From Candidatus Eremiobacteraceae bacterium (GTDB lineage: Bacteria > Vulcanimicrobiota > Vulcanimicrobiia > Eremiobacterales > Eremiobacteraceae): 64,000 nucleotides of DNA. Position numbers and translations under genes: made by a program. The notes beneath the pieces are model-generated. The model was not told the DNA's origin. It did not search any database and saw nothing but the letters and a program-made list of their open reading frames with translations. How positions within the stretch are numbered: position 1 is the stretch's first letter; every line of letters begins with the position of its first letter. Positions 1-64,000 of this stretch are shown here, piece by piece. The DNA is taken from contig DASTCX010000016.1 of NCBI GenBank assembly GCA_035710745.1, positions 1 through 64,000 on the forward strand. The letters are read 5' to 3'.

Positions 1-141
1 GGCGTGGCGCCGCGACTACAACGAGACCCGGCCGCACGCGTCGCTCGGGGACCGGACCCCCGACGAATTCGCCCTCGCGGCGATCACCTCAAAGCGTCCA
101 GTTTGCCCATCATGATTGGGATACGCGCGGGGGCCAGGTCA
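1..141 (+). mobile_element. Right end of an IS3-family insertion sequence (cut by window edge)
   Basis: The window opens inside an OrfB-type transposase that stops at 115. Twenty-six bases later, at 129-141, the sequence read outward on the minus strand is TGACCTGGCCCCC, which looks like the terminal inverted repeat of IS3-family elements. I infer that the element ends at about 141. The left part lies outside the window, so subgroup, completeness and target duplication cannot be judged. A tRNA gene begins 88 bases further on. Confidence 0.55.
2..115 (+). CDS. IS3-family transposase OrfB, C-terminal fragment
   Basis: The 37 residues visible before the TGA contain WRRDYNETRPHASLG and RTPDEFA. 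These are the conserved tail of the DDE integrase-type transposase of IS3-family elements (rve core), lying just after the catalytic glutamate. The gene continues off the left edge, so its start and the DDE residues are not visible. It uses the frame beginning at base 2. The match is strong although short. Confidence 0.75.
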   Translation, partial: AWRRDYNETRPHASLGDRTPDEFALAAITSKRPVCPS

Positions 142-228
142 AATCCGTTAGCAAACGTCCAAGGTGTCGAACATAAGCTGGAGAAAAAACTCAGCATTGC
201 CTTGTCGCGTAAGGCGTTGCAGATATGC

Positions 229-301
229 GGGCGAATAGCTCAGTTGGTAGAGCACCTCCCTTACAAGGAGGGGGTCACAGGTTCGAGCCCTGTTTCGCCC
301 A
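229..301 (+). tRNA. tRNA-Val (anticodon UAC)
   Basis: A complete cloverleaf folds here. The acceptor stem is GGGCGAA with TTCGCCC, the D arm is AGCTCAGTTGGTAGAGC, the anticodon stem is CCTCC with GGAGG, and the loop CTTACAA places the anticodon TAC at 262-264. The T arm is ACAGGTTCGAGCCCTGT. The discriminator base is A at 301 and no CCA end is encoded. Anticodon UAC reads valine GUA codons. The IS3 end lies 88 bases upstream. Confidence 0.96.
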
Positions 302-329
302 AATTTCAGTCTTTGGTTTGACCGCTTAG

Positions 330-1535
330 TTACGGCGTGAACGAATAGAACAGTCCCTGATTGTACAGGCCGCCTCCAGCCGTCACACCATAGAGATTCG
401 TGCCCATGGGTAACAAGCCGACGGGCGCGTTGCCGCCCCTCCCGCCAGCGAACTTGTGAAGCGTGGTCGCTCCACCGCCCGGGTTGACACTGAACAGCGT
501 ACCCTCGCCGAGGCAGGGGGGCGTCGATCCGCCGACGCTCGTACCGTAAAGCGTACCGTTGAGGTTGACGAGGCCCGCCCACGGTTCACAGCCTTTCGCC
601 GCCGTGCCGCCGAAGCTGTAGAGCACTGTCTCCGGGCCGGTCAGGCCGCTCGAAAAGATTGTACCGACGCCTTTTGCGCCGCCCTGAAGCGTCGTTCCAT
701 ACAACGTGTCGTTGAGGGCGATGAGCGCGCCGAAATATGGTATTCTGCCGTCCGTGCCTTTTCCAAAACTATGTACGATTCTCACGTTTCCGGCAGTGCT
801 GACCCGGAAGATCGTTCCCCCGCCGAACTTGCCGCCGCCAAGCGTCGTGCCGTAGAGCGCCCCGTTGACGACGATCAGCGTCGACATCGGCTGCTCGCCA
901 TCGGTCGCGGTGAGGCTAAACGAGTGGATCACGTTTTCAACTCCGCCCGTCGTTATGCTGAACACCGTGCCCACGTCATTGGCACCACCGCCTGACGTCG
1001 TGCCGTAGAGCTTTCCGTTGAGCCCGACCAGACCACCGTACGGCTGGCTGCCGTCGTTCGGCCCGCCTTGAAAGCGGTAGAGAACATTGAAGTTCCCGTT
1101 GCCGGGATCGATGGTGAACACTTCCCCGAGGCTGCTTGGACCACCACCGGAGATGGTCGTGCCGAAGAACAGGCCCCCGACGTTATACAGCGGTCCGACC
1201 GGCTCAGCCCCATCGGTCACCGCAAATGTGTGGAGGATCTTCTCTTTGCCCGCCGGCGTGACGCTGAAAACGATGCCCTCGTTATTCGCGCCGCCGTTTG
1301 TCGTCGTTCCATACAACACCCCGTTGAACGATACGAGGAACGTCGGCTGGCTGCCATCGCCGGCGTTCTTCCCGAACGGGTAAAGCGTACTGAAAACGCC
1401 GGCGTCCGGCGCCGCCACTGTCTCACGCGAGAAAGCCGTGGAGATCGGCGGCAACGCCGTTGAGCCTGAATGTTGCGAACACGCCGGTAGCGCCAAGCAA
1501 CACAAAACGGCGAAGTGGCGAAGTCGCGATCGCAT
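330..1535 (-). CDS. GloVer-repeat beta-propeller lipoprotein
   Basis: This is a 401-residue exported protein built from about seven repeats of the type LYGTTxxGG followed by GxVFS. The pattern is the choice-of-anchor tandem repeat GloVer family, probably a beta-propeller. The N-terminus MRSRLRHFAVLCCLALPAC has a short hydrophobic stretch and a lipobox with cysteine in LPAC, so it is probably a lipoprotein. I chose the ATG at 1535 because GGGAGG sits 7 bases before it; an ATG 11 codons upstream lacks such a site and would spoil the signal peptide. No enzymatic residues are evident. The role is unknown and probably extracellular binding or structure. Confidence 0.8.
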   Translation of the reverse strand: MRSRLRHFAVLCCLALPACSQHSGSTALPPISTAFSRETVAAPDAGVFSTLYPFGKNAGDGSQPTFLVSFNGVLYGTTTNGGANNEGIVFSVTPAGKEKILHTFAVTDGAEPVGPLYNVGGLFFGTTISGGGPSSLGEVFTIDPGNGNFNVLYRFQGGPNDGSQPYGGLVGLNGKLYGTTSGGGANDVGTVFSITTGGVENVIHSFSLTATDGEQPMSTLIVVNGALYGTTLGGGKFGGGTIFRVSTAGNVRIVHSFGKGTDGRIPYFGALIALNDTLYGTTLQGGAKGVGTIFSSGLTGPETVLYSFGGTAAKGCEPWAGLVNLNGTLYGTSVGGSTPPCLGEGTLFSVNPGGGATTLHKFAGGRGGNAPVGLLPMGTNLYGVTAGGGLYNQGLFYSFTP

Positions 1536-1604
1536 ATGAAACCTCCCAAGGACGTGACTGCACGTCACTCGAGGCGTGCGTTCGCGAGCCGAAATCGTAT
1601 CTCC

Positions 1605-2285
1605 TCAGGTGCGCGCCGCTACGAGGATCAACTCAGCGACTTCCTTCGGATGCGACACCAGCGAGGCGTGGCTAGAGGCAAGCGAAACGGTAGTCGCCTT
1701 TGCGCGCGACGCCATCATGCGCTCGGTATCGGGCGGAATCATCAGGTCGTTCTCGGAGACCTGATACCAAGACTTGATCGACTTCCACGCGGGCGCTCCC
1801 ATCTTGTCGCCGAAGATCGCGCCGCTGACCGGTCGTTGCACGGACGCGAGGACAGCAGCTTCCGCTGCTGGCAAGTCGCCCGCGAAGCACGCCGGAAACT
1901 CTTTACGGTCGACGTATAGCAAGCCGCCCGGCCCCGGACCAATGAATTTTGCCCCGGCACCGGGCGGAAACCCGCCGAGCGCCTCACCCTCGTCGGGGGC
2001 AAACGCGGCGATGAAGACGAGCCCCTTCACGTTGCGCGCCCCGTAGGCTGCGGACGTCACGACGGCTCCGCCGTAGGAATGACCGGCAACGAGGGTCGGC
2101 CCCGGCATCGCATCGATCGTGGCACGCGTGTTCGCGGCGTCGGCAGCGAGGCTAGCCATCTGGTTCTGAACCGCAACGACGTTGTGGCCAGCTGCCTGAA
2201 GAATCGGCACGACCTTCGACCAACCCGAACCGTCCGACCATGCCCCGTGGACTAAGACGATGTTGATGCCGCCATCAGAAGACAT
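1605..2285 (-). CDS. Alpha/beta hydrolase
   Basis: A 226-residue cytoplasmic alpha/beta hydrolase. The early strand IVLVHGAW carries the HG oxyanion element, the nucleophile elbow GHSYGG places serine near residue 70, and a late histidine lies in the SSH segment near the C-terminus. Size and motifs resemble the small RsbQ/salicylate-esterase-like hydrolases. The start at 2285 is preceded by AAAGGAG at a good distance; a longer reading from 2330 has no ribosome-binding site. The substrate cannot be predicted. It is a single gene between two secreted-protein genes on the same strand. Confidence 0.8.
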   Translation of the reverse strand: MSSDGGINIVLVHGAWSDGSGWSKVVPILQAAGHNVVAVQNQMASLAADAANTRATIDAMPGPTLVAGHSYGGAVVTSAAYGARNVKGLVFIAAFAPDEGEALGGFPPGAGAKFIGPGPGGLLYVDRKEFPACFAGDLPAAEAAVLASVQRPVSGAIFGDKMGAPAWKSIKSWYQVSENDLMIPPDTERMMASRAKATTVSLASSHASLVSHPKEVAELILVAART

Positions 2286-2437
2286 TCGCAAGTACTCCTT
2301 TGCCGCCAGCGAGGAACGATGCGTCGGCAAATCGCGGCGCCTCGGAAAATGTGGTTACTAGCAGCTCACAGCTAAAGCCCTTGTTACAACCGCCGTTCGT
2401 CGAGCGGCGACCCTTAGGGTGCCACGCATAAAGAGAA

Positions 2438-2466
2438 GAAGCGGCCGGTCGTAGACCTGCCGCTTC
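2438..2466 (-). terminator. Rho-independent terminator after the small secreted protein gene
   Basis: GAAGCGGC at 2438-2445 pairs with GCCGCTTC at 2459-2466, with a further GGTC/GACC stem inside and a single mismatch. Read on the minus strand, the hairpin is followed by TTCTCTTTATG. It lies 20 bases after the stop of the minus-strand gene at 2486. Confidence 0.75.
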
Positions 2467-2485
2467 GTCCGAACGAGGCTTCGTG

Positions 2486-2827
2486 CTAGTAGATGGCCGT
2501 CGCGAAGAAGTTGTTGTCTTTCCAGTATCCGTACGCGACGATCGCCCGGCCGACGGCCACCTTGCCGGTCTGTTTCGCGTCCAGCGCCGGCTGGTCATCG
2601 ATCGTGACGTTGCCGGTGGCCTGTTGGACGGTCACCAGGTGCCCTTTCACTACAGTGATGGTTCCTGTTACCGTACCGTGCTGAAGAACTTCGGTACAAT
2701 TGCCGCTCGGAACCCACTGGTCGTTGACCCAGCTTCCGCAAGAGGTGTCGACATACGGAGGAGGATCGGCGAGCGCCGGAGCCATTCCGATCGCGGCGGC
2801 TATCGCCAGAGCAGAGATGAATTTCAC
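2486..2827 (-). CDS. Small secreted protein, unknown function
   Basis: A 113-residue exported protein. The signal peptide (VKFISALAIAAAIG, cleaved after ALA) is followed by a proline-rich start and two cysteines (CGSW and GNCTE) that could form a disulphide. The rest is rich in Thr and Val and looks like a beta-barrel or OB-like fold. I prefer the GTG at 2827, which has GGGAG eight bases upstream, to the GTG at 2836, which sits on top of that site. No family is recognised. It is followed by its own terminator, so it is probably a single-gene transcript. Confidence 0.6.
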   Translation of the reverse strand: MKFISALAIAAAIGMAPALADPPPYVDTSCGSWVNDQWVPSGNCTEVLQHGTVTGTITVVKGHLVTVQQATGNVTIDDQPALDAKQTGKVAVGRAIVAYGYWKDNNFFATAIY

Positions 2828-2884
2828 TAAGACCACTCCCTTCTGCTAGGCGATTTTACCCCGTTTTCCTTGATTTAGGCGCCT

Positions 2885-5056
2885 CTATTCCATGAGCTTC
2901 ATCGTGAAATACGTCCACTCGAGCGCGGACGTGTGTGCGCGCTCGTCGAGGTTCGCACCCGCGCCGTGGCCGCCTTCGGTCACCTCGTAGAACAAGTACG
3001 GCACGTCCATCGCTGCGAGCTTCGCCGCGAACTTGCGCGCGTGTTGCGGGCCGACACGATCGTCCTTGGTCGTCGTCCAGATGAACGGCTCAGGATACGC
3101 GACGCCCCCGCGCAAATTGTTGTAGGGCGATATCTTCGCGAGGAACGCACGTTCCTCGGGGACCGAAACACTGCCGTACTCGCCCACCCACGACGCGCCC
3201 GCTTGGACCTGCTCGTAACGCAGCATGTCGAGCAGCGGCACCTGTATGTCGACCGCATTCCACATCTCCGGATGCTGCGTGAACTCGACGCCCATCAAGA
3301 GCCCGCCGTTCGAACCACCCTGGATGCCAAGGTGGCGGGGCGACGTGATCTTGCGTGCGACCAGGTCTTGCGCGACGGCGTAGAAGTCGTCGTAGATCCG
3401 CTGCCGATGCGTCTTGAGACCGGCGTCGTGCCATGCCGGCCCGAACTCGCCGCCGCCTCGGATGTTCGCAAGCACGTACACACCGCCGCGTTCGAGCCAG
3501 AGCTTGCCGAGGATCCCTGAATATCCGGGGGTCTCCGATATCTGGAATCCACCATACGCGTAGAGCACCGTGGGATTGGTCCCATCGAGCTTCATGTTCT
3601 TCGGATGAACGATGAAGTACGGGATCTTCGTGCCATCTTTCGACGTCGCTTCGTGCTGCTCGACGACGTCGCTCGACGCGTCGAATTCCGCGGGCAGCGA
3701 TTTCTCTTGCGATACGGCACCCGACTCGGTGTCGACCGCCCACAACGTCGTCGGAGTCAGAAAGCTCGTGACGTTGACAAAGGCCTTGCCGCTGCGCAGA
3801 TCGGCATCTCCGATATTGATCGACGAGTTGTCGGGCAGATCGAGACGCTGCGAGCTCCACGTTCCGTCGGGATGCAGCGTGAAGACGAACGCGCGACCGC
3901 GCACGTTCTGATAAAGCGCTACCAACAACTGCGAGCGCGTCGCCGCGACGCCGTCGATCGACTCGCGGGGGCCGGGAGCATAGATGAGGACCGGCTTGAG
4001 GTGGGCAGGGTCAGCTCGAACCGCCGCCAGATCCATCGCGACCAGCGCGCCTTGTGGGAAGCTCCTCCCGTTCACGCTCCAATCCTCGTTGAGCGTGACG
4101 ATCAACTTACCGGCGACCAACGCCGAGATATTCGACTTCAGCGGCAAAGCGAGCCGCTCGACGCCGTGAGGTGTGACGATGTAGAGCTGCGCCGTGAAGA
4201 ACGTCAGGCTCCGCTGGATGAACGTGGCGGAGTCGCCGGTCCCATCGTGCAGCGCGAAGGCCGACGCGCTCACGTCGCTGCGTTCCCCGCGAAAGATCTC
4301 GACCGCGCTCGAGAGCGGTTGCCCACGCCTGAGACGCTTGACGATGTACGCGTAGCCCGACGTCGTCAGCTCGCCCGGTTCCCACTCGCGAGAGATGAGG
4401 AGCGTATCCGCGTCTTCCCAGTCTGCCTGCTGCTTGCCGCGGGGAAGCTCGAAACCCGACTTCACGAACTGTCCGGTCTGGAGGTCGAATTCGCGTACCG
4501 TCTGCGCGTCTTCTCCACCATCGGACAAAGAGACGAGACAATCGGTTTCGGTAGGCCAGTAGCAGTTCGCGCCTCCCCAGACCCAATTCGCATTCTCGGA
4601 TTTCGCAACCGCATCGAGATCGAGGACCGTCGTCCACTGCGGAGTAGCGGATGCGTAGCTCTCGGCGCTCGTCCGTCGCCAAATGCCTCGCACGTGGTCG
4701 TCGTCTTGCCAGAAATTGAAGATTTCGCCGTGGAGAAAAGCCGGCTGCGGAATCCGCCCCTTCGACTTTGCGACCTTCAGCGCCGCCGCGTACAGATTCG
4801 CGTAGTGCGGGTCGCTCTCGAGGACGGGCAATGTCTTCGCATTTTGCTCGCGCACCCACTCAAGAGCGCGCGGCCCATCTTTGTCTTCCAGCCAGAGAAA
4901 CGGATCAGATCCGTCGCTCGTGACGGGGGGCGCCTTTGCCACCGTCGTCTGCGCTCCATCGTTCGGTTGCGCGCCCGCAGGCAGCACAGCGCCACTGCAA
5001 AAAACGATCGCAGCGAGAATTGCCGCGATCAGGGGGATTCGGATTAAGCGATGCAT
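2885..5056 (-). CDS. Prolyl oligopeptidase family serine peptidase (S9A), secreted
   Basis: A 723-residue peptidase with an N-terminal signal peptide. The 7-bladed propeller domain opens with DPFLWLED, the classic prolyl oligopeptidase entry motif, and the C-terminal alpha/beta-hydrolase domain follows. The catalytic residues are recognisable: serine in GGSNGG near residue 582, aspartate in KDDRVG near 666 and histidine in GGHGAG near 697. The length matches family S9A. It should cleave short peptides after proline in the periplasm. GGAGGAG precedes the ATG at 5056. The gene is divergent from the 5219 gene, so promoters for both probably lie in 5057-5218. Confidence 0.92.
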   Translation of the reverse strand: MHRLIRIPLIAAILAAIVFCSGAVLPAGAQPNDGAQTTVAKAPPVTSDGSDPFLWLEDKDGPRALEWVREQNAKTLPVLESDPHYANLYAAALKVAKSKGRIPQPAFLHGEIFNFWQDDDHVRGIWRRTSAESYASATPQWTTVLDLDAVAKSENANWVWGGANCYWPTETDCLVSLSDGGEDAQTVREFDLQTGQFVKSGFELPRGKQQADWEDADTLLISREWEPGELTTSGYAYIVKRLRRGQPLSSAVEIFRGERSDVSASAFALHDGTGDSATFIQRSLTFFTAQLYIVTPHGVERLALPLKSNISALVAGKLIVTLNEDWSVNGRSFPQGALVAMDLAAVRADPAHLKPVLIYAPGPRESIDGVAATRSQLLVALYQNVRGRAFVFTLHPDGTWSSQRLDLPDNSSINIGDADLRSGKAFVNVTSFLTPTTLWAVDTESGAVSQEKSLPAEFDASSDVVEQHEATSKDGTKIPYFIVHPKNMKLDGTNPTVLYAYGGFQISETPGYSGILGKLWLERGGVYVLANIRGGGEFGPAWHDAGLKTHRQRIYDDFYAVAQDLVARKITSPRHLGIQGGSNGGLLMGVEFTQHPEMWNAVDIQVPLLDMLRYEQVQAGASWVGEYGSVSVPEERAFLAKISPYNNLRGGVAYPEPFIWTTTKDDRVGPQHARKFAAKLAAMDVPYLFYEVTEGGHGAGANLDERAHTSALEWTYFTMKLME

Positions 5057-5218
5057 GCCGGTCTCCTCCGGACGTCCTCAGTCTGGGAGAAGGAGCGCGT
5101 TCTTTGAAGCGAGCGCAGTACACCTTTGACGGCTCCGGCGGAAAGGCGGATGTGACCGACGAACCGCGAGACAAACGGGCGACGTCTGTCGCTCGAGCAT
5201 CGGAAGGGAACGCTAGAA

Positions 5219-6016
5219 GTGCATTTCCGGCAGAAACTCGCACGACTTCTCATCGCCTCGACGTTGGCGATCACCGGCACGCTCGTCTCAGCCGCACGCA
5301 TAAATGCCGCCTCGACGGCCACTCTCAAGACCGTAACGACGGACGACAAGACGGCTACGGTCGGCGTCCCCGACGGCTGGAAGCTCGCAAAAGGCGCCAA
5401 CGGATACGTCTACGTGAAGGGCCCACACAGCGAGGCGATCAGCCTTGGCGCTGTTATCATCGCGAAGAACGCGCCGGTCGGAACGAGCGGTCTCAGTTCG
5501 GATATAGCTTTCGCTTTGCCATTTTCAGCGAGCTTGAAAGACAAGCTCACGATGGCGATCGATAAGGGCGCCGCCAAAGCGGGATTTCCTGCGCCGCAAG
5601 TGACGATCGCCAGCCAGACAGGGACGAAGCTCCCGATGTGCACCATGTTCCTCGGAGGCTTGACCTCAAGCAAAGAGTCGAGCAAGTTCGAGGCGGTGAT
5701 ATGCTCGCTGCGGCCCGACTATCTCGGGCTCTACAAGAACATCGTCTTCATGGCGAAAGTGCCGTCCAGCGTTGCAAGCACCGATCGCCCGATCGTCCAG
5801 CAGATCGTCCAGAGCTACCGCGTAACGCCGACGATGTTCAAGAAGATGCTGTCCCCGTACACCGCGCCCCCACCGCAGCCCCCGTCTGGCGTAGTGATGC
5901 CGGTGATGGCGCCGTATCAAGATCCGACAAACTCGGATTGTTTCGACTACAACATCATCCGGGAATCGCCGCCCTGGGAGGTGCCGATGCACTGCGGCGG
6001 TCTGCAGCCCGGCTAA
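5219..6016 (+). CDS. Secreted protein of unknown function
   Basis: A 265-residue protein with an N-terminal signal peptide (basic start, then LLIASTLAITGTLVSA), followed by a region that begins VPDGWKLAKG. This resembles the openings of small periplasmic proteins with a mixed alpha/beta PsbP- or DUF1795-like fold, but the resemblance is weak. The tail after residue 220 is proline-rich and carries two cysteines. The start is GTG, with GGAAGGG about 11 bases upstream. No neighbour suggests a function. Confidence 0.6.
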   Translation: MHFRQKLARLLIASTLAITGTLVSAARINAASTATLKTVTTDDKTATVGVPDGWKLAKGANGYVYVKGPHSEAISLGAVIIAKNAPVGTSGLSSDIAFALPFSASLKDKLTMAIDKGAAKAGFPAPQVTIASQTGTKLPMCTMFLGGLTSSKESSKFEAVICSLRPDYLGLYKNIVFMAKVPSSVASTDRPIVQQIVQSYRVTPTMFKKMLSPYTAPPPQPPSGVVMPVMAPYQDPTNSDCFDYNIIRESPPWEVPMHCGGLQPG

Positions 6017-6045
6017 AAACACCGTACGCTGACGACGTGAAAAAA

Positions 6046-6071
6046 GACGCCGCTCCATGTGGAGCGGCGTC
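6046..6071 (-). terminator. Strong hairpin with T-tract on the minus strand
   Basis: The perfect 11-bp stem GACGCCGCTCC / GGAGCGGCGTC closes an ATGT loop. The minus-strand reading is followed by TTTTTTCAC, a typical terminator tail; the plus-strand reading is followed by TGCTGCAC and lacks one. Both flanking genes are on the plus strand, so it may stop antisense transcription, or also work weakly for the gene ending at 6016. Confidence 0.6.
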
Positions 6072-6225
6072 TGCTGCACAGCCACTTGTCAGGCCGGGTC
6101 GCTTTAGAAGGACGACGTTCCACCTGACCTCGTAACAAATATAGGTCTAACCAAACCAACAATCGGTACGGAAACGTACCAAGCCCTCTTCATTAGGTGA
6201 TTGTGACGGCTTGAGGAGGCTCGAG

Positions 6226-6939
6226 ATGTCGATGACCACGACGTTCGAGGGAAACGCGATCTTGGCGAGCCTGAGCGGCGAGGACAGAGAGCAGGCGCTC
6301 GCCGGAAGCGAAATCGTCGAATTCAAAGTGCGCCAAAGCGTCTATCGGCCCGAAGAGCGCATCAGCGACGCGTACTTTCCCGTCGGGGCCATCCTCTCGG
6401 TCGTCGCACGGATGCGCGACGGCGCGATGATAGAAGTCGGCACGATCGGCCGTGAGGGGACGAGCGCTATACCGCTCGTGATGGGGAGCGACACGACCGC
6501 GAACGAGTGCTTCTGCCAAGTGCCGGGACCGGCTTGGAAGATGCCGGCCGATATCTTCCGCGGTCTCCTCGCGCGCAGCCGGACGTTCCGGGACTTTCTC
6601 AACCGCTACTTGCAGGCGTACGTCAACATGCTCGGTCAGCTCGCCGCGTGCAACCGATTGCACAGCGTCTACGAGCGATGCGCGCGCTGGCTGCTCATGA
6701 CCCAAGATCGCGTCGGGAGCGATACGTTTCCGCTCACCCACGAATTCCTCGCGATCATGCTAGGCTCGCGTCGATCGGGCGTGACCGTCGCCGCGGCGGC
6801 TCTCCAGAAGGCGGGTTTCATCCACTACTCGCACGGCACGATAGCGGTTCTCGATCGCCCCGGTCTGGAGGCGACGAGTTGCGAGTGTTATAGAGTGACG
6901 ACCGAACAGTTCGGCGCCTTGCTGAAAATCCAGAAGTAA
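6226..6939 (+). CDS. Crp/Fnr-family transcriptional regulator
   Basis: A 237-residue regulator. Residues up to about 130 form a cyclic-nucleotide-binding-like beta-roll, and the C-terminal part is a Crp-type helix-turn-helix (LTHEFLAIMLGSRRSGVTVA). It lacks the four-cysteine Fe-S signature of Fnr. The roll segment reads VGTIGREGTSA where Crp proteins have a GE-rich cAMP-binding motif, so the ligand is uncertain. The ATG at 6226 has GAGGAG seven bases upstream; the longer reading from 6211 has no ribosome-binding site. Its nearest downstream gene is the BNR protein, but no operator is obvious. Confidence 0.88.
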   Translation: MSMTTTFEGNAILASLSGEDREQALAGSEIVEFKVRQSVYRPEERISDAYFPVGAILSVVARMRDGAMIEVGTIGREGTSAIPLVMGSDTTANECFCQVPGPAWKMPADIFRGLLARSRTFRDFLNRYLQAYVNMLGQLAACNRLHSVYERCARWLLMTQDRVGSDTFPLTHEFLAIMLGSRRSGVTVAAAALQKAGFIHYSHGTIAVLDRPGLEATSCECYRVTTEQFGALLKIQK

Positions 6940-7058
6940 GGTCTCGTCGAGAGGCGCAGAGCATCGTCCATCAGAAAGGAACCGTGACCGCAACGCGTGG
7001 CGCCCGCTCGGGCGCTGATGCGCCGGTCTTTCTTCGTCCTTGAGGAGGCGAGAAGAAG

Positions 7059-8546
7059 ATGTATGCGATGATCGCGGCGCTGCTGGCCAGCGTTGCGCAA
7101 CTTTACGCGACGCCGTTCGGCCTCGTCCGACATGCGCCGCAATCCATGATCAACATGCGCAGCCCTCTCTCAGGCAGCGTCCTGGTCGCGCAGGCGCTCC
7201 ATGCGGGCAGAGTCCGGCTCCCCTTCTACAACAATAGGCCGTCGCTCGGCGAGCTGCTCACCTGCACGCCCACGCCGTGCACGGTGCCCAATGTCCAGGC
7301 GTCCGAAGGCGGACAGCCCGTCAACGAGACGCCTCTCGCAGCGAACCCGGTCAATCGGCGGCAGATGCTCTCCGGCGGCAACGACTACAACTGCCCGACT
7401 ACGCAAGGCTTTTTCGCCTCGCATGACGGCGGCTCGACCTGGAACCATACCTGCCTCGGCAATGTGGCGGGCGGATTCGGCGTCGGCGATCCGATCGTCG
7501 GCTACAACACGACCGGGATGTCATTCATCGGCGGCATCGACGAGGTATCGGGTACCGTCGCGAACATCGTTTTCGAGCACTCATCGAATGGGGGCACGAC
7601 GTGGTCGAGCGCGGCGCTCGGGATCGTCGGCATAACGCCCTACACGTTCGTCGACAAGCCGTGGCTTCAGATCGATGACGGTGCGACGAGCCCGCGCAAA
7701 GACGAGATGTACGTCTCGACGACCGAATTCGATCCGAACTCGAACAGCGCGATGGTCGTCTCGCACTCGACGAACAACGGCGCGACCTGGACGAGCGTCA
7801 TGGTCGACGCGGTCGTATATCCGCTCGTCGACCAGTTCACCGATCTCGCGGTCGGCAGCGACGGCGCCGTCTATCTCTCGTGGATGCGCTGTTCGGCGAC
7901 CGGTCCGAGCCAAGATTGCGGCGGCACGACTTCCGCGATCATGTTCTCGAAGTCGACCGACGGTGGGGTCACGTGGACCGTGCCGATCATGATCGCTTCG
8001 GCGAAACTCGTGCCGGACAACTGTGGCGCGTTCTACGGCTGCCTGCCGAACACGCCGGAACGCGTGTCGAACGTGCCGCCGATCGACGTCGATAGGTCGG
8101 GCGGCCAGTTCAACAACCACTTGTACGTCGCGTACTACAACTTCACCGGCGCTCAGATGCAGGTGAAGGTCGTCACCTCGGCCGATGGCGGCGCCACCTG
8201 GAGTTCGCCCGTCCGCGTGACGCACGCCGCGAACGACGAGTTCTTCCCATGGCTGACGACGAACGACAAAGGATTCGTCGGCGTGTCGTGGCTCGATCGC
8301 CGGCTCGACCCTTCGAACATCAACTACGACGCGTTCGCCACGGTGTCGAAAAACGGCGGAGCGCGCTTCGCGCTCGGGGTCCGTCTTTCGTCGGTCTCGT
8401 CGGATCCGTTCAACGACGGCTTCGGCGGCGGCTTCATGGGCGACTATACCGGCGGGATATGGGTCAAGAACACGGTTTACGCGTCATATACAGACACGAG
8501 AAACGGAGTCGACGGACAAGACGAGATCGGTGGATACAGGATCTAG
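7059..8546 (+). CDS. Secreted BNR/Asp-box repeat protein (sialidase-like propeller)
   Basis: A 495-residue exported protein with at least five Asp-box motifs: SHDGGSTW, SSNGGTTW, STNNGATW, STDGGVTW and SADGGATW. These mark the turns of a six-bladed sialidase-fold propeller. I see no clear arginine triad or FRIP motif, so calling it an active sialidase is not justified. A hydrophobic N-terminus (MYAMIAALLASVAQL) suggests export. GAGGAGG precedes the ATG by 10 bases. The gene is terminated by the hairpin at 8580 and converges on the next gene. Confidence 0.78.
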   Translation: MYAMIAALLASVAQLYATPFGLVRHAPQSMINMRSPLSGSVLVAQALHAGRVRLPFYNNRPSLGELLTCTPTPCTVPNVQASEGGQPVNETPLAANPVNRRQMLSGGNDYNCPTTQGFFASHDGGSTWNHTCLGNVAGGFGVGDPIVGYNTTGMSFIGGIDEVSGTVANIVFEHSSNGGTTWSSAALGIVGITPYTFVDKPWLQIDDGATSPRKDEMYVSTTEFDPNSNSAMVVSHSTNNGATWTSVMVDAVVYPLVDQFTDLAVGSDGAVYLSWMRCSATGPSQDCGGTTSAIMFSKSTDGGVTWTVPIMIASAKLVPDNCGAFYGCLPNTPERVSNVPPIDVDRSGGQFNNHLYVAYYNFTGAQMQVKVVTSADGGATWSSPVRVTHAANDEFFPWLTTNDKGFVGVSWLDRRLDPSNINYDAFATVSKNGGARFALGVRLSSVSSDPFNDGFGGGFMGDYTGGIWVKNTVYASYTDTRNGVDGQDEIGGYRI

Positions 8547-8579
8547 TCGATAGCCCGACTCCCAGCACCGTGCCACAAG

Positions 8580-8609
8580 CCCCGGTCGATCGAAATCGAC
8601 CGGGGTTTA
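8580..8609. terminator. Bidirectional terminator between convergent genes
   Basis: The perfect 11-bp stem CCCCGGTCGAT / ATCGACCGGGG closes a CGAA tetraloop. On the plus strand it is followed by TTTAGTTAG. It lies between the plus-strand gene ending at 8546 and the minus-strand gene ending at 8607. Confidence 0.8.
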
Positions 8610-9068
8610 GTTAGAAGTTCTCGCTGAGGGAGCGTCGCCGCGCAAACCCCATAACATCAGAGCGAATGCGGCGATGCCGGTCGGTCCGGCCGAGTAGATG
8701 ACGGTCCGTATCGTCATCTCTTGAAACGAGGTTCCGAGCGGTGCACTCGTCGCCAAGTGGATTATCGAGCCGCCGGCGCCCCAAACCGCAGCAAGCAGGT
8801 ACGCGCCAACGGTCGCGAGATCGGAATAAATCGCGAGGTAGAACGCGGCTCGCGACGATGTCACGCCGAGATCGAGCCGCGTCCACATCAGACCCCACGC
8901 GAGGAAGAACGCGCCGGAGAAAGCGCCGAGGCGGTGTACCGAGAGCCCGAGCTCGGGAGACGCCATGTAAGGTATCGCAAATCCTTCGAACGAGGTGAAT
9001 AAGAAGAATAGGATGCCGATCTGCAGGAGGCGACGGCTTTGACGCGCGAGCTCGTTCGAGGCGTTCAT
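8607..9068 (-). CDS. Four-helix membrane protein, possibly styrene-oxide-isomerase-like
   Basis: A 153-residue integral membrane protein with four hydrophobic segments and little soluble sequence. GGAGGG lies five bases before the ATG at 9068, which decides against the longer reading from 9104. Size, helix count and the segment VHRLGAFSGAFF followed by a tyrosine-containing helix are reminiscent of the StyC haem isomerase family, where a histidine in the first loop binds haem. This is topology-level resemblance only. It could be any small DUF membrane protein. It converges on the BNR gene and is divergent from the gene at 9191. Confidence 0.6.
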   Translation of the reverse strand: MNASNELARQSRRLLQIGILFFLFTSFEGFAIPYMASPELGLSVHRLGAFSGAFFLAWGLMWTRLDLGVTSSRAAFYLAIYSDLATVGAYLLAAVWGAGGSIIHLATSAPLGTSFQEMTIRTVIYSAGPTGIAAFALMLWGLRGDAPSARTSN

Positions 9069-9190
9069 GGTTCCCTCCGTAAGGCGGATTCGAAGGTGAG
9101 ACACATCCTTAGGGGGCGTTTGCGAGGCGGGCGTGCACGTCTTCCATTGCTATCGCAAGGGCGAGGCGAGCGTGGCTCGAAAGAGGAGGC

Positions 9191-9955
9191 ATGCTCTCGG
9201 CGCTACTTGCTTCCGCCGTGTTTGGGTTTGCTGCGTTCGGCCTGAACGACCCGGTCGCGTCCCCGCTGCCTGCGACGGCATCGCAAGCGTCGCCGGCGCC
9301 GGTCGCGACGCAGCGTCCGTTGCGCGAAGTCGTCTACGATGTGACGACGAATTGGCGCATCGACGACATCACCGAGTCGTACGCGGGCGGTGCGGATGCG
9401 ACCGACCCAGGCTCGACCGAATACAAGAACGGTCAAGGCACGGTCACCGTCGACGTCTTCGGCCAAACGGCAGACGGCAGTCTCATCGTCACGGTCACGG
9501 AGGCGTGGAAAGAACCGACGAAGCAATTGCCGCTTGAAGCGACGATCCAGCCGTCGGGAAACCTCAACTTCGACTTGACCGGTCCGACGTCGCTCGACAA
9601 TGTCGGCGGCGAGCTGCTCCCCTACTTCGGAACCCAGTTCGCACCTGCCGGCACGCTTGACACGACGACCCGCTGGTCGATCGAGGGCGCTGCAGGCAAG
9701 ATCAGCACGCGGACCGACTATCAGATCACCGCGGTATCGGGTGACACGGTCACCGTCCACAAAGATCAAACGATCAAGGAGATCGAAACGATAACCGTCG
9801 ATGGTTCGGTCGTCTACGAGCCTTCGCTGCTCGTCCCCATCTCGGGCACCGTTCGGAAGCGTTCGACCGAGATGTATTCCGACGGTCAGACGACGCGCAC
9901 GCTCGTGATCACATTCACACGGACATCGGACACGTTCGCATCTAAGGCGCACTAG
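9191..9955 (+). CDS. Secreted protein of unknown function
   Basis: A 254-residue protein with a hydrophobic N-terminal segment (LLASAVFGFAAFGL), an Ala/Pro-rich linker and then a beta-strand-rich domain full of Thr and Val (for example TVTVDVFGQTADG). It looks like a periplasmic or surface lipocalin- or barrel-type protein, but I recognise no family. A strong AGGAGG lies only one base before the ATG at 9191, unusually close. Translation may therefore begin at a downstream GTG (9218), or initiation may be weak. Confidence 0.6.
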   Translation: MLSALLASAVFGFAAFGLNDPVASPLPATASQASPAPVATQRPLREVVYDVTTNWRIDDITESYAGGADATDPGSTEYKNGQGTVTVDVFGQTADGSLIVTVTEAWKEPTKQLPLEATIQPSGNLNFDLTGPTSLDNVGGELLPYFGTQFAPAGTLDTTTRWSIEGAAGKISTRTDYQITAVSGDTVTVHKDQTIKEIETITVDGSVVYEPSLLVPISGTVRKRSTEMYSDGQTTRTLVITFTRTSDTFASKAH

Positions 9956-9962
9956 AAAAGAC

Positions 9963-9993
9963 GGACGCCCCGATCGTCTTGATCGGAGCGTCC
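9963..9993 (+). terminator. Hairpin after the 9191 gene
   Basis: GGACGC at 9963-9968 pairs with GCGTCC at 9988-9993, and CCGATC pairs with GATCGG inside, with one mismatch and a GTCTT loop. The tail ATCTCGAG is not T-rich, so termination strength is uncertain. It lies between convergent genes. Confidence 0.5.
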
Positions 9994-10041
9994 ATCTCGA
10001 GTGCGTTCGCGTAGTCGAGCCCAGGCTCGAGGCCCGGCCGC

Positions 10042-10551
10042 TTACGCCGTCGTTTGCGTCGTCTGCGAGGTCCGGCGCACGGCCATGTTGCCGAGCCCGA
10101 ACAGGATCGCTACGCCGACGACGAGCCAGCGGGCGTCATCGCTCCAGATGTTGCTGATGCCGAAGGCCGCATCGAGCGAGAAGCCGCCGAATCCGACGAA
10201 GGCCAAGATGAGCGCAGCCGCGATGTTCATCGTGTTGAGCTCGTAGCCGCCGTTCGAAGCCCAGAAGCCCTTGGGTGCGTGAACCGATAGGATCGCCACG
10301 ATCATCACCATGATGATGAGCGCCGGACCGATCGGGCCGCCGAGGCCGAGAGCGGTCAAGAGGCCGCCGCCGACTTCGCCGAGCCCAGCTGCCGCCGCGA
10401 AGAGCGTGCCAGGCCGGAAGCCGATCGATTCCATGAAGCCGCCCGTGCCTTTGATACCGTAGCCACCGAACCAACCGAAGAGTTTCTGCGCGCCGTGCGC
10501 GAACAATGCTCCGCCTAAGAGCAGCCGGGCGATTAGTAGTGCCGTAGTCAT
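10042..10551 (-). CDS. DoxX family membrane protein
   Basis: A 169-residue, four-helix membrane protein. The N-terminal block LLLGGALFAHGAQKLFGWFGG and the following FxPG segment are the signature of the DoxX/DUF4870-like family, often linked to quinone or thiol redox and oxidative-stress responses. It is divergent from an HxlR regulator across a 44-base gap that holds an inverted repeat. This arrangement is common for HxlR-controlled DoxX genes, so redox- or electrophile-responsive control is likely. Confidence 0.88.
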   Translation of the reverse strand: MTTALLIARLLLGGALFAHGAQKLFGWFGGYGIKGTGGFMESIGFRPGTLFAAAAGLGEVGGGLLTALGLGGPIGPALIIMVMIVAILSVHAPKGFWASNGGYELNTMNIAAALILAFVGFGGFSLDAAFGISNIWSDDARWLVVGVAILFGLGNMAVRRTSQTTQTTA

Positions 10552-10580
10552 ATGAGAGAGCCTTTCCTCGCTTATATTGC

Positions 10581-10607
10581 ATTGGTTACTTATTTATGGT
10601 AACCTAT
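10581..10607. promoter_or_regulatory. Inverted-repeat operator in the doxX-hxlR divergent promoter
   Basis: ATTGGTTAC at 10581-10589 and GTAACCTAT at 10599-10607 are inverted repeats matching at 8 of 9 positions around a 9-base AT-rich centre. A TATAAG (minus-strand reading) lies next to it on the DoxX side, and TTGCAT with TAACCT 17 bases apart is possible on the HxlR side. HxlR proteins bind such dyads as dimers, so this is the probable operator for both genes. Confidence 0.6.
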
Positions 10608-11018
10608 GGACCAAAGGATACTACGGCGAGGTTCGAATTGTCAAGCGCAAAAAAGCGCGAAATGCGGGACGGGGTGGAGTTGTCGAACTTCTGCCCCCGG
10701 TTTCACCGAGCGATCGAGCTCGTCGGCCGAAGATGGACCGGAGCGATCATCCGGATCCTTTTGTCCGGGCCGCGGCGGTTCAACGAGATAGCAGCTGGAG
10801 TTCCCGGACTCTCCGACCGGCTGCTGACCGAGCGGCTCCGAGAGCTCGAATGTCAGGGAGTTTTGCGCAGGGTCGTCGAGACGGGTTCACCCGTTCGCGT
10901 AGCGTACGAGCTCACCGAAGCCGGCACGGAATTGGATGCGACTATACGCGCACTTTCGACTTGGGCCGAGCGCTGGGTTGAAATCCCCGAGCCCGAGCAT
11001 TCGAAACGCGGCGCGTAA
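10596..11018 (+). CDS. HxlR-family winged-helix regulator
   Basis: A regulator of up to 140 residues containing the HxlR core: CPRFHRAIELVGRRWTGAII, then RRFNEIAAGVPGLSDRLLTERLRELE as recognition helix region, then the wing. The cysteine in NFCPR is the position used for redox sensing in HypR/YodB-type members. The ATG at 10596 lies inside the proposed operator, so the true start may be downstream: the TTG at 10638 or the ATG at 10662 just before DGVELSNFCP. It is divergent from doxX and 106 bases upstream of the oxidase operon, which it may also affect. Confidence 0.88.
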   Translation: MVTYGPKDTTARFELSSAKKREMRDGVELSNFCPRFHRAIELVGRRWTGAIIRILLSGPRRFNEIAAGVPGLSDRLLTERLRELECQGVLRRVVETGSPVRVAYELTEAGTELDATIRALSTWAERWVEIPEPEHSKRGA

Positions 11019-11124
11019 CGCGCGACGGGCTGCGACACTAGCAAGGATCTACTCGGGACCTTCGCAACTCATTCTACGGACGGAAACGTCGAGATGGAAT
11101 AGTTAAGTCGGAGGCGCTCATCGC

Positions 11125-11244
11125 GTGCCCGACAAGAAAAGTGAAGAACAGCTCCCGCTTACCGTCCGTTTTGTCGCCGGGCTCGGTTTGCTATTCGTCG
11201 CCGGCTGGCTCCTCATGTTCGTTCTGCTGACGAAGCGCTGGTAG
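11125..11244 (+). CDS. ba3-type oxidase small subunit (IIa-like), 39 residues
   Basis: A 39-residue peptide with one membrane helix: a charged start (MPDKKSEEQLPL), the helix VAGLGLLFVAGWLLMFVLL, then TKRW. It ends two bases before subunit II and has GGAGG 10 bases before its GTG. Size, single helix and position match the subunit IIa peptide of Thermus-type ba3 oxidases, which packs beside subunits I and II. The functional name is inferred mainly from position, since such short peptides share little sequence. Confidence 0.65.
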   Translation: MPDKKSEEQLPLTVRFVAGLGLLFVAGWLLMFVLLTKRW

Positions 11245-11246
11245 AC

Positions 11247-11714
11247 GTGCACATCCACCGATCCGAGAAGGTCTGGCTCGTCTGCGGTGTCGTCGCGCTT
11301 GTCGTCTTTCTCGCGATCATCGGCGGTGCGGCGATATCCGACGGTATCGTTCCGCCGAGCCACATCGAGACGATCGATCCGACGAAGGTCGCGCAGACGC
11401 CTCCCTTCGACCATCCAGGCTTGCGCCGCACCGGACCGCACACGATGGAAGCGTACGTCGTCGCGCACATCTTCTCGTTCACGCCGGACGCCATGAAAAT
11501 ACCGGTTGGGACGAAAGTGACGTTCTACGCCACCAGTCCCGACGTCGTCCACGGCTTTTTCATCACGGACACCGCAGTCAATATGATGGTCATCCCGGGC
11601 TGGGTGAGCTCCGCGACGCATACGTTCACGAAGCGCGGGAGCTATCTGCTGCTTTGCAACGAGTATTGCGGCGCGGGCCATCAATATATGTACGGGACAA
11701 TCGACGTCAAATGA
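11247..11714 (+). CDS. Cytochrome c oxidase subunit II, ba3 type
   Basis: A 155-residue protein: one N-terminal membrane anchor (about residues 9-30) and a cupredoxin domain that carries the CuA centre. The ligands are His102 (VVHGFF), Cys137, Cys141, His145 and Met148 in CNEYCGAGHQYM. It has one anchor and no long spacer, as in class B (ba3) oxidases. The domain accepts electrons from a cytochrome c or cupredoxin in the periplasm and passes them to subunit I. It starts with GTG two bases after the small subunit and is followed by subunit I 16 bases later. Confidence 0.94.
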   Translation: MHIHRSEKVWLVCGVVALVVFLAIIGGAAISDGIVPPSHIETIDPTKVAQTPPFDHPGLRRTGPHTMEAYVVAHIFSFTPDAMKIPVGTKVTFYATSPDVVHGFFITDTAVNMMVIPGWVSSATHTFTKRGSYLLLCNEYCGAGHQYMYGTIDVK

Positions 11715-11730
11715 GGCGCCGCACGGGTAA

Positions 11731-13359
11731 ATGATCGCCGATCGCGTCAGAAGCCAAAACCGTCTCATTCTCGCGCACGTCTACGTCGCGACTGCCGCAT
11801 TGTGCGTCGGCGCGATCTTCGGTCTTCTTCAGGGCATGTCACGTGCCAGGTGGACCACGCCGCCCCCTTGGTTCGACTATTACCGGATGCTCACCGCGCA
11901 CGGCGTGTTGATGGCGCTCGTCTTCACGACCTTTTTCATCTGCGGCATCTGCACGTTCATGACGCAGCGTGCCATACCTCGCGAGCGTTCGCTCGTGCTC
12001 GGCTGGACGGGCTTCGCGGTCATGCTGGCAGGCACGCTTGCAGCGGCCTACGAGATCCTCGCCGGCAACGCGACCGTGCTCTACACGTTCTACGCGCCGC
12101 TCAAGGCGAGCCCGATATTCTACATCGGCGCGACGCTGCTCGTCGTTGGAACATGGCTGGTCGCGGCTGATATACTCCTCGACGTCGCATGGTTCCGCAA
12201 GAACCGGCCCGGCGAGCGTCTCCCGCTCGTCGTGCACGGGGCTGCATGCACGTTCGTCATGTGGGTCGTTGCGACGATCGGCGTCGCGATCGAGATGGTA
12301 TTCTTTCTCATCCCCTGGTCGCTCGGCTGGACCCCGACCGTCAACGTCATGCTCACCCGCATGCTGTTCTGGTATTTCGGGCACCCGCTCGTCTATTTCT
12401 GGATCATGGGCGCGTACCTCATCTGGTACAACGTCGTGCCGCTCTTCTTCGGCGGTAAGGTGTTCAGCGACGCGCTCACGCGCCTCGTCTTCGTCATGCT
12501 CGTCTTGCTGTCGACCCCCGTCGGCATCCACCACGAGTTCATGGAGCCGGGCATCTCAGCGGGTTGGAAGTGGCTCCACACGATGACGACGTACGGGGTC
12601 GTCATCCCGTCGATCATCACCGCGTTCTCGATATTCGCCGCGTTCGAGCTCGCGGCGCAGCGCAAGGGCACGAAGGGGTTCATCGCGACGATCCGCGGCT
12701 TGCCGTGGGGCGATCCGGCGTTCTCGGGCCCGGCACTCGGCATGATCCTGTTTATCTTCGGCGGCTTCGGAGGCATCGTCAACGCGTCGTACAGCATGGA
12801 TGCGCTCGTCCACAATACGATGTGGATCGTCGGGCACTTCCACATCACCGTCGGCGGGCCGGTGGCGCTCACGTTCGTCGGTTGCGCGTACTGGCTCGTG
12901 CCGCGACTCACCGGTCGCAGGCTATGGGCGCCGAAGCTCGCTCTCGCCCAGACGTATGCGTGGTTCATCGGCATGGCGATCATGTCGACCGCCATGCACT
13001 ACGCCGGGCTGCTCGGCTCGCCGCGCCGCACCGAAGATGTATCATATTTTGGGTCCGCCGTCGCCCAATCGTGGATGCCCGAGATGAATGCCGCCGCTGT
13101 CGGCGGCACGATCCTCTTCGTCAGCATCATCATGTTCGTCGCCGTCGCCGTCGGCACGCTCTTCACGCGAAAAGAGCAATTTCCGGAGGTCGTCTTCGCC
13201 GAGGTGGAACCGACGGCGCAGCCCACCCCGGCGGCGCTCGACGGAATGGGTCGCTGGGCTGTTTTGGCTGTGATCCTCGCCGTTCTAGCGTACGTCGGGC
13301 CTTTAAGGGAACTGCTCGCGCAGCACATCTACGGCGCGCCCGGCATGCGGACGTGGTAG
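11731..13359 (+). CDS. Cytochrome c oxidase subunit I, ba3 type (haem-copper oxidase class B)
   Basis: A 542-residue membrane protein of about 13 helices. Haem and copper ligands are visible: His57 (TAHGVLMAL), the CuB histidine His218 with its cross-link tyrosine Tyr222 (GHPLVYFW), the pair His267-His268 (GIHHEF) and His369/His371 (GHFHITVGG). The Tyr four residues after the first CuB histidine, and the lack of the D-channel motif, fit class B high-affinity oxidases. It reduces oxygen to water and pumps protons in the inner membrane. It forms one transcription unit with the two preceding genes. Confidence 0.95.
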   Translation: MIADRVRSQNRLILAHVYVATAALCVGAIFGLLQGMSRARWTTPPPWFDYYRMLTAHGVLMALVFTTFFICGICTFMTQRAIPRERSLVLGWTGFAVMLAGTLAAAYEILAGNATVLYTFYAPLKASPIFYIGATLLVVGTWLVAADILLDVAWFRKNRPGERLPLVVHGAACTFVMWVVATIGVAIEMVFFLIPWSLGWTPTVNVMLTRMLFWYFGHPLVYFWIMGAYLIWYNVVPLFFGGKVFSDALTRLVFVMLVLLSTPVGIHHEFMEPGISAGWKWLHTMTTYGVVIPSIITAFSIFAAFELAAQRKGTKGFIATIRGLPWGDPAFSGPALGMILFIFGGFGGIVNASYSMDALVHNTMWIVGHFHITVGGPVALTFVGCAYWLVPRLTGRRLWAPKLALAQTYAWFIGMAIMSTAMHYAGLLGSPRRTEDVSYFGSAVAQSWMPEMNAAAVGGTILFVSIIMFVAVAVGTLFTRKEQFPEVVFAEVEPTAQPTPAALDGMGRWAVLAVILAVLAYVGPLRELLAQHIYGAPGMRTW

Positions 13360-13456
13360 GGGCTGCGACTCCCGCAACATCTGCATAGGACCTTCACCGG
13401 ACCTTCCGCCCACGCGAACCTCCACTTGGAATAGTATGACATGGAGGTACTTCGCA

Positions 13457-13828
13457 ATGCGCACATCGCTCAATCGTATCGGAATCGGCCTCGCAGTTGC
13501 CGCTGTCCTGGCTGCGGCCGTGTCCCTGATGCCCGCGACCTCGTCGGCCCATCCTTCCATAGACATCGCGGTCGCGAACTGGAAGTTCACTCCGGATAAG
13601 ATCACGATTCCGGTCGGCGAACCGACGACGCTCCGAATGACGACGACATCCGGCGTCCACGGGATCAAGTCCGACGAGCTCGGCATCCCGATGACGACGA
13701 TTCCGAACGGCAAAGTCATCGAAGTGACGTTCACGCCGGCGAAGGCGGGCACGTACGTCCTGCACTGCCAGATCTTCTGTGGACCCGGCCATCCCAATAT
13801 GGCCCTGACGATCGTCGTAACGCCATGA
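13457..13828 (+). CDS. Stand-alone CuA-type cupredoxin, secreted
   Basis: A 123-residue protein with a cleavable signal peptide (about residues 1-31, ending SSAHP) and a cupredoxin domain. It has the full CuA ligand set: His68 (GVHGI) and Cys104, Cys108, His112 and Met115 in CQIFCGPGHPNM. The spacing is identical to that in the oxidase subunit II upstream, but there is no membrane anchor beyond the signal. GGAGG seven bases before the ATG at 13457 fixes the start. It overlaps the next gene by ATGA. It is probably a soluble electron carrier or copper donor for the oxidase; a duplicated subunit II domain is the likely origin. Confidence 0.82.
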   Translation: MRTSLNRIGIGLAVAAVLAAAVSLMPATSSAHPSIDIAVANWKFTPDKITIPVGEPTTLRMTTTSGVHGIKSDELGIPMTTIPNGKVIEVTFTPAKAGTYVLHCQIFCGPGHPNMALTIVVTP

Positions 13829-14982
13829 AGCAGCGCAATGCGATCGCCGCGATCGCGCTCGCATTTGCGGCGACCTTCTTCATCGTCGACGCCCGCCCGC
13901 TGCAAGCGATGCCGCCGTTCGCCCAGGCGTATGGGATGAACTGCGACGTGTGTCATACGGCTGTGCCGGCACTCAACGCGTACGGCCGCTACGTACAGCG
14001 CACGGGTTATGCGTCGCTCGACCCAGCGACCATCCATCGCGCGAACCCGCTCTGGATTGGCGAAACCGCGTTCTACGATTCCCAAGACCCGGCGCTCCCG
14101 CACCAGACGCAGTTAGGGAATCTCGCCATCCACGCCGCCGGCTATATCGGCACCGATTGGACGTTCCACGCACATCAGTGGATCGTGCAGAACAACGCGT
14201 CCGGCGGCACCGATACGCTTTGGGTGACGTACAACAACCTCTTCCACCGCGATGGCCATCTCTTCATAGGCAAGATCGAAGACGCAGCGCCCTCACCGTA
14301 CAGCCAGTGGTCTGAACTCAATGGGTTCGGCACGACCGGCGTCGTCTCGGGCGAACATGCCTGGCAATGGGGAGCGAACCGCTGGGGTACGAAGCTGGCG
14401 TATACGCACGACTGGGTCGTCGCGGAAGCCGCATACCTAGGTCCGAACGGCGACTTGAACAGCGCGACCGATTTCTCGGCCGCCCAGGACAAGACGTTTG
14501 ATTGGCGCCTCGCGTACGCGCCGCCGGCTGCGCCGTTCGAAGTCGGCGTCTACGGTGAGCGCGGCATCGTGCCGATCTCCGACGGTACATTCGACCACTA
14601 CAGCGGCTTGGCGGTCTACGGCCAAATGGATCCGATGCCGCACGGGATGCCAGGCATCTTCAGCGCCTACCAGACAGGCCATGACGCGAACGCGGGCGCC
14701 GGGCTCGGCGCATCGACGAGCAAGGCGTTCTCGGTGGACGTGTACGAGCCGTTCTTCAACCAGCGGGTGATGTTGGGCGCGCGGCACGACTACATCGATG
14801 ACGGATTCGGAAACCACAGCCACTCCTCGAACATCGACCTCGAGTGGCTCGCGGTGCGGCACGTTGACGATCGCAACGCGACCGGCCTCATCTTCAACGC
14901 GGAAGACGCCATCGTGCCGGGCGTGGGGCCGGACTGGAAGTACCAGCTGTGGTACGCAACTACCGTCGGTCCGCTGCACTAG
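13825..14982 (+). CDS. Monohaem c-type cytochrome with large barrel-like domain
   Basis: A 385-residue exported protein. After the signal peptide there is one haem c site, CDVCH (Cys40, Cys43, His44), at the start of the mature protein. The remaining 330 residues have alternating hydrophobic and aromatic strands (for example FDWRLAYAPPAAPFEVGVY) and many histidines, as in outer-membrane barrels. Its start overlaps the cupredoxin gene by ATGA. I infer an outer-membrane or periplasmic haem protein working in the same electron path. The barrel prediction is by eye only. Confidence 0.72.
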   Translation: MKQRNAIAAIALAFAATFFIVDARPLQAMPPFAQAYGMNCDVCHTAVPALNAYGRYVQRTGYASLDPATIHRANPLWIGETAFYDSQDPALPHQTQLGNLAIHAAGYIGTDWTFHAHQWIVQNNASGGTDTLWVTYNNLFHRDGHLFIGKIEDAAPSPYSQWSELNGFGTTGVVSGEHAWQWGANRWGTKLAYTHDWVVAEAAYLGPNGDLNSATDFSAAQDKTFDWRLAYAPPAAPFEVGVYGERGIVPISDGTFDHYSGLAVYGQMDPMPHGMPGIFSAYQTGHDANAGAGLGASTSKAFSVDVYEPFFNQRVMLGARHDYIDDGFGNHSHSSNIDLEWLAVRHVDDRNATGLIFNAEDAIVPGVGPDWKYQLWYATTVGPLH

Positions 14983-15020
14983 GCCATACGCTTCGTCGTA
15001 AGGCGAAGACCTCTCGTGGA

Positions 15021-15053
15021 GCCGCGCCGACCTCGATGAGGCGGCGCGGCTTC
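15021..15053 (+). terminator. Terminator hairpin of the oxidase operon
   Basis: GCCGCGCCG at 15021-15029 pairs with CGGCGCGGC at 15042-15050, and CCTC/GAGG extend the stem inside. It begins 38 bases after the cytochrome stop codon and is followed by TTCATGG, a weak T-tract. The next gene is on the opposite strand. Confidence 0.6.
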
Positions 15054-15117
15054 ATGGAACCGCTTGGGTTATTGGATCCGCATGGCCCACTTGGATCGCC
15101 GATCGGATCGAGGTCGA

Positions 15118-15615
15118 CTATGTGACTGAGAAGCCCCACATCTCGCGCTGACCGACCGTCACCGTCTCGCTCGCTCGTGTCACAAGCACCGGTACCTTCG
15201 AGTGCCGCAGCACGCCTTCCGCGATGCTGCCGAGCAAAGCACGTGCGAGACCACTACGGCCGTGGCTTCCTATCACGATGAGGTCCGCTTTGTGTTGGCG
15301 TGCGACGGTGAGGATGGTATCGACGCACGAGCCTTCTTCGATGCAGCTATTTGCGTCGATTCCGCCGCCCTTGGCCCGATCGACCGCGTCCTGCAGAGCC
15401 GCCTCTCCGGCCTCGCGTTCCGCTTCGAGCGCGTACGACGGATCGATGCTGACCGCCGGAGCGGACATCATCGCGGCGATCTTCGCCACCTCGCATACGT
15501 GCGTGAAGACGACCTTTGCGTCCTGATCCCGGGCGAGGCGCACCGCCAACGCGACGGCGGCATCCGAGGGAGCGGAGCCATCGACGGGGACGAGGATCAT
15601 TTTGAACATGGACAT
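15118..15615 (-). CDS. Universal stress protein (UspA family)
   Basis: A 165-residue single-domain Usp protein. It has the opening strand MILVPVDGSAPSDAA and the ATP-binding signature GSHGRSGLARALLGS followed by KVPVLV, so it is probably of the nucleotide-binding type. It is cytoplasmic. GGAGGATAAG precedes the ATG at 15615. It lies downstream of a small membrane protein and of a two-component/phosphoketolase remnant cluster on the same strand, a gene set often seen in low-oxygen or starvation regulons. That link is an inference. Confidence 0.94.
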   Translation of the reverse strand: MSMFKMILVPVDGSAPSDAAVALAVRLARDQDAKVVFTHVCEVAKIAAMMSAPAVSIDPSYALEAEREAGEAALQDAVDRAKGGGIDANSCIEEGSCVDTILTVARQHKADLIVIGSHGRSGLARALLGSIAEGVLRHSKVPVLVTRASETVTVGQREMWGFSVT

Positions 15616-15668
15616 GGTCTCTTATCCTCCGTTAGCGACCGCGATCAGCCGGATCGCGAAGCTCCGCA

Positions 15669-15875
15669 TCAATGGCCGCCATGCACCGCGCTGAGAGCCC
15701 ATCCTAGGTCGACGGGCCAGAGGACGATCGCGAGAGCCCCTTGCCAGAAGGTCAGATGCAGATAGCCGATGGTGAAGAGCCAGGCCCATATGCCGACGAT
15801 GAAGACGGCGCCGCTCGGATCCACACGCACCGTGTTGCCGCTACGCGGGTTGCCGCTTTGTGACGAGTTCTCCAT
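15669..15875 (-). CDS. Small membrane protein
   Basis: A 68-residue protein: a polar N-terminal third (MENSSQSGNPRSG), then two hydrophobic stretches (VFIVGIWAWLFTIGYLHL and FWQGALAIVLWPVDLGWAL) that form one long hairpin or two helices. GGAGG eight bases before the ATG at 15875 selects this start over the 15902 reading. No family is recognised. It is 53 bases upstream of uspA and probably in the same transcript. Confidence 0.65.
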   Translation of the reverse strand: MENSSQSGNPRSGNTVRVDPSGAVFIVGIWAWLFTIGYLHLTFWQGALAIVLWPVDLGWALSAVHGGH

Positions 15876-16011
15876 CGCGACGACCTCCTCACACACGAGC
15901 ACGATGCCATCTCGATGCTCAATTGTCGCCCCGAGGGCGGTGCGAACGTATGAAGGTCGTCGGAAGTGCGTAGGAACGTAGGCGTTTTTCTCGCCGTCGG
16001 GTCGAGGGCGT

Positions 16012-16446
16012 CTAACGCGACGAATCGACGAGCGCGTGCGTGCGTCGTGCGATGACGACGGCCTCGTTCGTCGCGATCACCCGCACGTCGACTTTGGCGT
16101 TCTCGGGAGATATCCGATCCGCGCATCGAAGGTTGAGCGTTTCGTCGATCTCGACGCCGAGATGCGCAAGTCCGGCGCAGATCGCTCCGCGGATGGGCGC
16201 TGCACCTTCTCCAATACCCCCGGTGAAGACGAGCGTGTCGAGTCCGCCGCATACCGCAGCTAGCGCACCGGCGTGTTTGACCGCGATGTAGACGAACAAG
16301 TCGATCGCGCTCTTGGCCTTATCGTCGGTCGAATAACGTGAGAGCAACTCGCGCACGTCCGACGACGACTCGGAGACCCCTCTCAGTCCCGATCGCTCGT
16401 TTAGCAGCGTCGTCAGCGTTTCGATCCCGGGCGCGTCATCGCTCCG
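16012..16446 (-). pseudogene. ackA: Acetate kinase, C-terminal part only
   Basis: This frame encodes the last 145 or so residues of acetate kinase: [27 protein letters not shown], the phosphate-binding VFTGGIGEGAAPIR and the terminal VIATNEAVVIARR. The first 240 or so residues are missing, including the substrate-binding arginines and the catalytic aspartate, so it cannot be active. Upstream it runs directly into the start of a phosphoketolase gene in another frame, with no start codon of its own. I read this as a deletion that removed most of xfp and the first half of ackA. Confidence 0.8.
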
Positions 16447-16577
16447 AAGTCGAGTGGTCGTTCCAAGAGCGGGTTGTCCAGGAGGTAGATCTGGCCGGCG
16501 GCGAGATAGTTCGCCGCTCGCCAATAGGCATGCAGTCGATCGAGTTCGTCGGTGCCGAGCGGCTTGACGTCGGTCAC
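16413..16577 (-). pseudogene. xfp: Phosphoketolase, N-terminal remnant (about 45 codons)
   Basis: From the GTG at 16577 the frame reads [19 protein letters not shown] followed by [17 protein letters not shown]. This is the conserved N-terminus of xylulose-5-phosphate/fructose-6-phosphate phosphoketolase, a protein of about 800 residues. Homology ends near 16447; the frame then runs through acetate kinase sequence out of phase and stops at 16413. The GTG overlaps the kinase gene upstream as GTGA, showing an originally intact operon. Phosphoketolase and acetate kinase normally act together, making acetyl phosphate and then ATP. Confidence 0.8.
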
Positions 16578-17305
16578 ATGCTTGATCGAGGACCCGCCGC
16601 GCAGTGGCGGCAGCTTTCGGATGCCGCGCCGGCGACGAGCGTTCCAGGAAGACGGATCGTGAAGCGAGCGCCTTTCTTGTCGTTTGACGAAACATCGATC
16701 GTGCCGCCGTGCGCTTCGACGAATTCCTTCGCGATCGCCAAGCCGTGACCGCTGCCGCGCGCTTCCGTTCCAGCGCTTCCGCGAACTCCCGGCAAGAAGA
16801 TCTTGTCGCGTTCTTCGTCGCGAACGCCCGGTCCGGAGTCGGAGATCGTGATCTGCAATCGATCGGCTTCGTGCATGCAATCGATCGCCACCACACCGCC
16901 CCGAGGAGTGTATCGCACCGCGTTGAGGAGCACATTCGAGACGATTTGCGCGATGCGCACAGGATCGGCGATGAAGCGCTTGCACGCTGTCAGCGGAACC
17001 GGGCATCGCGAGATCGACACGGCGATACCTCGATCAGCGGCGACAGGCTCGATGGCATGATACTCTCGGTCGAGAAGCTCACATACGTCGATCTCGACGA
17101 GGCGGACTTGGAGTGCGGCGACTTGGGCGGCCCTGATGTCGTTCAGCAGTGCCCCCAGCTGGTCAAGCGCCTGGAGCACGACTTTCAGGCGATCTGGGGT
17201 CGCTTTGAGCTTGCCGTCGATAAACGCCTCGACGTTCGCACGCGCCACCGCGAGCCGATTGCGGATGTCGTGGATGACCTCATCGGGACGCGCGCGGTCG
17301 CTCAA
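16574..17305 (-). CDS. Soluble sensor histidine kinase
   Basis: A 243-residue kinase with no membrane segment. The dimerisation/phosphoacceptor helix is at the very N-terminus ([13 protein letters not shown], His12), followed by the ATPase domain: N-box [12 protein letters not shown]1 DSGPGV and G2 [12 protein letters not shown]. There is no sensor domain in the protein, so signal input must come from a partner. The start is TTG at 17305, overlapping the response regulator stop as TTGA. Its own stop overlaps the phosphoketolase remnant. The pair is therefore cotranscribed and translationally coupled. Confidence 0.9.
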
Positions 17306-18042
17306 GGAGTTTTGGAGAGTTTGTAGCCGACGCCGAATACCGTGACGACGTAGCGCGGTTTCGTCGGATCCTCCTCCATCTTATGCCGGAGATTCGCGAT
17401 GTGGCGGTCGAGCGTACGGTCGAATATCTCGAGGTCGTCGCCCTTCACTTGATCGAGCAGCTGCGTACGCGTGAACGTGCGACCCGGGCTCGTGAAGAGC
17501 ACTTCGAGGATCCGGAATTCCGTCGGGGTCAGGTGAACGGGTTGACCGTGCAGCCGCACCTCATGTTCCGCCGAGTCGATCTCAAGATCGCCGATGCGGA
17601 TAGGCGATTCCGACGCGGCCTGTGCGTTCGAACGCGGAGCCGCCGCAGCATCGCCGGACCGGCGCAGCACCGTCTTGACTCGGGCGACCACTTCTCGAGG
17701 GCTGAAAGGCTTAGCGATATAGTCGTCGGCGCCAAGTTCGAGTCCTACGACCCGGTCAACTTCTTCGCCGCGCGACGTAAGCATGATGATCGGAACGTCG
17801 GAACGCGAACGGATCTCCCGAAACACGTCGAACCCATGCATTACCGGCATCTTCAGATCGAGGACGATCAGATCCGGTAGTTCGAGCTGCTGAAGTTCGA
17901 CCGCGCGCGCGCCGTCGAAAGCGGTGCGAACGTCAAAACCCTCGTCCGTCAGATATTTCTCGAGGACTTCGACGATCTGCTGCTCATCGTCGACGACGAG
18001 GATTTTCCGCCGTCGTTGATCCGCGCCGGATTGGGAACTCAT
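17302..18042 (-). CDS. OmpR/PhoB-type response regulator
   Basis: A 246-residue regulator. The receiver domain opens KILVVDDEQQIVEVLEKYL, with phosphoacceptor Asp62 (VLDLKMP), the conserved Thr (IIMLTSRG) and Lys (YIAKPFSP). The DNA-binding domain is of the winged-helix Trans_reg_C type (LTPTEFRILEVLF, then VVTVFGVGYKL). The ATG at 18042 begins just before the receiver; the longer frame from 18219 overlaps the upstream gene and has no support. It is coupled to the kinase by TTGA. It should activate or repress promoters, possibly its own operon. Confidence 0.94.
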   Translation of the reverse strand: MSSQSGADQRRRKILVVDDEQQIVEVLEKYLTDEGFDVRTAFDGARAVELQQLELPDLIVLDLKMPVMHGFDVFREIRSRSDVPIIMLTSRGEEVDRVVGLELGADDYIAKPFSPREVVARVKTVLRRSGDAAAAPRSNAQAASESPIRIGDLEIDSAEHEVRLHGQPVHLTPTEFRILEVLFTSPGRTFTRTQLLDQVKGDDLEIFDRTLDRHIANLRHKMEEDPTKPRYVVTVFGVGYKLSKTP

Positions 18043-18103
18043 GCGCCTGACTTTTACGCGTCGCGCACTGCGTCCCCCGCGGCCGTAAGCGCTCGGTCGG
18101 CTC

Positions 18104-18541
18104 CTACTGCGCGGTGACGGCATACTCGCGGTCGTCGACCGCCGGTACACATGCGGCCTCGACAATCGTCCGGCAAAGGGCTTCCGCGAGGCTGGCGACC
18201 GCTTCGCGCACGATGGCATGTTCGCGGGGCGGCTCTGCGTCGAGGTTCGCCCGTAGCGTAACCGTCACTGCCGTCGACGTCAAAGCCTCAGGGTGGAGGT
18301 CGATCCGTCCCATCACAGGGTGACGAAGGTCGGGTGAGTCAGCTATGAAGCGGAATCGAGCGGCATCGGTCGCCGCTTCGACGACGCGGACCGCGACGAC
18401 GAAGTGCATCCCAGTCCTGCCGACGATGTGGGCGCGCTCACCCGACCATTCATCGGACGTCAAAACGGCCGCGAGGACACGGCTGCAGACCTTCCAGGGG
18501 AGCCCCGCGATCGACTCGCGGAATGCTGTAATCTCATTCAT
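18104..18541 (-). CDS. Protein of unknown function
   Basis: A 145-residue cytoplasmic protein beginning MNEITAFRESIAGLPW. It alternates beta strands and helices (HFVVAVRVVEA, TAVTVTLRANLDAEP) and ends with a helical region. It has no signal peptide and no recognised family; a START/SRPBCC-like fold is conceivable but unproven. It stops 61 bases before the response regulator and is probably the first gene of that operon. GAGG nine bases before the ATG is inside a predicted mRNA stem, so translation may be regulated. Confidence 0.6.
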   Translation of the reverse strand: MNEITAFRESIAGLPWKVCSRVLAAVLTSDEWSGERAHIVGRTGMHFVVAVRVVEAATDAARFRFIADSPDLRHPVMGRIDLHPEALTSTAVTVTLRANLDAEPPREHAIVREAVASLAEALCRTIVEAACVPAVDDREYAVTAQ

Positions 18542-18544
18542 ATA

Positions 18545-18601
18545 GCAAACCTCATGCCGAGCATATCGCTCGGTCATCCGGCACGTGTGAATGAGGTTTG
18601 C
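18545..18601 (-). promoter_or_regulatory. Structured mRNA leader predicted to hide the ribosome-binding site
   Basis: Read on the minus strand, GCAAACCTCAT (18601-18591) pairs perfectly over 11 bp with ATGAGGTTTGC (18555-18545). The second arm contains the GAGG ribosome-binding site and ends three bases before the ATG at 18541. Between the arms a 6-bp hairpin CCGAGC/GCTCGG (18573-18557) is nested, beside a 17-base arm ending in TCA/TGA. When folded, the element would block translation. It could be a thermosensor, a ligand-binding leader or a protein-binding site. No known riboswitch class is recognised. Confidence 0.55.
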
Positions 18602-18618
18602 AAACGGTGTGAAGGAAC

Positions 18619-18649
18619 GGCCGATCGTCGTAAGACTTGACGATCGGCC
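18619..18649 (-). terminator. Terminator after the small lipoprotein gene
   Basis: The perfect 11-bp stem GGCCGATCGTC / GACGATCGGCC closes a 9-base loop six bases after the stop of the 18655 gene. The minus-strand tail GTTCCTTCAC is only modestly T-rich. Confidence 0.65.
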
Positions 18650-18654
18650 TGTTC

Positions 18655-18813
18655 TCACATTGTCGGCTTAGGGCTCGGCTTCGGCATCGGGGTTTGGTAC
18701 ATGCCACCGTTCCCGCTGCCACCCCCATAGCCGCCGCCACATGCGCCGACACTTGTGACGAGCGTGGCGGCGAGCAGTGCCGCGGCGACGAACTTCAGAC
18801 TCTTGTATTTCAT
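18655..18813 (-). CDS. Small glycine/proline-rich lipoprotein
   Basis: A 52-residue protein: lysine-rich start (MKYKSLKFVAAALLAATL), lipobox cysteine in SVGAC, then a glycine run and a PMPKPSPKP tail. The mature lipopeptide is only about 25 residues. GGAGG five bases before the ATG at 18813 is a strong ribosome-binding site, and a terminator follows directly, so this is a real short transcript. Similar tiny lipoproteins occur in envelope-stress regulons, but no specific function can be given. Confidence 0.7.
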   Translation of the reverse strand: MKYKSLKFVAAALLAATLVTSVGACGGGYGGGSGNGGMYQTPMPKPSPKPTM

Positions 18814-18883
18814 GATGTCCTCCATGCAGGCACGCACGAGCCTGCATCGACAGCGTTTCCACGACCCATGAAGAACCGCTGAA

Positions 18884-20449
18884 TTATTGGCCGAGCGCGA
18901 AGAGCACGGCGTTGTTCACCGCGTAAGCCTGGCCGTCAGCGCCGACGATCGTCGGGGTGTAGGCCTCGCCGACCCCGCTCGTCAGGCGGATGCGTTGCGT
19001 GAACGAGTTCGAGCTCAGGTCCCACCGATACAGATAGCCGTCTTCGCTGTTAGCGAGAACTGAATCGGTTGCCGGATCGACGGCCGCGGAGTTGATGCAC
19101 CACTCCTTGACACCGCCCGGGTTGTTCGGATCGGGCGTCACGCCGAGAATCGTGACGACTTCTTTCATCACCGGGTTGCCGTAGACGAGATCGGGCTGCG
19201 TCGCATTCGGGTCAAGGACCGCGATCTTGTTCTGCCCATCACCCGTGCCGATGCCGGCGTAGTTGTTATATTTCGACATGACGAGGTACGACGATGTGCC
19301 CGAATACGACGGGACCATCGTCGTCGGCACGATCGACGGTGTGTCATCCCAGCCGAACGAGCCGGGAGTTTTCGTCACTGCAAGCGTCGAGTCGAAGTGG
19401 AGCAGCCAGCCTCGATCGTTGTGGTTCGGGAACGGATCTTCGAGCACGCCGAAGTAGACATCACCGTCCGGCCCGACAGCTGGCGACGCCGTGCCACTAT
19501 CTGGCATCCCCGCTGGGGCGCCGGATTGCGGGTCGAGCAAGAAGACTTTGCTCTTCGTCGCGAGCGTGCCGCTGTTGAGCGCAAGCAGATAACCTTTTCC
19601 GAATTGGCCCAAGCTCGGATTCGACACGGCGACATACACGGTTTGCTGCCCGGCCGAGAGCGCAGGCGCGCTGTTCGTCGTCACCTCCGTCATCGAGGCG
19701 TCGCCCGAAGCAGCCGCTGCGCTCACCCATGTGCCCGTGCCGTCGGGGGCGACCCGTGCGATGCCGCTTTGGAGTCCGGCCGGTGTCGCGCCGGTTACTG
19801 TGAAGCCGAAGTACGCGTCCCCCGCGGAGTCCGTCGTGATCGGCGTGTCGATGTCGACGTTCGCATTGTAAACCGCCGTGTCGCTTTGATATTGCGAAAG
19901 GCCGTAGAAGACGAGCATTTGGAGCTTCGAGTGCACGGCGTCAGGATCGCGGACGAGTAGCTTACCGCCCGCTCCGGGGAACAGAAGAAGGTTCGACGCC
20001 GTGAGCGCGGGGCCGAAGCTTGGGATCCATCCGTGCGGCGGCAATATGTAGTCCGTCGGCGCGCTCCAGATGAGGGCGCCGTTTATCGGGCTGTGACCCT
20101 CGACGCGGAAATGGTTGTTCGATCCGGTCCGCACGGGCACTATCACGTCGTCGGCTTGCGTGACGATCGGAGATCCGTAATGGATGAACAGCTCATGGCC
20201 TTGGCTGTACGGCGGAGCAAGGTCGACGGGCGTTCGCCAATGGATGCGGGCGAGCGATTGGCTCGCCTCGGCGCTCAGCGCCGTATGTTGCGCATTTCCG
20301 GCGAAACCGAGCCACGGCGGTCCGGGCTGGCCGTGCAATATCGGGCCGACCGCTCGCATGACGGCGCCGGCCCCGCCGCAACCGGCGATGACGAGCGATG
20401 CGAGAGCGATCCAGCAAGCAAGCGCGATCGAGCGCGTATGATGCCGCAC
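18884..20449 (-). CDS. PQQ-like beta-propeller lipoprotein
   Basis: A 521-residue exported protein. The signal peptide ends in a lipobox, LVIAGC. The rest contains repeated blade-like segments such as PIVTQADDVIVPV, NGALIWSAP, ASPAVGPDGDVYFG and LYRWDLSS, which resemble the PQQ-like (quinoprotein) propeller fold without clear cofactor residues. It is probably a surface or periplasmic binding protein. The start is GTG at 20449 with no obvious ribosome-binding site. A palindromic repeat lies just upstream, between it and the divergent gene. Confidence 0.72.
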   Translation of the reverse strand: MRHHTRSIALACWIALASLVIAGCGGAGAVMRAVGPILHGQPGPPWLGFAGNAQHTALSAEASQSLARIHWRTPVDLAPPYSQGHELFIHYGSPIVTQADDVIVPVRTGSNNHFRVEGHSPINGALIWSAPTDYILPPHGWIPSFGPALTASNLLLFPGAGGKLLVRDPDAVHSKLQMLVFYGLSQYQSDTAVYNANVDIDTPITTDSAGDAYFGFTVTGATPAGLQSGIARVAPDGTGTWVSAAAASGDASMTEVTTNSAPALSAGQQTVYVAVSNPSLGQFGKGYLLALNSGTLATKSKVFLLDPQSGAPAGMPDSGTASPAVGPDGDVYFGVLEDPFPNHNDRGWLLHFDSTLAVTKTPGSFGWDDTPSIVPTTMVPSYSGTSSYLVMSKYNNYAGIGTGDGQNKIAVLDPNATQPDLVYGNPVMKEVVTILGVTPDPNNPGGVKEWCINSAAVDPATDSVLANSEDGYLYRWDLSSNSFTQRIRLTSGVGEAYTPTIVGADGQAYAVNNAVLFALGQ

Positions 20450-20473
20450 GGCCGGACAGTTCTGAGGAAACGG

Positions 20474-20510
20474 AGCGGTCGACCTTTATGGTCGACTGCC
20501 GCGGTCGCTC
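20474..20510. repeat. Family A intergenic palindrome, copy 1
   Basis: GCGGTCGACC, loop TTTAT, then GGTCGACTGC, with one mismatch in the stem, flanked by GAG and by CCGCGGTCGCTC. It lies between two divergent genes and belongs to the ten-copy family described under findings. Confidence 0.85.
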
Positions 20511-20601
20511 CTGTTGTGTTCCATATATCACGTCTTTTCGGGAACCTGAGCCCGCACCTGAACGTTTCCTGTACATCATCGGTCAGGAGGACTTGATCCA
20601 C

Positions 20602-21057
20602 GTGAACACTTTCATCAACGGGTTGCTTTCGATGCGGCGCGTCGTCGCGGTCGCGATAGCAGCGCTCATCGCGATGTCGACATTCGCGCTGCCGGCGAAC
20701 GCCGAGACGGCCGGCCAGACATCGACCCGCAACCTCATCCTCGCAGGTCTAGCGGCGACTGCCGCCGTGATCTTGTACAACAACTACCATCACAAGTACG
20801 AGGCCGCGCACACGGTCGTCGGCTACACGCGCGACGGTGGGACCGTTTACGCCGACGGTCGGGTCGTCTATCCGGACGGCACGACGCTGTACACGGGCAA
20901 CCAGAACGGCACGCGCTGCTCGTATACGGGCTACTACACGCCTTGCAGCGGACAGGTATACGCGTATGGCCCACCTGGTCGAGGCCACCACTACGGTTGG
21001 TACAAGCATCACAACGATCAAGACGACCAAGGCGACGACAACGGCGGCGACCGCTAA
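20602..21057 (+). CDS. Secreted protein with Tyr/His-rich tail, unknown function
   Basis: About 151 residues from the GTG at 20602, which has AGGAGG 11 bases upstream; an ATG follows 10 codons later. A signal peptide (RRVVAVAIAALIAMSTFALPANA) is followed by a second hydrophobic stretch (LILAGLAATAAVILY), then repeated GTVYADGRVVYPDGT elements and a His/Asp-rich C-terminus (GHHYGWYKHHNDQDDQGDD). The tail could bind metal ions. I recognise no family. It is divergent from the PQQ-like lipoprotein. Confidence 0.6.
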   Translation: MNTFINGLLSMRRVVAVAIAALIAMSTFALPANAETAGQTSTRNLILAGLAATAAVILYNNYHHKYEAAHTVVGYTRDGGTVYADGRVVYPDGTTLYTGNQNGTRCSYTGYYTPCSGQVYAYGPPGRGHHYGWYKHHNDQDDQGDDNGGDR

Positions 21058-21076
21058 CGATCGCACAACCCGGGGA

Positions 21077-21100
21077 GCGGTCGAGATTCATCTCGACCGC
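21077..21100. repeat. Family A intergenic palindrome, copy 2
   Basis: GCGGTCGAGA, loop TTCA, then TCTCGACCGC: a perfect 10-bp stem, preceded by GGGGA. It forms an inverted pair with copy 3, 50 bases downstream, between two plus-strand genes. Confidence 0.9.
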
Positions 21101-21149
21101 AGACGACCTTACTTCCCGTGATCTGCGATCACACTCAGGCGAGACCGCG

Positions 21150-21174
21150 GCGGTCGACCATAAAGGTCGACCGC
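21150..21174. repeat. Family A intergenic palindrome, copy 3
   Basis: GCGGTCGACC, loop ATAAA, then GGTCGACCGC: a perfect 10-bp stem flanked by ACCGCG and TCCC. It is the inverse partner of copy 2. Confidence 0.9.
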
Positions 21175-21266
21175 TCCCTTTTCTAAGCGTCGCCACTGCA
21201 CTGCCAGCAGGCGCGCGAACTCGGCGCACAAAATCCCGCGTTGTTTCGACACGTGAGGAGATCTCC

Positions 21267-23048
21267 ATGCGCCTACCGGCCGCCATCCTTTTTACGCTCG
21301 CTCTCGTAGCGGTACCGATCGTCGCCGGCGCATCGCCTGCGTACGATGAGCTCCAAGGCCTCGCGAAAGACATGACCTTCACGACGGCGCGCCTGCATCC
21401 GATGCAAGCGACATCGCTCGGCATCGCCGGCTACGATGGTCAGCTCGAAGTCCCGTCCGAGGAGTCGCGGTCTGCCGAGATAGCCCTCATCGTCTCATGG
21501 CAGAACCGCCTCGCGAAGATCGAGACCGACAACAAGGGAGCGATGACGCTCGTCGAGCGCGACGACGCGCAGCTCCTCGCGGCGCAGTTGACGGGGCAGT
21601 TGCGGCAGTTCACGGTCTACGAAGCCGACCGCAAAGACTATGCCGCGGCTGCCAACTCGGTGGTCGGTGCGATCTTCACGCAGTTCCAACATCTGCCGAT
21701 CGCCGGTCAACGCGGTGCGACATCGACGGACGTCGTGCGCGCATGGGACGATATAACGTCACGGCTCTCGAAGGCGCCCGCGTATATCGTCGCGGCGAAC
21801 GCGATGGTGATGCATCCGGGTCATTTGCAGGGCATCACCGGTAGCCAGGAACTCGCCGGCGTTCCAGATTTCTTCGACGGACCGCTTACGGACGCGGCAA
21901 AGGCGCAGATACCCGCCGCCGATTTCGCTCGTTTCACCGCCGCTCGCGATCGCGCGCTCGTAGCGATTTCGGCGACGAAGAAATATATCGACATGCACGT
22001 GGGCAGGTGGCCGGAAAACTTCGCGATCGGACGGACCGCGTACGATGCGATGCTTCGCGACGAACAACTCCTCCCGGTCGACGCGAACGATGTCGAGCGC
22101 ATGGGCTACGACGAGCTTTCGCACGGCTGGGGCGTCCAAATGTGGCTCGACCATCTTTCGCAGCAGTCGGGAGTCCCGTTCGGCCCGCGATCCGGCGGCG
22201 GTCTCGCGCCCGGCGGCCCGGCGCTCATCTCGTACTACCGCGATCGGATCGCCGAGCTGCGCCACTACGTCATCGCGAACGATGTCGTGACGGTGCCTTC
22301 GTGGCTGGGGCAGATCCAAGTCGTCGAGACGCCGAAATTCTTGCAGCCGGTGTCGCCCGGTGCCTCGATGAATCCGCCGCGCCTCTTCTCGAGCGAGACG
22401 GATGGCTTCTATTATATAACCCCGCCGACGTCGCTCGCAGACGCCGCCAAGCGCCTCGACGCGAATGAGGATTTCGACCGTGACCGCATCTGGTCGACGG
22501 GCGCGCACGAAGCGATGCCCGGTCACTTCTTGCAGCTGTCGATCGCGAAGCGCAATCCGGATTTCGTCCGCAAGATCCAGGGAAGCGGTGTCTTCGCCGA
22601 AGGCTGGGCGTTCTATGGCGAAGAGATGTTCGTCCAACTCGGCATGTACGGCAACGACCTCGACGGCCGGATGTACACCGCTCAGTGGGAGCGCGTTCGC
22701 GGCGCTCGTGCCGTCATCGACGCCGAACTCGCGACCGGCGAGTGGAGCTACCGCCGCGCATCCGACTACTTCGCGCAGCAAGCCGGCTTCACGAAAGGCG
22801 CGGCCGACGCCGAAGTCGCCGGCATCGCGCTCAACCCCGGCTATGTGATCGCCTATACGGTCGGCCGCAGCCAGCTCGAGCTGCTCGAATCGCAATATCT
22901 ATTGAAGGAAGGCGCAAAGGCGTCGATGCTCGACTTCCATGACAGGCTTTTGTGCTACGGCACGACGCCGCTCGCGATCGTCGGCCCCGAGCTCATGGCC
23001 GACCTGAGCAAGCCGCTCTCGCAAGTCCGCGCCGCCGCCCGCTACTAG
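21267..23048 (+). CDS. DUF885 family metallopeptidase, secreted
   Basis: A 593-residue exported protein of the DUF885 (M2/M3-like gluzincin) family. It has a signal peptide (residues 1-22), a helical body, and the zinc motif HEAMPGHFLQL near residues 414-424, followed by EGWAFYGEEM, which supplies a further glutamate. DUF885 proteins are predicted dipeptidyl- or carboxy-peptidases. AGGAG six bases before the ATG at 21267 sets the start; a longer frame from 20943 runs through the repeat pair and the previous gene and is not real. It is probably transcribed alone. Confidence 0.88.
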   Translation: MRLPAAILFTLALVAVPIVAGASPAYDELQGLAKDMTFTTARLHPMQATSLGIAGYDGQLEVPSEESRSAEIALIVSWQNRLAKIETDNKGAMTLVERDDAQLLAAQLTGQLRQFTVYEADRKDYAAAANSVVGAIFTQFQHLPIAGQRGATSTDVVRAWDDITSRLSKAPAYIVAANAMVMHPGHLQGITGSQELAGVPDFFDGPLTDAAKAQIPAADFARFTAARDRALVAISATKKYIDMHVGRWPENFAIGRTAYDAMLRDEQLLPVDANDVERMGYDELSHGWGVQMWLDHLSQQSGVPFGPRSGGGLAPGGPALISYYRDRIAELRHYVIANDVVTVPSWLGQIQVVETPKFLQPVSPGASMNPPRLFSSETDGFYYITPPTSLADAAKRLDANEDFDRDRIWSTGAHEAMPGHFLQLSIAKRNPDFVRKIQGSGVFAEGWAFYGEEMFVQLGMYGNDLDGRMYTAQWERVRGARAVIDAELATGEWSYRRASDYFAQQAGFTKGAADAEVAGIALNPGYVIAYTVGRSQLELLESQYLLKEGAKASMLDFHDRLLCYGTTPLAIVGPELMADLSKPLSQVRAAARY

Positions 23049-23067
23049 AGCGCGGCAGATGTGGTAG

Positions 23068-23084
23068 GCCGAGCGAAGCTCGGC
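23068..23084. repeat. Family B intergenic palindrome, copy 1
   Basis: GCCGAGC, loop GAA, then GCTCGGC, preceded by GTAG. It follows the DUF885 gene by 19 bases. Confidence 0.8.
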
Positions 23085-23102
23085 GCTATGTGCTGAGCCG
23101 CC

Positions 23103-23207
23103 ATGCGAGCACCGCTGTGGATACGACTTCCGCTCATCGCCGTCGCGGTAGTCGCCGGGCTTGCGGTGTTGGTGCTTCTCGTCGCGATATTTTGGCCGAG
23201 GTCCTAA
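23103..23207 (+). CDS. Possible 34-residue single-helix membrane peptide
   Basis: The frame encodes MRAPLWIRLPLIAVAV, then a continuous hydrophobic run ending LVAIFWPRS. A basic start, one helix of about 22 residues and a basic end are typical of membrane micropeptides. There is no convincing ribosome-binding site (only GAG eight bases upstream), and it sits between two palindromes, so it may be chance. Nothing about function can be said. Confidence 0.35.
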   Translation: MRAPLWIRLPLIAVAVVAGLAVLVLLVAIFWPRS

Positions 23208-23315
23208 ATTACCAAACCGACCGCGTTCCCCCGTATGCTTGTGCGGGCGGTCAAGTGCTATGCCCCTATGCCGTCAAGAAAACTCGGTGAAACCAAGTAG
23301 TTCATACCGAAAATA

Positions 23316-23332
23316 GCCGAGCTGCGCTCGGC
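23316..23332. repeat. Family B intergenic palindrome, copy 2
   Basis: GCCGAGC, loop TGC, then GCTCGGC, followed by CTAC. It is the inverse partner of copy 1 and lies 20 bases beyond the stop of the permease gene on the other strand. Confidence 0.8.
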
Positions 23333-23352
23333 CTACTACTTCGTTTCGTACG

Positions 23353-24798
23353 CTACGCTTTGCCCTTGGCGATCTCGTCGACGTACGTCAACGATTTGTC
23401 GCGCAGCATGCTGTGGCGATAGCCGTACCACGCATATATCGCGATGCCGATGACGAACCAGACGATATAGCGGATCCACGTCGGCGTTCCGAGGCCGGTC
23501 ATCATGTAGATGCACAGGCCGAAACCCAGCAGTCCGACGAGCACGCCCGCCGGGGCTTTGAACGGCCGTTTAGCGTTCGGCGCGACGTAGCGCAGGACGA
23601 CGACGCCGATGCTCACTATAGCGAACGCCCACAGCGTGCCGACGTTCACCATGAAGAGCAGCTGATCGAGCGGGAATAGCAGCGCGAAGAGCGCGACGGC
23701 GACGCCCGTGATCAGCGTCGTCCGAGCCGGCGTGTGAAAGCGCGGATGGATCTCGGCCACGCCGGGCGGCAGCATGCGGTCGCGCGACATGACGTAGAAG
23801 ATGCGCGCCTGGCCGAGCAGAGACGTGATCATGACGCTGATATTGCCGGCGAGCGCGCCGATCGTGACCGCGTACAAGAAGAACGGGTTGTTCCCGGCCA
23901 TGCGGACCGCTTGACTCATCGCCGCGTTGGCATCGATCTTACCGATCGGTACGACGCCGATGGTCAGCGCTTCGAGCGCGATGAAGATGACCGCGCCGAT
24001 CGCGAGCGACCCGACGACGGCGCGGGGGACGTCTCGTTGCGGGTTCTTGGCCTCCTCCGAGGCGACGGTCACCGTGTCGAATCCGATGTACGCGAAAAAG
24101 ACGAGTGCGGCGGATTGCACGACCGAGTGCACGCCGAGCGGTGCGAAGCCGGTGAAATGCGACGGGTGGAAAAATCCGATGCACGCGATCGCGAACAAGA
24201 CGAACGTGATGATCTGGATGATGACGAATGCGGCGTTCGTACCGGCCGACTCGCGGATGCCCAGCGCCAGCAGACCGCTGACGACGAGGACCGTCAGCGC
24301 CGCGACGACGTCGATGTGCGACTGTCCGAGATGGGACCAGTCGATCTGCCCGCTCTGCAGCCATTCGGGCAGGCTGATGTGGAAGTAGCTGAGCAACTCT
24401 TGGAAATAGCCGGAGAACGACGCCGCGACCGGCGCGGCGGAGATGCCGTACTCGAGGATGAGGTCCCAGCCGATGATCCACGCGATGACCTCGCCGAGCG
24501 TCGCGTACGCATACGTGTATGCGCTGCCTGCGACGGGGACCATCGATGCGAACTCCGCGTAGCAGAGCGCGACGAACACGCACGCGATGCCGGAGAGCAG
24601 GAAACCGGTGATGACGCCCGACCCGGCGGCTTGCGCGCCGACGCCGGCGGTCGGGAAGATGCCGCCGAGCATCGTGCCGAGGCCGATCCCGATGAGTCCC
24701 CACACGCCGAGCGCGCGGCGCAGTTGAGGCTTGCCCTCTTCTTCGGGGCGGACGCGATCGAGCGGCTGGACCGCGAAAAGACGTCTGATCAAAGACAT
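23353..24798 (-). CDS. APC-family amino acid permease (cationic amino acid transporter type)
   Basis: A 481-residue permease with 12 to 14 hydrophobic segments. The N-terminus RALGVWGLIGIGLGTMLGGIF carries the unwound TM1 GIGxGTMLGG substrate motif of APC transporters, followed by YAEFASMVPVAGSAYTYAYATLG in two conserved blocks, as in the CAT branch. The substrate is inferred from context: the gene follows GABA/putrescine catabolic genes, so GABA, putrescine or a basic amino acid is likely. Two palindromes separate it from the aldehyde dehydrogenase gene upstream, so it may be transcribed at a lower level than the rest. Confidence 0.9.
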   Translation of the reverse strand: MSLIRRLFAVQPLDRVRPEEEGKPQLRRALGVWGLIGIGLGTMLGGIFPTAGVGAQAAGSGVITGFLLSGIACVFVALCYAEFASMVPVAGSAYTYAYATLGEVIAWIIGWDLILEYGISAAPVAASFSGYFQELLSYFHISLPEWLQSGQIDWSHLGQSHIDVVAALTVLVVSGLLALGIRESAGTNAAFVIIQIITFVLFAIACIGFFHPSHFTGFAPLGVHSVVQSAALVFFAYIGFDTVTVASEEAKNPQRDVPRAVVGSLAIGAVIFIALEALTIGVVPIGKIDANAAMSQAVRMAGNNPFFLYAVTIGALAGNISVMITSLLGQARIFYVMSRDRMLPPGVAEIHPRFHTPARTTLITGVAVALFALLFPLDQLLFMVNVGTLWAFAIVSIGVVVLRYVAPNAKRPFKAPAGVLVGLLGFGLCIYMMTGLGTPTWIRYIVWFVIGIAIYAWYGYRHSMLRDKSLTYVDEIAKGKA

Positions 24799-24840
24799 GT
24801 GCGATCAGGCGTCAATAGAACGTCCTCCGGTAAAGCTGTA

Positions 24841-24865
24841 GCGGTCGACCTTTAAGGTCGACCGC
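24841..24865. repeat. Family A intergenic palindrome, copy 4
   Basis: GCGGTCGACC, loop TTTAA, then GGTCGACCGC: a perfect 10-bp stem, preceded by GTA. It is of the GTAG-flanked subtype and pairs in location with copy 5. Confidence 0.9.
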
Positions 24866-24894
24866 GTTATAGACCTTCCGTTTGAAAGGCCGCG

Positions 24895-24918
24895 GCGGTC
24901 GAGATGAATCTCGACCGC
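24895..24918. repeat. Family A intergenic palindrome, copy 5
   Basis: GCGGTCGAGA, loop TGAA, then TCTCGACCGC: a perfect stem flanked by CCGCG and TCCCC. It lies 22 bases beyond the stop of the aldehyde dehydrogenase gene and could end or stabilise that transcript. Confidence 0.9.
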
Positions 24919-24940
24919 TCCCCTGGTCAAGAGCGCGGGT

Positions 24941-26470
24941 TTACTCGGAGAACCAGCCGCTCGGAACGACGTCGAGGTTGACGTTGATCTGCTTTACTTC
25001 GGTGTACGAGTCGTAACCGTAGGTACCGAGCTCGCGACCCGACCCGGATTGCTTGTAGCCGCCCCACGGGGCTTCGTTGTAGGTCGGGTGATACGTGTTG
25101 ATCCACGTTATGCCGGCTCGCATCTTGCGGATGACGCGGTGCGCCTTCGCTATGTCGTTCGTGAACACGGCGCCCGCCAAGCCGTAGATCGTATCGTTCG
25201 CAAGCGCGATCGCCTCGGCTTCATCTTTGAACGTCTGCACGACGAGGACCGGACCGAAGATCTCCTCCTGGACGATGCGCATGTCGCGGCGCGTATTCGT
25301 GAAGACCGTCGGCATGATGAAGTTGCCCTTCTCGCCGAGCTCGCCGGGCAAGCGGCCGCCACCGCACGCGAGGGTCGCGCCCTCTTGTTTGCCGAGCGCG
25401 ATATACGCCTCGACCTTCTCCTGATGCGCGCGGGTGACGATCGGACCCATCTCCGTCTCCGGATCGAAACCGTCGCCGACGCGGATCTTGCCCGCTCGCT
25501 CGACGATCTTCGAGACCAGCTTGTCGTGAAGCGACTCTTCGACGATCAGCCGGGACCCCGCCGAACAGACCTGACCGGAGTTCGCATATATGCCGAAAAG
25601 CGCGTAGTCGACGGCCGTGTCGAAATCCGCGTCCGCGAACACGACGTTCGGCGACTTACCGCCGAGCTCGAGCGTGACTTTCTTAAGATTACCGGTCGAC
25701 GCGAGCATGATCGCGCGCCCGGTCTTGGTGCCGCCGGTGAACGCGATCTTGTCGACGAGCGGGCTCTCGGCGATGTGCTGCCCGACGACCGGCCCGGAGC
25801 CGAGCACGATCTGGACGACGTTCTTCGGAAACCCGACCTCTTCGATGAGCGTGGCGAGCAGGAGCGCCGTGAGCGGCGTGAGCTCCGACGGCTTGAGGAT
25901 GCACACGTTGCCGGCGGCGAGCGCGGGCGCCAATTTCCACGCGCCCATAAGTAGCGGGTAGTTCCACGGGATTATCTGACCGCACACGCCGATCGGCTCG
26001 CGCACGACGAAGGTCTGCGACGGCGCCGGCACGTCAAAGGTCTCGCCGTGCGGCTTCGTCGCGAGGCCGGCGTAGTAGCGGAAGCAATTCGCCGCATCGG
26101 TGACGTCGTACTCGGTCTCGCGGACGGGCTTGCCGTTGTTGAGCGTCTCGAGCCGTGATAGGTCGGTGAAGTGCTCGTCGATCTTGTCGGCGAGCTTGAA
26201 GAGCAGCTTCGCTCGATCTTGAGCGTGGGTGTCGGACCACGGTCCGTGGTCGAATGCTTCGCGCGCCGCGCGGATCGCCCGCTCGGCATCGTCCTTCGTA
26301 CCTTCGGCGACGATTGCGCTCACCTCGCCGCTCGCCGGGTTGATGAGCTTGCGCGTGCCTCCGTCCGAAGCCGCCGAGAAGGCGCCATCGATGAACATGA
26401 GACAAACGCCGCCGGATTGCCGCAGGCCGCGGAGCAGATCATCGTGTTTCGGTGCGATCGTCGTCGCCAT
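24941..26470 (-). CDS. Aldehyde dehydrogenase (probable 4-aminobutyraldehyde dehydrogenase)
   Basis: A 509-residue NAD(P)-dependent aldehyde dehydrogenase of the betaine-aldehyde / PuuC type. It has IIPWNYPLLMGAWKLAPALA (binding loop), FTGGTKTGR (Rossmann contact), the general base glutamate in LELGGKSP and the catalytic cysteine in NSGQVCSAG near residue 301. The ATG at 26470 starts two bases after the PatA stop, so the two are cotranscribed; a much longer frame from 26836 overlaps patA and is a shadow. Next to putrescine aminotransferase its likely job is 4-aminobutanal to GABA. Use on succinate semialdehyde is possible too. Confidence 0.9.
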   Translation of the reverse strand: MATTIAPKHDDLLRGLRQSGGVCLMFIDGAFSAASDGGTRKLINPASGEVSAIVAEGTKDDAERAIRAAREAFDHGPWSDTHAQDRAKLLFKLADKIDEHFTDLSRLETLNNGKPVRETEYDVTDAANCFRYYAGLATKPHGETFDVPAPSQTFVVREPIGVCGQIIPWNYPLLMGAWKLAPALAAGNVCILKPSELTPLTALLLATLIEEVGFPKNVVQIVLGSGPVVGQHIAESPLVDKIAFTGGTKTGRAIMLASTGNLKKVTLELGGKSPNVVFADADFDTAVDYALFGIYANSGQVCSAGSRLIVEESLHDKLVSKIVERAGKIRVGDGFDPETEMGPIVTRAHQEKVEAYIALGKQEGATLACGGGRLPGELGEKGNFIMPTVFTNTRRDMRIVQEEIFGPVLVVQTFKDEAEAIALANDTIYGLAGAVFTNDIAKAHRVIRKMRAGITWINTYHPTYNEAPWGGYKQSGSGRELGTYGYDSYTEVKQINVNLDVVPSGWFSE

Positions 26471-26472
26471 CG

Positions 26473-27798
26473 CTAAGCCACCGGTACCTTTCCAGCCATC
26501 TCCTCGAGCGATTCGCGCAGTGCGGTGCAGACGTAGTCGGCTTGCTCTTCGGTGATCGTGAGCGGCGGCTCGATGCGGATGACGCGCGCGTTGACGAGCG
26601 TGCCGGAGACGAGCACGCCGCGATCGAGCATCGCCTTGCTGAGCGCGAAGCCCATCTCGTTGTCGACGAACTCGATCGCCATGAGCAGTCCTTTGCCGCG
26701 GACCGCGACGACGATGCCCTCGTGATCGGCGACCGCCGCTCGCATGCCGTCGAGCATCCGATCGCCCATGACGGCCGCGCGCTGCGGCAGCTTCTCTTCG
26801 ATGAGCACGTTGATAGTCGCCAGCGCCGCCGCACACGCGAGCGGATTGCCGCCGAACGTCGTCGTGTGGAGGAACGGGTTATCGAAGATGCGTGAGAAGA
26901 CCGCCTTCGTCCCGACGACCGCGCCGATCGGCATGACGCCGCCGCCGAAGGCCTTCGCAAGGCACATGAGATCCGGCGCGACGTTCCAGTGATCGCACGC
27001 GAACATGCGGCCCGTGCGACCCATGCCCGTCTGCACTTCGTCGAGCACGAGAAGCGCGCCGTATTCGTCGCACAGCCGACGGACGCCGGGCAGATAGTCG
27101 TCGTCGGGGATGTTGACGCCGCCTTCGCCTTGGATCGGCTCGAGGATCACCGCACCGACGTCTTCGCCGACCATCTTCAGCGTGTGCATCTTGATGCGCA
27201 GCTCTTCGAGATCGTTGAATGGCACGTGTTCGATGTTCGGCAGCATCGCGCCGAACGGGCGGCGGAACTCCGCTTTCGCGCTGACCGAAAGCGATCCGAA
27301 GCTCTTGCCGTGGAACCCCTTCGTCGCGGCGACCATCGTCTGTTTGTGCGGGTTGAACGCGCGCGCGAGCTTCAGCGCGCCCTCGACCGCTTCGGTGCCG
27401 CTATTGCAGAAGAACGAATATTCGAGGTCGCCTGGTGTGAAGAGCGCGAGCGTCTTCGCAAGCATCGCGCGAAGCGGGTCGAGCAGGTCTTGGCTATGGA
27501 GCGCCTGACGCTTGATCTGGTCGGTGACGGCCTTGACGACCTTCGGGTTTCGATGTCCGACGTTGAAGATGCCGAAACCGCCGAGGCAGTCGATATATTC
27601 CTTGCCGTTGACGTCGCGGTACGTGTTCGGGCCTGAGTCTTCCCATTCGACTGCCGCGACCGCGTGCGCTACCGACGTCGCCTTCCTATACTCAAGGAAG
27701 CCGGGGTTGACGTGGTCGCGGAAATTCTCGACGGTCTCCGACGTGATCCACGCGGCATCGGACGGCGTGATCGATGGCTTGGCGATCAGGTCGAGCAC
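26473..27798 (-). CDS. patA: Putrescine aminotransferase
   Basis: A class III PLP aminotransferase of at least 441 residues. It has the blocks typical of E. coli PatA: VNPGFLEYRK, YIDCLGGFGIFNVGHRNP, LHSQDLLDPLRAMLAKTLA, YSFFCNSGTEAVE, LDEVQTGMGRTGRMFAC and the PLP lysine in CLAKAFGGGVMP. It converts putrescine and 2-oxoglutarate to 4-aminobutanal and glutamate. The GTG at 27798 has no ribosome-binding site. PatA-like sequence seems to continue upstream (AQAYLYSQK) to an ATT at 27841-27843 with GGAGG ten bases before it, so the true start may be there. It forms an operon with gabT upstream and the dehydrogenase downstream. Confidence 0.93.
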   Translation of the reverse strand: MLDLIAKPSITPSDAAWITSETVENFRDHVNPGFLEYRKATSVAHAVAAVEWEDSGPNTYRDVNGKEYIDCLGGFGIFNVGHRNPKVVKAVTDQIKRQALHSQDLLDPLRAMLAKTLALFTPGDLEYSFFCNSGTEAVEGALKLARAFNPHKQTMVAATKGFHGKSFGSLSVSAKAEFRRPFGAMLPNIEHVPFNDLEELRIKMHTLKMVGEDVGAVILEPIQGEGGVNIPDDDYLPGVRRLCDEYGALLVLDEVQTGMGRTGRMFACDHWNVAPDLMCLAKAFGGGVMPIGAVVGTKAVFSRIFDNPFLHTTTFGGNPLACAAALATINVLIEEKLPQRAAVMGDRMLDGMRAAVADHEGIVVAVRGKGLLMAIEFVDNEMGFALSKAMLDRGVLVSGTLVNARVIRIEPPLTITEEQADYVCTALRESLEEMAGKVPVA

Positions 27799-27864
27799 TT
27801 TTTGGCTGTATAGATATGCTTGCGCTTCGCTGCGGTTATGAATTTTAACGGTTCCTCCGGGGTC

Positions 27865-27881
27865 GCCGAGCTTCGCTCGGC
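27865..27881. repeat. Family B intergenic palindrome, copy 3
   Basis: GCCGAGC, loop TTC, then GCTCGGC. It directly abuts family A copy 6, making a compound of two hairpins in the gabT-patA gap. Confidence 0.8.
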
Positions 27882-27882
27882 C

Positions 27883-27902
27883 GGTCGAGCTAAAGCTCGA
27901 CC
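27883..27902. repeat. Family A intergenic palindrome, copy 6
   Basis: GGTCGAGC, loop TAAA, then GCTCGACC, followed by GCTAC. The inner stem pairs differ from copies 1-5 but stay complementary. It begins 15 bases beyond the gabT stop. Confidence 0.85.
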
Positions 27903-27917
27903 GCTACAAGTAGAAAT

Positions 27918-29204
27918 TCACGCGAGGGCCGCGTCGCAGCTCTCCGCGAGCCGCGCGAGCGCCGTATCGAGCTCGTCATCCGTGATCACAAGCGGCACGA
28001 GGACGCGGATGACGTCCGCCTTCGAACCCGCCGACATCAAGAGCAGACCGCGACTGCGCGCCTCCTCGATGACCCTTTTCGCATACGCCGACCGCGGTTT
28101 ATCAGGCTCGTCGACGAACTCGATGCCGAGCATCGCGCCGAGACCGCGGACGTCGGTGATCTTCGGATGCCGGCGCTGCAGATCGTGAAGCGCGCGTTCG
28201 ATGCGCGCGCCGATCGTGCGCGCTCGCTCGACCAGGCCCTCCTCCTCGAAGACGTCGAGCGTCGCGAGCGCCGCGGCGCACGCGAGCGGGTTGCCGCCGT
28301 ACGTGCCTCCAAGGCCGCCGGGCGTCACCGAGTCGATCATCTCCGCTTTGCCGATTACGGCTGCGAGAGGCAAGCCGGCTGCGACGCTCTTCGCGATGGC
28401 GACGAGGTCCGGTTCGATCCCGCTGTGCTCGAACGCGAACATCTTGCCCGTTCGGCCGAAGCCGGATTGGATCTCATCGCAGACAAGCAAGATGCCATGC
28501 CGCGTCGCGAGTTCGCGCAGCGCGACCATGAACGCCGGCGGCGCCGGCACGAAACCGCCTTCTCCAAGCACGGGCTCGATGATGATCGCGGCAACGCGAT
28601 CGGGCGAGACCTGTGCCTCGAAGAGGTCGTCGAGCGATCGGAGCGCCCGCTCGGTCGTCCAGCCGTGATGCTCGTATGGGAACGGCGTCTGATAGATCTC
28701 GCTGCAGAACGGACCGAAGCGCAGCTTGTACGGATCGTTCTTGCCGGTCATCGACAGCGCGAGCAGCGTGCGCCCGTGATAGCCGTGGTGGAAAGAGACC
28801 ACCGCTGGCCGGCCGGTGTACGCGCGCGCGATTTTCACCGCGTTCTCGGTCGCCTCGGCGCCGGTCGTCACGAGCAGCGTCTTCTTGCGCGACGGGCCCG
28901 GCACGAGGCGGTTCAGCCGCTCGGCGAGGCGGACGTACGGTTCGTACATCGCCACTTGAAAGCACGTATGGGTGAAACGATCGAGCTGCTGCTCGACGGC
29001 CGCTCTCACCCGCGGATGTGCGTGCCCGACGTTGAGCACACCGATGCCGCCGACGAAGTCGATGTATTCCTTGCCGTCGATATCCCAAAGGCGCGCGCCC
29101 TCGGCGCGTTCGACGAAGATCGGGTGCGCGTTGCTGACGCCGCGCGCGACCTCAGAAGCCCGCAGTTCTAACAGCGCTGCGGTGCTCGTGCCAGCGAGGG
29201 CCAC
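27918..29204 (-). CDS. gabT: 4-aminobutyrate aminotransferase
   Basis: A 428-residue class III PLP aminotransferase of the GabT type. It has IFVERAEGARLWDIDGKEYI, FVGGIGVLNVGHAHP, TTGAEATENAVKIAR, SFHHGYHGRTLLALS, CDEIQSGFGRTGKMFA and the PLP lysine in AIAKSVAAGLPL. It transfers the amino group of GABA to 2-oxoglutarate, giving succinate semialdehyde. The start is GTG with AAAGGA nearby. It is the first gene of the minus-strand unit gabT-patA-dehydrogenase-permease and is divergent from a PucR regulator that probably controls it. No dedicated succinate-semialdehyde dehydrogenase is adjacent. Confidence 0.93.
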   Translation of the reverse strand: MALAGTSTAALLELRASEVARGVSNAHPIFVERAEGARLWDIDGKEYIDFVGGIGVLNVGHAHPRVRAAVEQQLDRFTHTCFQVAMYEPYVRLAERLNRLVPGPSRKKTLLVTTGAEATENAVKIARAYTGRPAVVSFHHGYHGRTLLALSMTGKNDPYKLRFGPFCSEIYQTPFPYEHHGWTTERALRSLDDLFEAQVSPDRVAAIIIEPVLGEGGFVPAPPAFMVALRELATRHGILLVCDEIQSGFGRTGKMFAFEHSGIEPDLVAIAKSVAAGLPLAAVIGKAEMIDSVTPGGLGGTYGGNPLACAAALATLDVFEEEGLVERARTIGARIERALHDLQRRHPKITDVRGLGAMLGIEFVDEPDKPRSAYAKRVIEEARSRGLLLMSAGSKADVIRVLVPLVITDDELDTALARLAESCDAALA

Positions 29205-29341
29205 GGTGGGATCCTTTCAAGGGGATTGTCGAGGGTACGCCTCTAGTGTACCGGGTTCGACAGGCAAGCGCCACGTCATTCTCGCACAACTTTTCGTCGC
29301 TTCTTTGGCATACGAAACCAACCGATAGGCGGTACGGCCGT

Positions 29342-30937
29342 ATGACGGTTCGTGAGGCGCTCGCGCTCGAATCGCTCGACGCAGCGCGCGTAGTCGCGGG
29401 CGAGGACGGCCTCGACCGTCTCGTCCGGTGGACCCACGTCGTCGATCTCCCCGATCTCGCACCTTGGGTGCGAGCGGGACAACTGTTGTTGACGACCGGA
29501 CTGTCGTGGCCGAAGTCCGACGCGGAGCAGCGCTCCCAGATCCGCCAACTCGCGGACAAAGATCTCGCCGCCGTCGTGCTGGCTGTTCCACGCTACCTCG
29601 AACATTTTCCCGACGCCGCGCGCGACGAAGCGGACCGGCGCAGTCTCCCGTTGATCGAGATCCCGTTCGAGATCCCGTTCGCACAGATCACGGAAGAATT
29701 GCAGCGCGCGATCATCGCGGAACAGTACCGGATACTCGAGCGCTCCGAGCAGATCCATCGCGAGCTGACGCGTGCCGCTGCGAGCGGCAAGAACCTGCAC
29801 GATCTCGCGAATGCGCTCGGCACGCTGCTCGAGCGTTCGGTGACGTTCGAAGACGCGACCGGTAAGCTGCTCGCATTCCACGACGCCGGCGTCGCCGATG
29901 CGATCCGCGGCGAAACCCTCCAGCGCGAGCAGAGCCCTGCGAACACGATCGCAGCGCTCGAGGCGGCCGGACAGCTCGCGAAGATCCGCAACAGTTCCGG
30001 TCCGGTGCGCATCCCAGCGATGCCGGATATCGGTCTTGCCGCGCGCGTCGTCTGTCCGATACGTTTGGGCGCCGAGCTCGTCGGACACGTGTGGATCATC
30101 GAAGGTGCGGCCGAGCTGTCCGAACTCGATCACCGCGCCGCCGAGCACGCTGCGCTCGTCGCAGCCGTCCATGTCGCGCATCAGCGCGAACTGGCCACGA
30201 CCGAAGCTCGGCTCGGCTACGCGTCCTTTCTATCGCTGCTGGAGGCTGAAGACAACGATCCGCAAGCGATCGAGCGTGCCCGTCTCCTCGGGTTCGATCC
30301 GGAAGGTTGGCATCGGGTGGCGATCGCGGTCATCCCTGAACCCCTGCCGCTCGGACGCGAGGGCTTCTTGCGCCGCGAAGCGATCGCGGACAAGATCCGG
30401 ACCGGCCTGCTGACCGCGGGCGTGAAGCCGATGTTGACGACCTCGCTGAACTACGTCTACTTCTTGCTACCCGATGGCGTTCAGGCGACACCCATCTGGG
30501 CCGCGCTCGAGGATGGTTCGATCGCGCTGCTCATCGGACGTCGATACCGCGGCACGAAGGGGGCGCGCAAGAGCTTCGAAGAGGCGAAGTCGCTGCTCAA
30601 CTATCGCGACGGCTTGCCGATCAGGCACTTCGACGAATCGCTCGTGCCGCGCGTTCTCATGGGCGATTCCGGCGCGCGAGCGGCATTCATCGACGACCTC
30701 TTCGGGAAGCTGCGGGCGAAGAAGGGCGGCGCGACGCTCGAGCGCGCGCTCCTCACGCTCGCCAAGTCGGGGTTCAACCACAAGAAGTCGGCGGAAGAGC
30801 TCAAGATCCACCTGAACACGCTTCGCTATCGGCTATCGCACGCTGCCGAGATGCTCGGTCTGAACCTGGACGAGCCCGAAACGCGCTTCCGGCTCCAGTT
30901 GGCGGCGAGGCTCTTGGACTTCGCGCATAATCCCTGA
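29342..30937 (+). CDS. PucR-family transcriptional regulator
   Basis: A 531-residue regulator. The N-terminal PucR domain (MTVREALALESL, then VDLPDLAPWVRAGQLLLTTG) is followed by a central GGDEF-like/CdaR region and a C-terminal PucR helix-turn-helix: SAEELKIHLNTLRYRLSHAAEML. Proteins of this type respond to nitrogenous metabolites and control their breakdown. It is divergent from gabT (137-base gap) and lies 88 bases upstream of the receptor/amine-oxidase operon, so it is well placed to control both arms. The ATG at 29342 starts the domain exactly; the frame open from 29246 extends into the promoter region. Confidence 0.92.
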   Translation: MTVREALALESLDAARVVAGEDGLDRLVRWTHVVDLPDLAPWVRAGQLLLTTGLSWPKSDAEQRSQIRQLADKDLAAVVLAVPRYLEHFPDAARDEADRRSLPLIEIPFEIPFAQITEELQRAIIAEQYRILERSEQIHRELTRAAASGKNLHDLANALGTLLERSVTFEDATGKLLAFHDAGVADAIRGETLQREQSPANTIAALEAAGQLAKIRNSSGPVRIPAMPDIGLAARVVCPIRLGAELVGHVWIIEGAAELSELDHRAAEHAALVAAVHVAHQRELATTEARLGYASFLSLLEAEDNDPQAIERARLLGFDPEGWHRVAIAVIPEPLPLGREGFLRREAIADKIRTGLLTAGVKPMLTTSLNYVYFLLPDGVQATPIWAALEDGSIALLIGRRYRGTKGARKSFEEAKSLLNYRDGLPIRHFDESLVPRVLMGDSGARAAFIDDLFGKLRAKKGGATLERALLTLAKSGFNHKKSAEELKIHLNTLRYRLSHAAEMLGLNLDEPETRFRLQLAARLLDFAHNP

Positions 30938-31025
30938 ACGAAAATTTGTCACCCGCGGACATAGGTGCCGGCACGGCTACCTAGTACACTTCCGTCCGTA
31001 GGCACTCGCTTCTGGGAGATTGCCC

Positions 31026-34000
31026 GTGATATTCCGCATTTCGTTGGTCGCGGCGTTTGTCGCCGCGTGCGTTCTGACATTTGCTGGCCCGGCCTGCGCG
31101 GGTACGACAGGCGGACTGCACGGCCGCGTCGCGGATACCGCGACCGGCGCGCCGATCGTCGGAGCTAAGGTCACGGCGTCGTCGCCGTCGCAGCTCGAGG
31201 CGGTGACGACGGACGCGAACGGGGTGTTCGTCTTCATCTCCCTCGCGCCCGATACGTACACGATCACGGTCTCGAAAGACGGCTACGACATCGCGTCGCT
31301 GCCGGGCATCACGGTCGTCGCGGACCAGTCGCGCAACATCGGCGTGACGCTTCAAAAAACGGCGAAGACGCTCGCGACGATCAGCACGCGCGCCGCGACA
31401 TCGCTCGTGCGGCCGGGTACGACGAGCGACGTCTACTCGATCAATGCGGCGACCGCGAAGGCGACCTCGGCGCTCGGCGGATCGGGAAGTCTCAACCAGG
31501 CGTACGGCTCAGTCGCGAGCGCGCCGGGCGTCGTCTATCAGCAAGGCCAGCAAGGCTGGTACCAGAGCATCTACATCCGCGGCGGCGACATCGACCAGAC
31601 CGCGTACGAGCTCGACGGAATTCCCACGATGCGCGTGTCCGATAGCGCGACCGTCACGACGCTTTCGAGCCTCGGCCAACAGGAGATGCAGGTCTATACG
31701 GGCGGCACTCCGGCGTCCGCTGACGCGTCGGGCATCGCAGGCTACGTCAACCAAGTCATCAAGACCGGAACGTATCCGGGCTTCGAATCGCTCAAACTAG
31801 GCATCGGCGGCCCCGCGCTTTACAACTCTGCGCAGTTCGAAGCGGGCAGCTCGACGCCGGACCGGCGCTTCAACTACTACGTGGGCGAAGCGCTCACCGC
31901 ACAGGGTTATCGCTACGGCGATCAGTTCAACGGGGCAAGCGATCCGCTGTTCTTCATGCCGGCGTACATCCCGTCGAACAACAGCTCGTCGTTCAACGGC
32001 GGATGCTCGGTCGCTCCGTGCGTGTTCGACGGCTCGGGCACGCCGCTGTTCTCGCCCGGCACTTCGGACGCGATCGCTTCCACGCACGACTACGAGACCG
32101 TCGCGAACTTCCATTACCAGCTGCCGCACAAAGACGATCCGCTGCACGACGACATCCAGCTGCTCTGGGTCTACAGCAACCTATTGCAGAAATTCTACAC
32201 CTCGCTGAGCGACCTCGGCTTGAGTTCGCTCGCGTCGCAGAATCTCGTCGAGGGCGTTTTCGATTGCGGCGGCGGCACGCCGTGCACCGGCCCGGTGACG
32301 TATCTCGACCAGACGACGTACAGCGGTCCGATATTCCAGGCGCCGAACCCGAACGATCTCATCACGTCGAACTTCCCGAACTCGGGTCAGTTCCGCCCGG
32401 CGTTCCAAGACATCCCGCTCAACGAACGTGAGGGATCGCAGAACGGCGCGGGCATCGAGAAACTCCAGTTCCAGAAGAACATCGACGAGAAGACATACCT
32501 ACGCATCTTCGGCTACGCAGAGAACTCGTGGTGGTGGATCAGCGGTCCGGTGAGCGCGAACCTCACGTACGGCGATCAGCTGCCCGACTACGAGGTCGAC
32601 GGCCACACGTACGGCGGCGACATCATCTTCTCGAAACAGCTTTCCGACAAGCATCTCATCAACGCGACGGCTTCCTACTTCACGTCGAAGCTCGAGACGT
32701 ACTCGATGGGGTTCCAATCAGGCAACTTCACGAGCCTCATCGACAGCGCCGGCAACTGCTACGACTTCACGACCGGCAACCTCGACAGCTGTTACGACGG
32801 CAACTCGCAAGGCACCGCGTTCTCCGGGCTCACCCCCGGCCTGCCCCCGGCGGGCTCGCCTGGCGCGCTCGCGAACGCGCAATGGATCGTCACGGAAAAC
32901 GGTCAGAACGCGCAGATCGACACGGTACATCCGTTCTTCTCAGCGGCGTCCATCACCGACTCGTGGCGTCCGAACGAGAAGCTGTCGTTCACGCTCGGCA
33001 TTCGCATGGAGAATTTCAAGTACCAGCTGCAGGACCTCGCCACCGGCTATCCGGCGCGCCAGTTCTGGTTCCACTCGTACAACAACGAGTTCTGTTGGGG
33101 GCCGGGCTATCCGACGACCGTGTCGCGCTTCGACCCGAACACGTCGTCGTTCGTGCCATGCTCGTCTCTCGGCCCGTTCCTCGCCCCCGTCCACCTGCAG
33201 AACTATCACGGCGGCTCGATCTCGCAGACCGTGCCGCAGCCGCGCTTCGGCGTCACCGACGAGTTGAATTCCGACAACGTCATCCGCGCCTCGTACGGAC
33301 GCTACGCGCGGCCGGCGCCGACGTCGTATCAGGAATACAACACGTTCCAGCAAGACCTGCCCAGTTTCTTGGCGACGTTCATCCCGAACGGCTGGAACTC
33401 GCCGGTCCACAACCTCTACTCCGACACGTCGCTCAACGCCGACCTCTCGTGGGAACACCACTTCCCGAACACGTCGCTCGCGATGAAGGTGACGCCGTTC
33501 TTGCGTACGACGCAGGGGCAGATCCAGTACTCGGCGCTCAACGCGCAGGGCGTCGTCGCCGGCGTCAACGCCGGCAAGCAGGTGTCCGACGGCGTCGAGT
33601 TCGCGCTCGACAAAGGCGCGTTCGACCGCGACGGACTCTCGTGGGCGTTGTCCGCGACGTTCACGCGGAGCAAGATCCGGTACGGTCCGTATCCGAGCGG
33701 GCTTAGCGTCATCGACTTGTTGAACGAACAGATCCAGATCTACAACTCGTACACGTCGGCGTGCGCCGGCGTCGCGCCGTCGAAGAACCCGCAGAGCTTG
33801 TGCGGCGTGAACTTCAACCCGAACGCACAATCCCCGAATGCGCTGCCGGTCGAACCGAACGGGATCAACAACCCGTACTACAACGCGAAGCCGCAACCGC
33901 TGCTCGACCCGAACGCCCAGTACACGACGTACGACGAGATCCCGTCGCCGTTCAGCAACGCGATCGGCTTCGAGACACCCTTCCAAGTCTCGGTCGTGCT

Positions 34001-34508
34001 CAACTGGAAGAGCGGACCGCTCACGATCACCCCGAACTTCCTCTACTCGACGCAAGGCAAATACGGGTCGCCGCTCGTCTGGCCGGGCTACGACCCGCAG
34101 ACGTGCTCCGGCTCGGGCGCCGCGAATCCGCAGAACTGCTCGGGCTACATCTTCATCCCCGACAAGTACACCGGCGTATTCGACAATCTGGGAGCGTTCG
34201 CGCAGCCGCAGCGGTTGACCGCGAACCTGTCGGTCGGCTACGAATTCAACAAGCACCTCACGGCGACGCTTACGGCGGCGAACCTCATCGACCACTGCTA
34301 CCAGCACAACGTGCCGTGGGCGAACGGTCCGACGTGCGAGTACGCGCAACTGCAGTCGAATCTGCTGCCGGCGGCCGGCAACTTCGTGAAGAACCCGCCG
34401 ATCCAACTCGCGTACCCGTACGGGAGCTGGTACAACAACCTCGAGATCGCGCAGATGGGTCAGAAGAATCCGGTCGAGGCCGTCATCGAGTTCGAATACA
34501 AACCCTAG
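31026..34508 (+). CDS. TonB-dependent receptor with N-terminal carboxypeptidase-like domain
   Basis: A 1160-residue outer-membrane protein. It has a signal peptide (residues 1-26), a carboxypeptidase-regulatory-like beta-sandwich (GGLHGRVADTATGAPIVGAKV, to about residue 115), a plug region (IYIRGGDIDQTAYELDGIP) and a long barrel rich in Tyr and Asn ending in a hydrophobic strand (AVIEFEYKP). GGGAG seven bases before the GTG at 31026 sets the start. Such receptors import scarce substrates using TonB, but no tonB/exbBD lies here. It is ten bases upstream of the amine oxidase gene, so its cargo is probably linked to amine catabolism (inference). Confidence 0.9.
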   Translation: MIFRISLVAAFVAACVLTFAGPACAGTTGGLHGRVADTATGAPIVGAKVTASSPSQLEAVTTDANGVFVFISLAPDTYTITVSKDGYDIASLPGITVVADQSRNIGVTLQKTAKTLATISTRAATSLVRPGTTSDVYSINAATAKATSALGGSGSLNQAYGSVASAPGVVYQQGQQGWYQSIYIRGGDIDQTAYELDGIPTMRVSDSATVTTLSSLGQQEMQVYTGGTPASADASGIAGYVNQVIKTGTYPGFESLKLGIGGPALYNSAQFEAGSSTPDRRFNYYVGEALTAQGYRYGDQFNGASDPLFFMPAYIPSNNSSSFNGGCSVAPCVFDGSGTPLFSPGTSDAIASTHDYETVANFHYQLPHKDDPLHDDIQLLWVYSNLLQKFYTSLSDLGLSSLASQNLVEGVFDCGGGTPCTGPVTYLDQTTYSGPIFQAPNPNDLITSNFPNSGQFRPAFQDIPLNEREGSQNGAGIEKLQFQKNIDEKTYLRIFGYAENSWWWISGPVSANLTYGDQLPDYEVDGHTYGGDIIFSKQLSDKHLINATASYFTSKLETYSMGFQSGNFTSLIDSAGNCYDFTTGNLDSCYDGNSQGTAFSGLTPGLPPAGSPGALANAQWIVTENGQNAQIDTVHPFFSAASITDSWRPNEKLSFTLGIRMENFKYQLQDLATGYPARQFWFHSYNNEFCWGPGYPTTVSRFDPNTSSFVPCSSLGPFLAPVHLQNYHGGSISQTVPQPRFGVTDELNSDNVIRASYGRYARPAPTSYQEYNTFQQDLPSFLATFIPNGWNSPVHNLYSDTSLNADLSWEHHFPNTSLAMKVTPFLRTTQGQIQYSALNAQGVVAGVNAGKQVSDGVEFALDKGAFDRDGLSWALSATFTRSKIRYGPYPSGLSVIDLLNEQIQIYNSYTSACAGVAPSKNPQSLCGVNFNPNAQSPNALPVEPNGINNPYYNAKPQPLLDPNAQYTTYDEIPSPFSNAIGFETPFQVSVVLNWKSGPLTITPNFLYSTQGKYGSPLVWPGYDPQTCSGSGAANPQNCSGYIFIPDKYTGVFDNLGAFAQPQRLTANLSVGYEFNKHLTATLTAANLIDHCYQHNVPWANGPTCEYAQLQSNLLPAAGNFVKNPPIQLAYPYGSWYNNLEIAQMGQKNPVEAVIEFEYKP

Positions 34509-34518
34509 AGAGGACGTC

Positions 34519-36150
34519 ATGGCCCGATCGACCCTGACCGACCTGCTGCGCCGGATTCATGCGGCGTACGCCGAGGCCTCGTTGCGCGACATGCCCGCCG
34601 ACGAGATCTTCGACGAGCAGACTCAGCGTGTGGCGCTGAGACGCAGCCGCTTCATCGCGGGTGCGGCCGCGCTGAGCGGCACGGCCATGCTGGGTCGCAC
34701 GCTCGCACCGGTACGTGCGCTTGCGAGATCGTCGGCGCCGCGCGTCGTGATCGTCGGCGGAGGCCTTGCCGGCACGACGTGCGCGTACAGGCTCCATCAG
34801 GCCGGCGTGTCGTCGACTATCTACGAGGCAAACGCGAGCGTCGGCGGTCGGACGTGGACGCTGCGCGGCTTTTGGGATGACGGTCAGCACACCGAGCACG
34901 GCGGCGAGAACATATCGAGCGAACACGCCGAGATCCGCGCGCTCGTCAAGGAGCTCGGCCTCGAACTCGTCGACGTACGAGCCGCGCAGACGCCTGGGAC
35001 CGAAGAGGTCTACTGGCTTCGTGGCAAGCGCATCCCGTTCAAGGCGATGCTCGCCGAGTACGCGCTCGCATATCCGAAGATCAAGGCGGCGAACGATGCC
35101 GCAGGCTATCCGACGCTCTGGAACCACCATAACGAGGCCGGTCGCAGGCTCGACGGCATGTCGGCGCGCGAATGGATAAAGCAGACCATCCCCGGCGGCC
35201 TCGACTCGGCGATCGGCTGGATGCTCGACCTCGACGCGACGACCGAGAACGGCGGCGAGGCAGACGTGCAGAACTCGCTCGAGCTCATCTACATGCTCGG
35301 GCACATGCCGGCGTACAACCCCGGCGGCGGCTTCTATTGGGTGGGAACGGACGAGAAGTACGTCGTCAAAGGCGGCAACGATCAGATCGCGCACCGGCTC
35401 GCCGCGAAGTTGCCGGACTCGTCGGTGCAGACGAGCACCGCGCTGGTCGCGTTGAAGAAACGCTCGGACGGCTCGTACCTGTGCACCTTCGAATCGCACC
35501 TCCAGACTTTCGACGTCCCCGCGGACTACGTGATTTTGGCGCTGCCCTTCACGACGCTGCGGCGTGTCGACCTCACGAAGGCGGGATTCGACGAGCGCAA
35601 GATGATGGCGATCGAACACCTGCCGCTCGGTACGAACACGAAGATCTACGTCCAATTCCGCGACCGCCCTTGGCTCGCGATGGGCTACGACGGCGCGACC
35701 TACGCCGACACCGGCTATCAGCAGACGCTCGACGCCTCGCGCGGACAGTCGGGCAAGAGCGGCCTTCTCGAGTTCTACACCGGTGGGCACAAGGGGGCGT
35801 CGTTCGGGCCGGCATCGTTTGGTCCGCCCTCGGACGACGTCGTGCGCGATCAGATGCGCGGACTCGAACCGCTCTATCCGGGCATCTCGAAGGCCTGGAA
35901 CGGCAAAGCGTTCATGGACTACTGGACCGGCGACCGCTGGCACAAAGGATCGTATTCGTATTGGGCGGTCGGCCAGTGCACGTCGTTCGCCGGCTACGAA
36001 GGCGTGCGTCAAGCGAACACGATGTTCTGCGGCGAGCACACCGCCGTCGACTTCCAAGGCTTCATGAACGGCGCCGTGGCCACCGGGCAGCGCGCGGCCG
36101 CGGACATTCTCCACCAAGAAGGGCGAGCAGCCGCAGGAGTCGGGCAATGA
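34519..36150 (+). CDS. Flavin monoamine/polyamine oxidase, Tat-exported
   Basis: A 543-residue FAD-dependent amine oxidase. The FAD-binding start RVVIVGGGLAGTTCAYRL (glycines 80-85) and VGGRTWTLRG are followed by the substrate domain and the C-terminal FAD contact near NTMFCGEHTA. The region RRSRFIAGAAALSGTAML (residues 41-58) is a Tat-type twin-arginine signal, set unusually far from the N-terminus. It should oxidise a primary or secondary amine to an aldehyde or imine, ammonia and peroxide in the periplasm. GAGAGGAC precedes the ATG. It overlaps the aminotransferase gene by ATGA. Confidence 0.9.
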   Translation: MARSTLTDLLRRIHAAYAEASLRDMPADEIFDEQTQRVALRRSRFIAGAAALSGTAMLGRTLAPVRALARSSAPRVVIVGGGLAGTTCAYRLHQAGVSSTIYEANASVGGRTWTLRGFWDDGQHTEHGGENISSEHAEIRALVKELGLELVDVRAAQTPGTEEVYWLRGKRIPFKAMLAEYALAYPKIKAANDAAGYPTLWNHHNEAGRRLDGMSAREWIKQTIPGGLDSAIGWMLDLDATTENGGEADVQNSLELIYMLGHMPAYNPGGGFYWVGTDEKYVVKGGNDQIAHRLAAKLPDSSVQTSTALVALKKRSDGSYLCTFESHLQTFDVPADYVILALPFTTLRRVDLTKAGFDERKMMAIEHLPLGTNTKIYVQFRDRPWLAMGYDGATYADTGYQQTLDASRGQSGKSGLLEFYTGGHKGASFGPASFGPPSDDVVRDQMRGLEPLYPGISKAWNGKAFMDYWTGDRWHKGSYSYWAVGQCTSFAGYEGVRQANTMFCGEHTAVDFQGFMNGAVATGQRAAADILHQEGRAAAGVGQ

Positions 36151-37445
36151 TCGAGACCGCGACATCGGCGACGTTAGAGAAATACCGCCGCTACGTATTG
36201 ACGAGCTTCCTCAAGAAGGTGCAGCCGGTCGTCATCGATCGCGCCGAGGGCGCGACGGTATGGGATGAGAACGGCAAAGAGTACGTCGACATGTTCGGCG
36301 GCATCTCGGTCGTCAACGCCGGTCACTGCCGGCCTGAGGTGATCGAAGCCGCGGCGGCGCAGATGCACAAGCTCGTCCACAGCGCCTCGTATATCTATCC
36401 GAACAAGCCGGTAGCCGATTTCGCGGAAGCGCTCGCGTCGATCATGCCGAGCCCGGAACTCCACGTCTCGTTCTTCGGCAGCAGCGGTGCCGAAGCGGTC
36501 GAGGGCGCGATGCGGGCGGCGAAGCAGTTCACCGGCCGCGGGGGGTTCGTGGCACTCGAGATGTCGTTCCACGGACGAACCGCGGGCACGCTTTCGATCA
36601 CCGGCAACTGGAATCGCAAGAAAAAGGGCGGCCCGTATCTCCCGGGCGTCGCTTTCGCACCGGCGCCGAACGTGTATCGCACGCCGTTCGCCGGCGACGC
36701 GGACGCGATCGCGCGCCAGTGCGCGCAAGCGGTCGCGCGCGCGATCGATTTCGGAACCGCGCACGACGTCGCCGCGTTCATAGCGGAGCCCGTGATGGGC
36801 GAAGGCGGCATCATCGTGCCGCCGCGCGCCTACTTCTCCGAGGTCAAGAAGATCCTCGACGAGCGCGGCATCCTTTTCATCTGCGACGAGGTGCAAAGCG
36901 GGTTCGGGCGCACCGGCAAAATGCTGGCGATCGAGCACTACGGCGTCGTTCCCGACATCGTCGTGACCGCAAAGGGCATCGCCGACGGTTTCCCGCTTTC
37001 CGCGTTCACGATGCGCGACGAGATAGCTCGCTCATTCACCCCGGGCGATCATCTCTCGACGTTCGGCGGCAACCCAGTATGCTGCGCTGCGGCGCTCGCC
37101 AATCTCGAAGTGTTCAAGCGCGAAGGCCTTGTCGAAGCGACCGCTCGCAAGGGGCAGCGAGCGATCGAGAAACTGCGCGCGATCGCGCAGCGACGCGACC
37201 GCATCGGCGACGTGCGCGGTCTCGGACTCATGCTCGGCGTCGAGTTCGTCTCAGACCCGCAGCGTAAGACACCCGATGCGAAGCTCACCGAGCTCGTCCA
37301 GGACAAGATGCTCGAGCGCGGCTTCCTCGTCGGCGTCGGCGGATTTTATGGAAACGTCCTACGTATCCAGCCGCCGCTCGTCATAGACGAGGCAGATCTC
37401 GACCGCGGCTTGCTGGCCCTCGACGAGATACTCGATGCCGCTTGA
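36147..37445 (+). CDS. Class III aminotransferase (omega-amino acid type)
   Basis: A 432-residue PLP enzyme: VDMFGGISVVNAGHCRPEV, SFFGSSGAEAVEGAMRAAK, EMSFHGRTAGTLSITG, CDEVQSGFGRTGKMLA and the PLP lysine in VTAKGIADGFPLSAF. It belongs to the AGXT2 / beta-alanine or omega-amino acid : pyruvate group rather than to PatA or GabT. Lying directly before a permease and MmsA, it probably converts beta-alanine or 3-aminoisobutyrate to the semialdehyde. It starts inside the oxidase stop (ATGA) and overlaps the permease start by 11 bases. A longer frame from 35172 is a shadow of the oxidase gene. Confidence 0.9.
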   Translation: MIETATSATLEKYRRYVLTSFLKKVQPVVIDRAEGATVWDENGKEYVDMFGGISVVNAGHCRPEVIEAAAAQMHKLVHSASYIYPNKPVADFAEALASIMPSPELHVSFFGSSGAEAVEGAMRAAKQFTGRGGFVALEMSFHGRTAGTLSITGNWNRKKKGGPYLPGVAFAPAPNVYRTPFAGDADAIARQCAQAVARAIDFGTAHDVAAFIAEPVMGEGGIIVPPRAYFSEVKKILDERGILFICDEVQSGFGRTGKMLAIEHYGVVPDIVVTAKGIADGFPLSAFTMRDEIARSFTPGDHLSTFGGNPVCCAAALANLEVFKREGLVEATARKGQRAIEKLRAIAQRRDRIGDVRGLGLMLGVEFVSDPQRKTPDAKLTELVQDKMLERGFLVGVGGFYGNVLRIQPPLVIDEADLDRGLLALDEILDAA

Positions 37446-38862
37446 GCGCGCAGCCGGCCCCGAGCACTCCCCAGGTCTAAGACGCGACTGCCTGTCGTTC
37501 GCCGAAGTCGTCGCGCAGAGCGTCGCGAACATCGCGCCGTCGGCGACGCCGGCGCTCATCGTCCCCGGCGTTTTCGCGGCATCGGGCAACGGCTCGTGGG
37601 AGGCCTACGCGTTCGCGACCGTCGCGCTGCTCCTCGTCACGTACCACATCAATCAGTTCGCGCGCCGCTCGGCGTCGCCGGGCGCGCTCTACACGTTCGT
37701 CGGCCAGGGCATGGGCCCGTCGTGGGCGGTCGTCACTGGTTGGTCGCTCGTCGTCGCCTATCTCCTCACCGGCTGCGCCGTGCTTTGCGGTGCGGCGAAC
37801 TACGCAGGCGTCCTCGGGCAGGCGCTCTTCGGCATCTCCTTGACGTTGCCGCTGACGCTCGCCGCGTTCTTGATCGTCGCGTTCGTGTCGTGGTACCTCG
37901 CGTACCGAGACGTCGAGCTGTCGACGAAATTGATGCTCGTACTTGAAGGTCTTTCCGTCGGCGTCGTCGTTCTGCTCGCGCTCGCGTTCTATGTGCGGAC
38001 CGGCAAGGTCGTCGACGCGCATCAGTTCTCGCTCTCAGGCGTCACCGGAGGCGGGTTCGTCCAGGGACTCGTGCTCGCGTTCTTCTCGTTCGTCGGTTTC
38101 GAAAGCGCGACCGCGCTCGGCCACGAGGCGAAGGATCCATTGCGCTCGATACCGCGATCGGTGCTCGTCACCGTCCTCGCCGTCGGCGCCTTCTTCACGT
38201 GGATGGCGTACACGCTCGTCAGCGGATTCGAGGGCTACGCGACGTCGCTCGCCTCGTCGAATCAGCCGATGAGCGAGCTCGCGAATATCGCCGGACTGCC
38301 GGTGCTCGGCTTGCTTTTCGCCGCGGGCGTGATGATCGGCCAGTTCGCGTGCGCGCTCGCGTGCATCAACGCCGGCGCGCGGGTCATCTACGCGATGTCA
38401 AAGCATGGGCTCATCCACCAGTCGGCCGCGGCCACGCACGAGACGCATGCGACGCCGCACGTCGCGGTGACGGTCTCGGCCGCGATCGTGTTCCTGGCGC
38501 CGCTCATCATGATCCTCGATCACGTCGCGCTGCTCAACGCGTTCCTCTTCCTCGGCTTCATCGCGACGTTCGGGTTCCTATTCGCATACATCTTGGTCTC
38601 CATCGCTTCGCCGATGTTCTTGCGCCGCCGCGGCGAGTCGAACTCGACCGCGGTCATCATGTCGGTGTTGTCGGTCGCGATGCTCGCCGTCGCAACGGTG
38701 GGCAGCGTCGTGCTCAACCCGGCGCCGCCGTATAACTATTTGCCGTACGTCTTCCTCGCGCTTATCGCGATCGGCGGGCTGCGCTTCGTCTACGTCCGGT
38801 TGAAGCAGCCGGGGCTCGTCGCCGACATCGCGGCGGATCTCGTCGGCGACGCCGCGGGATGA
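37435..38862 (+). CDS. APC-superfamily amino acid/amine permease
   Basis: A 475-residue permease with about 12 helices. The opening LSFAEVVAQSVANIAPSATPAL and the block FARRSASPGALYTFVGQGMG are typical of APC transporters of the amino acid/putrescine branch. VGFESATALGHEAKDPLRSIPRS is the conserved segment after TM6. It is embedded, with overlaps at both ends, between the aminotransferase and mmsA, so it most likely imports their amino acid or amine substrate. It is a different subfamily from the 23353 permease. Confidence 0.9.
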   Translation: MPLERAAGPEHSPGLRRDCLSFAEVVAQSVANIAPSATPALIVPGVFAASGNGSWEAYAFATVALLLVTYHINQFARRSASPGALYTFVGQGMGPSWAVVTGWSLVVAYLLTGCAVLCGAANYAGVLGQALFGISLTLPLTLAAFLIVAFVSWYLAYRDVELSTKLMLVLEGLSVGVVVLLALAFYVRTGKVVDAHQFSLSGVTGGGFVQGLVLAFFSFVGFESATALGHEAKDPLRSIPRSVLVTVLAVGAFFTWMAYTLVSGFEGYATSLASSNQPMSELANIAGLPVLGLLFAAGVMIGQFACALACINAGARVIYAMSKHGLIHQSAAATHETHATPHVAVTVSAAIVFLAPLIMILDHVALLNAFLFLGFIATFGFLFAYILVSIASPMFLRRRGESNSTAVIMSVLSVAMLAVATVGSVVLNPAPPYNYLPYVFLALIAIGGLRFVYVRLKQPGLVADIAADLVGDAAG

Positions 38863-40289
38863 TCCCGCACCTCGTCGGCGGGTCGTGGGAACGCTCGAAC
38901 GCCGCGACCTTGCCGGTGTACGATCCCGCGACAGGCATCGTCATCGACGAAGTGCCGCTGCTCGGCGCGTCCGAGGTCGATGCCGCAGTGCGCGCCGCTG
39001 CCGCTGCGTTCGCCACCTGGTCGCGGACGCCGGTCATGGAACGCGTCCGCCTCATGTTCCGCTTCCGCGATCTGCTCGAAAGTAACGCGGAAGAGTTGGC
39101 GGCGATCGTCACGAGACACCACGGCAAGACGCTCGATGAAGCGCGCGGCGAGGTGCGTCGCGGCACCGAGGTCGTCGAGTTCGCATGCGGAGCGCCGACG
39201 CTGCTGCAAGGTCGAACGCTGCGCGACGTTGCCGCGGGAGTCGACCAAGATCTTATCCGTTTCCCGGTCGGCGTCGTCGCTGGGATCCCGCCGTTCAATT
39301 TCCCGGTCATGATACCGCTGTGGATGTTCCCGCTCGCGATCGTCGCGGGGAACACGTTCGTGCTCAAGCCTTCGGAGCGGACGCCTCTTGGCGCGGTCAG
39401 GCTCGCCGAACTGTTCTTAGAAGCCGGATTCCCGCCAGGCGTGCTCAACGTGATCCACGGCGCGAGGGATGCGGTCGACGCGATCCTCGATCATCCGCTC
39501 ATCAACGCGGTGTCGTTCGTCGGCTCTGAAAGCGTCGCGCGCCACGTCTATCAGCGCGCGGCCGCGAGCGGCAAACGCGTCTCGGCGGCCGGCGGCGCGA
39601 AGAACCACATCGTCGTCATGCCCGACGCAGACCTAGCGCAGGCCATGCCCGCGGTTCTCAACTCGGCGTTTGGAAACGCGGGCGAGCGCTGTCTAGCGGG
39701 CAGCGTCGCTGTCGCGGTCGGTGATATGCACGGCCCGCTTGTCGAAGCGCTCGCGGGCGCAGCGCGATCGATGGTCGTCGGACCCGGCGACCGGCCCGGC
39801 GTTCAGCTCGGACCGCTCATCCGCGACGAGCACCGGCGCCGCGTCGTCGACTTCATCGAGCGAGGCGAGCGCGAAGGGGCGCGCATCGTCGCAGACGGTC
39901 GCGCGCTGCTCGGCGAGCCGGGTTTTTTCCTCGGGCCGACGCTCCTCGACGGCGTTTCCGCGGACATGACGGTCGGCCGCCAAGAGATCTTCGGGCCCGT
40001 CCTTTCCGTCTCGCACGTGTCATCGCTCGACGAAGCGATCGCGCAGGCGAACTCGATGAGCCTCGGCAACATGGCGGCGATCTTCACGTCGAGCGGCGCG
40101 TCGGCTCGTGCATTCCGCGAACGCGTCGAGGCGGGGATGATCGGCGTCAATGTCGGCGTCGCCCAACCGTTCGGCTTCTATCCATTCTCGGGCTGGAAGC
40201 ACTCGTTCTTCGGCGACCTGCACCCGCATGGAACGGACGCAATCGAGTTCTATACAAGGAAGAAGATGGTCGTCTCGAGGTGGTCGTGA
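38859..40289 (+). CDS. mmsA: Methylmalonate-semialdehyde dehydrogenase (CoA-acylating)
   Basis: A 476-residue CoA-dependent aldehyde dehydrogenase. It has the MmsA features GIPPFNFPVMIPLWMFP, FVGSESVARHVYQRA, GGAKNHIVVMPDADL (no general-base glutamate, as expected for this branch) and the catalytic cysteine in GERCLAG (Cys278), ending GWKHSFFGDLHPHG. It converts methylmalonate semialdehyde to propionyl-CoA, or malonate semialdehyde to acetyl-CoA. It overlaps the permease gene by ATGA. With the aminotransferase it makes a beta-alanine/3-aminoisobutyrate route. Confidence 0.93.
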   Translation: MIPHLVGGSWERSNAATLPVYDPATGIVIDEVPLLGASEVDAAVRAAAAAFATWSRTPVMERVRLMFRFRDLLESNAEELAAIVTRHHGKTLDEARGEVRRGTEVVEFACGAPTLLQGRTLRDVAAGVDQDLIRFPVGVVAGIPPFNFPVMIPLWMFPLAIVAGNTFVLKPSERTPLGAVRLAELFLEAGFPPGVLNVIHGARDAVDAILDHPLINAVSFVGSESVARHVYQRAAASGKRVSAAGGAKNHIVVMPDADLAQAMPAVLNSAFGNAGERCLAGSVAVAVGDMHGPLVEALAGAARSMVVGPGDRPGVQLGPLIRDEHRRRVVDFIERGEREGARIVADGRALLGEPGFFLGPTLLDGVSADMTVGRQEIFGPVLSVSHVSSLDEAIAQANSMSLGNMAAIFTSSGASARAFRERVEAGMIGVNVGVAQPFGFYPFSGWKHSFFGDLHPHGTDAIEFYTRKKMVVSRWS

Positions 40290-40290
40290 G

Positions 40291-40455
40291 TTGAACTACG
40301 ATCCGATGCGTCGGGCGCGCCGCGGGTCGAGCCAGATCAGCAGGCTTACGCAAACGCCGCTCGGCTGCTTCAAGCTCGTTGCGACGTTCATCCTCGGACT
40401 GGCGATCCTCCTGACGATCATCCTCCTCGTATTCGGCCACGTCTCGCATGCCTGA
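40291..40455 (+). CDS. Small single-helix membrane protein
   Basis: A 54-residue frame starting with TTG at 40291 (AGGTGG about ten bases upstream) or with ATG at 40306. A basic cytoplasmic part (MRRARRGSSQISRLTQTP) precedes one helix (FKLVATFILGLAILLTIILL). It begins one base after the mmsA stop and overlaps the next gene by 8 bases, so it belongs to the operon. The family is unknown; the position suggests an accessory to transport or to the acetyltransferase. Confidence 0.55.
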   Translation: MNYDPMRRARRGSSQISRLTQTPLGCFKLVATFILGLAILLTIILLVFGHVSHA

Positions 40456-41020
40456 TCCGGATCGCACGCCGCGGATCGAGACCGAGCGTTTGATCTTGCG
40501 GGCGTTCGAGCCGAGCGACGCGCCGAGTGTCATGTTCTACGCCGATCCGGAAGTCATGCGCTACATCCCACGTGGTGCATGGAAGAGCGACGACGTCGAA
40601 TCGGGCTTCTTGCGTATGGTTGAACACCGCCGGGCACAATGGCAAAGCGCCGGCTTCGGTATGTGGGCAGTCGTGCTCAAACAGACGGGCGCCGTCATCG
40701 GCCATTGCGGATTACAACGCCTCGAGACGGGCGACGAGATCGAAGTGTTCTACTTGCTCGATAAGCCGTACTGGAATCAGGGCTTCGCGACCGAAGCGGC
40801 TCGAGCGACCGTGCGTTTCGCTGAGCAGCGCGATCTGAAGAACATCGTCGCGGTCGCGATGCCGGATAACGGCGCGTCGCAGCGGGTGATGGCGAAGGCG
40901 GGGATGACCCACATCGGGCGAGCGTCTCACTACGGATTCGAGCTCGTGAAATACGCGATGACTTCGACGCTTGCGACGAAGGCGGAGTCCACGCCGGGCG
41001 GCGGGAAACCGAGCGCATGA
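40448..41020 (+). CDS. GNAT-family N-acetyltransferase (RimJ/RimL type)
   Basis: A 190-residue acetyltransferase. The opening IETERLILRAFEPSDAPSV, the strand GFGMWAVVLKQTGAVIGHCGL and the acetyl-CoA-binding region PYWNQGFATEAARATVRFAE with NIVAVAMPDNGASQRVMAKAGM match the RimJ/RimL-like GNAT group. Substrates of this group vary widely. Placement in a polyamine/amine operon makes amine acetylation an attractive possibility, which is inference. The ATG overlaps the small membrane protein gene, and the stop overlaps the next gene by ATGA. Confidence 0.9.
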   Translation: MPDPDRTPRIETERLILRAFEPSDAPSVMFYADPEVMRYIPRGAWKSDDVESGFLRMVEHRRAQWQSAGFGMWAVVLKQTGAVIGHCGLQRLETGDEIEVFYLLDKPYWNQGFATEAARATVRFAEQRDLKNIVAVAMPDNGASQRVMAKAGMTHIGRASHYGFELVKYAMTSTLATKAESTPGGGKPSA

Positions 41021-41352
41021 GCAAGACGCTGCTGATATCGTTGCGACCGGAGGTCATCGAGCGCTGGAAAACCGAGCAGCCGGATTCGGTCGCTATCCCG
41101 CATGTCGAAGCGCTCGCGCGGACCTTCGCTGATGCGCACGCGAACGGCTACGTCTTCAAGTCGATCTATGCCGATTTCCGCGACGCCGACCGCTCGCTCA
41201 TCAGGTCGTTCTTCCAGACCGCGGGCTTCAACCGCGAACAGGTCGCCGGTACGATCCTGCGGATGGATGTCGAACCCGGCACGTTCGCCGAACAGCAGAA
41301 GCGCTTTTTCAGCGGTCTCGGCATGACGTGTGAGATCCTCGAAGCGGATTGA
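41017..41352 (+). CDS. Small protein of unknown function
   Basis: A 111-residue soluble protein, translationally coupled to the acetyltransferase gene by ATGA. It starts MSKTLLISLRPEVIERWK and is mostly helical, with charged and aromatic residues and no motif that I can name. It is the last gene of the operon. A family A palindrome 36 bases on probably marks the transcript end. Confidence 0.7.
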   Translation: MSKTLLISLRPEVIERWKTEQPDSVAIPHVEALARTFADAHANGYVFKSIYADFRDADRSLIRSFFQTAGFNREQVAGTILRMDVEPGTFAEQQKRFFSGLGMTCEILEAD

Positions 41353-41388
41353 CTCGCGAAGATCCGATTCCGTCCATGCAAGACCGCG

Positions 41389-41412
41389 GCGGTCGAGATA
41401 AATCTCGACCGC
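41389..41412. repeat. Family A intergenic palindrome, copy 7
   Basis: GCGGTCGAGA, loop TAAA, then TCTCGACCGC, flanked by ACCGCG and TCCC. It lies between convergent genes (stops at 41352 and 41425) and could serve both as a terminator or 3' stabiliser. Confidence 0.9.
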
Positions 41413-41424
41413 TCCCTGCTACGT

Positions 41425-42378
41425 CTAGAGAGCTTTCAGCGTCGACGTAGCGCGGGCGAGCAACGACTCGCGGGTGGTGCCGTCTTTGGGAAAGGCTGCA
41501 AAGCCGACGCCCCAAGCGGCGAAGCCGCGTGCGCGCGCCTTCCCCTTTGCGGCGGGCCGCAACCGCGACTGTTCGATGCCAGACGCGATTCTCGCGGCCC
41601 CCATTTGTGCTCCATCCGTGTCGGCGTCGGCGAGGACGACGACGAAATCATCGCCGCGCCCTGAGATGACGTCGGACGATCGAACAGAGCCGCGGATGAC
41701 CTTCGCCGCTTCTCCTATCCGCAGCTCGCCGCTGCCCGCCGGCTCGCCCGGACGCGCAGCCGAAAGCCCGGGCAAGTGCACGAGACACATGCCGAACACC
41801 GTCTCGCTCGTCTTCGCCCACGTGATCTCGTCGTCGAGGACGGCGAGCAAGTCGAGGCGCGGCGTCGCGCCTAGACCGGCGGTTGCGACGACATCGCGGC
41901 TCAGGTCGGCGACGCGCTTGAGACGCCGTGTCGCCTGAAGGCGGTCGTCGAGCGATTCGACCGCTACTCGCGGCATCGCGACCGTCTCCGGTTCCTCGCT
42001 TGGAGGTCTGCTTTCGATCGACCGCGTTTTCGAAAACCAATCAAGGGCGAATGCCCCCGAGTCGAACGCGCGGCGTGGAAGCATCGTCACGCCTCGAGGC
42101 GCATCGAATGTAGCGCGGGCCGAATCGTCCGCGACGATCGCGAGACGGCGGTCGCCGAGAAGTGAGACCGCGGCATCGAAGATCGAACGCTCGTCCGAAG
42201 AGACCGGGACGACGCAGGCATCGAATCCGTATGCGCCGGCGGCAGCCGCACGGAGGGCCGCATAGCGCGTCGAATGCTCCACGCGGTGACCGGCTGCAGC
42301 GAATGCCCGTGCCGCCGTGCGGCACGAATCGCAGAGATTCCGGCCGTCGCATGTGCTGCAGGTGATGTTGACGGTCAA
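41425..42378 (-). CDS. Degenerate GGDEF-like protein with N-terminal cysteine cluster
   Basis: About 317 residues from the TTG at 42378 (start uncertain; the frame is open to 42468). The N-terminus has four cysteines in CSTCDGRNLCDSC, a zinc-ribbon-like or redox site, followed by a region with a receiver-like alternation, and a C-terminal domain laid out like a diguanylate cyclase. The signature loop reads GRGDDFVVVL instead of GGDEF, so cyclase activity is doubtful; it may bind nucleotide or a partner. It is divergent from the barrel/deacetylase pair, and a role in controlling exopolysaccharide is possible. Confidence 0.6.
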   Translation of the reverse strand: MTVNITCSTCDGRNLCDSCRTAARAFAAAGHRVEHSTRYAALRAAAAGAYGFDACVVPVSSDERSIFDAAVSLLGDRRLAIVADDSARATFDAPRGVTMLPRRAFDSGAFALDWFSKTRSIESRPPSEEPETVAMPRVAVESLDDRLQATRRLKRVADLSRDVVATAGLGATPRLDLLAVLDDEITWAKTSETVFGMCLVHLPGLSAARPGEPAGSGELRIGEAAKVIRGSVRSSDVISGRGDDFVVVLADADTDGAQMGAARIASGIEQSRLRPAAKGKARARGFAAWGVGFAAFPKDGTTRESLLARATSTLKAL

Positions 42379-42495
42379 GAGCGCAACCTGATGACGGGAC
42401 GTTTGCGGGCGATTATACAATCGATATCGGAGATAATCGCGCTTTCGATGCCGCCGTGCGGGCTCCATGCCCCCGGTCCGAGGGGAACTGAACGC

Positions 42496-44223
42496 TTGCC
42501 GGGTCGCATGGCCGTCGCCGTACTCGCCTCGCTCCTCACGTTCGCAGCGCTACCCGCGGTCGCATCTGCGAAAGCTCCCGCACCTGCAGTCCCGAGCGCG
42601 TCGCCGCCCGCACGCGACTTCGCGGCGGACATCGCGACTGCGAAGCAGCTCCAACGACAAGGACGGGCGCGAGACGCGCTCGCGATGCTCGCGGCCGACC
42701 ACAAGCTCGATCCGGCGAATCGCGACGTCACCGTCGCGTACGCGCAGATCTCTTCGTACGCCGGCGATCAAGGGCTCGCGATCGCGCTCCTCGACCAGCT
42801 GCTCCAGGCCTCGCCGGACGACGCGGACGCGCGCATCGTACTCGCTCAGGCGTACGCGTTCAACCACGATTACGCGTCAGCGGAAAGCCAATATCAGGTG
42901 GTCCTCAAGGCCGCGCCGGCCGACTCCGACGCGCAGGTCGGCCTAGGAGAGACGTACACTTTTGAGGGTCGATACGACGAAGCGAAAGCGATCTTCGCGA
43001 CCGTCCTCTCGCACGATCCGAAGAATACGGATGCGCTCGTCGGCCGCGCGGACGCAGAATCGTTTTCCGGCGACTACCACGCGGCGCGCGCGGACTACGA
43101 AGCGGTGATCGCCGCGCAGCCCGACGACACCGATGCGCTCGTCGGTCTTGCCACCGTCGATTACTGGTTGAACGACTTGCCGCAAGCCGTCGCGCTCGAC
43201 AACCGCGCGCTCGCGCTGGACCCAGGCGACTCGGACGCCGTCGATCTCCATCGCCAGCTGTCGATCCTCACCTCGCCCCAGCTCGTCTCGACGCTGACGA
43301 CATCGCACTCGTCGGACGGATCGACGTTCGATTTCCGTCTCGCCGAGCGATTCTTCACGACGCCGACGACGGCGTTCGGGATCATCGAAGAGCTTTATCG
43401 GATCAGCGACTCGCAGTCGTTCGTCCAGACAAAGCGGTTCGGGATCGAGGCGACCGTGCAGCCGACGAGCCGCCTCGGCGCCACGCTGTCGCTGCTCGGG
43501 TCGCAGTACGGCGGCGTTCCGTCGGTGACGGACAGCGTCTTCAGCCTCTTCGGCAGCAATGACGGCGTGTCGTACGGGGCCGGATACTCGGTGGGAGGCG
43601 TCGACGGGAGCGTCGCCGCCGATGGCGGCCAAACGAACGTCAACGGTTTTTGGTCGCCGCTGGTGCGGATATCGACGGTTTTCGGCAACGTCGGGTACAC
43701 GCATCGCGCGAATACGCTGAACGTCACCGCGCAGAGCGGCAGCTACAACGACGGCAACCGCTACCACGAGTTGACGTTCGACGTATCGCGCTCGCTGCAC
43801 ATCGGCAGTACGACGACCATGACCCCTGATCTCGCTCTGCGCAACGCGAGTTTCAGCGAGACATACACGAATCCGCCGCAAGGCGCCGCGCCGGGCTACT
43901 ATAACTACTACAGCCAGCGCGATATCACGCTCTCGGTCACGGCAAATCGACAGTTGAGCGATCGATTCGCCATCGGTGCCGTCGGCACGCTCGGGGAACG
44001 GCATACGATAGTGCCGGTGTATTTCAACGGGCCGAAATTTCCGCCGGTTTTCCTGACCCCCGGTACGTTGCCGTTCGAGCGCTTCGAGCCGTTCTTCGAC
44101 TACGAGGGCGACCGCTTCTCGGTCGCCGGCGCATACTATGACGATCACTACACAGGCGGCCCGTGGGTCCTGCCGTACGACGCGAGCACCATCGACCTGA
44201 CGTTTTCGATAAGGATGCCGTGA
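42496..44223 (+). CDS. TPR-barrel outer-membrane protein (exopolysaccharide export type)
   Basis: About 575 residues. A signal peptide (AVAVLASLLTFAALPAVASA) is followed by roughly six tetratricopeptide units (for example DADARIVLAQAYAFNHDYASAESQYQVVLKAAP), up to about residue 260, then a C-terminal region of beta strands ending with a hydrophobic strand (TIDLTFSIRMP). TPR followed by a barrel is the layout of PgaA/BcsC-type export porins. The start is taken as TTG at 42496 because GAGGGG lies ten bases upstream; the ATG at 42508 is an alternative. Its stop overlaps the deacetylase start as GTGA. Confidence 0.72.
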   Translation: MPGRMAVAVLASLLTFAALPAVASAKAPAPAVPSASPPARDFAADIATAKQLQRQGRARDALAMLAADHKLDPANRDVTVAYAQISSYAGDQGLAIALLDQLLQASPDDADARIVLAQAYAFNHDYASAESQYQVVLKAAPADSDAQVGLGETYTFEGRYDEAKAIFATVLSHDPKNTDALVGRADAESFSGDYHAARADYEAVIAAQPDDTDALVGLATVDYWLNDLPQAVALDNRALALDPGDSDAVDLHRQLSILTSPQLVSTLTTSHSSDGSTFDFRLAERFFTTPTTAFGIIEELYRISDSQSFVQTKRFGIEATVQPTSRLGATLSLLGSQYGGVPSVTDSVFSLFGSNDGVSYGAGYSVGGVDGSVAADGGQTNVNGFWSPLVRISTVFGNVGYTHRANTLNVTAQSGSYNDGNRYHELTFDVSRSLHIGSTTTMTPDLALRNASFSETYTNPPQGAAPGYYNYYSQRDITLSVTANRQLSDRFAIGAVGTLGERHTIVPVYFNGPKFPPVFLTPGTLPFERFEPFFDYEGDRFSVAGAYYDDHYTGGPWVLPYDASTIDLTFSIRMP

Positions 44224-46055
44224 GAAAAAGACTGACGATCATCGCCGGACTTTGTTTCGTGCTGCTCGCTGCGGGCGAGAGCAGGTCGCGCGTCGCGCTG
44301 GGCGCGAGCGCAAGCGCCACTCCGCCGCTCGCGCTCGCCGTGTTCGCACCGGATCCGCAAGAGTACGCTTTCGGCGCTCGCCACTTAGCATCGGGGATGG
44401 GGATCCCGTATCTGTTCACCCACGATATAGCGGCCGCGCTGCGCCAGCCGATGGTCGTGATGACGGGCGCCGTCGACGGCAACTTCATGACCGACGCGAC
44501 GACCGCGAAGATCCGCGATTATATCGCGTCCGGTGGCATCGTCGTCGTGGACGACGGTGAGTCCGCGGGTATCGAGATCCTCGCCGGCATCGACGCGCTG
44601 ACGCCGAGCGAGCATCGATATACGATGACGATAGATGCGGCGAGCGGCGATCCCGGCTTCGTCCGTCTGTCGCATCCCGAGGAGCGGACGATCAGCCTCG
44701 GCAACAAAAAAGAAGGCCAAGCGGTCCTGACCCAGGGTTACAAAGCGAAACCGGGCGGAAGTGAGCGCGTCCTCGCACGCTTCGACGACGGCACGGCGGC
44801 GATCGTCGAGCGCGCGATCGGTAAAGGGCGCATCTACGTCACGGGATTGGCATACTACGATTCGGTGCTGCGACCCCAAGACGATCAGGCGATCGAAGCC
44901 GGCCGCGTGTACGACAACGGTTTCGAACCGAGCGCGGACGTGCCGCAGATGATCGTGCGCGACTGGTACTTGCACTTCGTTCCTGGGGCGGTCGTCACGG
45001 ACCCGACGCCGGACGGGTTGTCGGGCGCTCTCATCATCACCCACGACGTCGACTACATCAAATCGGTCTCGAACATGCTGCCGTACGCGAAGGCGGAGAA
45101 GTCGCACGGCTTCACGACGACGTATTTCGTCCAAGCGAAGACCGTGCACGATATCGAGGACTACGGTTTCTACGACGACGGTGCGAAGCGGATCGTCGCG
45201 ACGGTCGCGAGCGAAGGCGGCGACATCGGCAGCCACACGGTCGCGCACGCTCCAGATTTTCGCACGTTTCCGGTCGGCACGGGCAAGGAGACACCGGAGA
45301 ACTACAAACCCTTCGTCAAGGTGATCGCGCCCGATCACAGCCACGGATTGACGATCGGTGCGACCGTCACCGGCGAGGTGCACGTGAGCCAAGAGCGGCT
45401 CGACGCTGCGAGCCCGCTCGTCCATGTCGACGCGTTGCGGACCGGCTACCTGCTCATCAACCGCGAGCAGTGGACGGTGCTCGAACGCTACGGCTATCGG
45501 TTCGACTCATCGTACGCGGCAGGCGAGGTGATGACCGCGTATCCCTACGTCGCGATGGAAGAGCAAGGCGGCACGGTCGAATCGCGGATCGTCGAATTTC
45601 CGATCGTCCTCGCCGATGCCGACGGTTGGGTGCCGATGTTGCCGCACATGGCGGCCTTCGACGCAGTGCTCGACGATGAAGCCGATATCCACGGCGTCGT
45701 CACGACGCTTATCCACCCCGACGTCGTCGCGGACAAGCTTCCGACGGAACTCGCGCTCGTCGAGCACGCAAGACCGCGCATGTGGGTCGGCGACATGGAT
45801 GCGTTCGGCGATTTCTGGGTCAAGCGATCGCAGACGGTCGTCACCGGATCGCCCGTCATCGACGGCCGCGAGCAGCTGACCGTGACGTCGCCGCACGGTG
45901 TCGACGGCTTGACGCTCGACTTCCCGGCAGGCCTTACACAGGCCGCCGCCACAGGAACGACCGCTCGCATCACGCGCAGCGGCACGTCCGTCGTGCTCGG
46001 CGACCTCTCGCCGGGACAAACGATCACCTTGAGCGTCACCTTCAAGTCGCGATGA
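44220..46055 (+). CDS. Secreted polysaccharide deacetylase-like protein
   Basis: A 611-residue exported protein. The first half is a Rossmann-like domain (residues 35-270). The second is a NodB-type deacetylase barrel: catalytic Asp in ITHDVDY, the metal motif GSHTVAH (His-x3-His), and a late LIHPDV histidine. A C-terminal beta-sandwich follows. It probably removes acetyl groups from a sugar polymer in the periplasm, working with the TPR-barrel protein to which it is translationally coupled (GTGA), as PgaB does with PgaA. No glycosyltransferase is adjacent, so the polymer is unknown. Confidence 0.8.
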   Translation: MRKRLTIIAGLCFVLLAAGESRSRVALGASASATPPLALAVFAPDPQEYAFGARHLASGMGIPYLFTHDIAAALRQPMVVMTGAVDGNFMTDATTAKIRDYIASGGIVVVDDGESAGIEILAGIDALTPSEHRYTMTIDAASGDPGFVRLSHPEERTISLGNKKEGQAVLTQGYKAKPGGSERVLARFDDGTAAIVERAIGKGRIYVTGLAYYDSVLRPQDDQAIEAGRVYDNGFEPSADVPQMIVRDWYLHFVPGAVVTDPTPDGLSGALIITHDVDYIKSVSNMLPYAKAEKSHGFTTTYFVQAKTVHDIEDYGFYDDGAKRIVATVASEGGDIGSHTVAHAPDFRTFPVGTGKETPENYKPFVKVIAPDHSHGLTIGATVTGEVHVSQERLDAASPLVHVDALRTGYLLINREQWTVLERYGYRFDSSYAAGEVMTAYPYVAMEEQGGTVESRIVEFPIVLADADGWVPMLPHMAAFDAVLDDEADIHGVVTTLIHPDVVADKLPTELALVEHARPRMWVGDMDAFGDFWVKRSQTVVTGSPVIDGREQLTVTSPHGVDGLTLDFPAGLTQAAATGTTARITRSGTSVVLGDLSPGQTITLSVTFKSR

Positions 46056-46088
46056 ACCTACGCTACGGCCCGAGACACGGATAGGGGA

Positions 46089-46113
46089 GCGGTCGACCTT
46101 CATGGTCGACCGC
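46089..46113. repeat. Family A intergenic palindrome, copy 8
   Basis: GCGGTCGACC, loop TTCAT, then GGTCGACCGC, preceded by GGGGA and followed by CGCGG. It lies 34 bases beyond the deacetylase stop. Confidence 0.9.
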
Positions 46114-46198
46114 CGCGGCCCTGAAACAGAGTGAACACTAATACGGTAGAACTCACTACCACCATCCCGCCCAGCAACTCGATCGAGGTTCGAACATC

Positions 46199-46654
46199 AT
46201 GCAGTTCAGTCAAGACGCCACCGTCGCGATCAACGATTACGTCGACCGCGTCCGTATGGCGCTGCCGCTGTCGCCGTCGGCGCGACTAGCGGTCGCCGAC
46301 CGCCTTTACCAAGACATCTGCCGCGACGCGTCCGCAAGAGCGAGCGCCGCGAATCAATCGATCATCGGCGCCGATGTCGTGCGCGAGATCATCGCGACGC
46401 TCGGACCGAGCGATCAATGCGCGCAACGGCTGGCCGCGAGCGCGACATCCGGCACGTGGCAGTGGCCCGGTGACGCCGTCGCCGATGCGTTCCGCCGTCA
46501 TCGCGTCCACGAGAAAGTCGATCGCTTCGCGCGCGAGGCGAGCCGCCACGGCGAGCGAGTCGCGCAGACATCGATCGACGTCGCCGCGCAAGCGCTCGAT
46601 CTGGCCGCGCAGAAGTTGAAAGAAGTCGCGGAGAAGCTCAACTTCAAGGACTAA
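46199..46654 (+). CDS. HAAS-like helical protein, unknown function
   Basis: A 151-residue soluble, all-helical protein. The N-terminal half (YVDRVRMALPLSPSARLAVADRL, then GADVVREIIATLGPSDQ) resembles the HAAS/DUF1700 helical domain found on the cytoplasmic side of regulatory membrane proteins. The C-terminal half is a long amphipathic helix (SIDVAAQALDLAAQKLKEVA). There is no membrane segment. It is followed 44 bases later by the DUF5693 gene. The resemblance is moderate; function unknown. Confidence 0.6.
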   Translation: MQFSQDATVAINDYVDRVRMALPLSPSARLAVADRLYQDICRDASARASAANQSIIGADVVREIIATLGPSDQCAQRLAASATSGTWQWPGDAVADAFRRHRVHEKVDRFAREASRHGERVAQTSIDVAAQALDLAAQKLKEVAEKLNFKD

Positions 46655-46697
46655 GGCCCCCGAAGGCAAGGTCACCGCTGAAGGCTAACCCCCGCGC

Positions 46698-48731
46698 ATG
46701 CATCTGTTGACCATGCGGCGGTTGGCCTTTGCGCTCATCATCGTAGGCGCGATCGCGTCGCTGCTCGTCGCGCTCGATCGCTATCGCTTCGAGCAGGCGA
46801 GCCGATCGGTCGAGATCACCATCGACCAGCTCGACCTCGACGATTTCGCGAAAGCGTACGGCTACGACGAGGACGATCTGCTGCGGAAGATGCGCGCGGC
46901 TGGTCTCACGTCGGTCGCGGTCTACTCCGAAGAAGGCCAGCGCGTCAACTACGGGACCCACGCGTTCGTCCAGACCGGCCAGCAGGTGATCGACGGCGAT
47001 CGCGTGACGGGCCTTGCCGACAAAGGGCTTCAAGAGCTCGTCGCGGCCCACAAGATCGATCCGAAGTACATCTATATCGTCGTCTACGACAAGGCGACGC
47101 TCGCGCGCTACATCGATGCGCTGCAGACCCAGCTCGAGCCGCGCGACATCAAAGTCGTCCGCGCGCAGCTCCCGGCCATCCTCGAGGTGAAGACGCAGAT
47201 CGACTTCTTCAACGGCGTCGACCTCGGCATGCCGGCGGACGTCACGAAGCGCATCCGCGAGATGGGGCTGCTCGTCGATCCGCGCATGCAGAACAACGAA
47301 CGTCTCGGACCCGATGGTATCGCGAAAGTCCTCGACGACGCCGTCGGTGGCGGACGCGTCGGCACCATCATCTTCTACGGCACCGGCAACGAAGTTCTCG
47401 GCTATCCATATCAGCTTGAAGCGACCGCGCAAGCGTTCCGCGATCATCCTGGCATCGACTTCGGCGACGTCGAAGCGTACACGGCCGATCAGATCCAAAA
47501 AGGCACGCAAACGCTCGGTAAGGACATACCCGGCCAGACCGTCCGCGTCATGGCGATCCCGAAGTTGCAACTCGACAAACTCGATGTCGACACGGTCATC
47601 GGCGAGTACTTGCTCGGCGTCCGCGAGCGCAACATCCGCGTCGTCTATTACCGGCCGTATCCGCATCCGGTGCAGAAGAAGCTGCCCGACGGAACGATGG
47701 AGACCGAGTCCGTCGAGCAGACGAACATCGATCTCATCTCGAAACTGGCGGATCAGCTCCGGGCGAACGGTTTTGACATCGGCCGAGCGAGCAGCTTCAC
47801 CGACTTCAAGAGCTGGAAGCTCGACCTGTTGTACTTCCTCGCCGGGCTCGGCGTCGCCGGCGCGTTCCTTCTGCTGCTCGATCACTACGGCTGGTCGCGC
47901 AAGTGGATGCCGTGGGTGTTCGGAGGCGTCACGATCGCGGCGTTCGCGGCGGGCTACGCGACCGGACATGACGAGGCCGTCCGTAAGTTGTGGGCGCTCG
48001 GCGGAGCGCTGACCTTCGGCGTCCTCGCCGGCAGCGAACTCGCGATGCTCTTCAAATCGCAGCCGTCCGGGTCGTGGATCGCCGACGCGCGGACCGGACT
48101 CGTCTGCCTCGGCAGAAGCGCGGGCGTCGCTCTGCTCGGCGGCCTCTTCATCACCGGCCTGTTGTCGCAGGTCGCGTTCATGCTCGAGGTCGACCTGTTC
48201 TTCGGCGTCAAGGCGCTGCTGGTCGTGCCGCCGCTCATCGTGCTCGGGCTCTACGTGTTCACCGACAAGTTCGTGGCGCCGAGCAAGATCCGCGACGTCG
48301 CGGACGCGCCGGTACGCGCGTGGATGCTCGCCGCGTTCGTCGTGCTCGCGGCAGCGGCGGCGTTCCTCGTCATGCGCTCGGGAAACCAACCGGACGTCGG
48401 CGTGTCTGGCTTCGAGCTTAACGTGCGCGGTGCGCTGACGCAGCTGATGGGTGCGCGACCGCGCTTCAAAGAGTTCCTCATCGGCTATCCGTCGATATTC
48501 TTGCTCGCCGCACTGACGCCGGCGCACAAACGTTTCGCAGGCTGGCTGCTCGTGCTATGCGCGGCCGTCGGCCTCGCCGACGTGCTCGATACGTTCTCTC
48601 ACATCCACACGTCCTTGAGCGTCGGACTCCTCCGCACGATCAACGGCGCCGTCCTCGGCGCGCTTATCGGCATCGTCGTCCAATGGATCTACCAGCGTTT
48701 CGTGCGTCCGCGCGCCGGCACGACGGCGTGA
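46698..48731 (+). CDS. DUF5693 family membrane protein
   Basis: A 677-residue protein. One N-terminal helix (LAFALIIVGAIASLLVAL) is followed by an extracytoplasmic domain of about 340 residues (DLDDFAKAYGYDEDDLLRKM, then GIIFYGTGNEVLGYP-like strands) and then about eight membrane helices to the end. DUF5693 proteins are typically encoded next to CsaB and are thought to help decorate or export the pyruvylated wall polymer, although the mechanism is unknown. Here it overlaps csaB by GTGA. An ATG five codons in (46713) is an alternative start; neither has a clear ribosome-binding site. Confidence 0.85.
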   Translation: MHLLTMRRLAFALIIVGAIASLLVALDRYRFEQASRSVEITIDQLDLDDFAKAYGYDEDDLLRKMRAAGLTSVAVYSEEGQRVNYGTHAFVQTGQQVIDGDRVTGLADKGLQELVAAHKIDPKYIYIVVYDKATLARYIDALQTQLEPRDIKVVRAQLPAILEVKTQIDFFNGVDLGMPADVTKRIREMGLLVDPRMQNNERLGPDGIAKVLDDAVGGGRVGTIIFYGTGNEVLGYPYQLEATAQAFRDHPGIDFGDVEAYTADQIQKGTQTLGKDIPGQTVRVMAIPKLQLDKLDVDTVIGEYLLGVRERNIRVVYYRPYPHPVQKKLPDGTMETESVEQTNIDLISKLADQLRANGFDIGRASSFTDFKSWKLDLLYFLAGLGVAGAFLLLLDHYGWSRKWMPWVFGGVTIAAFAAGYATGHDEAVRKLWALGGALTFGVLAGSELAMLFKSQPSGSWIADARTGLVCLGRSAGVALLGGLFITGLLSQVAFMLEVDLFFGVKALLVVPPLIVLGLYVFTDKFVAPSKIRDVADAPVRAWMLAAFVVLAAAAAFLVMRSGNQPDVGVSGFELNVRGALTQLMGARPRFKEFLIGYPSIFLLAALTPAHKRFAGWLLVLCAAVGLADVLDTFSHIHTSLSVGLLRTINGAVLGALIGIVVQWIYQRFVRPRAGTTA

Positions 48732-49840
48732 GCGAGGCGCCCGTCGCGGCGAAAGCGCGGATCCTCATCTCCGGCTACTACGGTTTCGGCAATTTCGGCG
48801 ACGAGACGATACTGCGCATCATCGTCGACGAGATGCGCGCTCGCCGTCCGAGCGATTCGATCACCGTGCTGTCGGCGAACCCGGCGCAAACAGCGTCGAC
48901 GTTCGGCGTCGCGGCGATGCCGCGGATGAACGCGGGTGCCGTGAGCGAGGCGATCCGCAGCTGCGATGTCGTCGTGAGCGGCGGCGGCGGCCTGCTCCAA
49001 AACGCGACGAGCCTGCGCAGCCTGCTCTATTACGCCGGCATCATCCGCGAGGCGAAGCGCGCCGGGCGCAAGTGCGCGATCTTTGCCCAGGGGATCGGTC
49101 CGCTCGACTTCTTCGGCAAGCAGGTCGTCAAAGGTACGTGCGGTGACGTCGGTCTCGCGATCGTCCGCGATGAGAAGAGTGCTGCGCTCTTGCAGCCGCT
49201 CGTGCCCCGCGTGCCCGTCGAGGTCGGCGCGGATCCGGTGTTCCTCGCTCCGGCGGACGCGCCGCCTGCTGCACGAGAGGCCCTCGCGAACGAGGGGATC
49301 ACCGATGCGAGCGGCGAGATCGTCACCGTCGTCGTGCGGAAGACGAAGATGCTGCCGCGGATCGCGCTCGCCCTCGCGGCCGGCATCGATCGCATCGTCG
49401 AGCGGCAAGGAGCCCACGCCGTTTTCGTTCCGCTTCAGCGGCCTGACGATGTCGAGGCGTCGATCGACATCATCCGACGCTGCAAATCTGCGCCGACCCT
49501 GCTCGGCGGTCTGCACGATCTGCCGGCCATGACGGCGCTCCTCCGACGCAGCGCCGCGGTCATCTCGATGCGGCTCCATGCGCTCGTCCTCGCCGCGCGC
49601 CTCGGCGTGCCGATGCTCGCGATCCCGTACGATCCGAAGGTGAGCGCACTGCTCGACGAGCTGAAGTATCCGCTTCCGGCGTTCGAACGAGGTTCGAGCG
49701 GCCCGGCGCTTTTCGACCGATTGTGGGATGAGCGCGCATCGCTCGCGGCGTCGCTTGGCGCGGGCGTGCAGCCGCTCGCGCGACGTGCGTCGTACGCGTT
49801 CGACAGGCTTGCGGAGTTCGCCGGAGGCTCGACAGCCTAG
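48728..49840 (+). CDS. csaB: Polysaccharide pyruvyl transferase CsaB
   Basis: A 370-residue cytoplasmic enzyme. It has ILISGYYGFGNFGDETIL at the N-terminus, VVSGGGGLLQNATSLRSLLYY, FAQGIGPL and SMRLHALVLAARLGVPMLAIPYDPKV, all typical of CsaB. It adds pyruvate from phosphoenolpyruvate to a secondary wall polymer; the modified sugar is the anchor for SLH-domain proteins. In diderm Terrabacteria such SLH proteins tie the outer membrane to the wall. The start is GTG overlapping the DUF5693 stop; a frame from 48557 is an upstream extension inside that gene. Confidence 0.92.
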   Translation: MSEAPVAAKARILISGYYGFGNFGDETILRIIVDEMRARRPSDSITVLSANPAQTASTFGVAAMPRMNAGAVSEAIRSCDVVVSGGGGLLQNATSLRSLLYYAGIIREAKRAGRKCAIFAQGIGPLDFFGKQVVKGTCGDVGLAIVRDEKSAALLQPLVPRVPVEVGADPVFLAPADAPPAAREALANEGITDASGEIVTVVVRKTKMLPRIALALAAGIDRIVERQGAHAVFVPLQRPDDVEASIDIIRRCKSAPTLLGGLHDLPAMTALLRRSAAVISMRLHALVLAARLGVPMLAIPYDPKVSALLDELKYPLPAFERGSSGPALFDRLWDERASLAASLGAGVQPLARRASYAFDRLAEFAGGSTA

Positions 49841-49843
49841 GCG

Positions 49844-51004
49844 TTGAAACGAGCCGGTGTGATGTTCGTGCGCGGAACGCTTCGCCTCGGCCGCATCGCT
49901 GGGATAGAGATCGCGGTCCATCCTAGCTGGTTGCTCATCTACGCGCTGTTCGCATGGTCGGCGATCACTGTCGCGCCTTCCCTCGACCCGCATCTATCGA
50001 AGACCGGTGTCATCGTGCTCGGCCTTGTCTACGCGCTCGCGCTGTTCTTCAGCGTCGTCCTGCACGAATTGTCGCACGCGATCGTCGCACGGCGTCTGGA
50101 TATCCCCGTCGGCAACATCACCCTCTTCCTTTTCGGCGGCGTCGCGAGTATCTTGCGGGAGCCCGGAACCCCTGACGCCGAGGTGAAGATGGCTGCCGCT
50201 GGGCCGGGCGCAAGCGTCGTGATCTCGATCGTCTGCTCGGGCATCGGCGCCGCTCTACCCTACGGGTGGTGGAAGGATCTTTTCCTCGCGCTTGCGTGGT
50301 CTAATGCGGCGCTCGCAGTCTTCAATCTCTTGCCGGCGTTCCCGAGCGACGGCGGTCGGATCTTGCGAGCGATCATCTGGCACTTTCGTCACAGCCAGGC
50401 GCGAGCGACGCAAATCGCCGGCGTTGTGAGTCTCGTCGTCGCGGCACTTCTGATAGCCGGCGGCATCTTTTTCACGATCGACGGTGAAAAGGTGTTCGAG
50501 ACTGGCCCGACGATCATCGTGAGAGGCTGGTGGTGGATCCTCATCGGCTTGTTCTTGGGCCAGGCGGCGCTCGCGAGCATGCGCGGCGCGCGCGTGAGCC
50601 TCATCCTCGAGTCGATGCCGGTCAGCGAGTGCATGGCTCGCACGCTCATACCGGTGCCGACGACGACGACGATCGCGGGATTCATCGCGCAGATGGCGGT
50701 CGCCGGGCGCTCGGCCGGGTATCCGGTCGTCGATGACGGCGCTTTCGTCGGGCTCGTGACGCTTCAGGACACCGCCGCGGTGCCGCACGTGCTTTGGCCG
50801 CAGACGCCGATCACCGCCGTGATGACGCCGTCGTCGCGAACGCCGGCGATATCTGCGCAGATGCCCGCGTTCGAAGCGCTCGAGACGCTCGACTCGCGCC
50901 ATCTCGGTGAGCTGCCGGTCTTCGAGAACGGCACGCTGACCGGCGTCGTCTCGAAAGAGACGATCTTCGCCGCGCTTCATGCGCGAGGCAAAGCGCTGTC
51001 GTGA
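49844..51004 (+). CDS. M50-family site-2-type metalloprotease with CBS pair
   Basis: A 386-residue membrane protease. It has HELSH (His74, Glu75, His78) in the second helix and NLLPAFPSDGGR (Asp169) as third zinc ligand, six or so helices, then two CBS domains (MPVSECMARTLIPVP and TAVMTPSSRTP). This is the Rip3/SpoIVFB-like M50B layout, in which CBS domains bind adenine nucleotides and tune cleavage of membrane-bound regulators. The TTG at 49844 is far from GGAGG; the ATG at 49862, just before FVRGTLRLGR, is equally likely. It overlaps ileS by GTGA. Confidence 0.9.
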   Translation: MKRAGVMFVRGTLRLGRIAGIEIAVHPSWLLIYALFAWSAITVAPSLDPHLSKTGVIVLGLVYALALFFSVVLHELSHAIVARRLDIPVGNITLFLFGGVASILREPGTPDAEVKMAAAGPGASVVISIVCSGIGAALPYGWWKDLFLALAWSNAALAVFNLLPAFPSDGGRILRAIIWHFRHSQARATQIAGVVSLVVAALLIAGGIFFTIDGEKVFETGPTIIVRGWWWILIGLFLGQAALASMRGARVSLILESMPVSECMARTLIPVPTTTTIAGFIAQMAVAGRSAGYPVVDDGAFVGLVTLQDTAAVPHVLWPQTPITAVMTPSSRTPAISAQMPAFEALETLDSRHLGELPVFENGTLTGVVSKETIFAALHARGKALS

Positions 51005-54000
51005 GTTTCCCGACGCTCGCCGAACATCCGGATAGCGCGAAGCGCGAGGTCGACGTGCTCGCGTTCTGGCGCGAGCACCGCATCTTCGAACGCTCGCTCG
51101 AGCAGACGAAAGACGGCCCGCGCTATTCATTCTTCGAAGGGCCGCCGACCGCGAACGGCCGGCCCGGCGTCCACCACGTCCTCGCACGCGCGTTCAAAGA
51201 TCTGTATCCGCGCTTTTGGACGATGCGCGGCCGTTACGTCCGCCGCAAAGCCGGTTGGGATACGCACGGGCTGCCCGTCGAGCACCTCGTGCAAAAAGCG
51301 CTCGGTATCTTCGACAAGAGCCGCATCGAGGCGGAAGTCGGCGTCGCCGAGTTCACGCGCCGTTGCCGCGAAAGCGTCTACGAATACGTCGGCGACTGGA
51401 ACCGCATGACCGAGCGGATGGGGTATTGGGTCGATCTCGATGATGCCTACTTCACGCTGACGACCGGCTACATCGAAAGCGTCTGGTGGCTGCTCAAGCA
51501 GCTATGGGATCGCGATCTCATCTATCAAGACTACAAGTCGGTGCCGTACGATCCGCGCATCGGTGCGACGCTTTCGGATCACGAGGTGGCGCAGGGCTAT
51601 CGCGAGGTCGACGATCCGTCGGTATTCGTCCGCTTCCGGCTCGCGAACGATCCGACGACGTCGTTCTTGGCGTGGACGACGACGCCGTGGACGTTGCCGG
51701 CGAACATGGCGCTCTCGGTCCATCCCGACGTCACGTACGTCACGGTCGAACGCGAAGGCGAGCGGCTCATCGTCGCCGAGCCGCTGGTCGCCAAGGTGTT
51801 CCGCGACGAGCCCGTGCGTGAGGTCGCGCGCAAGCGGGGCGCCGACTATGCCGGCGTCCGCTACGAGCCGCTCTACGAGTATTGCACGAGCGATCAGGAC
51901 CGCTGGTATGTCATCCCGGCGGAGTTCGTGACGACAGACGACGGGACCGGCGTCGTGCACATCGCACCGGCATACGGACCGGAGGATCTCGCGATCGGCA
52001 AGGCGCGCGATCTGCCGATCTACTATGCCGTCGACTTGACCGGCTACGTCGTGCCGGAAGTGAAAGTCGCAGCGGGTCTTTTCTTCAAGGACGCGGACAA
52101 GCCGATCACCGCCGACCTCAAGGCGCGCGGGCTCATGTTCCGCGCTGAGACGTTCCGTCATACGTACCCGTTCGGGTGGCGCACGGGTGATCCGCTGCTC
52201 TACATCGCGAAGACGGCGTGGTTCATCCGCACGACCCGTTTCAAGCAGCAGCTGCTCGAGAACAACGACAAGATCAACTGGGTGCCGGAGACGATCAAGT
52301 ACGGCCGCTTCGGCAACTGGCTCGAGAACAACATCGACTGGGCCCTGTCGCGCGAGCGTTTCTGGGGCACACCGTTGCCGCTATGGACCGACGGCGAATC
52401 GTACGTCTGCGTCGGCTCGGTCGATGAGCTGTCGCGGCTGTGCGGCCGCGATGTCCGCGGCGTCGACCTGCATCGGCCGGCGATCGACGAGATCACCTTC
52501 GTCCGCGACGGCCGCGAGTTCAAGCGCGTGCCCGAAGTGATCGACGCGTGGTTCGACTCGGGCTCGATGCCGTACGCGCAGTGGCACTATCCGTTCGAAC
52601 ACTCCGATCTTTTCGAAGAATCGTTTCCCGCCGACTTCATCTGCGAGGCGGTCGACCAGACGCGCGGGTGGTTTTATAGCCTCCATGCGATCGCGACGAT
52701 GATCTCGCAGTCGCCGGCGTATCGCAACGTCATCTGCCTCGGCCACGTCGTCGACGCTAAGGGCGAGAAGATGAGCAAGAGCAAGGGCAATATCCTCGAC
52801 CCGTACCTCATCTTCGACGAGCTCGGCGCCGACCCGCTGCGCTGGTATTTCTACACCGGAAGCCCGCCGGGCTCGGGGAAGCGCATATCACTCGAGCTCG
52901 TCAACGAGGGTTCGCACGCACTGTTCCGCACGCTGTGGAACACGGCGAAGTTCTTCACGATGTATGCGAACGCGGACGGCATCGGCGTGCCTTCCGAAGT
53001 GCCCTTCGACGAACGGAGCGAACTCGACCGGTGGGCGATGGGCCGTCTGAACGAGCTGATCGACGGCGTCACCGCGGATCTCGAGCGCTACGACGCTCAG
53101 TCTGCCGGTCGCGCGATCGAGCAGTTCGTCGACGAGCTGTCGAATTGGTACGTCCGTCTGTCGCGCGACCGGTTCTGGAAAACCGCATCGGACGACGACA
53201 AAGCATCTGCGAACCGGACGCTCTATCAGTGTCTCACCGGCGTGACGCTGCTGCTCGCGCCATTCGTGCCGTTCTTGGCAGAGTCGCTCTATCAGAGTCT
53301 CGTCCGATCGGTCGATCCGAGCGCGCCTGAGAGCGTGCATCTCGCATCCTGGCCGGCCGCGCATCGCGCACACGTCGATCGCGAGCTGCTGGACGAGATG
53401 CGGACCGTGCGGACTGCCGTCGACCTCGGGCGCCAGGCGCGCGCGGTCGCGAAGATCAAGACGCGCCAGCCGCTTGCGGCGGCGTTCGTGCGCACGCGGA
53501 CGAAGATCGACGAAGAAGCGCTGAAGCGCTTCCGCCACCTCTTGCTCGACGAGCTGAACGTCAAGGACGTGCGGGTCGTCGGCATCGACGCGACCTTCAT
53601 CGAGTACGCGCTTCGGCCAAATCTGCCGCGGCTCGGGCCGCGTTACGGCAAGAAGATCGGTTCGTTGCGGACCGCGCTCGCGAACGCCGACGCGCGTGCT
53701 GTCGCTGAAGCGGTCGCCGCCGGCAAGAACTTCGAGGTGTCGAACAACGGCGAGGTCTTCGCCCTTGAGCCCGATGACGTGCTCGTCGACAGCAAGTCCG
53801 CGCAGGGGTTCGCGTTCGCGGAGACCGACGGCATGCTCGTCGCCCTCGACACGCGCCTCGATCGCGCGTTGATCCTCGAGGGCATCGCGCGCGAGATCGT
53901 CCGGACCGTCCAAGACGCGCGCAAGGCAGCGGGACTCGACATCAGCGACCGCATCAAGCTGCGCGTGGAGACTAAAAAATTCGACATATCGGACTCGCTC

Positions 54001-54120
54001 ACCGAGTGGCGCGACTACGTCGCCGAGCAGACGCTCGCGACGGAGATCAACGGTTCCACCTTCGAACCGTCGTACTCTACGAGCGCCGACGACTGGTCGA
54101 TCTCACTCGCAAAGTCATAA
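51001..54120 (+). CDS. ileS: Isoleucyl-tRNA synthetase
   Basis: A 1039-residue class I synthetase. The N-terminal ATP site reads GPPTANGRPGVHHVLARAFKD (the HIGH region), the editing domain has TTPWTLPANMAL, and the second ATP motif is EKMSKSKGN near residue 588. Length and the GVHHVLAR form point to the eukaryote-like type 2 IleS, a group known for low sensitivity to mupirocin; sensitivity here is untested. It starts with GTG inside the protease stop (GTGA) and is followed by two palindromes. Confidence 0.97.
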   Translation: MSFPTLAEHPDSAKREVDVLAFWREHRIFERSLEQTKDGPRYSFFEGPPTANGRPGVHHVLARAFKDLYPRFWTMRGRYVRRKAGWDTHGLPVEHLVQKALGIFDKSRIEAEVGVAEFTRRCRESVYEYVGDWNRMTERMGYWVDLDDAYFTLTTGYIESVWWLLKQLWDRDLIYQDYKSVPYDPRIGATLSDHEVAQGYREVDDPSVFVRFRLANDPTTSFLAWTTTPWTLPANMALSVHPDVTYVTVEREGERLIVAEPLVAKVFRDEPVREVARKRGADYAGVRYEPLYEYCTSDQDRWYVIPAEFVTTDDGTGVVHIAPAYGPEDLAIGKARDLPIYYAVDLTGYVVPEVKVAAGLFFKDADKPITADLKARGLMFRAETFRHTYPFGWRTGDPLLYIAKTAWFIRTTRFKQQLLENNDKINWVPETIKYGRFGNWLENNIDWALSRERFWGTPLPLWTDGESYVCVGSVDELSRLCGRDVRGVDLHRPAIDEITFVRDGREFKRVPEVIDAWFDSGSMPYAQWHYPFEHSDLFEESFPADFICEAVDQTRGWFYSLHAIATMISQSPAYRNVICLGHVVDAKGEKMSKSKGNILDPYLIFDELGADPLRWYFYTGSPPGSGKRISLELVNEGSHALFRTLWNTAKFFTMYANADGIGVPSEVPFDERSELDRWAMGRLNELIDGVTADLERYDAQSAGRAIEQFVDELSNWYVRLSRDRFWKTASDDDKASANRTLYQCLTGVTLLLAPFVPFLAESLYQSLVRSVDPSAPESVHLASWPAAHRAHVDRELLDEMRTVRTAVDLGRQARAVAKIKTRQPLAAAFVRTRTKIDEEALKRFRHLLLDELNVKDVRVVGIDATFIEYALRPNLPRLGPRYGKKIGSLRTALANADARAVAEAVAAGKNFEVSNNGEVFALEPDDVLVDSKSAQGFAFAETDGMLVALDTRLDRALILEGIAREIVRTVQDARKAAGLDISDRIKLRVETKKFDISDSLTEWRDYVAEQTLATEINGSTFEPSYSTSADDWSISLAKS

Positions 54121-54137
54121 CATACGAACGCGACGTA

Positions 54138-54160
54138 GCGGTCGAGCTTTAGCTCGACCG
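54138..54160. repeat. Family A intergenic palindrome, copy 9
   Basis: GCGGTCGAGC, loop TTTA, then GCTCGACCG, preceded by GTA. It is of the same subtype as copy 6 and lies 17 bases beyond the ileS stop. Confidence 0.88.
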
Positions 54161-54188
54161 GAGGAGACCTTTAAATTGAGAAGCCGCG

Positions 54189-54213
54189 GCGGTCGACCAT
54201 GAAGGTCGACCGC
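54189..54213. repeat. Family A intergenic palindrome, copy 10
   Basis: GCGGTCGACC, loop ATGAA, then GGTCGACCGC, flanked by GCCGCG and TCCC. It pairs in location with copy 9 between the convergent ileS and lgt genes. Confidence 0.9.
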
Positions 54214-54227
54214 TCCCTATCACGCGA

Positions 54228-55112
54228 TCACGCGCGGGCGGTGTACGACTTGGGTTTGGGTGGCTGGACCGGCGGAGCCGATTCGGCAGTCGGACCGGCG
54301 CGTTGACAGCGGATCCACATGACGACGCCGAGGATGAACATCGCGATCGTCAGCCATTGCGCCGCGGTCAGACCGAACCACACGATGCCCGGTTCCCGGT
54401 AGAACTCGACGATCGTGCGCACCAGACCGTAGCCGGCGATAAACGCCCACCAGATGACGCCGTCGCCTCGCCCTTTCCATCGATGGAGCAGCCAGAGCAG
54501 CGGCAGCACGATGACGAGCATCCCGGCGGCTTCGAACAAGACCGAGGGATAGCGGTAACCGACCGCGCTCGGGAACTGCATGCCGATCGGCGAGTCGGTG
54601 AGGCGCCCGGGAAGCTCGCCGTTGATGAAGTTCGCGATACGCGTCAGCACGATGGCGAGCGGTATCCATAACGACGTCTCATCCGCAAGACGGTTGAACG
54701 AGATCTTGTTCCGCCGCAGGAAGAACCACGATCCGGCGACGGCGCCCATGAGCCCGCCGTGGAACGCCATACCGCCTTCCCAGATCGCGATGAGCTCGAG
54801 CGGATGCTGGAAATAATATGAAGCCGGATGGCCGCCGGGCGTCAGCATGTCGGCGATGAGATAGAGCACGCGGCCGCCGACAATGACGCCGATCATCGCG
54901 TAGACGACGAATTCCTGCGCCTGATCGACGGTCATGCCTGTGCGAGCGCGGCTGCGCGCGCTCTGCAACTGGAGGTACACCATCAAGGCGCCGAAAAGGT
55001 AGGTGAGGCCGTACCAGCGGATCGAGATCGGTCCGAGGTGGATCGCCACCGGATCGAAGTTCGGATACGTGAACCAGTGCGATCCGGCTGCGACTGCGGC
55101 TACGAGCACCAA
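54228..55112 (-). CDS. lgt: Prolipoprotein diacylglyceryl transferase
   Basis: A 294-residue integral membrane enzyme with about seven helices. It shows the conserved blocks IRWYGLTYLFG, VGGRVLYLI, the signature WEGGMAFHGGLMGA, and RIANFINGELPGR with RYPSVLFEA. It transfers diacylglycerol from phosphatidylglycerol to the lipobox cysteine, the first step of lipoprotein maturation, and works with lspA encoded just across. AGGAG six bases before the GTG at 55112 sets the start. It is divergent from ccdA, with 49 bases between. Confidence 0.95.
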   Translation of the reverse strand: MVLVAAVAAGSHWFTYPNFDPVAIHLGPISIRWYGLTYLFGALMVYLQLQSARSRARTGMTVDQAQEFVVYAMIGVIVGGRVLYLIADMLTPGGHPASYYFQHPLELIAIWEGGMAFHGGLMGAVAGSWFFLRRNKISFNRLADETSLWIPLAIVLTRIANFINGELPGRLTDSPIGMQFPSAVGYRYPSVLFEAAGMLVIVLPLLWLLHRWKGRGDGVIWWAFIAGYGLVRTIVEFYREPGIVWFGLTAAQWLTIAMFILGVVMWIRCQRAGPTAESAPPVQPPKPKSYTARA

Positions 55113-55161
55113 AGTCTCCTACACGGTCCTAGGCGACAAGAGAGCAGGCGCCCCGATAACC

Positions 55162-55923
55162 ATGGCTCAAGCGGTGACTACACCCACGGGCAAGCGAGAA
55201 GCGATGCTCCACGCGCTCGCCTTCATCGGTGGTTTCACGTTCGTCTTCGTGATCGCCGGGGCGACGGCGAGCGCCATCGGCACCATTTTCAACGACTATC
55301 GGACGATCATCACGACGGTGCTCGGGGTCGTCGTCATCCTTCTCGGCATCAATATGCTGGGCCTGTTCCGCCTTCCGTTCTTGCAGATGGACAAGCGGCT
55401 GCGCATCAGACGCCCCGGCGTTTCGTATGCGGGCAGCGTGCTCGTCGGCATCGGTTTCGCCGCGGGCTGGTCGCCGTGCATCGGTCCGATCCTCGCAGCG
55501 GTGCTTGCGATGGCGAGCGACGCGAAGACGGTCTACGCGGCGATGGGTCTGCTGCTCATCTATTCCGCAGGTCTTGCGATTCCGTTCTTCCTCACCGCAT
55601 TCGCGCTCGATCGAGCGCTGCCGATCTTCAAGCGCATGCGCCGCTTCCTGCCGGCGATCGAGTTCGTCGCGGGGTTGTTCGTCATCGCGATGGGGCTCGT
55701 GCTCGTCACCAACGAGTGGCTCAGGTTCACCGGCTGGATCTACGCGACGTTCCCGGCGCTCGCGAACGTCGGTACCGGACCGGAGGCGACAGGCGCCATC
55801 TCGATCGGGGCGGTCTTCATCGCCGGCCTCGTGTCGTTCATCTCGCCGTGCGTCCTGCCGCTCGTTCCGGTGTACATCTCGTACATCACCGGCCAGACCA
55901 TCGAGCAATTGGCGGCGGCGTGA
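55162..55923 (+). CDS. ccdA: CcdA-type thiol-disulphide membrane protein, circularly permuted
   Basis: A 253-residue, six-helix protein of the CcdA/DsbD family that carries electrons across the inner membrane for cytochrome c maturation. The order of helices is changed. It begins with what is normally TM2 (MLHALAFIGGFTFVFVIAG), proceeds through the TM4 cysteine motif GWSPCIGPILAA (Cys106) and normal TM6, and ends with normal TM1, FIAGLVSFISPCVLPLVP (Cys230), then YISYITG. Both redox cysteines are kept. CcdA termini lie on one side, so the moved helix keeps its orientation. The start at 55162 has only a weak AGG upstream; it overlaps lspA by GTGA. Confidence 0.88.
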   Translation: MAQAVTTPTGKREAMLHALAFIGGFTFVFVIAGATASAIGTIFNDYRTIITTVLGVVVILLGINMLGLFRLPFLQMDKRLRIRRPGVSYAGSVLVGIGFAAGWSPCIGPILAAVLAMASDAKTVYAAMGLLLIYSAGLAIPFFLTAFALDRALPIFKRMRRFLPAIEFVAGLFVIAMGLVLVTNEWLRFTGWIYATFPALANVGTGPEATGAISIGAVFIAGLVSFISPCVLPLVPVYISYITGQTIEQLAAA

Positions 55924-56393
55924 AGCGCATCTTCGCGCTCGTCTCGATTGTCGTCATCGTCCTCGATCAGTACACCAAGTATTTGGTCAAGACGTCGTTC
56001 ATGCCCGACGAGAGCCGCATCATCATCCCGCACGCGCTCTGGTTCACCTACGTGCAGAACCAGCACGGCGCGTTCGGCTTGTTCGGTTCGCATCCGCTCG
56101 TGCTCGCCGCGCTCGCGTCGGTCGTCCTCATCTCGTTCTTCATCTGGTATCGCCAGGAGCGCGGCGGCTGGGGGACGCACGTCGCGTTCGCGCTCATCCT
56201 CGGCGGGGCCGTCGGGAATATCCTCGACCGGGTCCGGCTCGGTTACGTCGTCGACTTCGTCGACCTCCACTGGTTCCCGGTCTTCAACGTCGCCGATTCG
56301 TGCATCACGATCGGCGTCTGTCTGCTTCTCCTTCGCATGCTCATCCAAGAGCGGTCGGCGAGCTCCGAAAGCGAACCCAAGGCGGCGGAATGA
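55920..56393 (+). CDS. lspA: Lipoprotein signal peptidase
   Basis: A 157-residue membrane protease with four helices. It has VLDQYTKYLV, VQNQHGAFGLF (the NxxGAFG box), GNILDRVRLGYVVDFVD with the first catalytic Asp, and FNVADSCITIG with the second. It removes the signal peptide of lipoproteins after Lgt has acted. The GTG overlaps the ccdA stop and its own stop overlaps rluD by ATGA. A longer open frame upstream is a shadow of ccdA and lgt. The C-terminal tail is acidic and short. Confidence 0.95.
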   Translation: MKRIFALVSIVVIVLDQYTKYLVKTSFMPDESRIIIPHALWFTYVQNQHGAFGLFGSHPLVLAALASVVLISFFIWYRQERGGWGTHVAFALILGGAVGNILDRVRLGYVVDFVDLHWFPVFNVADSCITIGVCLLLLRMLIQERSASSESEPKAAE

Positions 56394-57325
56394 GCCGTCC
56401 GGTCTCGTTCGACGTACGTCCGGCTGAGGCCGGCGAGCGTCTCGATGTCGTGCTCGCCAAACACGTCGATCGTTCGCGCACCGCATGCGCAGCGATGATA
56501 AAGCGCGGTCTCGTGCGCGTCGACGGTCGCGTCGCGAAAGCGGCTCGATCCGTCGCGGCCGGCGAGCACGTCGTCGCCGAACTCCCCGCGCCCGTGAAGC
56601 CGTCGGCGGCTCCCGAAGCGATCCCCATCGCGATCGTGTACGAAGACCGCGACCTCGTCGTCGTCGACAAACCGGCCGGTATGGCGACGCATCCCGCGCC
56701 TGGGAGCACGCGCGGCACGCTGGTGAACGCGCTGCTCGCGAAACTTGGACCGCTGCCGTCGATCAACGGCGTACTGCGTCCAGGCATCGTCCACCGTCTC
56801 GACAAGCAGACGTCGGGTCTGCTCGTCGTCGCGAAGACCGATCGCGCTATGCGCGGACTATCGGAAGCGATCGCGGCACGCGCCGTCAAGCGCGGCTACG
56901 ATGCGATCGTGTGGGGCGTGCCGGCGAACCGTTCGGGGACCATAGACGCGCCCATCGCCCGCGATGCCGCGGTCCGCACGCGCTTCGCGGTTCGCCCGCA
57001 AGGTCGTCGAGCGGTGACGCACTATCGCGTGCGCGAGCGGCTCGGGGCAGGTGACGCGGCGACCGCGCTGCTCGAGCTGCGGCTCGAGACGGGACGAACG
57101 CACCAGATCCGCGTCCACTGTGCGGCGATCGGCCATCCGATCGTCGGCGATCAGACCTACGGCGCGGGCAGGCCGCGGCTCGGCGTGTCGCGCCAGATGC
57201 TCCACGCGGCTCGATTGGCATTCGATCACCCGGTGACCGGCAAAGCACTCGCGTTCGAATCGAAATGGCCCGAGGATTTCGCCGCGCTCGTCGACCGGCT
57301 GCGCCGAGGCGAGGTCGCTCCATGA
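56390..57325 (+). CDS. rluD: RluA/RluD-family 23S rRNA pseudouridine synthase
   Basis: A 311-residue enzyme: an N-terminal S4 RNA-binding domain (ERLDVVLAKHVDRSRTACAAMI) followed by the pseudouridine synthase fold with VVDKPAGMATHPA, the catalytic Asp in GIVHRLDKQTSGLLVVAK, and LETGRTHQIRVH. The immediate position after lspA matches many genomes in which the lspA-rluD pair is conserved. The exact target uridines are assumed from RluD. It is coupled to both neighbours by ATGA overlaps. Confidence 0.93.
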   Translation: MSRPVSFDVRPAEAGERLDVVLAKHVDRSRTACAAMIKRGLVRVDGRVAKAARSVAAGEHVVAELPAPVKPSAAPEAIPIAIVYEDRDLVVVDKPAGMATHPAPGSTRGTLVNALLAKLGPLPSINGVLRPGIVHRLDKQTSGLLVVAKTDRAMRGLSEAIAARAVKRGYDAIVWGVPANRSGTIDAPIARDAAVRTRFAVRPQGRRAVTHYRVRERLGAGDAATALLELRLETGRTHQIRVHCAAIGHPIVGDQTYGAGRPRLGVSRQMLHAARLAFDHPVTGKALAFESKWPEDFAALVDRLRRGEVAP

Positions 57326-58449
57326 GCGCGGTGTCATTCTCGCTCGAGGCTACGGACGGGCTTGCGCGCGCCGGCACGTTTCGCACGCGGCACGGCGACG
57401 TGGCGTCGCCGGCGTTCATGCCGGTGGGCACGCAGGCATCCGTCAAAGGACTATCGCCCGACGAACTCCGCGTGGCCGGCGCGACGATGATCCTCGCCAA
57501 CGCCTACCACTGCTACCTTCGCCCAGGCGCGTCCATCATCGCGAAGGCGGGCGGCCTGCACGGATTCATGTCGTGGGATCGCCCGATACTAACGGACAGC
57601 GGAGGTTTTCAGATCTTCTCGCTGTCGCGTCTCTCGAAGGTCGACGACGAGGGCTATCACTTCGCTTCGCATCTCGACGGCTCGCGCCACACGTTCACGC
57701 CGGAGTCGGTCGTCGCGCTTCAAGAGGCGCTCGGCTCGGACGTCGCGATGGCGCTCGACGACCTTGCTCCTGGCGGCGTCGACGAGAGCGCGGCGGCAGA
57801 TGCAGCCGAGCGTACGCTTCGCTGGGCCGAACGGACGCTCGCTGCGAAGACAGATGAAAGCCAAGCGACGTTTGCGATCGTGCAGGGGTCGACGTTCGAG
57901 AAGTTGCGTCGCGACAACGCTCGCGCGCTCGTCGCCCTCGACTTCCCCGGCTATGCGATCGGCGGGCTGTGGGTCGGCGAGCCGAAGGCGGACGGGTTGC
58001 GCGCCGCCGCGATCGTCTGCAAGGAGCTGCCGGCCGGAAAGCCGCGATATCTCATGGGCGTCGGAACTCCCGAAGATATGCTCGCGGCGATCGCCGTCGG
58101 CGTCGACCTGTTCGATTGCGTCTATCCGACGCGCTGCGCGCGTCACGCGCTCGCGCTCACCTCGAGCGGCCGGCTCAATCTTCGAAACGCCCGTCACGCC
58201 GACGATCTATCGCCGCTCGACGGGCACTGCGGCTGCGCCGCCTGCACGCAGTTCACCCGCGCGTACCTCGCGCACTTGTTTCGAGCCGGTGAGGCGCTCG
58301 GACCGCGCATGGTGAGCGTTCACAACATCGCCTTCATGACGCGCCTGGCAAGAGACGCGCGCCGCGCGGTCATAGAAAAGCGATTCGCGCGATGGCGCGC
58401 CGAACGCAAGCGCGACCTCACGCCGGAGGATAAGCGCGCTGCGTACTAA
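57322..58449 (+). CDS. tgt: Queuine/preQ1 tRNA-ribosyltransferase
   Basis: A 375-residue TIM-barrel enzyme. It has MPVGTQASVKGLSPDEL, the substrate loop ILTDSGGFQIFSLS with its catalytic Asp, GYAIGGLWVGEP, the nucleophile region GVDLFDCVYPTRCARH and the zinc site CGCAACTQFTRAYLAHLF. It swaps guanine 34 of tRNA-Asp, -Asn, -His and -Tyr for preQ1 in queuosine formation. No other queuosine genes are nearby. It overlaps rluD by ATGA. Confidence 0.97.
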   Translation: MSAVSFSLEATDGLARAGTFRTRHGDVASPAFMPVGTQASVKGLSPDELRVAGATMILANAYHCYLRPGASIIAKAGGLHGFMSWDRPILTDSGGFQIFSLSRLSKVDDEGYHFASHLDGSRHTFTPESVVALQEALGSDVAMALDDLAPGGVDESAAADAAERTLRWAERTLAAKTDESQATFAIVQGSTFEKLRRDNARALVALDFPGYAIGGLWVGEPKADGLRAAAIVCKELPAGKPRYLMGVGTPEDMLAAIAVGVDLFDCVYPTRCARHALALTSSGRLNLRNARHADDLSPLDGHCGCAACTQFTRAYLAHLFRAGEALGPRMVSVHNIAFMTRLARDARRAVIEKRFARWRAERKRDLTPEDKRAAY

Positions 58450-58464
58450 AAACGTATCGAACGT

Positions 58465-59178
58465 GTGAGCGGTAGCGGCGGCGAACTCGCAGCCGCGGTG
58501 GCGCGCAGGCTGGAAGACGTGCGCAAGCGCATCGCGTCGGCGTGCGCGGCTGCCGGTAGGCAGCCGGACGCCGTCCGGATCCTCGCGGTCACCAAAGGTT
58601 TCGGGCCCGACGCGATCGAGGCAGCACTGGAGGCCGGGCTGAGCGATATCGGCGAGAACTATCTCCAGGAAGCGCAGGCGAAGTTCGCTGCGACTGCGTG
58701 GTCTGGCCGTCCGGTCAAACGCCACTTCATCGGCAGCATCCAACGCAATAAGGCGCGCCGCATCGGCGCGCTCTTCGATGTCGTTCAGACGGTCGACGAC
58801 CTCGAGACAGCGGCGCTCCTCGACCGATGCGCACGCGACGCCGGCAAGACGCTCGATGTCCTGATTCAAGTGAACGTGATCGGCGACCGGCGCGCCGGCA
58901 TAGCTCCCGACGACTGCGCACGGTTCGCGCGCGAACTCGTCTCGCGTGACGGCCTTCGGTTGCGCGGCGTCATGTCCGTCGGCCCGGCCGATCCAACCGC
59001 CACGCGCGAGGCGTTCGATCGTGCCGCCCAAGCGCTCCGTTCCGTACGAGCGGTCGTGAGCGACGCGGACATGCTCTCGCTCGGGATGACCGACGATCTC
59101 GAAGCGGCGGTCGCCGCGGGTTCCACGATGGTCCGGCTCGGGACCGCGCTCTTCGGTGCCAGGCAGGCGAAAGGCTAA
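58465..59178 (+). CDS. yggS: YggS-family PLP homeostasis protein
   Basis: A 237-residue fold-III PLP-binding protein. It has the lysine in ILAVTKGFGPDAI, IGENYLQEAQAK, HFIGSIQRNKARRI, LIQVNVIGD and MVRLGTALFGARQ. It buffers pyridoxal phosphate rather than catalysing a pathway step. The start is GTG at 58465. Its place directly before sepF is the classical ylmE-ylmF arrangement of Gram-positive and cyanobacterial division clusters. Confidence 0.95.
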   Translation: MSGSGGELAAAVARRLEDVRKRIASACAAAGRQPDAVRILAVTKGFGPDAIEAALEAGLSDIGENYLQEAQAKFAATAWSGRPVKRHFIGSIQRNKARRIGALFDVVQTVDDLETAALLDRCARDAGKTLDVLIQVNVIGDRRAGIAPDDCARFARELVSRDGLRLRGVMSVGPADPTATREAFDRAAQALRSVRAVVSDADMLSLGMTDDLEAAVAAGSTMVRLGTALFGARQAKG

Positions 59179-59187
59179 GGGAAGGTC

Positions 59188-59586
59188 ATGGGTTTTTGGT
59201 CGCGACTCGGCAGCATGCTTTCGGCCGGGGCAACGGACGAAGAGGACTTCGACGACGAGTACGACGACGACGTGAAGCACAACGTCGTCTCGCTCGGCGA
59301 TGCGAAGACGTCGCGCCGCGTCGGCGTGTCGGTCTTCCACCCGCGCCGCTACGAGGAGGTGACCGAGATGGCTGACGCGCTCAGGTCGCGCCATCTCGTC
59401 ACGGTGAACCTCATCGGGACCGATCGCGTCATGTCGCAGCGCATCGTCGACTTCCTCAGCGGCGTCATCTACACGCTCGATGGCAAGATGCACCGCATCG
59501 CGGAGGGCATCTACCTGTTCGTTCCGAGCAACGTGCAGATCAATGCGAAGGACAGCGACATCGTGAGCGAGGCGTTCGCGGTCTGA
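59188..59586 (+). CDS. sepF: Cell division protein SepF
   Basis: A 132-residue protein: an N-terminal membrane-binding helix (MGFWSRLGSML), an acidic linker (DEEDFDDEYDDD), then the SepF core (VSVFHPRRYEEVTEMADAL, QRIVDFLSGVIYTLDG and IYLFVPSNVQI). SepF ties FtsZ to the membrane and shapes the division ring. It lies between yggS and divIVA, as in Bacillus and cyanobacteria. The presence of sepF supports a Terrabacteria affiliation. Confidence 0.95.
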   Translation: MGFWSRLGSMLSAGATDEEDFDDEYDDDVKHNVVSLGDAKTSRRVGVSVFHPRRYEEVTEMADALRSRHLVTVNLIGTDRVMSQRIVDFLSGVIYTLDGKMHRIAEGIYLFVPSNVQINAKDSDIVSEAFAV

Positions 59587-59602
59587 CGACGAACCGACGG
59601 CC

Positions 59603-60088
59603 ATGAAGATCACCCCGCTCGACATCGAGCACCGGGAGTTCAAGAAGGCGCTGCAAGGCTATGCGCGCGAGGACGTCGATCAGTTCCTCGACGAGATCAT
59701 CGCGTCGATGGAAGAGGACATCGAAACGCGCACCGCGCTCGAATCGAAGGTCGCGGATCTCGAGCAGCGCGTCTCGCATTTCCGGGCGATGGAAGAGAGC
59801 CTGCAGAGCACGCTCGTCCTCGCGCAGCGTACAGCCGACGAGCTCAAAGCGGCGGCGCATAAAGAGGTCGAGCTCATCAAGCAGCGAGCGAACCTCGATC
59901 TCGACAACGAGCTTCAAGCGATCCGAAGGCAGATCGAGGGAGCGCGCTCCGAACTCCAACGCGTCCTCGATCATCTCGAATCGGTCAAGCACGACTTCCG
60001 CACGTTCCTCACTCGCCATCTCGCGCTCGTCGACGAATCGAGGCCGTCGCTCAACGCCGCTGGGTCGGCCAACGAGCACGCGTCCTGA
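59603..60088 (+). CDS. divIVA: DivIVA-type coiled-coil protein
   Basis: A 161-residue protein. The N-terminal lipid-binding domain reads ITPLDIEHREFKKALQGYAR followed by EDVDQFLDEI, and the rest is continuous heptad coiled coil (residues 35-145). DivIVA marks curved membrane at poles and septa and organises envelope growth. It is 17 bases after sepF. Its stop TGA overlaps a CTG that seems to start the next gene. Confidence 0.93.
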   Translation: MKITPLDIEHREFKKALQGYAREDVDQFLDEIIASMEEDIETRTALESKVADLEQRVSHFRAMEESLQSTLVLAQRTADELKAAAHKEVELIKQRANLDLDNELQAIRRQIEGARSELQRVLDHLESVKHDFRTFLTRHLALVDESRPSLNAAGSANEHAS

Positions 60089-60357
60089 CGACGGCGTCGG
60101 CCACGATCGAGATCATAGTCAAACCGGGCGCGAAAGCGCCCGGGGTCGTTGTCGCGGTCGACGGCGGAATCGTCATCCGCGTGCGCGAGCGGGCGGTCGA
60201 AGGCAAAGCGAATGACGCTGTTCGTCGCGCGATCGCCCGTGCTGTCGGCGTGCCGCCGAGCGCGGTGGCGCTCGTCCGAGGCGCCACAGGCCGCCGCAAG
60301 CTCTTCAGGATCGAAGGTTTGACGACGGCCGAGGCGAGGGCGCTGCTGGGCGCCTAG
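60085..60357 (+). CDS. DUF167 (YggU) family protein, probable CTG start
   Basis: A 90-residue protein. It has IEIIVKPGAKAPG, VEGKANDAVRRAIARAVGV and LVRGATGRRKLFRIEG, which are the conserved blocks of the DUF167/YggU fold. The frame has no ATG, GTG or TTG upstream for more than 150 bases within divIVA. The CTG at 60085 overlaps the divIVA stop as CTGA, exactly like the ATGA/GTGA couplings elsewhere here, and gives the right family length. Function is unknown; the family is often found after sepF/divIVA. Its TAG overlaps the stop of the convergent gene. Confidence 0.82.
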   Translation: MTTASATIEIIVKPGAKAPGVVVAVDGGIVIRVRERAVEGKANDAVRRAIARAVGVPPSAVALVRGATGRRKLFRIEGLTTAEARALLGA

Positions 60358-61376
60358 TTCAGCTTGATCCGGCCGATGCGCGCGGGGTCGGTATAGCTCG
60401 GATCCGTGAACCACATATTCCCGTCGGGTCCTGCGACGACCGCCGTCGGAATCGAAGCCGAGTCGAGCAGGATGTGCCGCTCGAACGTGCCCGTGGCCGG
60501 GTTGAAGCGGCTGATCGAATTGCGCAGTGAGTCCGTGATGTAGAAGATGCCGTCGGAGCCTTGCGCGAGGTCGTCGGGATACGCGCCGGCGGTGGGGATC
60601 TTGAATTCGGTCACCTTGCCGTTCACGATGACGCCGATCTTCGCGCTGTGCCTTCCAGTGAACCAGACGTTGTGATCCTGACCGATCGTCAATCCCCACG
60701 GGTTGTCGAACCGGTGCAGGTTCAAGCTGCTCATGAACCTGAGCGTCATCGGGTTGAAGCGTGCGATGTCGTCCGACGTCGAGTCTGTGACATACATGAT
60801 CCCATCGGCGCCGGCGATGATCTCCCAGGGGCTCGAACCGGTAGGAAGCGCAAACTCCCGGATCGCGCCGGCCGTCGTTATGCGGCCGATCTTGTCGCCC
60901 TGATATTCGGTGAACCAGAGGTTGCCATCCGGACCGACCGCGATGCCGCGCGGTGACGAGTTCGGCGTGGCGATGTCGAACATCGTGAACGTGCCAGTGG
61001 TCGTCATCCGGCCGATCCGGTTGGAGCCCGGCGATGTGAACCAGATGTTCCCGTCAGGTCCTGTGACGAGAGCTTCAACATCGTTGTCGGCCGGCTCTCG
61101 GAACTCCGTGATCGTTCCATCCGGCGTTATGCGCGCCAACTGGTTCACGTAGAATTCGGTGAACCACAGATTGCCGTCAGGTCCCATCCGGATATACTCG
61201 GGCCACGAGCTCTGTGTCGGGGTGGCATAGTAGTCGACCTGCGGCCGGCCGAGTGCGGCGATGAAATTCATCGTTCCGGCTTGGTCGCCGGGGGCGGCCG
61301 GTATCGTGGTTCCGGTGCCCGAGCACGCGGCGATGAACGACGCGACAAAAATGATAAACGCGAAACGGTAGATCAT
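60354..61376 (-). CDS. Virginiamycin B lyase-like propeller lipoprotein
   Basis: A 340-residue exported protein. A lipobox (SFIAAC) follows a short signal peptide. The body has about seven blades with the repeat GPDGNLWFTE and IGRIT, the pattern of the Vgb/SMP-30-NHL propeller group. The catalytic histidine and glutamates of true Vgb were not located, so it is named by fold only. The ATG at 61376 has GAGG six bases upstream. Its stop overlaps the DUF167 stop on the other strand, with no terminator between. Confidence 0.82.
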   Translation of the reverse strand: MIYRFAFIIFVASFIAACSGTGTTIPAAPGDQAGTMNFIAALGRPQVDYYATPTQSSWPEYIRMGPDGNLWFTEFYVNQLARITPDGTITEFREPADNDVEALVTGPDGNIWFTSPGSNRIGRMTTTGTFTMFDIATPNSSPRGIAVGPDGNLWFTEYQGDKIGRITTAGAIREFALPTGSSPWEIIAGADGIMYVTDSTSDDIARFNPMTLRFMSSLNLHRFDNPWGLTIGQDHNVWFTGRHSAKIGVIVNGKVTEFKIPTAGAYPDDLAQGSDGIFYITDSLRNSISRFNPATGTFERHILLDSASIPTAVVAGPDGNMWFTDPSYTDPARIGRIKLN

Positions 61377-61476
61377 GAGACACCTCACCGAACGGAAGGC
61401 GATTTGGGATCAGGCTACCGCGCGCCGCTGAAACCCGACTGAAACGTTCGCTGAAATCCGCGATGAGTACCCGCAG

Positions 61477-61638
61477 TTAGGAGCTGGGCGTACCTGAGTT
61501 CGCGCAATCGGCGTGTCCGCATTCGCACCTCTCCGATGGCGTCTGATGCCCCTGTTCGCTGCAATAGTCGCTGCAATACCCGGACTGCTGGCCGGTGATC
61601 ACGCACTTGCATGCCGAGTGTCCGCACTTGCCCGCCAT
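61477..61638 (-). CDS. Metallothionein-like cysteine-rich protein
   Basis: A 53-residue protein with nine cysteines and three histidines: CGHSACKC, GYCSDYCSEQGH and CECGHADC. The layout CxxxxCxC - YCSxxCxxxxH - CxCxHxxC resembles bacterial SmtA/BmtA metallothioneins, which wrap a Zn(II) or Cd(II) cluster. GGAGGAG precedes the ATG at 61638 at a good distance, supporting a real gene. It stands alone between the Vgb-like gene and the flagellar operon; no SmtB-type repressor is adjacent. Confidence 0.75.
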   Translation of the reverse strand: MAGKCGHSACKCVITGQQSGYCSDYCSEQGHQTPSERCECGHADCANSGTPSS

Positions 61639-61743
61639 GATCGATCTCCTCCGCGTGAAACGCAAGCGCCGAGTCGCGCCCGTCGTTTGACTGATATACC
61701 CGTCGGGTCAGTCTTCACACGCGCGAAACGGAACACGAGGTCA

Positions 61744-62037
61744 CTACCGGATGGGTCCGGCGCGGTAGAGGCCTCCGTCGAGTACGATCGATTTCCCGTC
61801 CCCGGCATCGACCGTGCGGTGGACGTCACTAAGCTCTGGCATGATGAATGCGCGCGTCCGGGCCGGTTCCGCCAAACGCCTCGCACCGCTCGGACTCAGC
61901 GTGATGGCGTCCGAGATCGAAGGAGCGAACCAGGCGTCATCGGTTCCGAGATCGAGATCGTACGTCGGCTCTATCGCCGCCGACGTGCTATGTTCCGGCG
62001 CGCGGGTCGCCGGTAGGCTGGAGCGGTCGAGGGTCAC
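61744..62037 (-). CDS. Unknown flagellar-operon protein, candidate anti-sigma factor FlgM
   Basis: A 97-residue soluble protein that starts with GTG inside the fliA stop (GTGA). The N-terminal half is Ser/Ala/Pro-rich and looks disordered. The C-terminal half has ITLSPSGARRL and later LSDVHRTVDAG followed by SIVLDGG. This recalls the FlgM order: TLS-type helix, a V-x-x-x-R-like helix and a G-x-Y/VD turn. Length (97) and the fliA neighbour also fit FlgM. The similarity is weak and by eye, so the name is not assigned. Confidence 0.5.
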   Translation of the reverse strand: MTLDRSSLPATRAPEHSTSAAIEPTYDLDLGTDDAWFAPSISDAITLSPSGARRLAEPARTRAFIMPELSDVHRTVDAGDGKSIVLDGGLYRAGPIR

Positions 62038-62798
62038 TGCTCGTCGTAGCCCGCGAGCGCGGCGCGCAGTCCGACGAGCGCGCGTCCGTGCAGCTGTGAA
62101 ACGCGTTGCTTGCTGATGCCGAGGTGGTCGCCGATCTGGCGCAGCGAGATATTGCCCGCGTAGAACGACGAAACGATGAGACGCTCGCGCGCGGGAAGCG
62201 ATGAGACCGCCTTGCCGACCGCGCGGCGAAGGGCGAGCCGCTCGAACGCGGCGGCGGGGTCGACGCCGTTCGACGGAAGCTTGTCGCGCAGCGGCTGCGT
62301 GTCGTCGGTATTCGGCGCCGGGATATCGATCGATTGGGGCGTCGACCGTCGCAGCGCGATGCGGATCGCGAGAAGCTGGCGTTGATCGAGACCCGCGTTC
62401 TGCGCAGCTGCGTCATCTGATGGAGCGACCCCCGACGTCTGCGTCATCGACCAGCGCGATGCTTCGAGCGTTCTGGCGTCACGCCGCACGCGTTCGGGCA
62501 CGAAATCCATCCTGCGCAGGCCATTGAAGATCGCGCCGCGCACGATCCGGCCCGCCCAATGCTCGAACGTCGCGCCTTGCACCGGGTCGAATCTGTCGAT
62601 CGCGCGGAGCAAACCGATCGAGCCGTCGCCGATGAGGTCGTCGATCGTGAAGTAGTTTGGAAGTCGGCGGAGCACACAGCCGGCGATCTTGCGAACGAGC
62701 GGAAGCGCGGCTTCACAAAGAGCGTCGCGATCGTCGACCGTCCGCGTGCGCGAGTAGTCGACGGCGAGCGCTTGAAGAACCGCGCAACCCGCGGTCAC
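62034..62798 (-). CDS. fliA: Flagellar/motility sigma factor sigma-28 (FliA/WhiG type)
   Basis: A 254-residue sigma factor. Region 2 reads VRKIAGCVLRRLPNYFTIDD, then GSIGLLRAIDRFDPVQGATFEHWAGRIVRGAIFNGLRRMD; region 4 reads LPARERLIVSSFYAGNISLRQIGDHLGISKQRVSQLHGRAL. It lacks region 1.1, as in FliA. It directs polymerase to late flagellar and chemotaxis promoters. It overlaps the rod-binding gene upstream (GTGA) and the small gene downstream (GTGA). Confidence 0.93.
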   Translation of the reverse strand: MTAGCAVLQALAVDYSRTRTVDDRDALCEAALPLVRKIAGCVLRRLPNYFTIDDLIGDGSIGLLRAIDRFDPVQGATFEHWAGRIVRGAIFNGLRRMDFVPERVRRDARTLEASRWSMTQTSGVAPSDDAAAQNAGLDQRQLLAIRIALRRSTPQSIDIPAPNTDDTQPLRDKLPSNGVDPAAAFERLALRRAVGKAVSSLPARERLIVSSFYAGNISLRQIGDHLGISKQRVSQLHGRALVGLRAALAGYDEQ

Positions 62799-63058
62799 TG
62801 TTTGCGCCCCTCGAGAGCATCCATCAGCGACGACTTTAAGCCGATGCCACCGGCGCGCTCGATCGCGCCGGCGAGCGATTGAACGATGAGCTGCGAGAAC
62901 GCGTCATCGCCCTCGGGCGATGCCGTCGTGCCGTAGTCCGCAGTGTCATCATCACTCGCCGGAGGCGATTCGTGTCTTCCAATGCCCGCCGTGTGCAGCA
63001 TCTGTCCGAGGATGACTTGTTCGAATTGCCCGCACGTGGCGTCGAGGCTTTCGCTCAC
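62795..63058 (-). CDS. Flagellar rod-binding domain protein (FlgJ N-terminal type)
   Basis: An 87-residue protein. It has FEQVILGQMLHTAG near the start and SQLIVQSLAGAIERAGGIGL at the end, the two halves of the rod-binding domain found in FlgJ. There is no muramidase domain, as in many bacteria with split FlgJ. It helps rod assembly in the periplasm. It starts three bases after the flgG stop and overlaps fliA by GTGA. Confidence 0.8.
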   Translation of the reverse strand: MSESLDATCGQFEQVILGQMLHTAGIGRHESPPASDDDTADYGTTASPEGDDAFSQLIVQSLAGAIERAGGIGLKSSLMDALEGRKQ

Positions 63059-63061
63059 GGC

Positions 63062-63796
63062 TCAACCCTTTTCGAGATTGTTGGCGAGCCGCAGCATCTC
63101 GTCGGCGGCCTGCACGGTCTTCGCATTCGCTTCGTACGCGCGCTGAGCGGCGAGGATCGACATCATCTCGTCGACGACGCTGACGTTCGCGCGCTCGAGA
63201 TAGCGCTGTTCGAGACGGCCGAAGCCGCCGATGCCCGGACGTCCGGACCGGTCGGCGCCGGCCGACTCGGTCGCGTAATACATGCCGTCATCGCCCTGCC
63301 GAAGCGCGTTGACGTCGTCGAACGCGTGCAGGTGGACGTACCCGCACCGGACCAGCCTTGCGTTGCCGGCGACGTGGGCGACGACCGCGCCGTCCGGCGA
63401 CACGTCCATGCGAGTCGTGCCGGACGGCAGTCGCACGCCATCGAGCGACGCGCCGTTCGGAAGCGAGAGCCGACCGTGCGAATCCGGCGTGAAGTTGCCC
63501 GCTCTCGTGTATGCGGTGCGACCATCGCGGCTTTTGACGCGGAATAAGCCCTCGCCGTCGATCGCGAGATCGTGCTCGTCGCCGGTCGACTCGAGGCGTC
63601 CGGGGGCGAACAGAGTTCGCGCGGCCACGAAGCCGGTTCCAAGAGCGGCTCCGTCGGCCCCGATGAGCTCTGCGAATTCCGGACGTGTCGCGCGGAAGCC
63701 GGGCGTGTCGACATTGGCGAGGTTCGAGGAGATCGTATCGAGGGCGGCCTGCTGCGCAGCCATGCCGGCTGCGCCCTCGACGAGCGCGCGATTCAC
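63062..63796 (-). CDS. flgG: Flagellar distal rod protein FlgG
   Basis: A 244-residue axial protein. The N-terminal rod motif ALDTISSNLANVDTPGFRATR, the central DLAIDGEGLFRVKSRDGRTAYTRAG and the C-terminal YLERANVSVVDEMMSILAAQRAYEANAK are the three conserved blocks of FlgG/FlgF proteins. The C-terminal form fits FlgG, and the preceding gene is of the same family, giving a flgF-flgG pair. It overlaps that gene by four bases. Confidence 0.9.
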   Translation of the reverse strand: MNRALVEGAAGMAAQQAALDTISSNLANVDTPGFRATRPEFAELIGADGAALGTGFVAARTLFAPGRLESTGDEHDLAIDGEGLFRVKSRDGRTAYTRAGNFTPDSHGRLSLPNGASLDGVRLPSGTTRMDVSPDGAVVAHVAGNARLVRCGYVHLHAFDDVNALRQGDDGMYYATESAGADRSGRPGIGGFGRLEQRYLERANVSVVDEMMSILAAQRAYEANAKTVQAADEMLRLANNLEKG

Positions 63797-64000
63797 TGTC
63801 GCACCGTCGGAACGTCGGTTACCGCACGACGCAACGTCTCATCTGCACGTTGCGCTGCCTTTTCGTCCGCTTCGTACGCTCGTTGCGCGCCGACAAGCGC
63901 CGTCATCTCTGCGATCGGGTCGACAGTCGATTCTTCCAAGTAGCCGCTATGGACGGTAGTCGACGCGGCTTTGAGCGGCACGGAACTCGCGGATGCGTTT
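63793..64000 (-). CDS. flgF: Flagellar basal-body rod protein (FlgF type), C-terminal part
   Basis: The last 68 codons of a gene that continues beyond the right edge. GYLEESTVDPIAEMTALVGAQ followed by RAYEADEKAAQRADETLRR is the conserved C-terminal block of flagellar rod/hook proteins. Being directly before flgG, it is most likely flgF, although another rod protein is possible. The start and N-terminal motif are outside the window. Confidence 0.82.
   Translation of the reverse strand, partial: NASASSVPLKAASTTVHSGYLEESTVDPIAEMTALVGAQRAYEADEKAAQRADETLRRAVTDVPTVRQ

Follow-up and report, generated by a model that had tools for sequence, protein, structure and literature searches.

The closest described counterpart of the locus reported here is the rus operon of Acidithiobacillus, which has the gene order cyc2-cyc1-cup-coxBACD-rus (PMC10654088, PMC4059628). 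In Acidithiobacillus, electrons pass from Cyc2 to rusticyanin and then to an aa3 oxidase (PMC4059628, PMC10654088). Published Cyc2 proteins carry the signature AXPXFAR[Q/K][T/Y] upstream of CXXCH, followed by PXL (PMC8406198). We analyzed a window of 64,000 nucleotides, the whole stretch of DNA under study, from the contig DASTCX010000016.1 of a Candidatus Eremiobacteraceae bacterium. An earlier note on this DNA had stated that no complex of this composition was described; that was too strong, because Cyc2, periplasmic cupredoxins and a haem-copper oxidase together form the known rus layout (PMC10654088, PMC4059628). As in the rus operon, an outer-membrane monohaem cytochrome-porin, a small periplasmic cupredoxin and a haem-copper oxidase are predicted to be encoded together. 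The window locus differs in that its cupredoxin is a soluble protein of the CuA kind (two Cys), whereas Acidithiobacillus has blue rusticyanin or green AcoP, in that its oxidase is ba3 rather than aa3, and in having no cytochrome c4 and an altered Cyc2 signature. Neither a cytochrome c4 gene nor a type-1 cupredoxin gene was found between 11.0 and 15.0 kb of the window. What is new compared with the rus layout is that CuA replaces type-1 copper and ba3 replaces aa3.

CuA is known as a fixed electron-entry site in oxidases and in N2O reductase, and also as an interface site in PmoD. We know of no CuA protein that acts as a free soluble shuttle. The window cupredoxin resembles PmoD/AmoD in that its predicted CuA site belongs neither to an oxidase nor to an N2O reductase; unlike it, PmoD is membrane-anchored, with CuA at a homodimer interface and with other ligands (PMC6189053).

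Results

Organization of the Locus

The gene order is IIa-like ORF, subunit II, subunit I, cupredoxin and cytochrome, all on the forward strand of the window (Table 1). Subunit I matched the ba3 subunit I of Thermus thermophilus at about 1e-114, and mitochondrial-type aa3 at best at 2e-13; by similarity we assign the oxidase to the ba3 type (B-type), as closer to ba3 than to A-type or cbb3 enzymes. Subunit II, whose own CuA motif has the ligand spacing Hx34Cx3Cx3Hx2M, is preceded by IIa-like ORFs in most of the relatives examined. Directly 5' of the ba3 unit is an HxlR-type regulator gene (window 10596-11018), and in the sister species (L033) an HxlR-type regulator gene lies directly 5' of the cupredoxin-cytochrome pair. 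The HxlR-type protein is a possible candidate regulator of both the ba3 unit and the pair.

Table 1. Features of the oxidase unit, the cupredoxin-cytochrome pair and their upstream elements in the window.
Feature	Coordinates	Strand	Basis or remark
Promoter-like element 1, 5' of the ba3 unit: CTGCGAC-N18-GGACCTTC-N32-GGAATAGT	11031..11103	+	words and spacing as in element 2
Subunit IIa-like protein, 39 aa, one helix, GTG start	11125..11244	+	named from its position and shape alone
ba3-type oxidase subunit II, N-terminal anchor and CuA domain (CNEYCGAGHQYM)	11247..11714	+	COX2 3.4e-10
ba3-type oxidase subunit I	11731..13359	+	COX1 1.6e-86
Promoter-like element 2, 5' of the cupredoxin: CTGCGAC-N18-GGACCTTC-N32-GGAATAGT	13363..13435	+	present in altered form in the sister species
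Predicted secreted soluble cupredoxin, CuA ligand set His68, Cys104, Cys108, His112, Met115	13457..13828	+	family and PDB matches, alignment, AlphaFold, Foldseek
Predicted Cyc2-like outer-membrane cytochrome-porin: signal peptide, haem domain, 16-strand barrel	13825..14982	+	alignment, AlphaFold, Foldseek, hhalign

Cupredoxin

The cupredoxin ORF runs from an ATG at 13457 to a TGA at 13826-13828, and the cytochrome start at 13825 overlaps this stop; the ATGA coupling of the two genes had been correctly placed in the earlier note. Family matches were to Cupredoxin_1 (9.5e-14) and COX2 (1.4e-5), and the best PDB sequence matches were the CuA domains of Thermus ba3 (about 1e-8). The five residues previously named as a complete CuA set were confirmed. 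Their motif reads Hx35Cx3Cx3Hx2M in the window cupredoxin and is intact in 40 of 40 alignment rows with a spacing of x34-36, the reference CuA ligand motif being Hx34Cx3Cx3Hx2M (PMC6189053). The description of the protein as secreted and anchor-free also held, as its sole hydrophobic stretch is the signal peptide, judged by eye to end between SSA and HPS, and a second hydrophobic segment (an anchor) was not found after it. The predicted mature protein begins with His-Pro (window 13550-13552), a start that is kept in most relatives and absent in some, and this N-terminal His could be a metal ligand.

AlphaFold gave a confident cupredoxin fold (pLDDT 95.6), for which Foldseek returned a Bacillus Cupredoxin_1 protein and the CuA domains of Thermus ba3 and of N2O reductase. 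The closest fold match by E-value, the Bacillus anthracis Cupredoxin_1 protein (4HCF/4HCI), is soluble and single-domain and is likened to the window cupredoxin by fold alone. With the CuA domain of Thermus ba3 the model shares its fold (TM 0.88) and the ligand set Hx(34-35)Cx3Cx3Hx2M. Unlike that domain, the window cupredoxin has no membrane anchor, is encoded on top of a normal subunit II, and has a hydrophobic residue between the cysteines rather than Q, E or W; across the rows this residue is I, V, M or L (sometimes with P before the second Cys). CuA sites usually carry E, Q or W at this position. A hydrophobic residue is still compatible with CuA, because the ligand there is a backbone carbonyl. 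Judged from its sequence, the window cupredoxin is a soluble protein with the full CuA ligand set, which would be loaded with metal.

Cytochrome-Porin

The cytochrome has an N-terminal signal peptide (judged by eye) and a single CXXCH (CDVCH, residues 40-44; C40, C43, H44) that is invariant in 41 rows. Searched alone or as a profile, it had no match in Pfam, NCBIfam or PDB sequences. AlphaFold modeled the mature protein as a haem domain of ~48 residues followed by 16 long strands (mean pLDDT 83, pTM 0.83), and Foldseek matched this model to the 16-strand porins PorB, OprO/OprP and OmpF, with E-values down to 2.8e-10; OprO and OprP are porins also named for Cyc2 (PMC8406198). Structure prediction and Foldseek thus agree on a 16-strand porin, as expected from the original suggestion of a barrel in the cytochrome tail, and a soluble non-barrel fold was not borne out. 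In our model the tail is a 16-strand outer-membrane barrel. An outer membrane is likely in the host, since Omp85/BamA is present and an outer membrane with LPS is known from the cultured relative Vulcanimicrobium (PMC9758169). The conserved residues His178 (40 of 41 rows), His115 and His145 could provide an axial haem ligand, and are candidates only for the sixth position.

Similarity to the Cyc2 signature is seen in the haem segment, AMPPFAQAYGMNCDVCHTAVPALNAYGR (motif AxPxFA..Y..CxxCHxxxPxL), with the PXL motif present as CH-TAV-PAL. Like Cyc2, the protein has a signal peptide, one N-terminal CXXCH, AxPxFA and PxL, a 16-strand barrel (modeled here) and >365 aa (PMC8406198). Unlike Cyc2, it reads AMPPFAQAY where AXPXFAR[Q/K][T/Y] is published (PMC8406198), the signature arginine being replaced by Q or K in all clade-A rows, and the published motif filter would reject it; a further difference is that in this class the cytochrome is paired with a CuA or type-1 cupredoxin gene. 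Full-length tblastn against plasmids found nothing, whereas the haem domain alone did reach proteobacterial relatives there. Alignment with hhalign to five proteobacterial Cyc2-type proteins, plasmid-borne and typed as Cyc2 by motif and cyc1-like neighbors rather than by the published HMMs, gave a probability of 94 and an E-value of 9e-8 and extended past the haem domain into the barrel. Two of these five proteins adjoin c-type cytochrome genes. Because the signature arginine is absent, we call the cytochrome a divergent Cyc2-like variant and do not claim membership in Cyc2.

That absence also bears on whether this is true Cyc2 iron oxidation as in Acidithiobacillus, by an organism living on Fe(II), which we consider rather unlikely. 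The layout is Cyc2-like, and one MAG of Eremiobacterota from acid mine drainage reportedly carries a Cyc2-like gene (PMC8357290), but that MAG is without carbon-fixation genes (PMC8357290), no cytochrome c4 (cyc1) gene occurs in the cluster, and the class-wide spread is wider than that of known iron oxidizers.

Conservation of the Pair and Its Link to the ba3 Oxidase

Some cytochrome match was present in 60 of 61 related genomes, and 59 places, with good or contig-edge cytochrome matches, were counted. The CuA gene is directly 5' of the cytochrome in 43 of the 59 places, mostly within 60 bases, and the conservation of the two genes in relatives, on which the original proposal depended, is therefore borne out: across the class, the CuA gene and the cytochrome gene form a conserved unit. 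All strong matches listed in a phylum-wide search fall within this same class, and a contig scan gave one near-identical locus with a cytochrome 94% identical. In the tree, the CuA-paired cytochromes of L117 and L118 lie outside the main clade; possibly the pairing arose a second time or is older than that clade.

The pair had been described as attached to a ba3 oxidase, which is correct for part of the class. At 20 of the 59 places a gene for ba3 subunit I is no more than 5 kb away, in one or the other orientation, and by genome the cytochrome and ba3 occur together in 38, the cytochrome alone in 10, ba3 alone in 2 and neither in 11 (Fisher p 4e-5, ignoring kinship between genomes). The description fails for ten genomes in which the cytochrome is present and ba3 was not detected, so that ba3 would not be the sole acceptor. 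It fails also in the sister species (G001), where no ba3 separates the HxlR gene from the pair that directly follows it; with HxlR gene, element copy and pair together there and ba3 missing from between them, the pair forms a unit in its own right. We dropped the pair as a fixed part of the ba3 operon, ba3 being often far off or undetected.

These counts lend weight to a rival reading that sees in the pair a redox module of the envelope for general use, not dedicated to ba3 and feeding whichever oxidase is present (caa3 or others), with the ba3 neighborhood a habit of some lineages. The low number of places near ba3, the genomes without it, and the solitary pair of the sister species, which follows the HxlR gene under a promoter of its own, all favor this reading, whereas the genome co-occurrence and the upstream element common to the ba3 unit and the pair in this genome speak against it; we give it a little under an even chance.

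Genes Downstream of the Pair

Beside the pair, on the reverse strand, are genes for a universal stress protein, a histidine kinase and a response regulator (window 15118-18219). At 16012-17006, also on the reverse strand, a phosphoketolase start (~50 aa, by eye) appears to be fused to the final third of an acetate kinase (PF00871 positions 259-392), which looks like a decayed xfp-ackA pair. Genes of the stress and two-component type and phosphoketolase recur near the pair in relatives, hinting at a low-oxygen or stress setting.

Low oxygen, suggested by the universal stress protein, phosphoketolase and two-component system, would suit outward flow, with the CuA protein taking electrons from the inner membrane and the cytochrome-porin passing them to an external acceptor, and barrel-haem fusions are in principle reversible conduits. 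We regard this as very doubtful: one haem and a potential at the level of CuA are suited to feeding an oxidase, the nearest characterized proteins, Cyc2, oxidize Fe(II) (PMC8406198), and the pair co-occurs with an O2-reducing enzyme.

A Shared Upstream Element

The ba3 unit and the cupredoxin are preceded by the same promoter-like words at the same spacing (Table 1), with an extra GGACCTTC at 13399 in element 2. The part from GGACCTTC to GGAATAGT occurs at these two places only in the 2.97-Mb MAG to which the window belongs, and was never found in a reversed-pattern control of the genome or in window shuffles; the pattern was first noticed and then counted. We infer that this bipartite element may have a regulatory role. 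It would represent common control only if functional, because it was counted post hoc and a local promoter duplication would look alike. A recognizable copy lies between the HxlR gene and the pair in the sister species, and two direct-repeat promoter copies could have led to loss of ba3 by deletion there. Scans for general sigma-70 promoters and for terminators gave hits at the rate expected by chance. When k-mers were searched for a class-wide regulatory word 5' of the pair or the ba3 genes, the result was close to that of shuffled sequence, and the element is therefore claimed for this species, and in changed form for its sister, only.

A Parallel Pair With a Type-1 Cupredoxin

A second Cyc2-like gene is present in this genome (G000:C3; L072:7529-9354, -), ATGA-coupled to a type-1 cupredoxin gene; this pair is located elsewhere, not in the ba3 cluster. 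Its cupredoxin has the type-1 ligands C-x2-H-x4-M and a lipobox-like start. In this second Cyc2-like clade a type-1 cupredoxin gene precedes the cytochrome in 35 of 35 places, and by analogy the arrangement would be rusticyanin-like. In the tree the two cytochrome clades stand well apart (the outgroup carries a long-branch warning), and one class thus pairs a similar cytochrome-porin with two different copper sites. A third Cyc2-like group, of 500-660 aa (L109-L116, L121, L122), is widespread in the class; in L110 one member is encoded close to a subunit II of the caa3 type that includes a cytochrome c domain.

The type-1 pair bears on a further alternative, in which copper enters through the porin and is inserted into the oxidase's CuA site by the cupredoxin, acting as a chaperone. 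The cupredoxin gene is beside oxidase subunit II, and roles related to copper are known for other proteins that form CuA, such as PmoD (PMC6189053). Against this, the parallel pair uses a type-1 cupredoxin, the CuA pair persists without ba3, a covalent haem in the porin would be useless, and the chaperone would carry a complete redox-active CuA ligand set. We hold copper supply to be highly improbable.

Discussion

The analysis confirmed that the pair is real, conserved and functionally suggestive, a variant of the design of cytochrome-porin, cupredoxin and oxidase, for which we can suggest a mechanism. We favor, as probable, a reading in which the pair is an outer-membrane electron inlet with a periplasmic shuttle, feeding ba3 or another oxidase. 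The mechanism is modeled on Acidithiobacillus because Cyc2 there passes electrons to rusticyanin and these then reach the aa3 oxidase; its metal loading, location, direction of flow, donor and partner contacts are predictions. The 16-strand barrel would sit in the outer membrane, and its only c-type haem would be held by a short N-terminal plug at the periplasmic opening, where an external diffusible reductant would reduce it through the pore. The haem would pass its electron to the soluble CuA cupredoxin, which would diffuse across the periplasm and reduce the subunit II CuA of ba3, or another oxidase where ba3 is absent, and the oxidase would then reduce O2. Nothing in the window points to an external electron donor; by analogy, Fe(II) would be the likeliest. 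Counting against this reading are also the missing signature arginine, the hydrophobic residue between the cysteines of the cupredoxin, and the ten cytochrome-bearing genomes in which ba3 was not detected.

CuA sites have a potential near +250 mV. Such a potential would be well above that of a neutrophilic Cyc2, which is +208 mV (PMC8406198), and more in keeping with near-neutral conditions than that of rusticyanin.

A stand-alone CuA carrier would be a new use of CuA, and the class offers a natural comparison, with the same kind of cytochrome accompanied by CuA in one clade and by type-1 copper in another. We tentatively suggest, while thinking it somewhat less than an even bet, that a free soluble CuA shuttle from the cytochrome-porin to the oxidase, together with two parallel inlets (CuA and type-1), gives much of this widespread soil class respiratory electrons from external sources. 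An abundant, largely uncultured soil class may in this way take electrons from outside the cell, and the genes described here provide testable targets.
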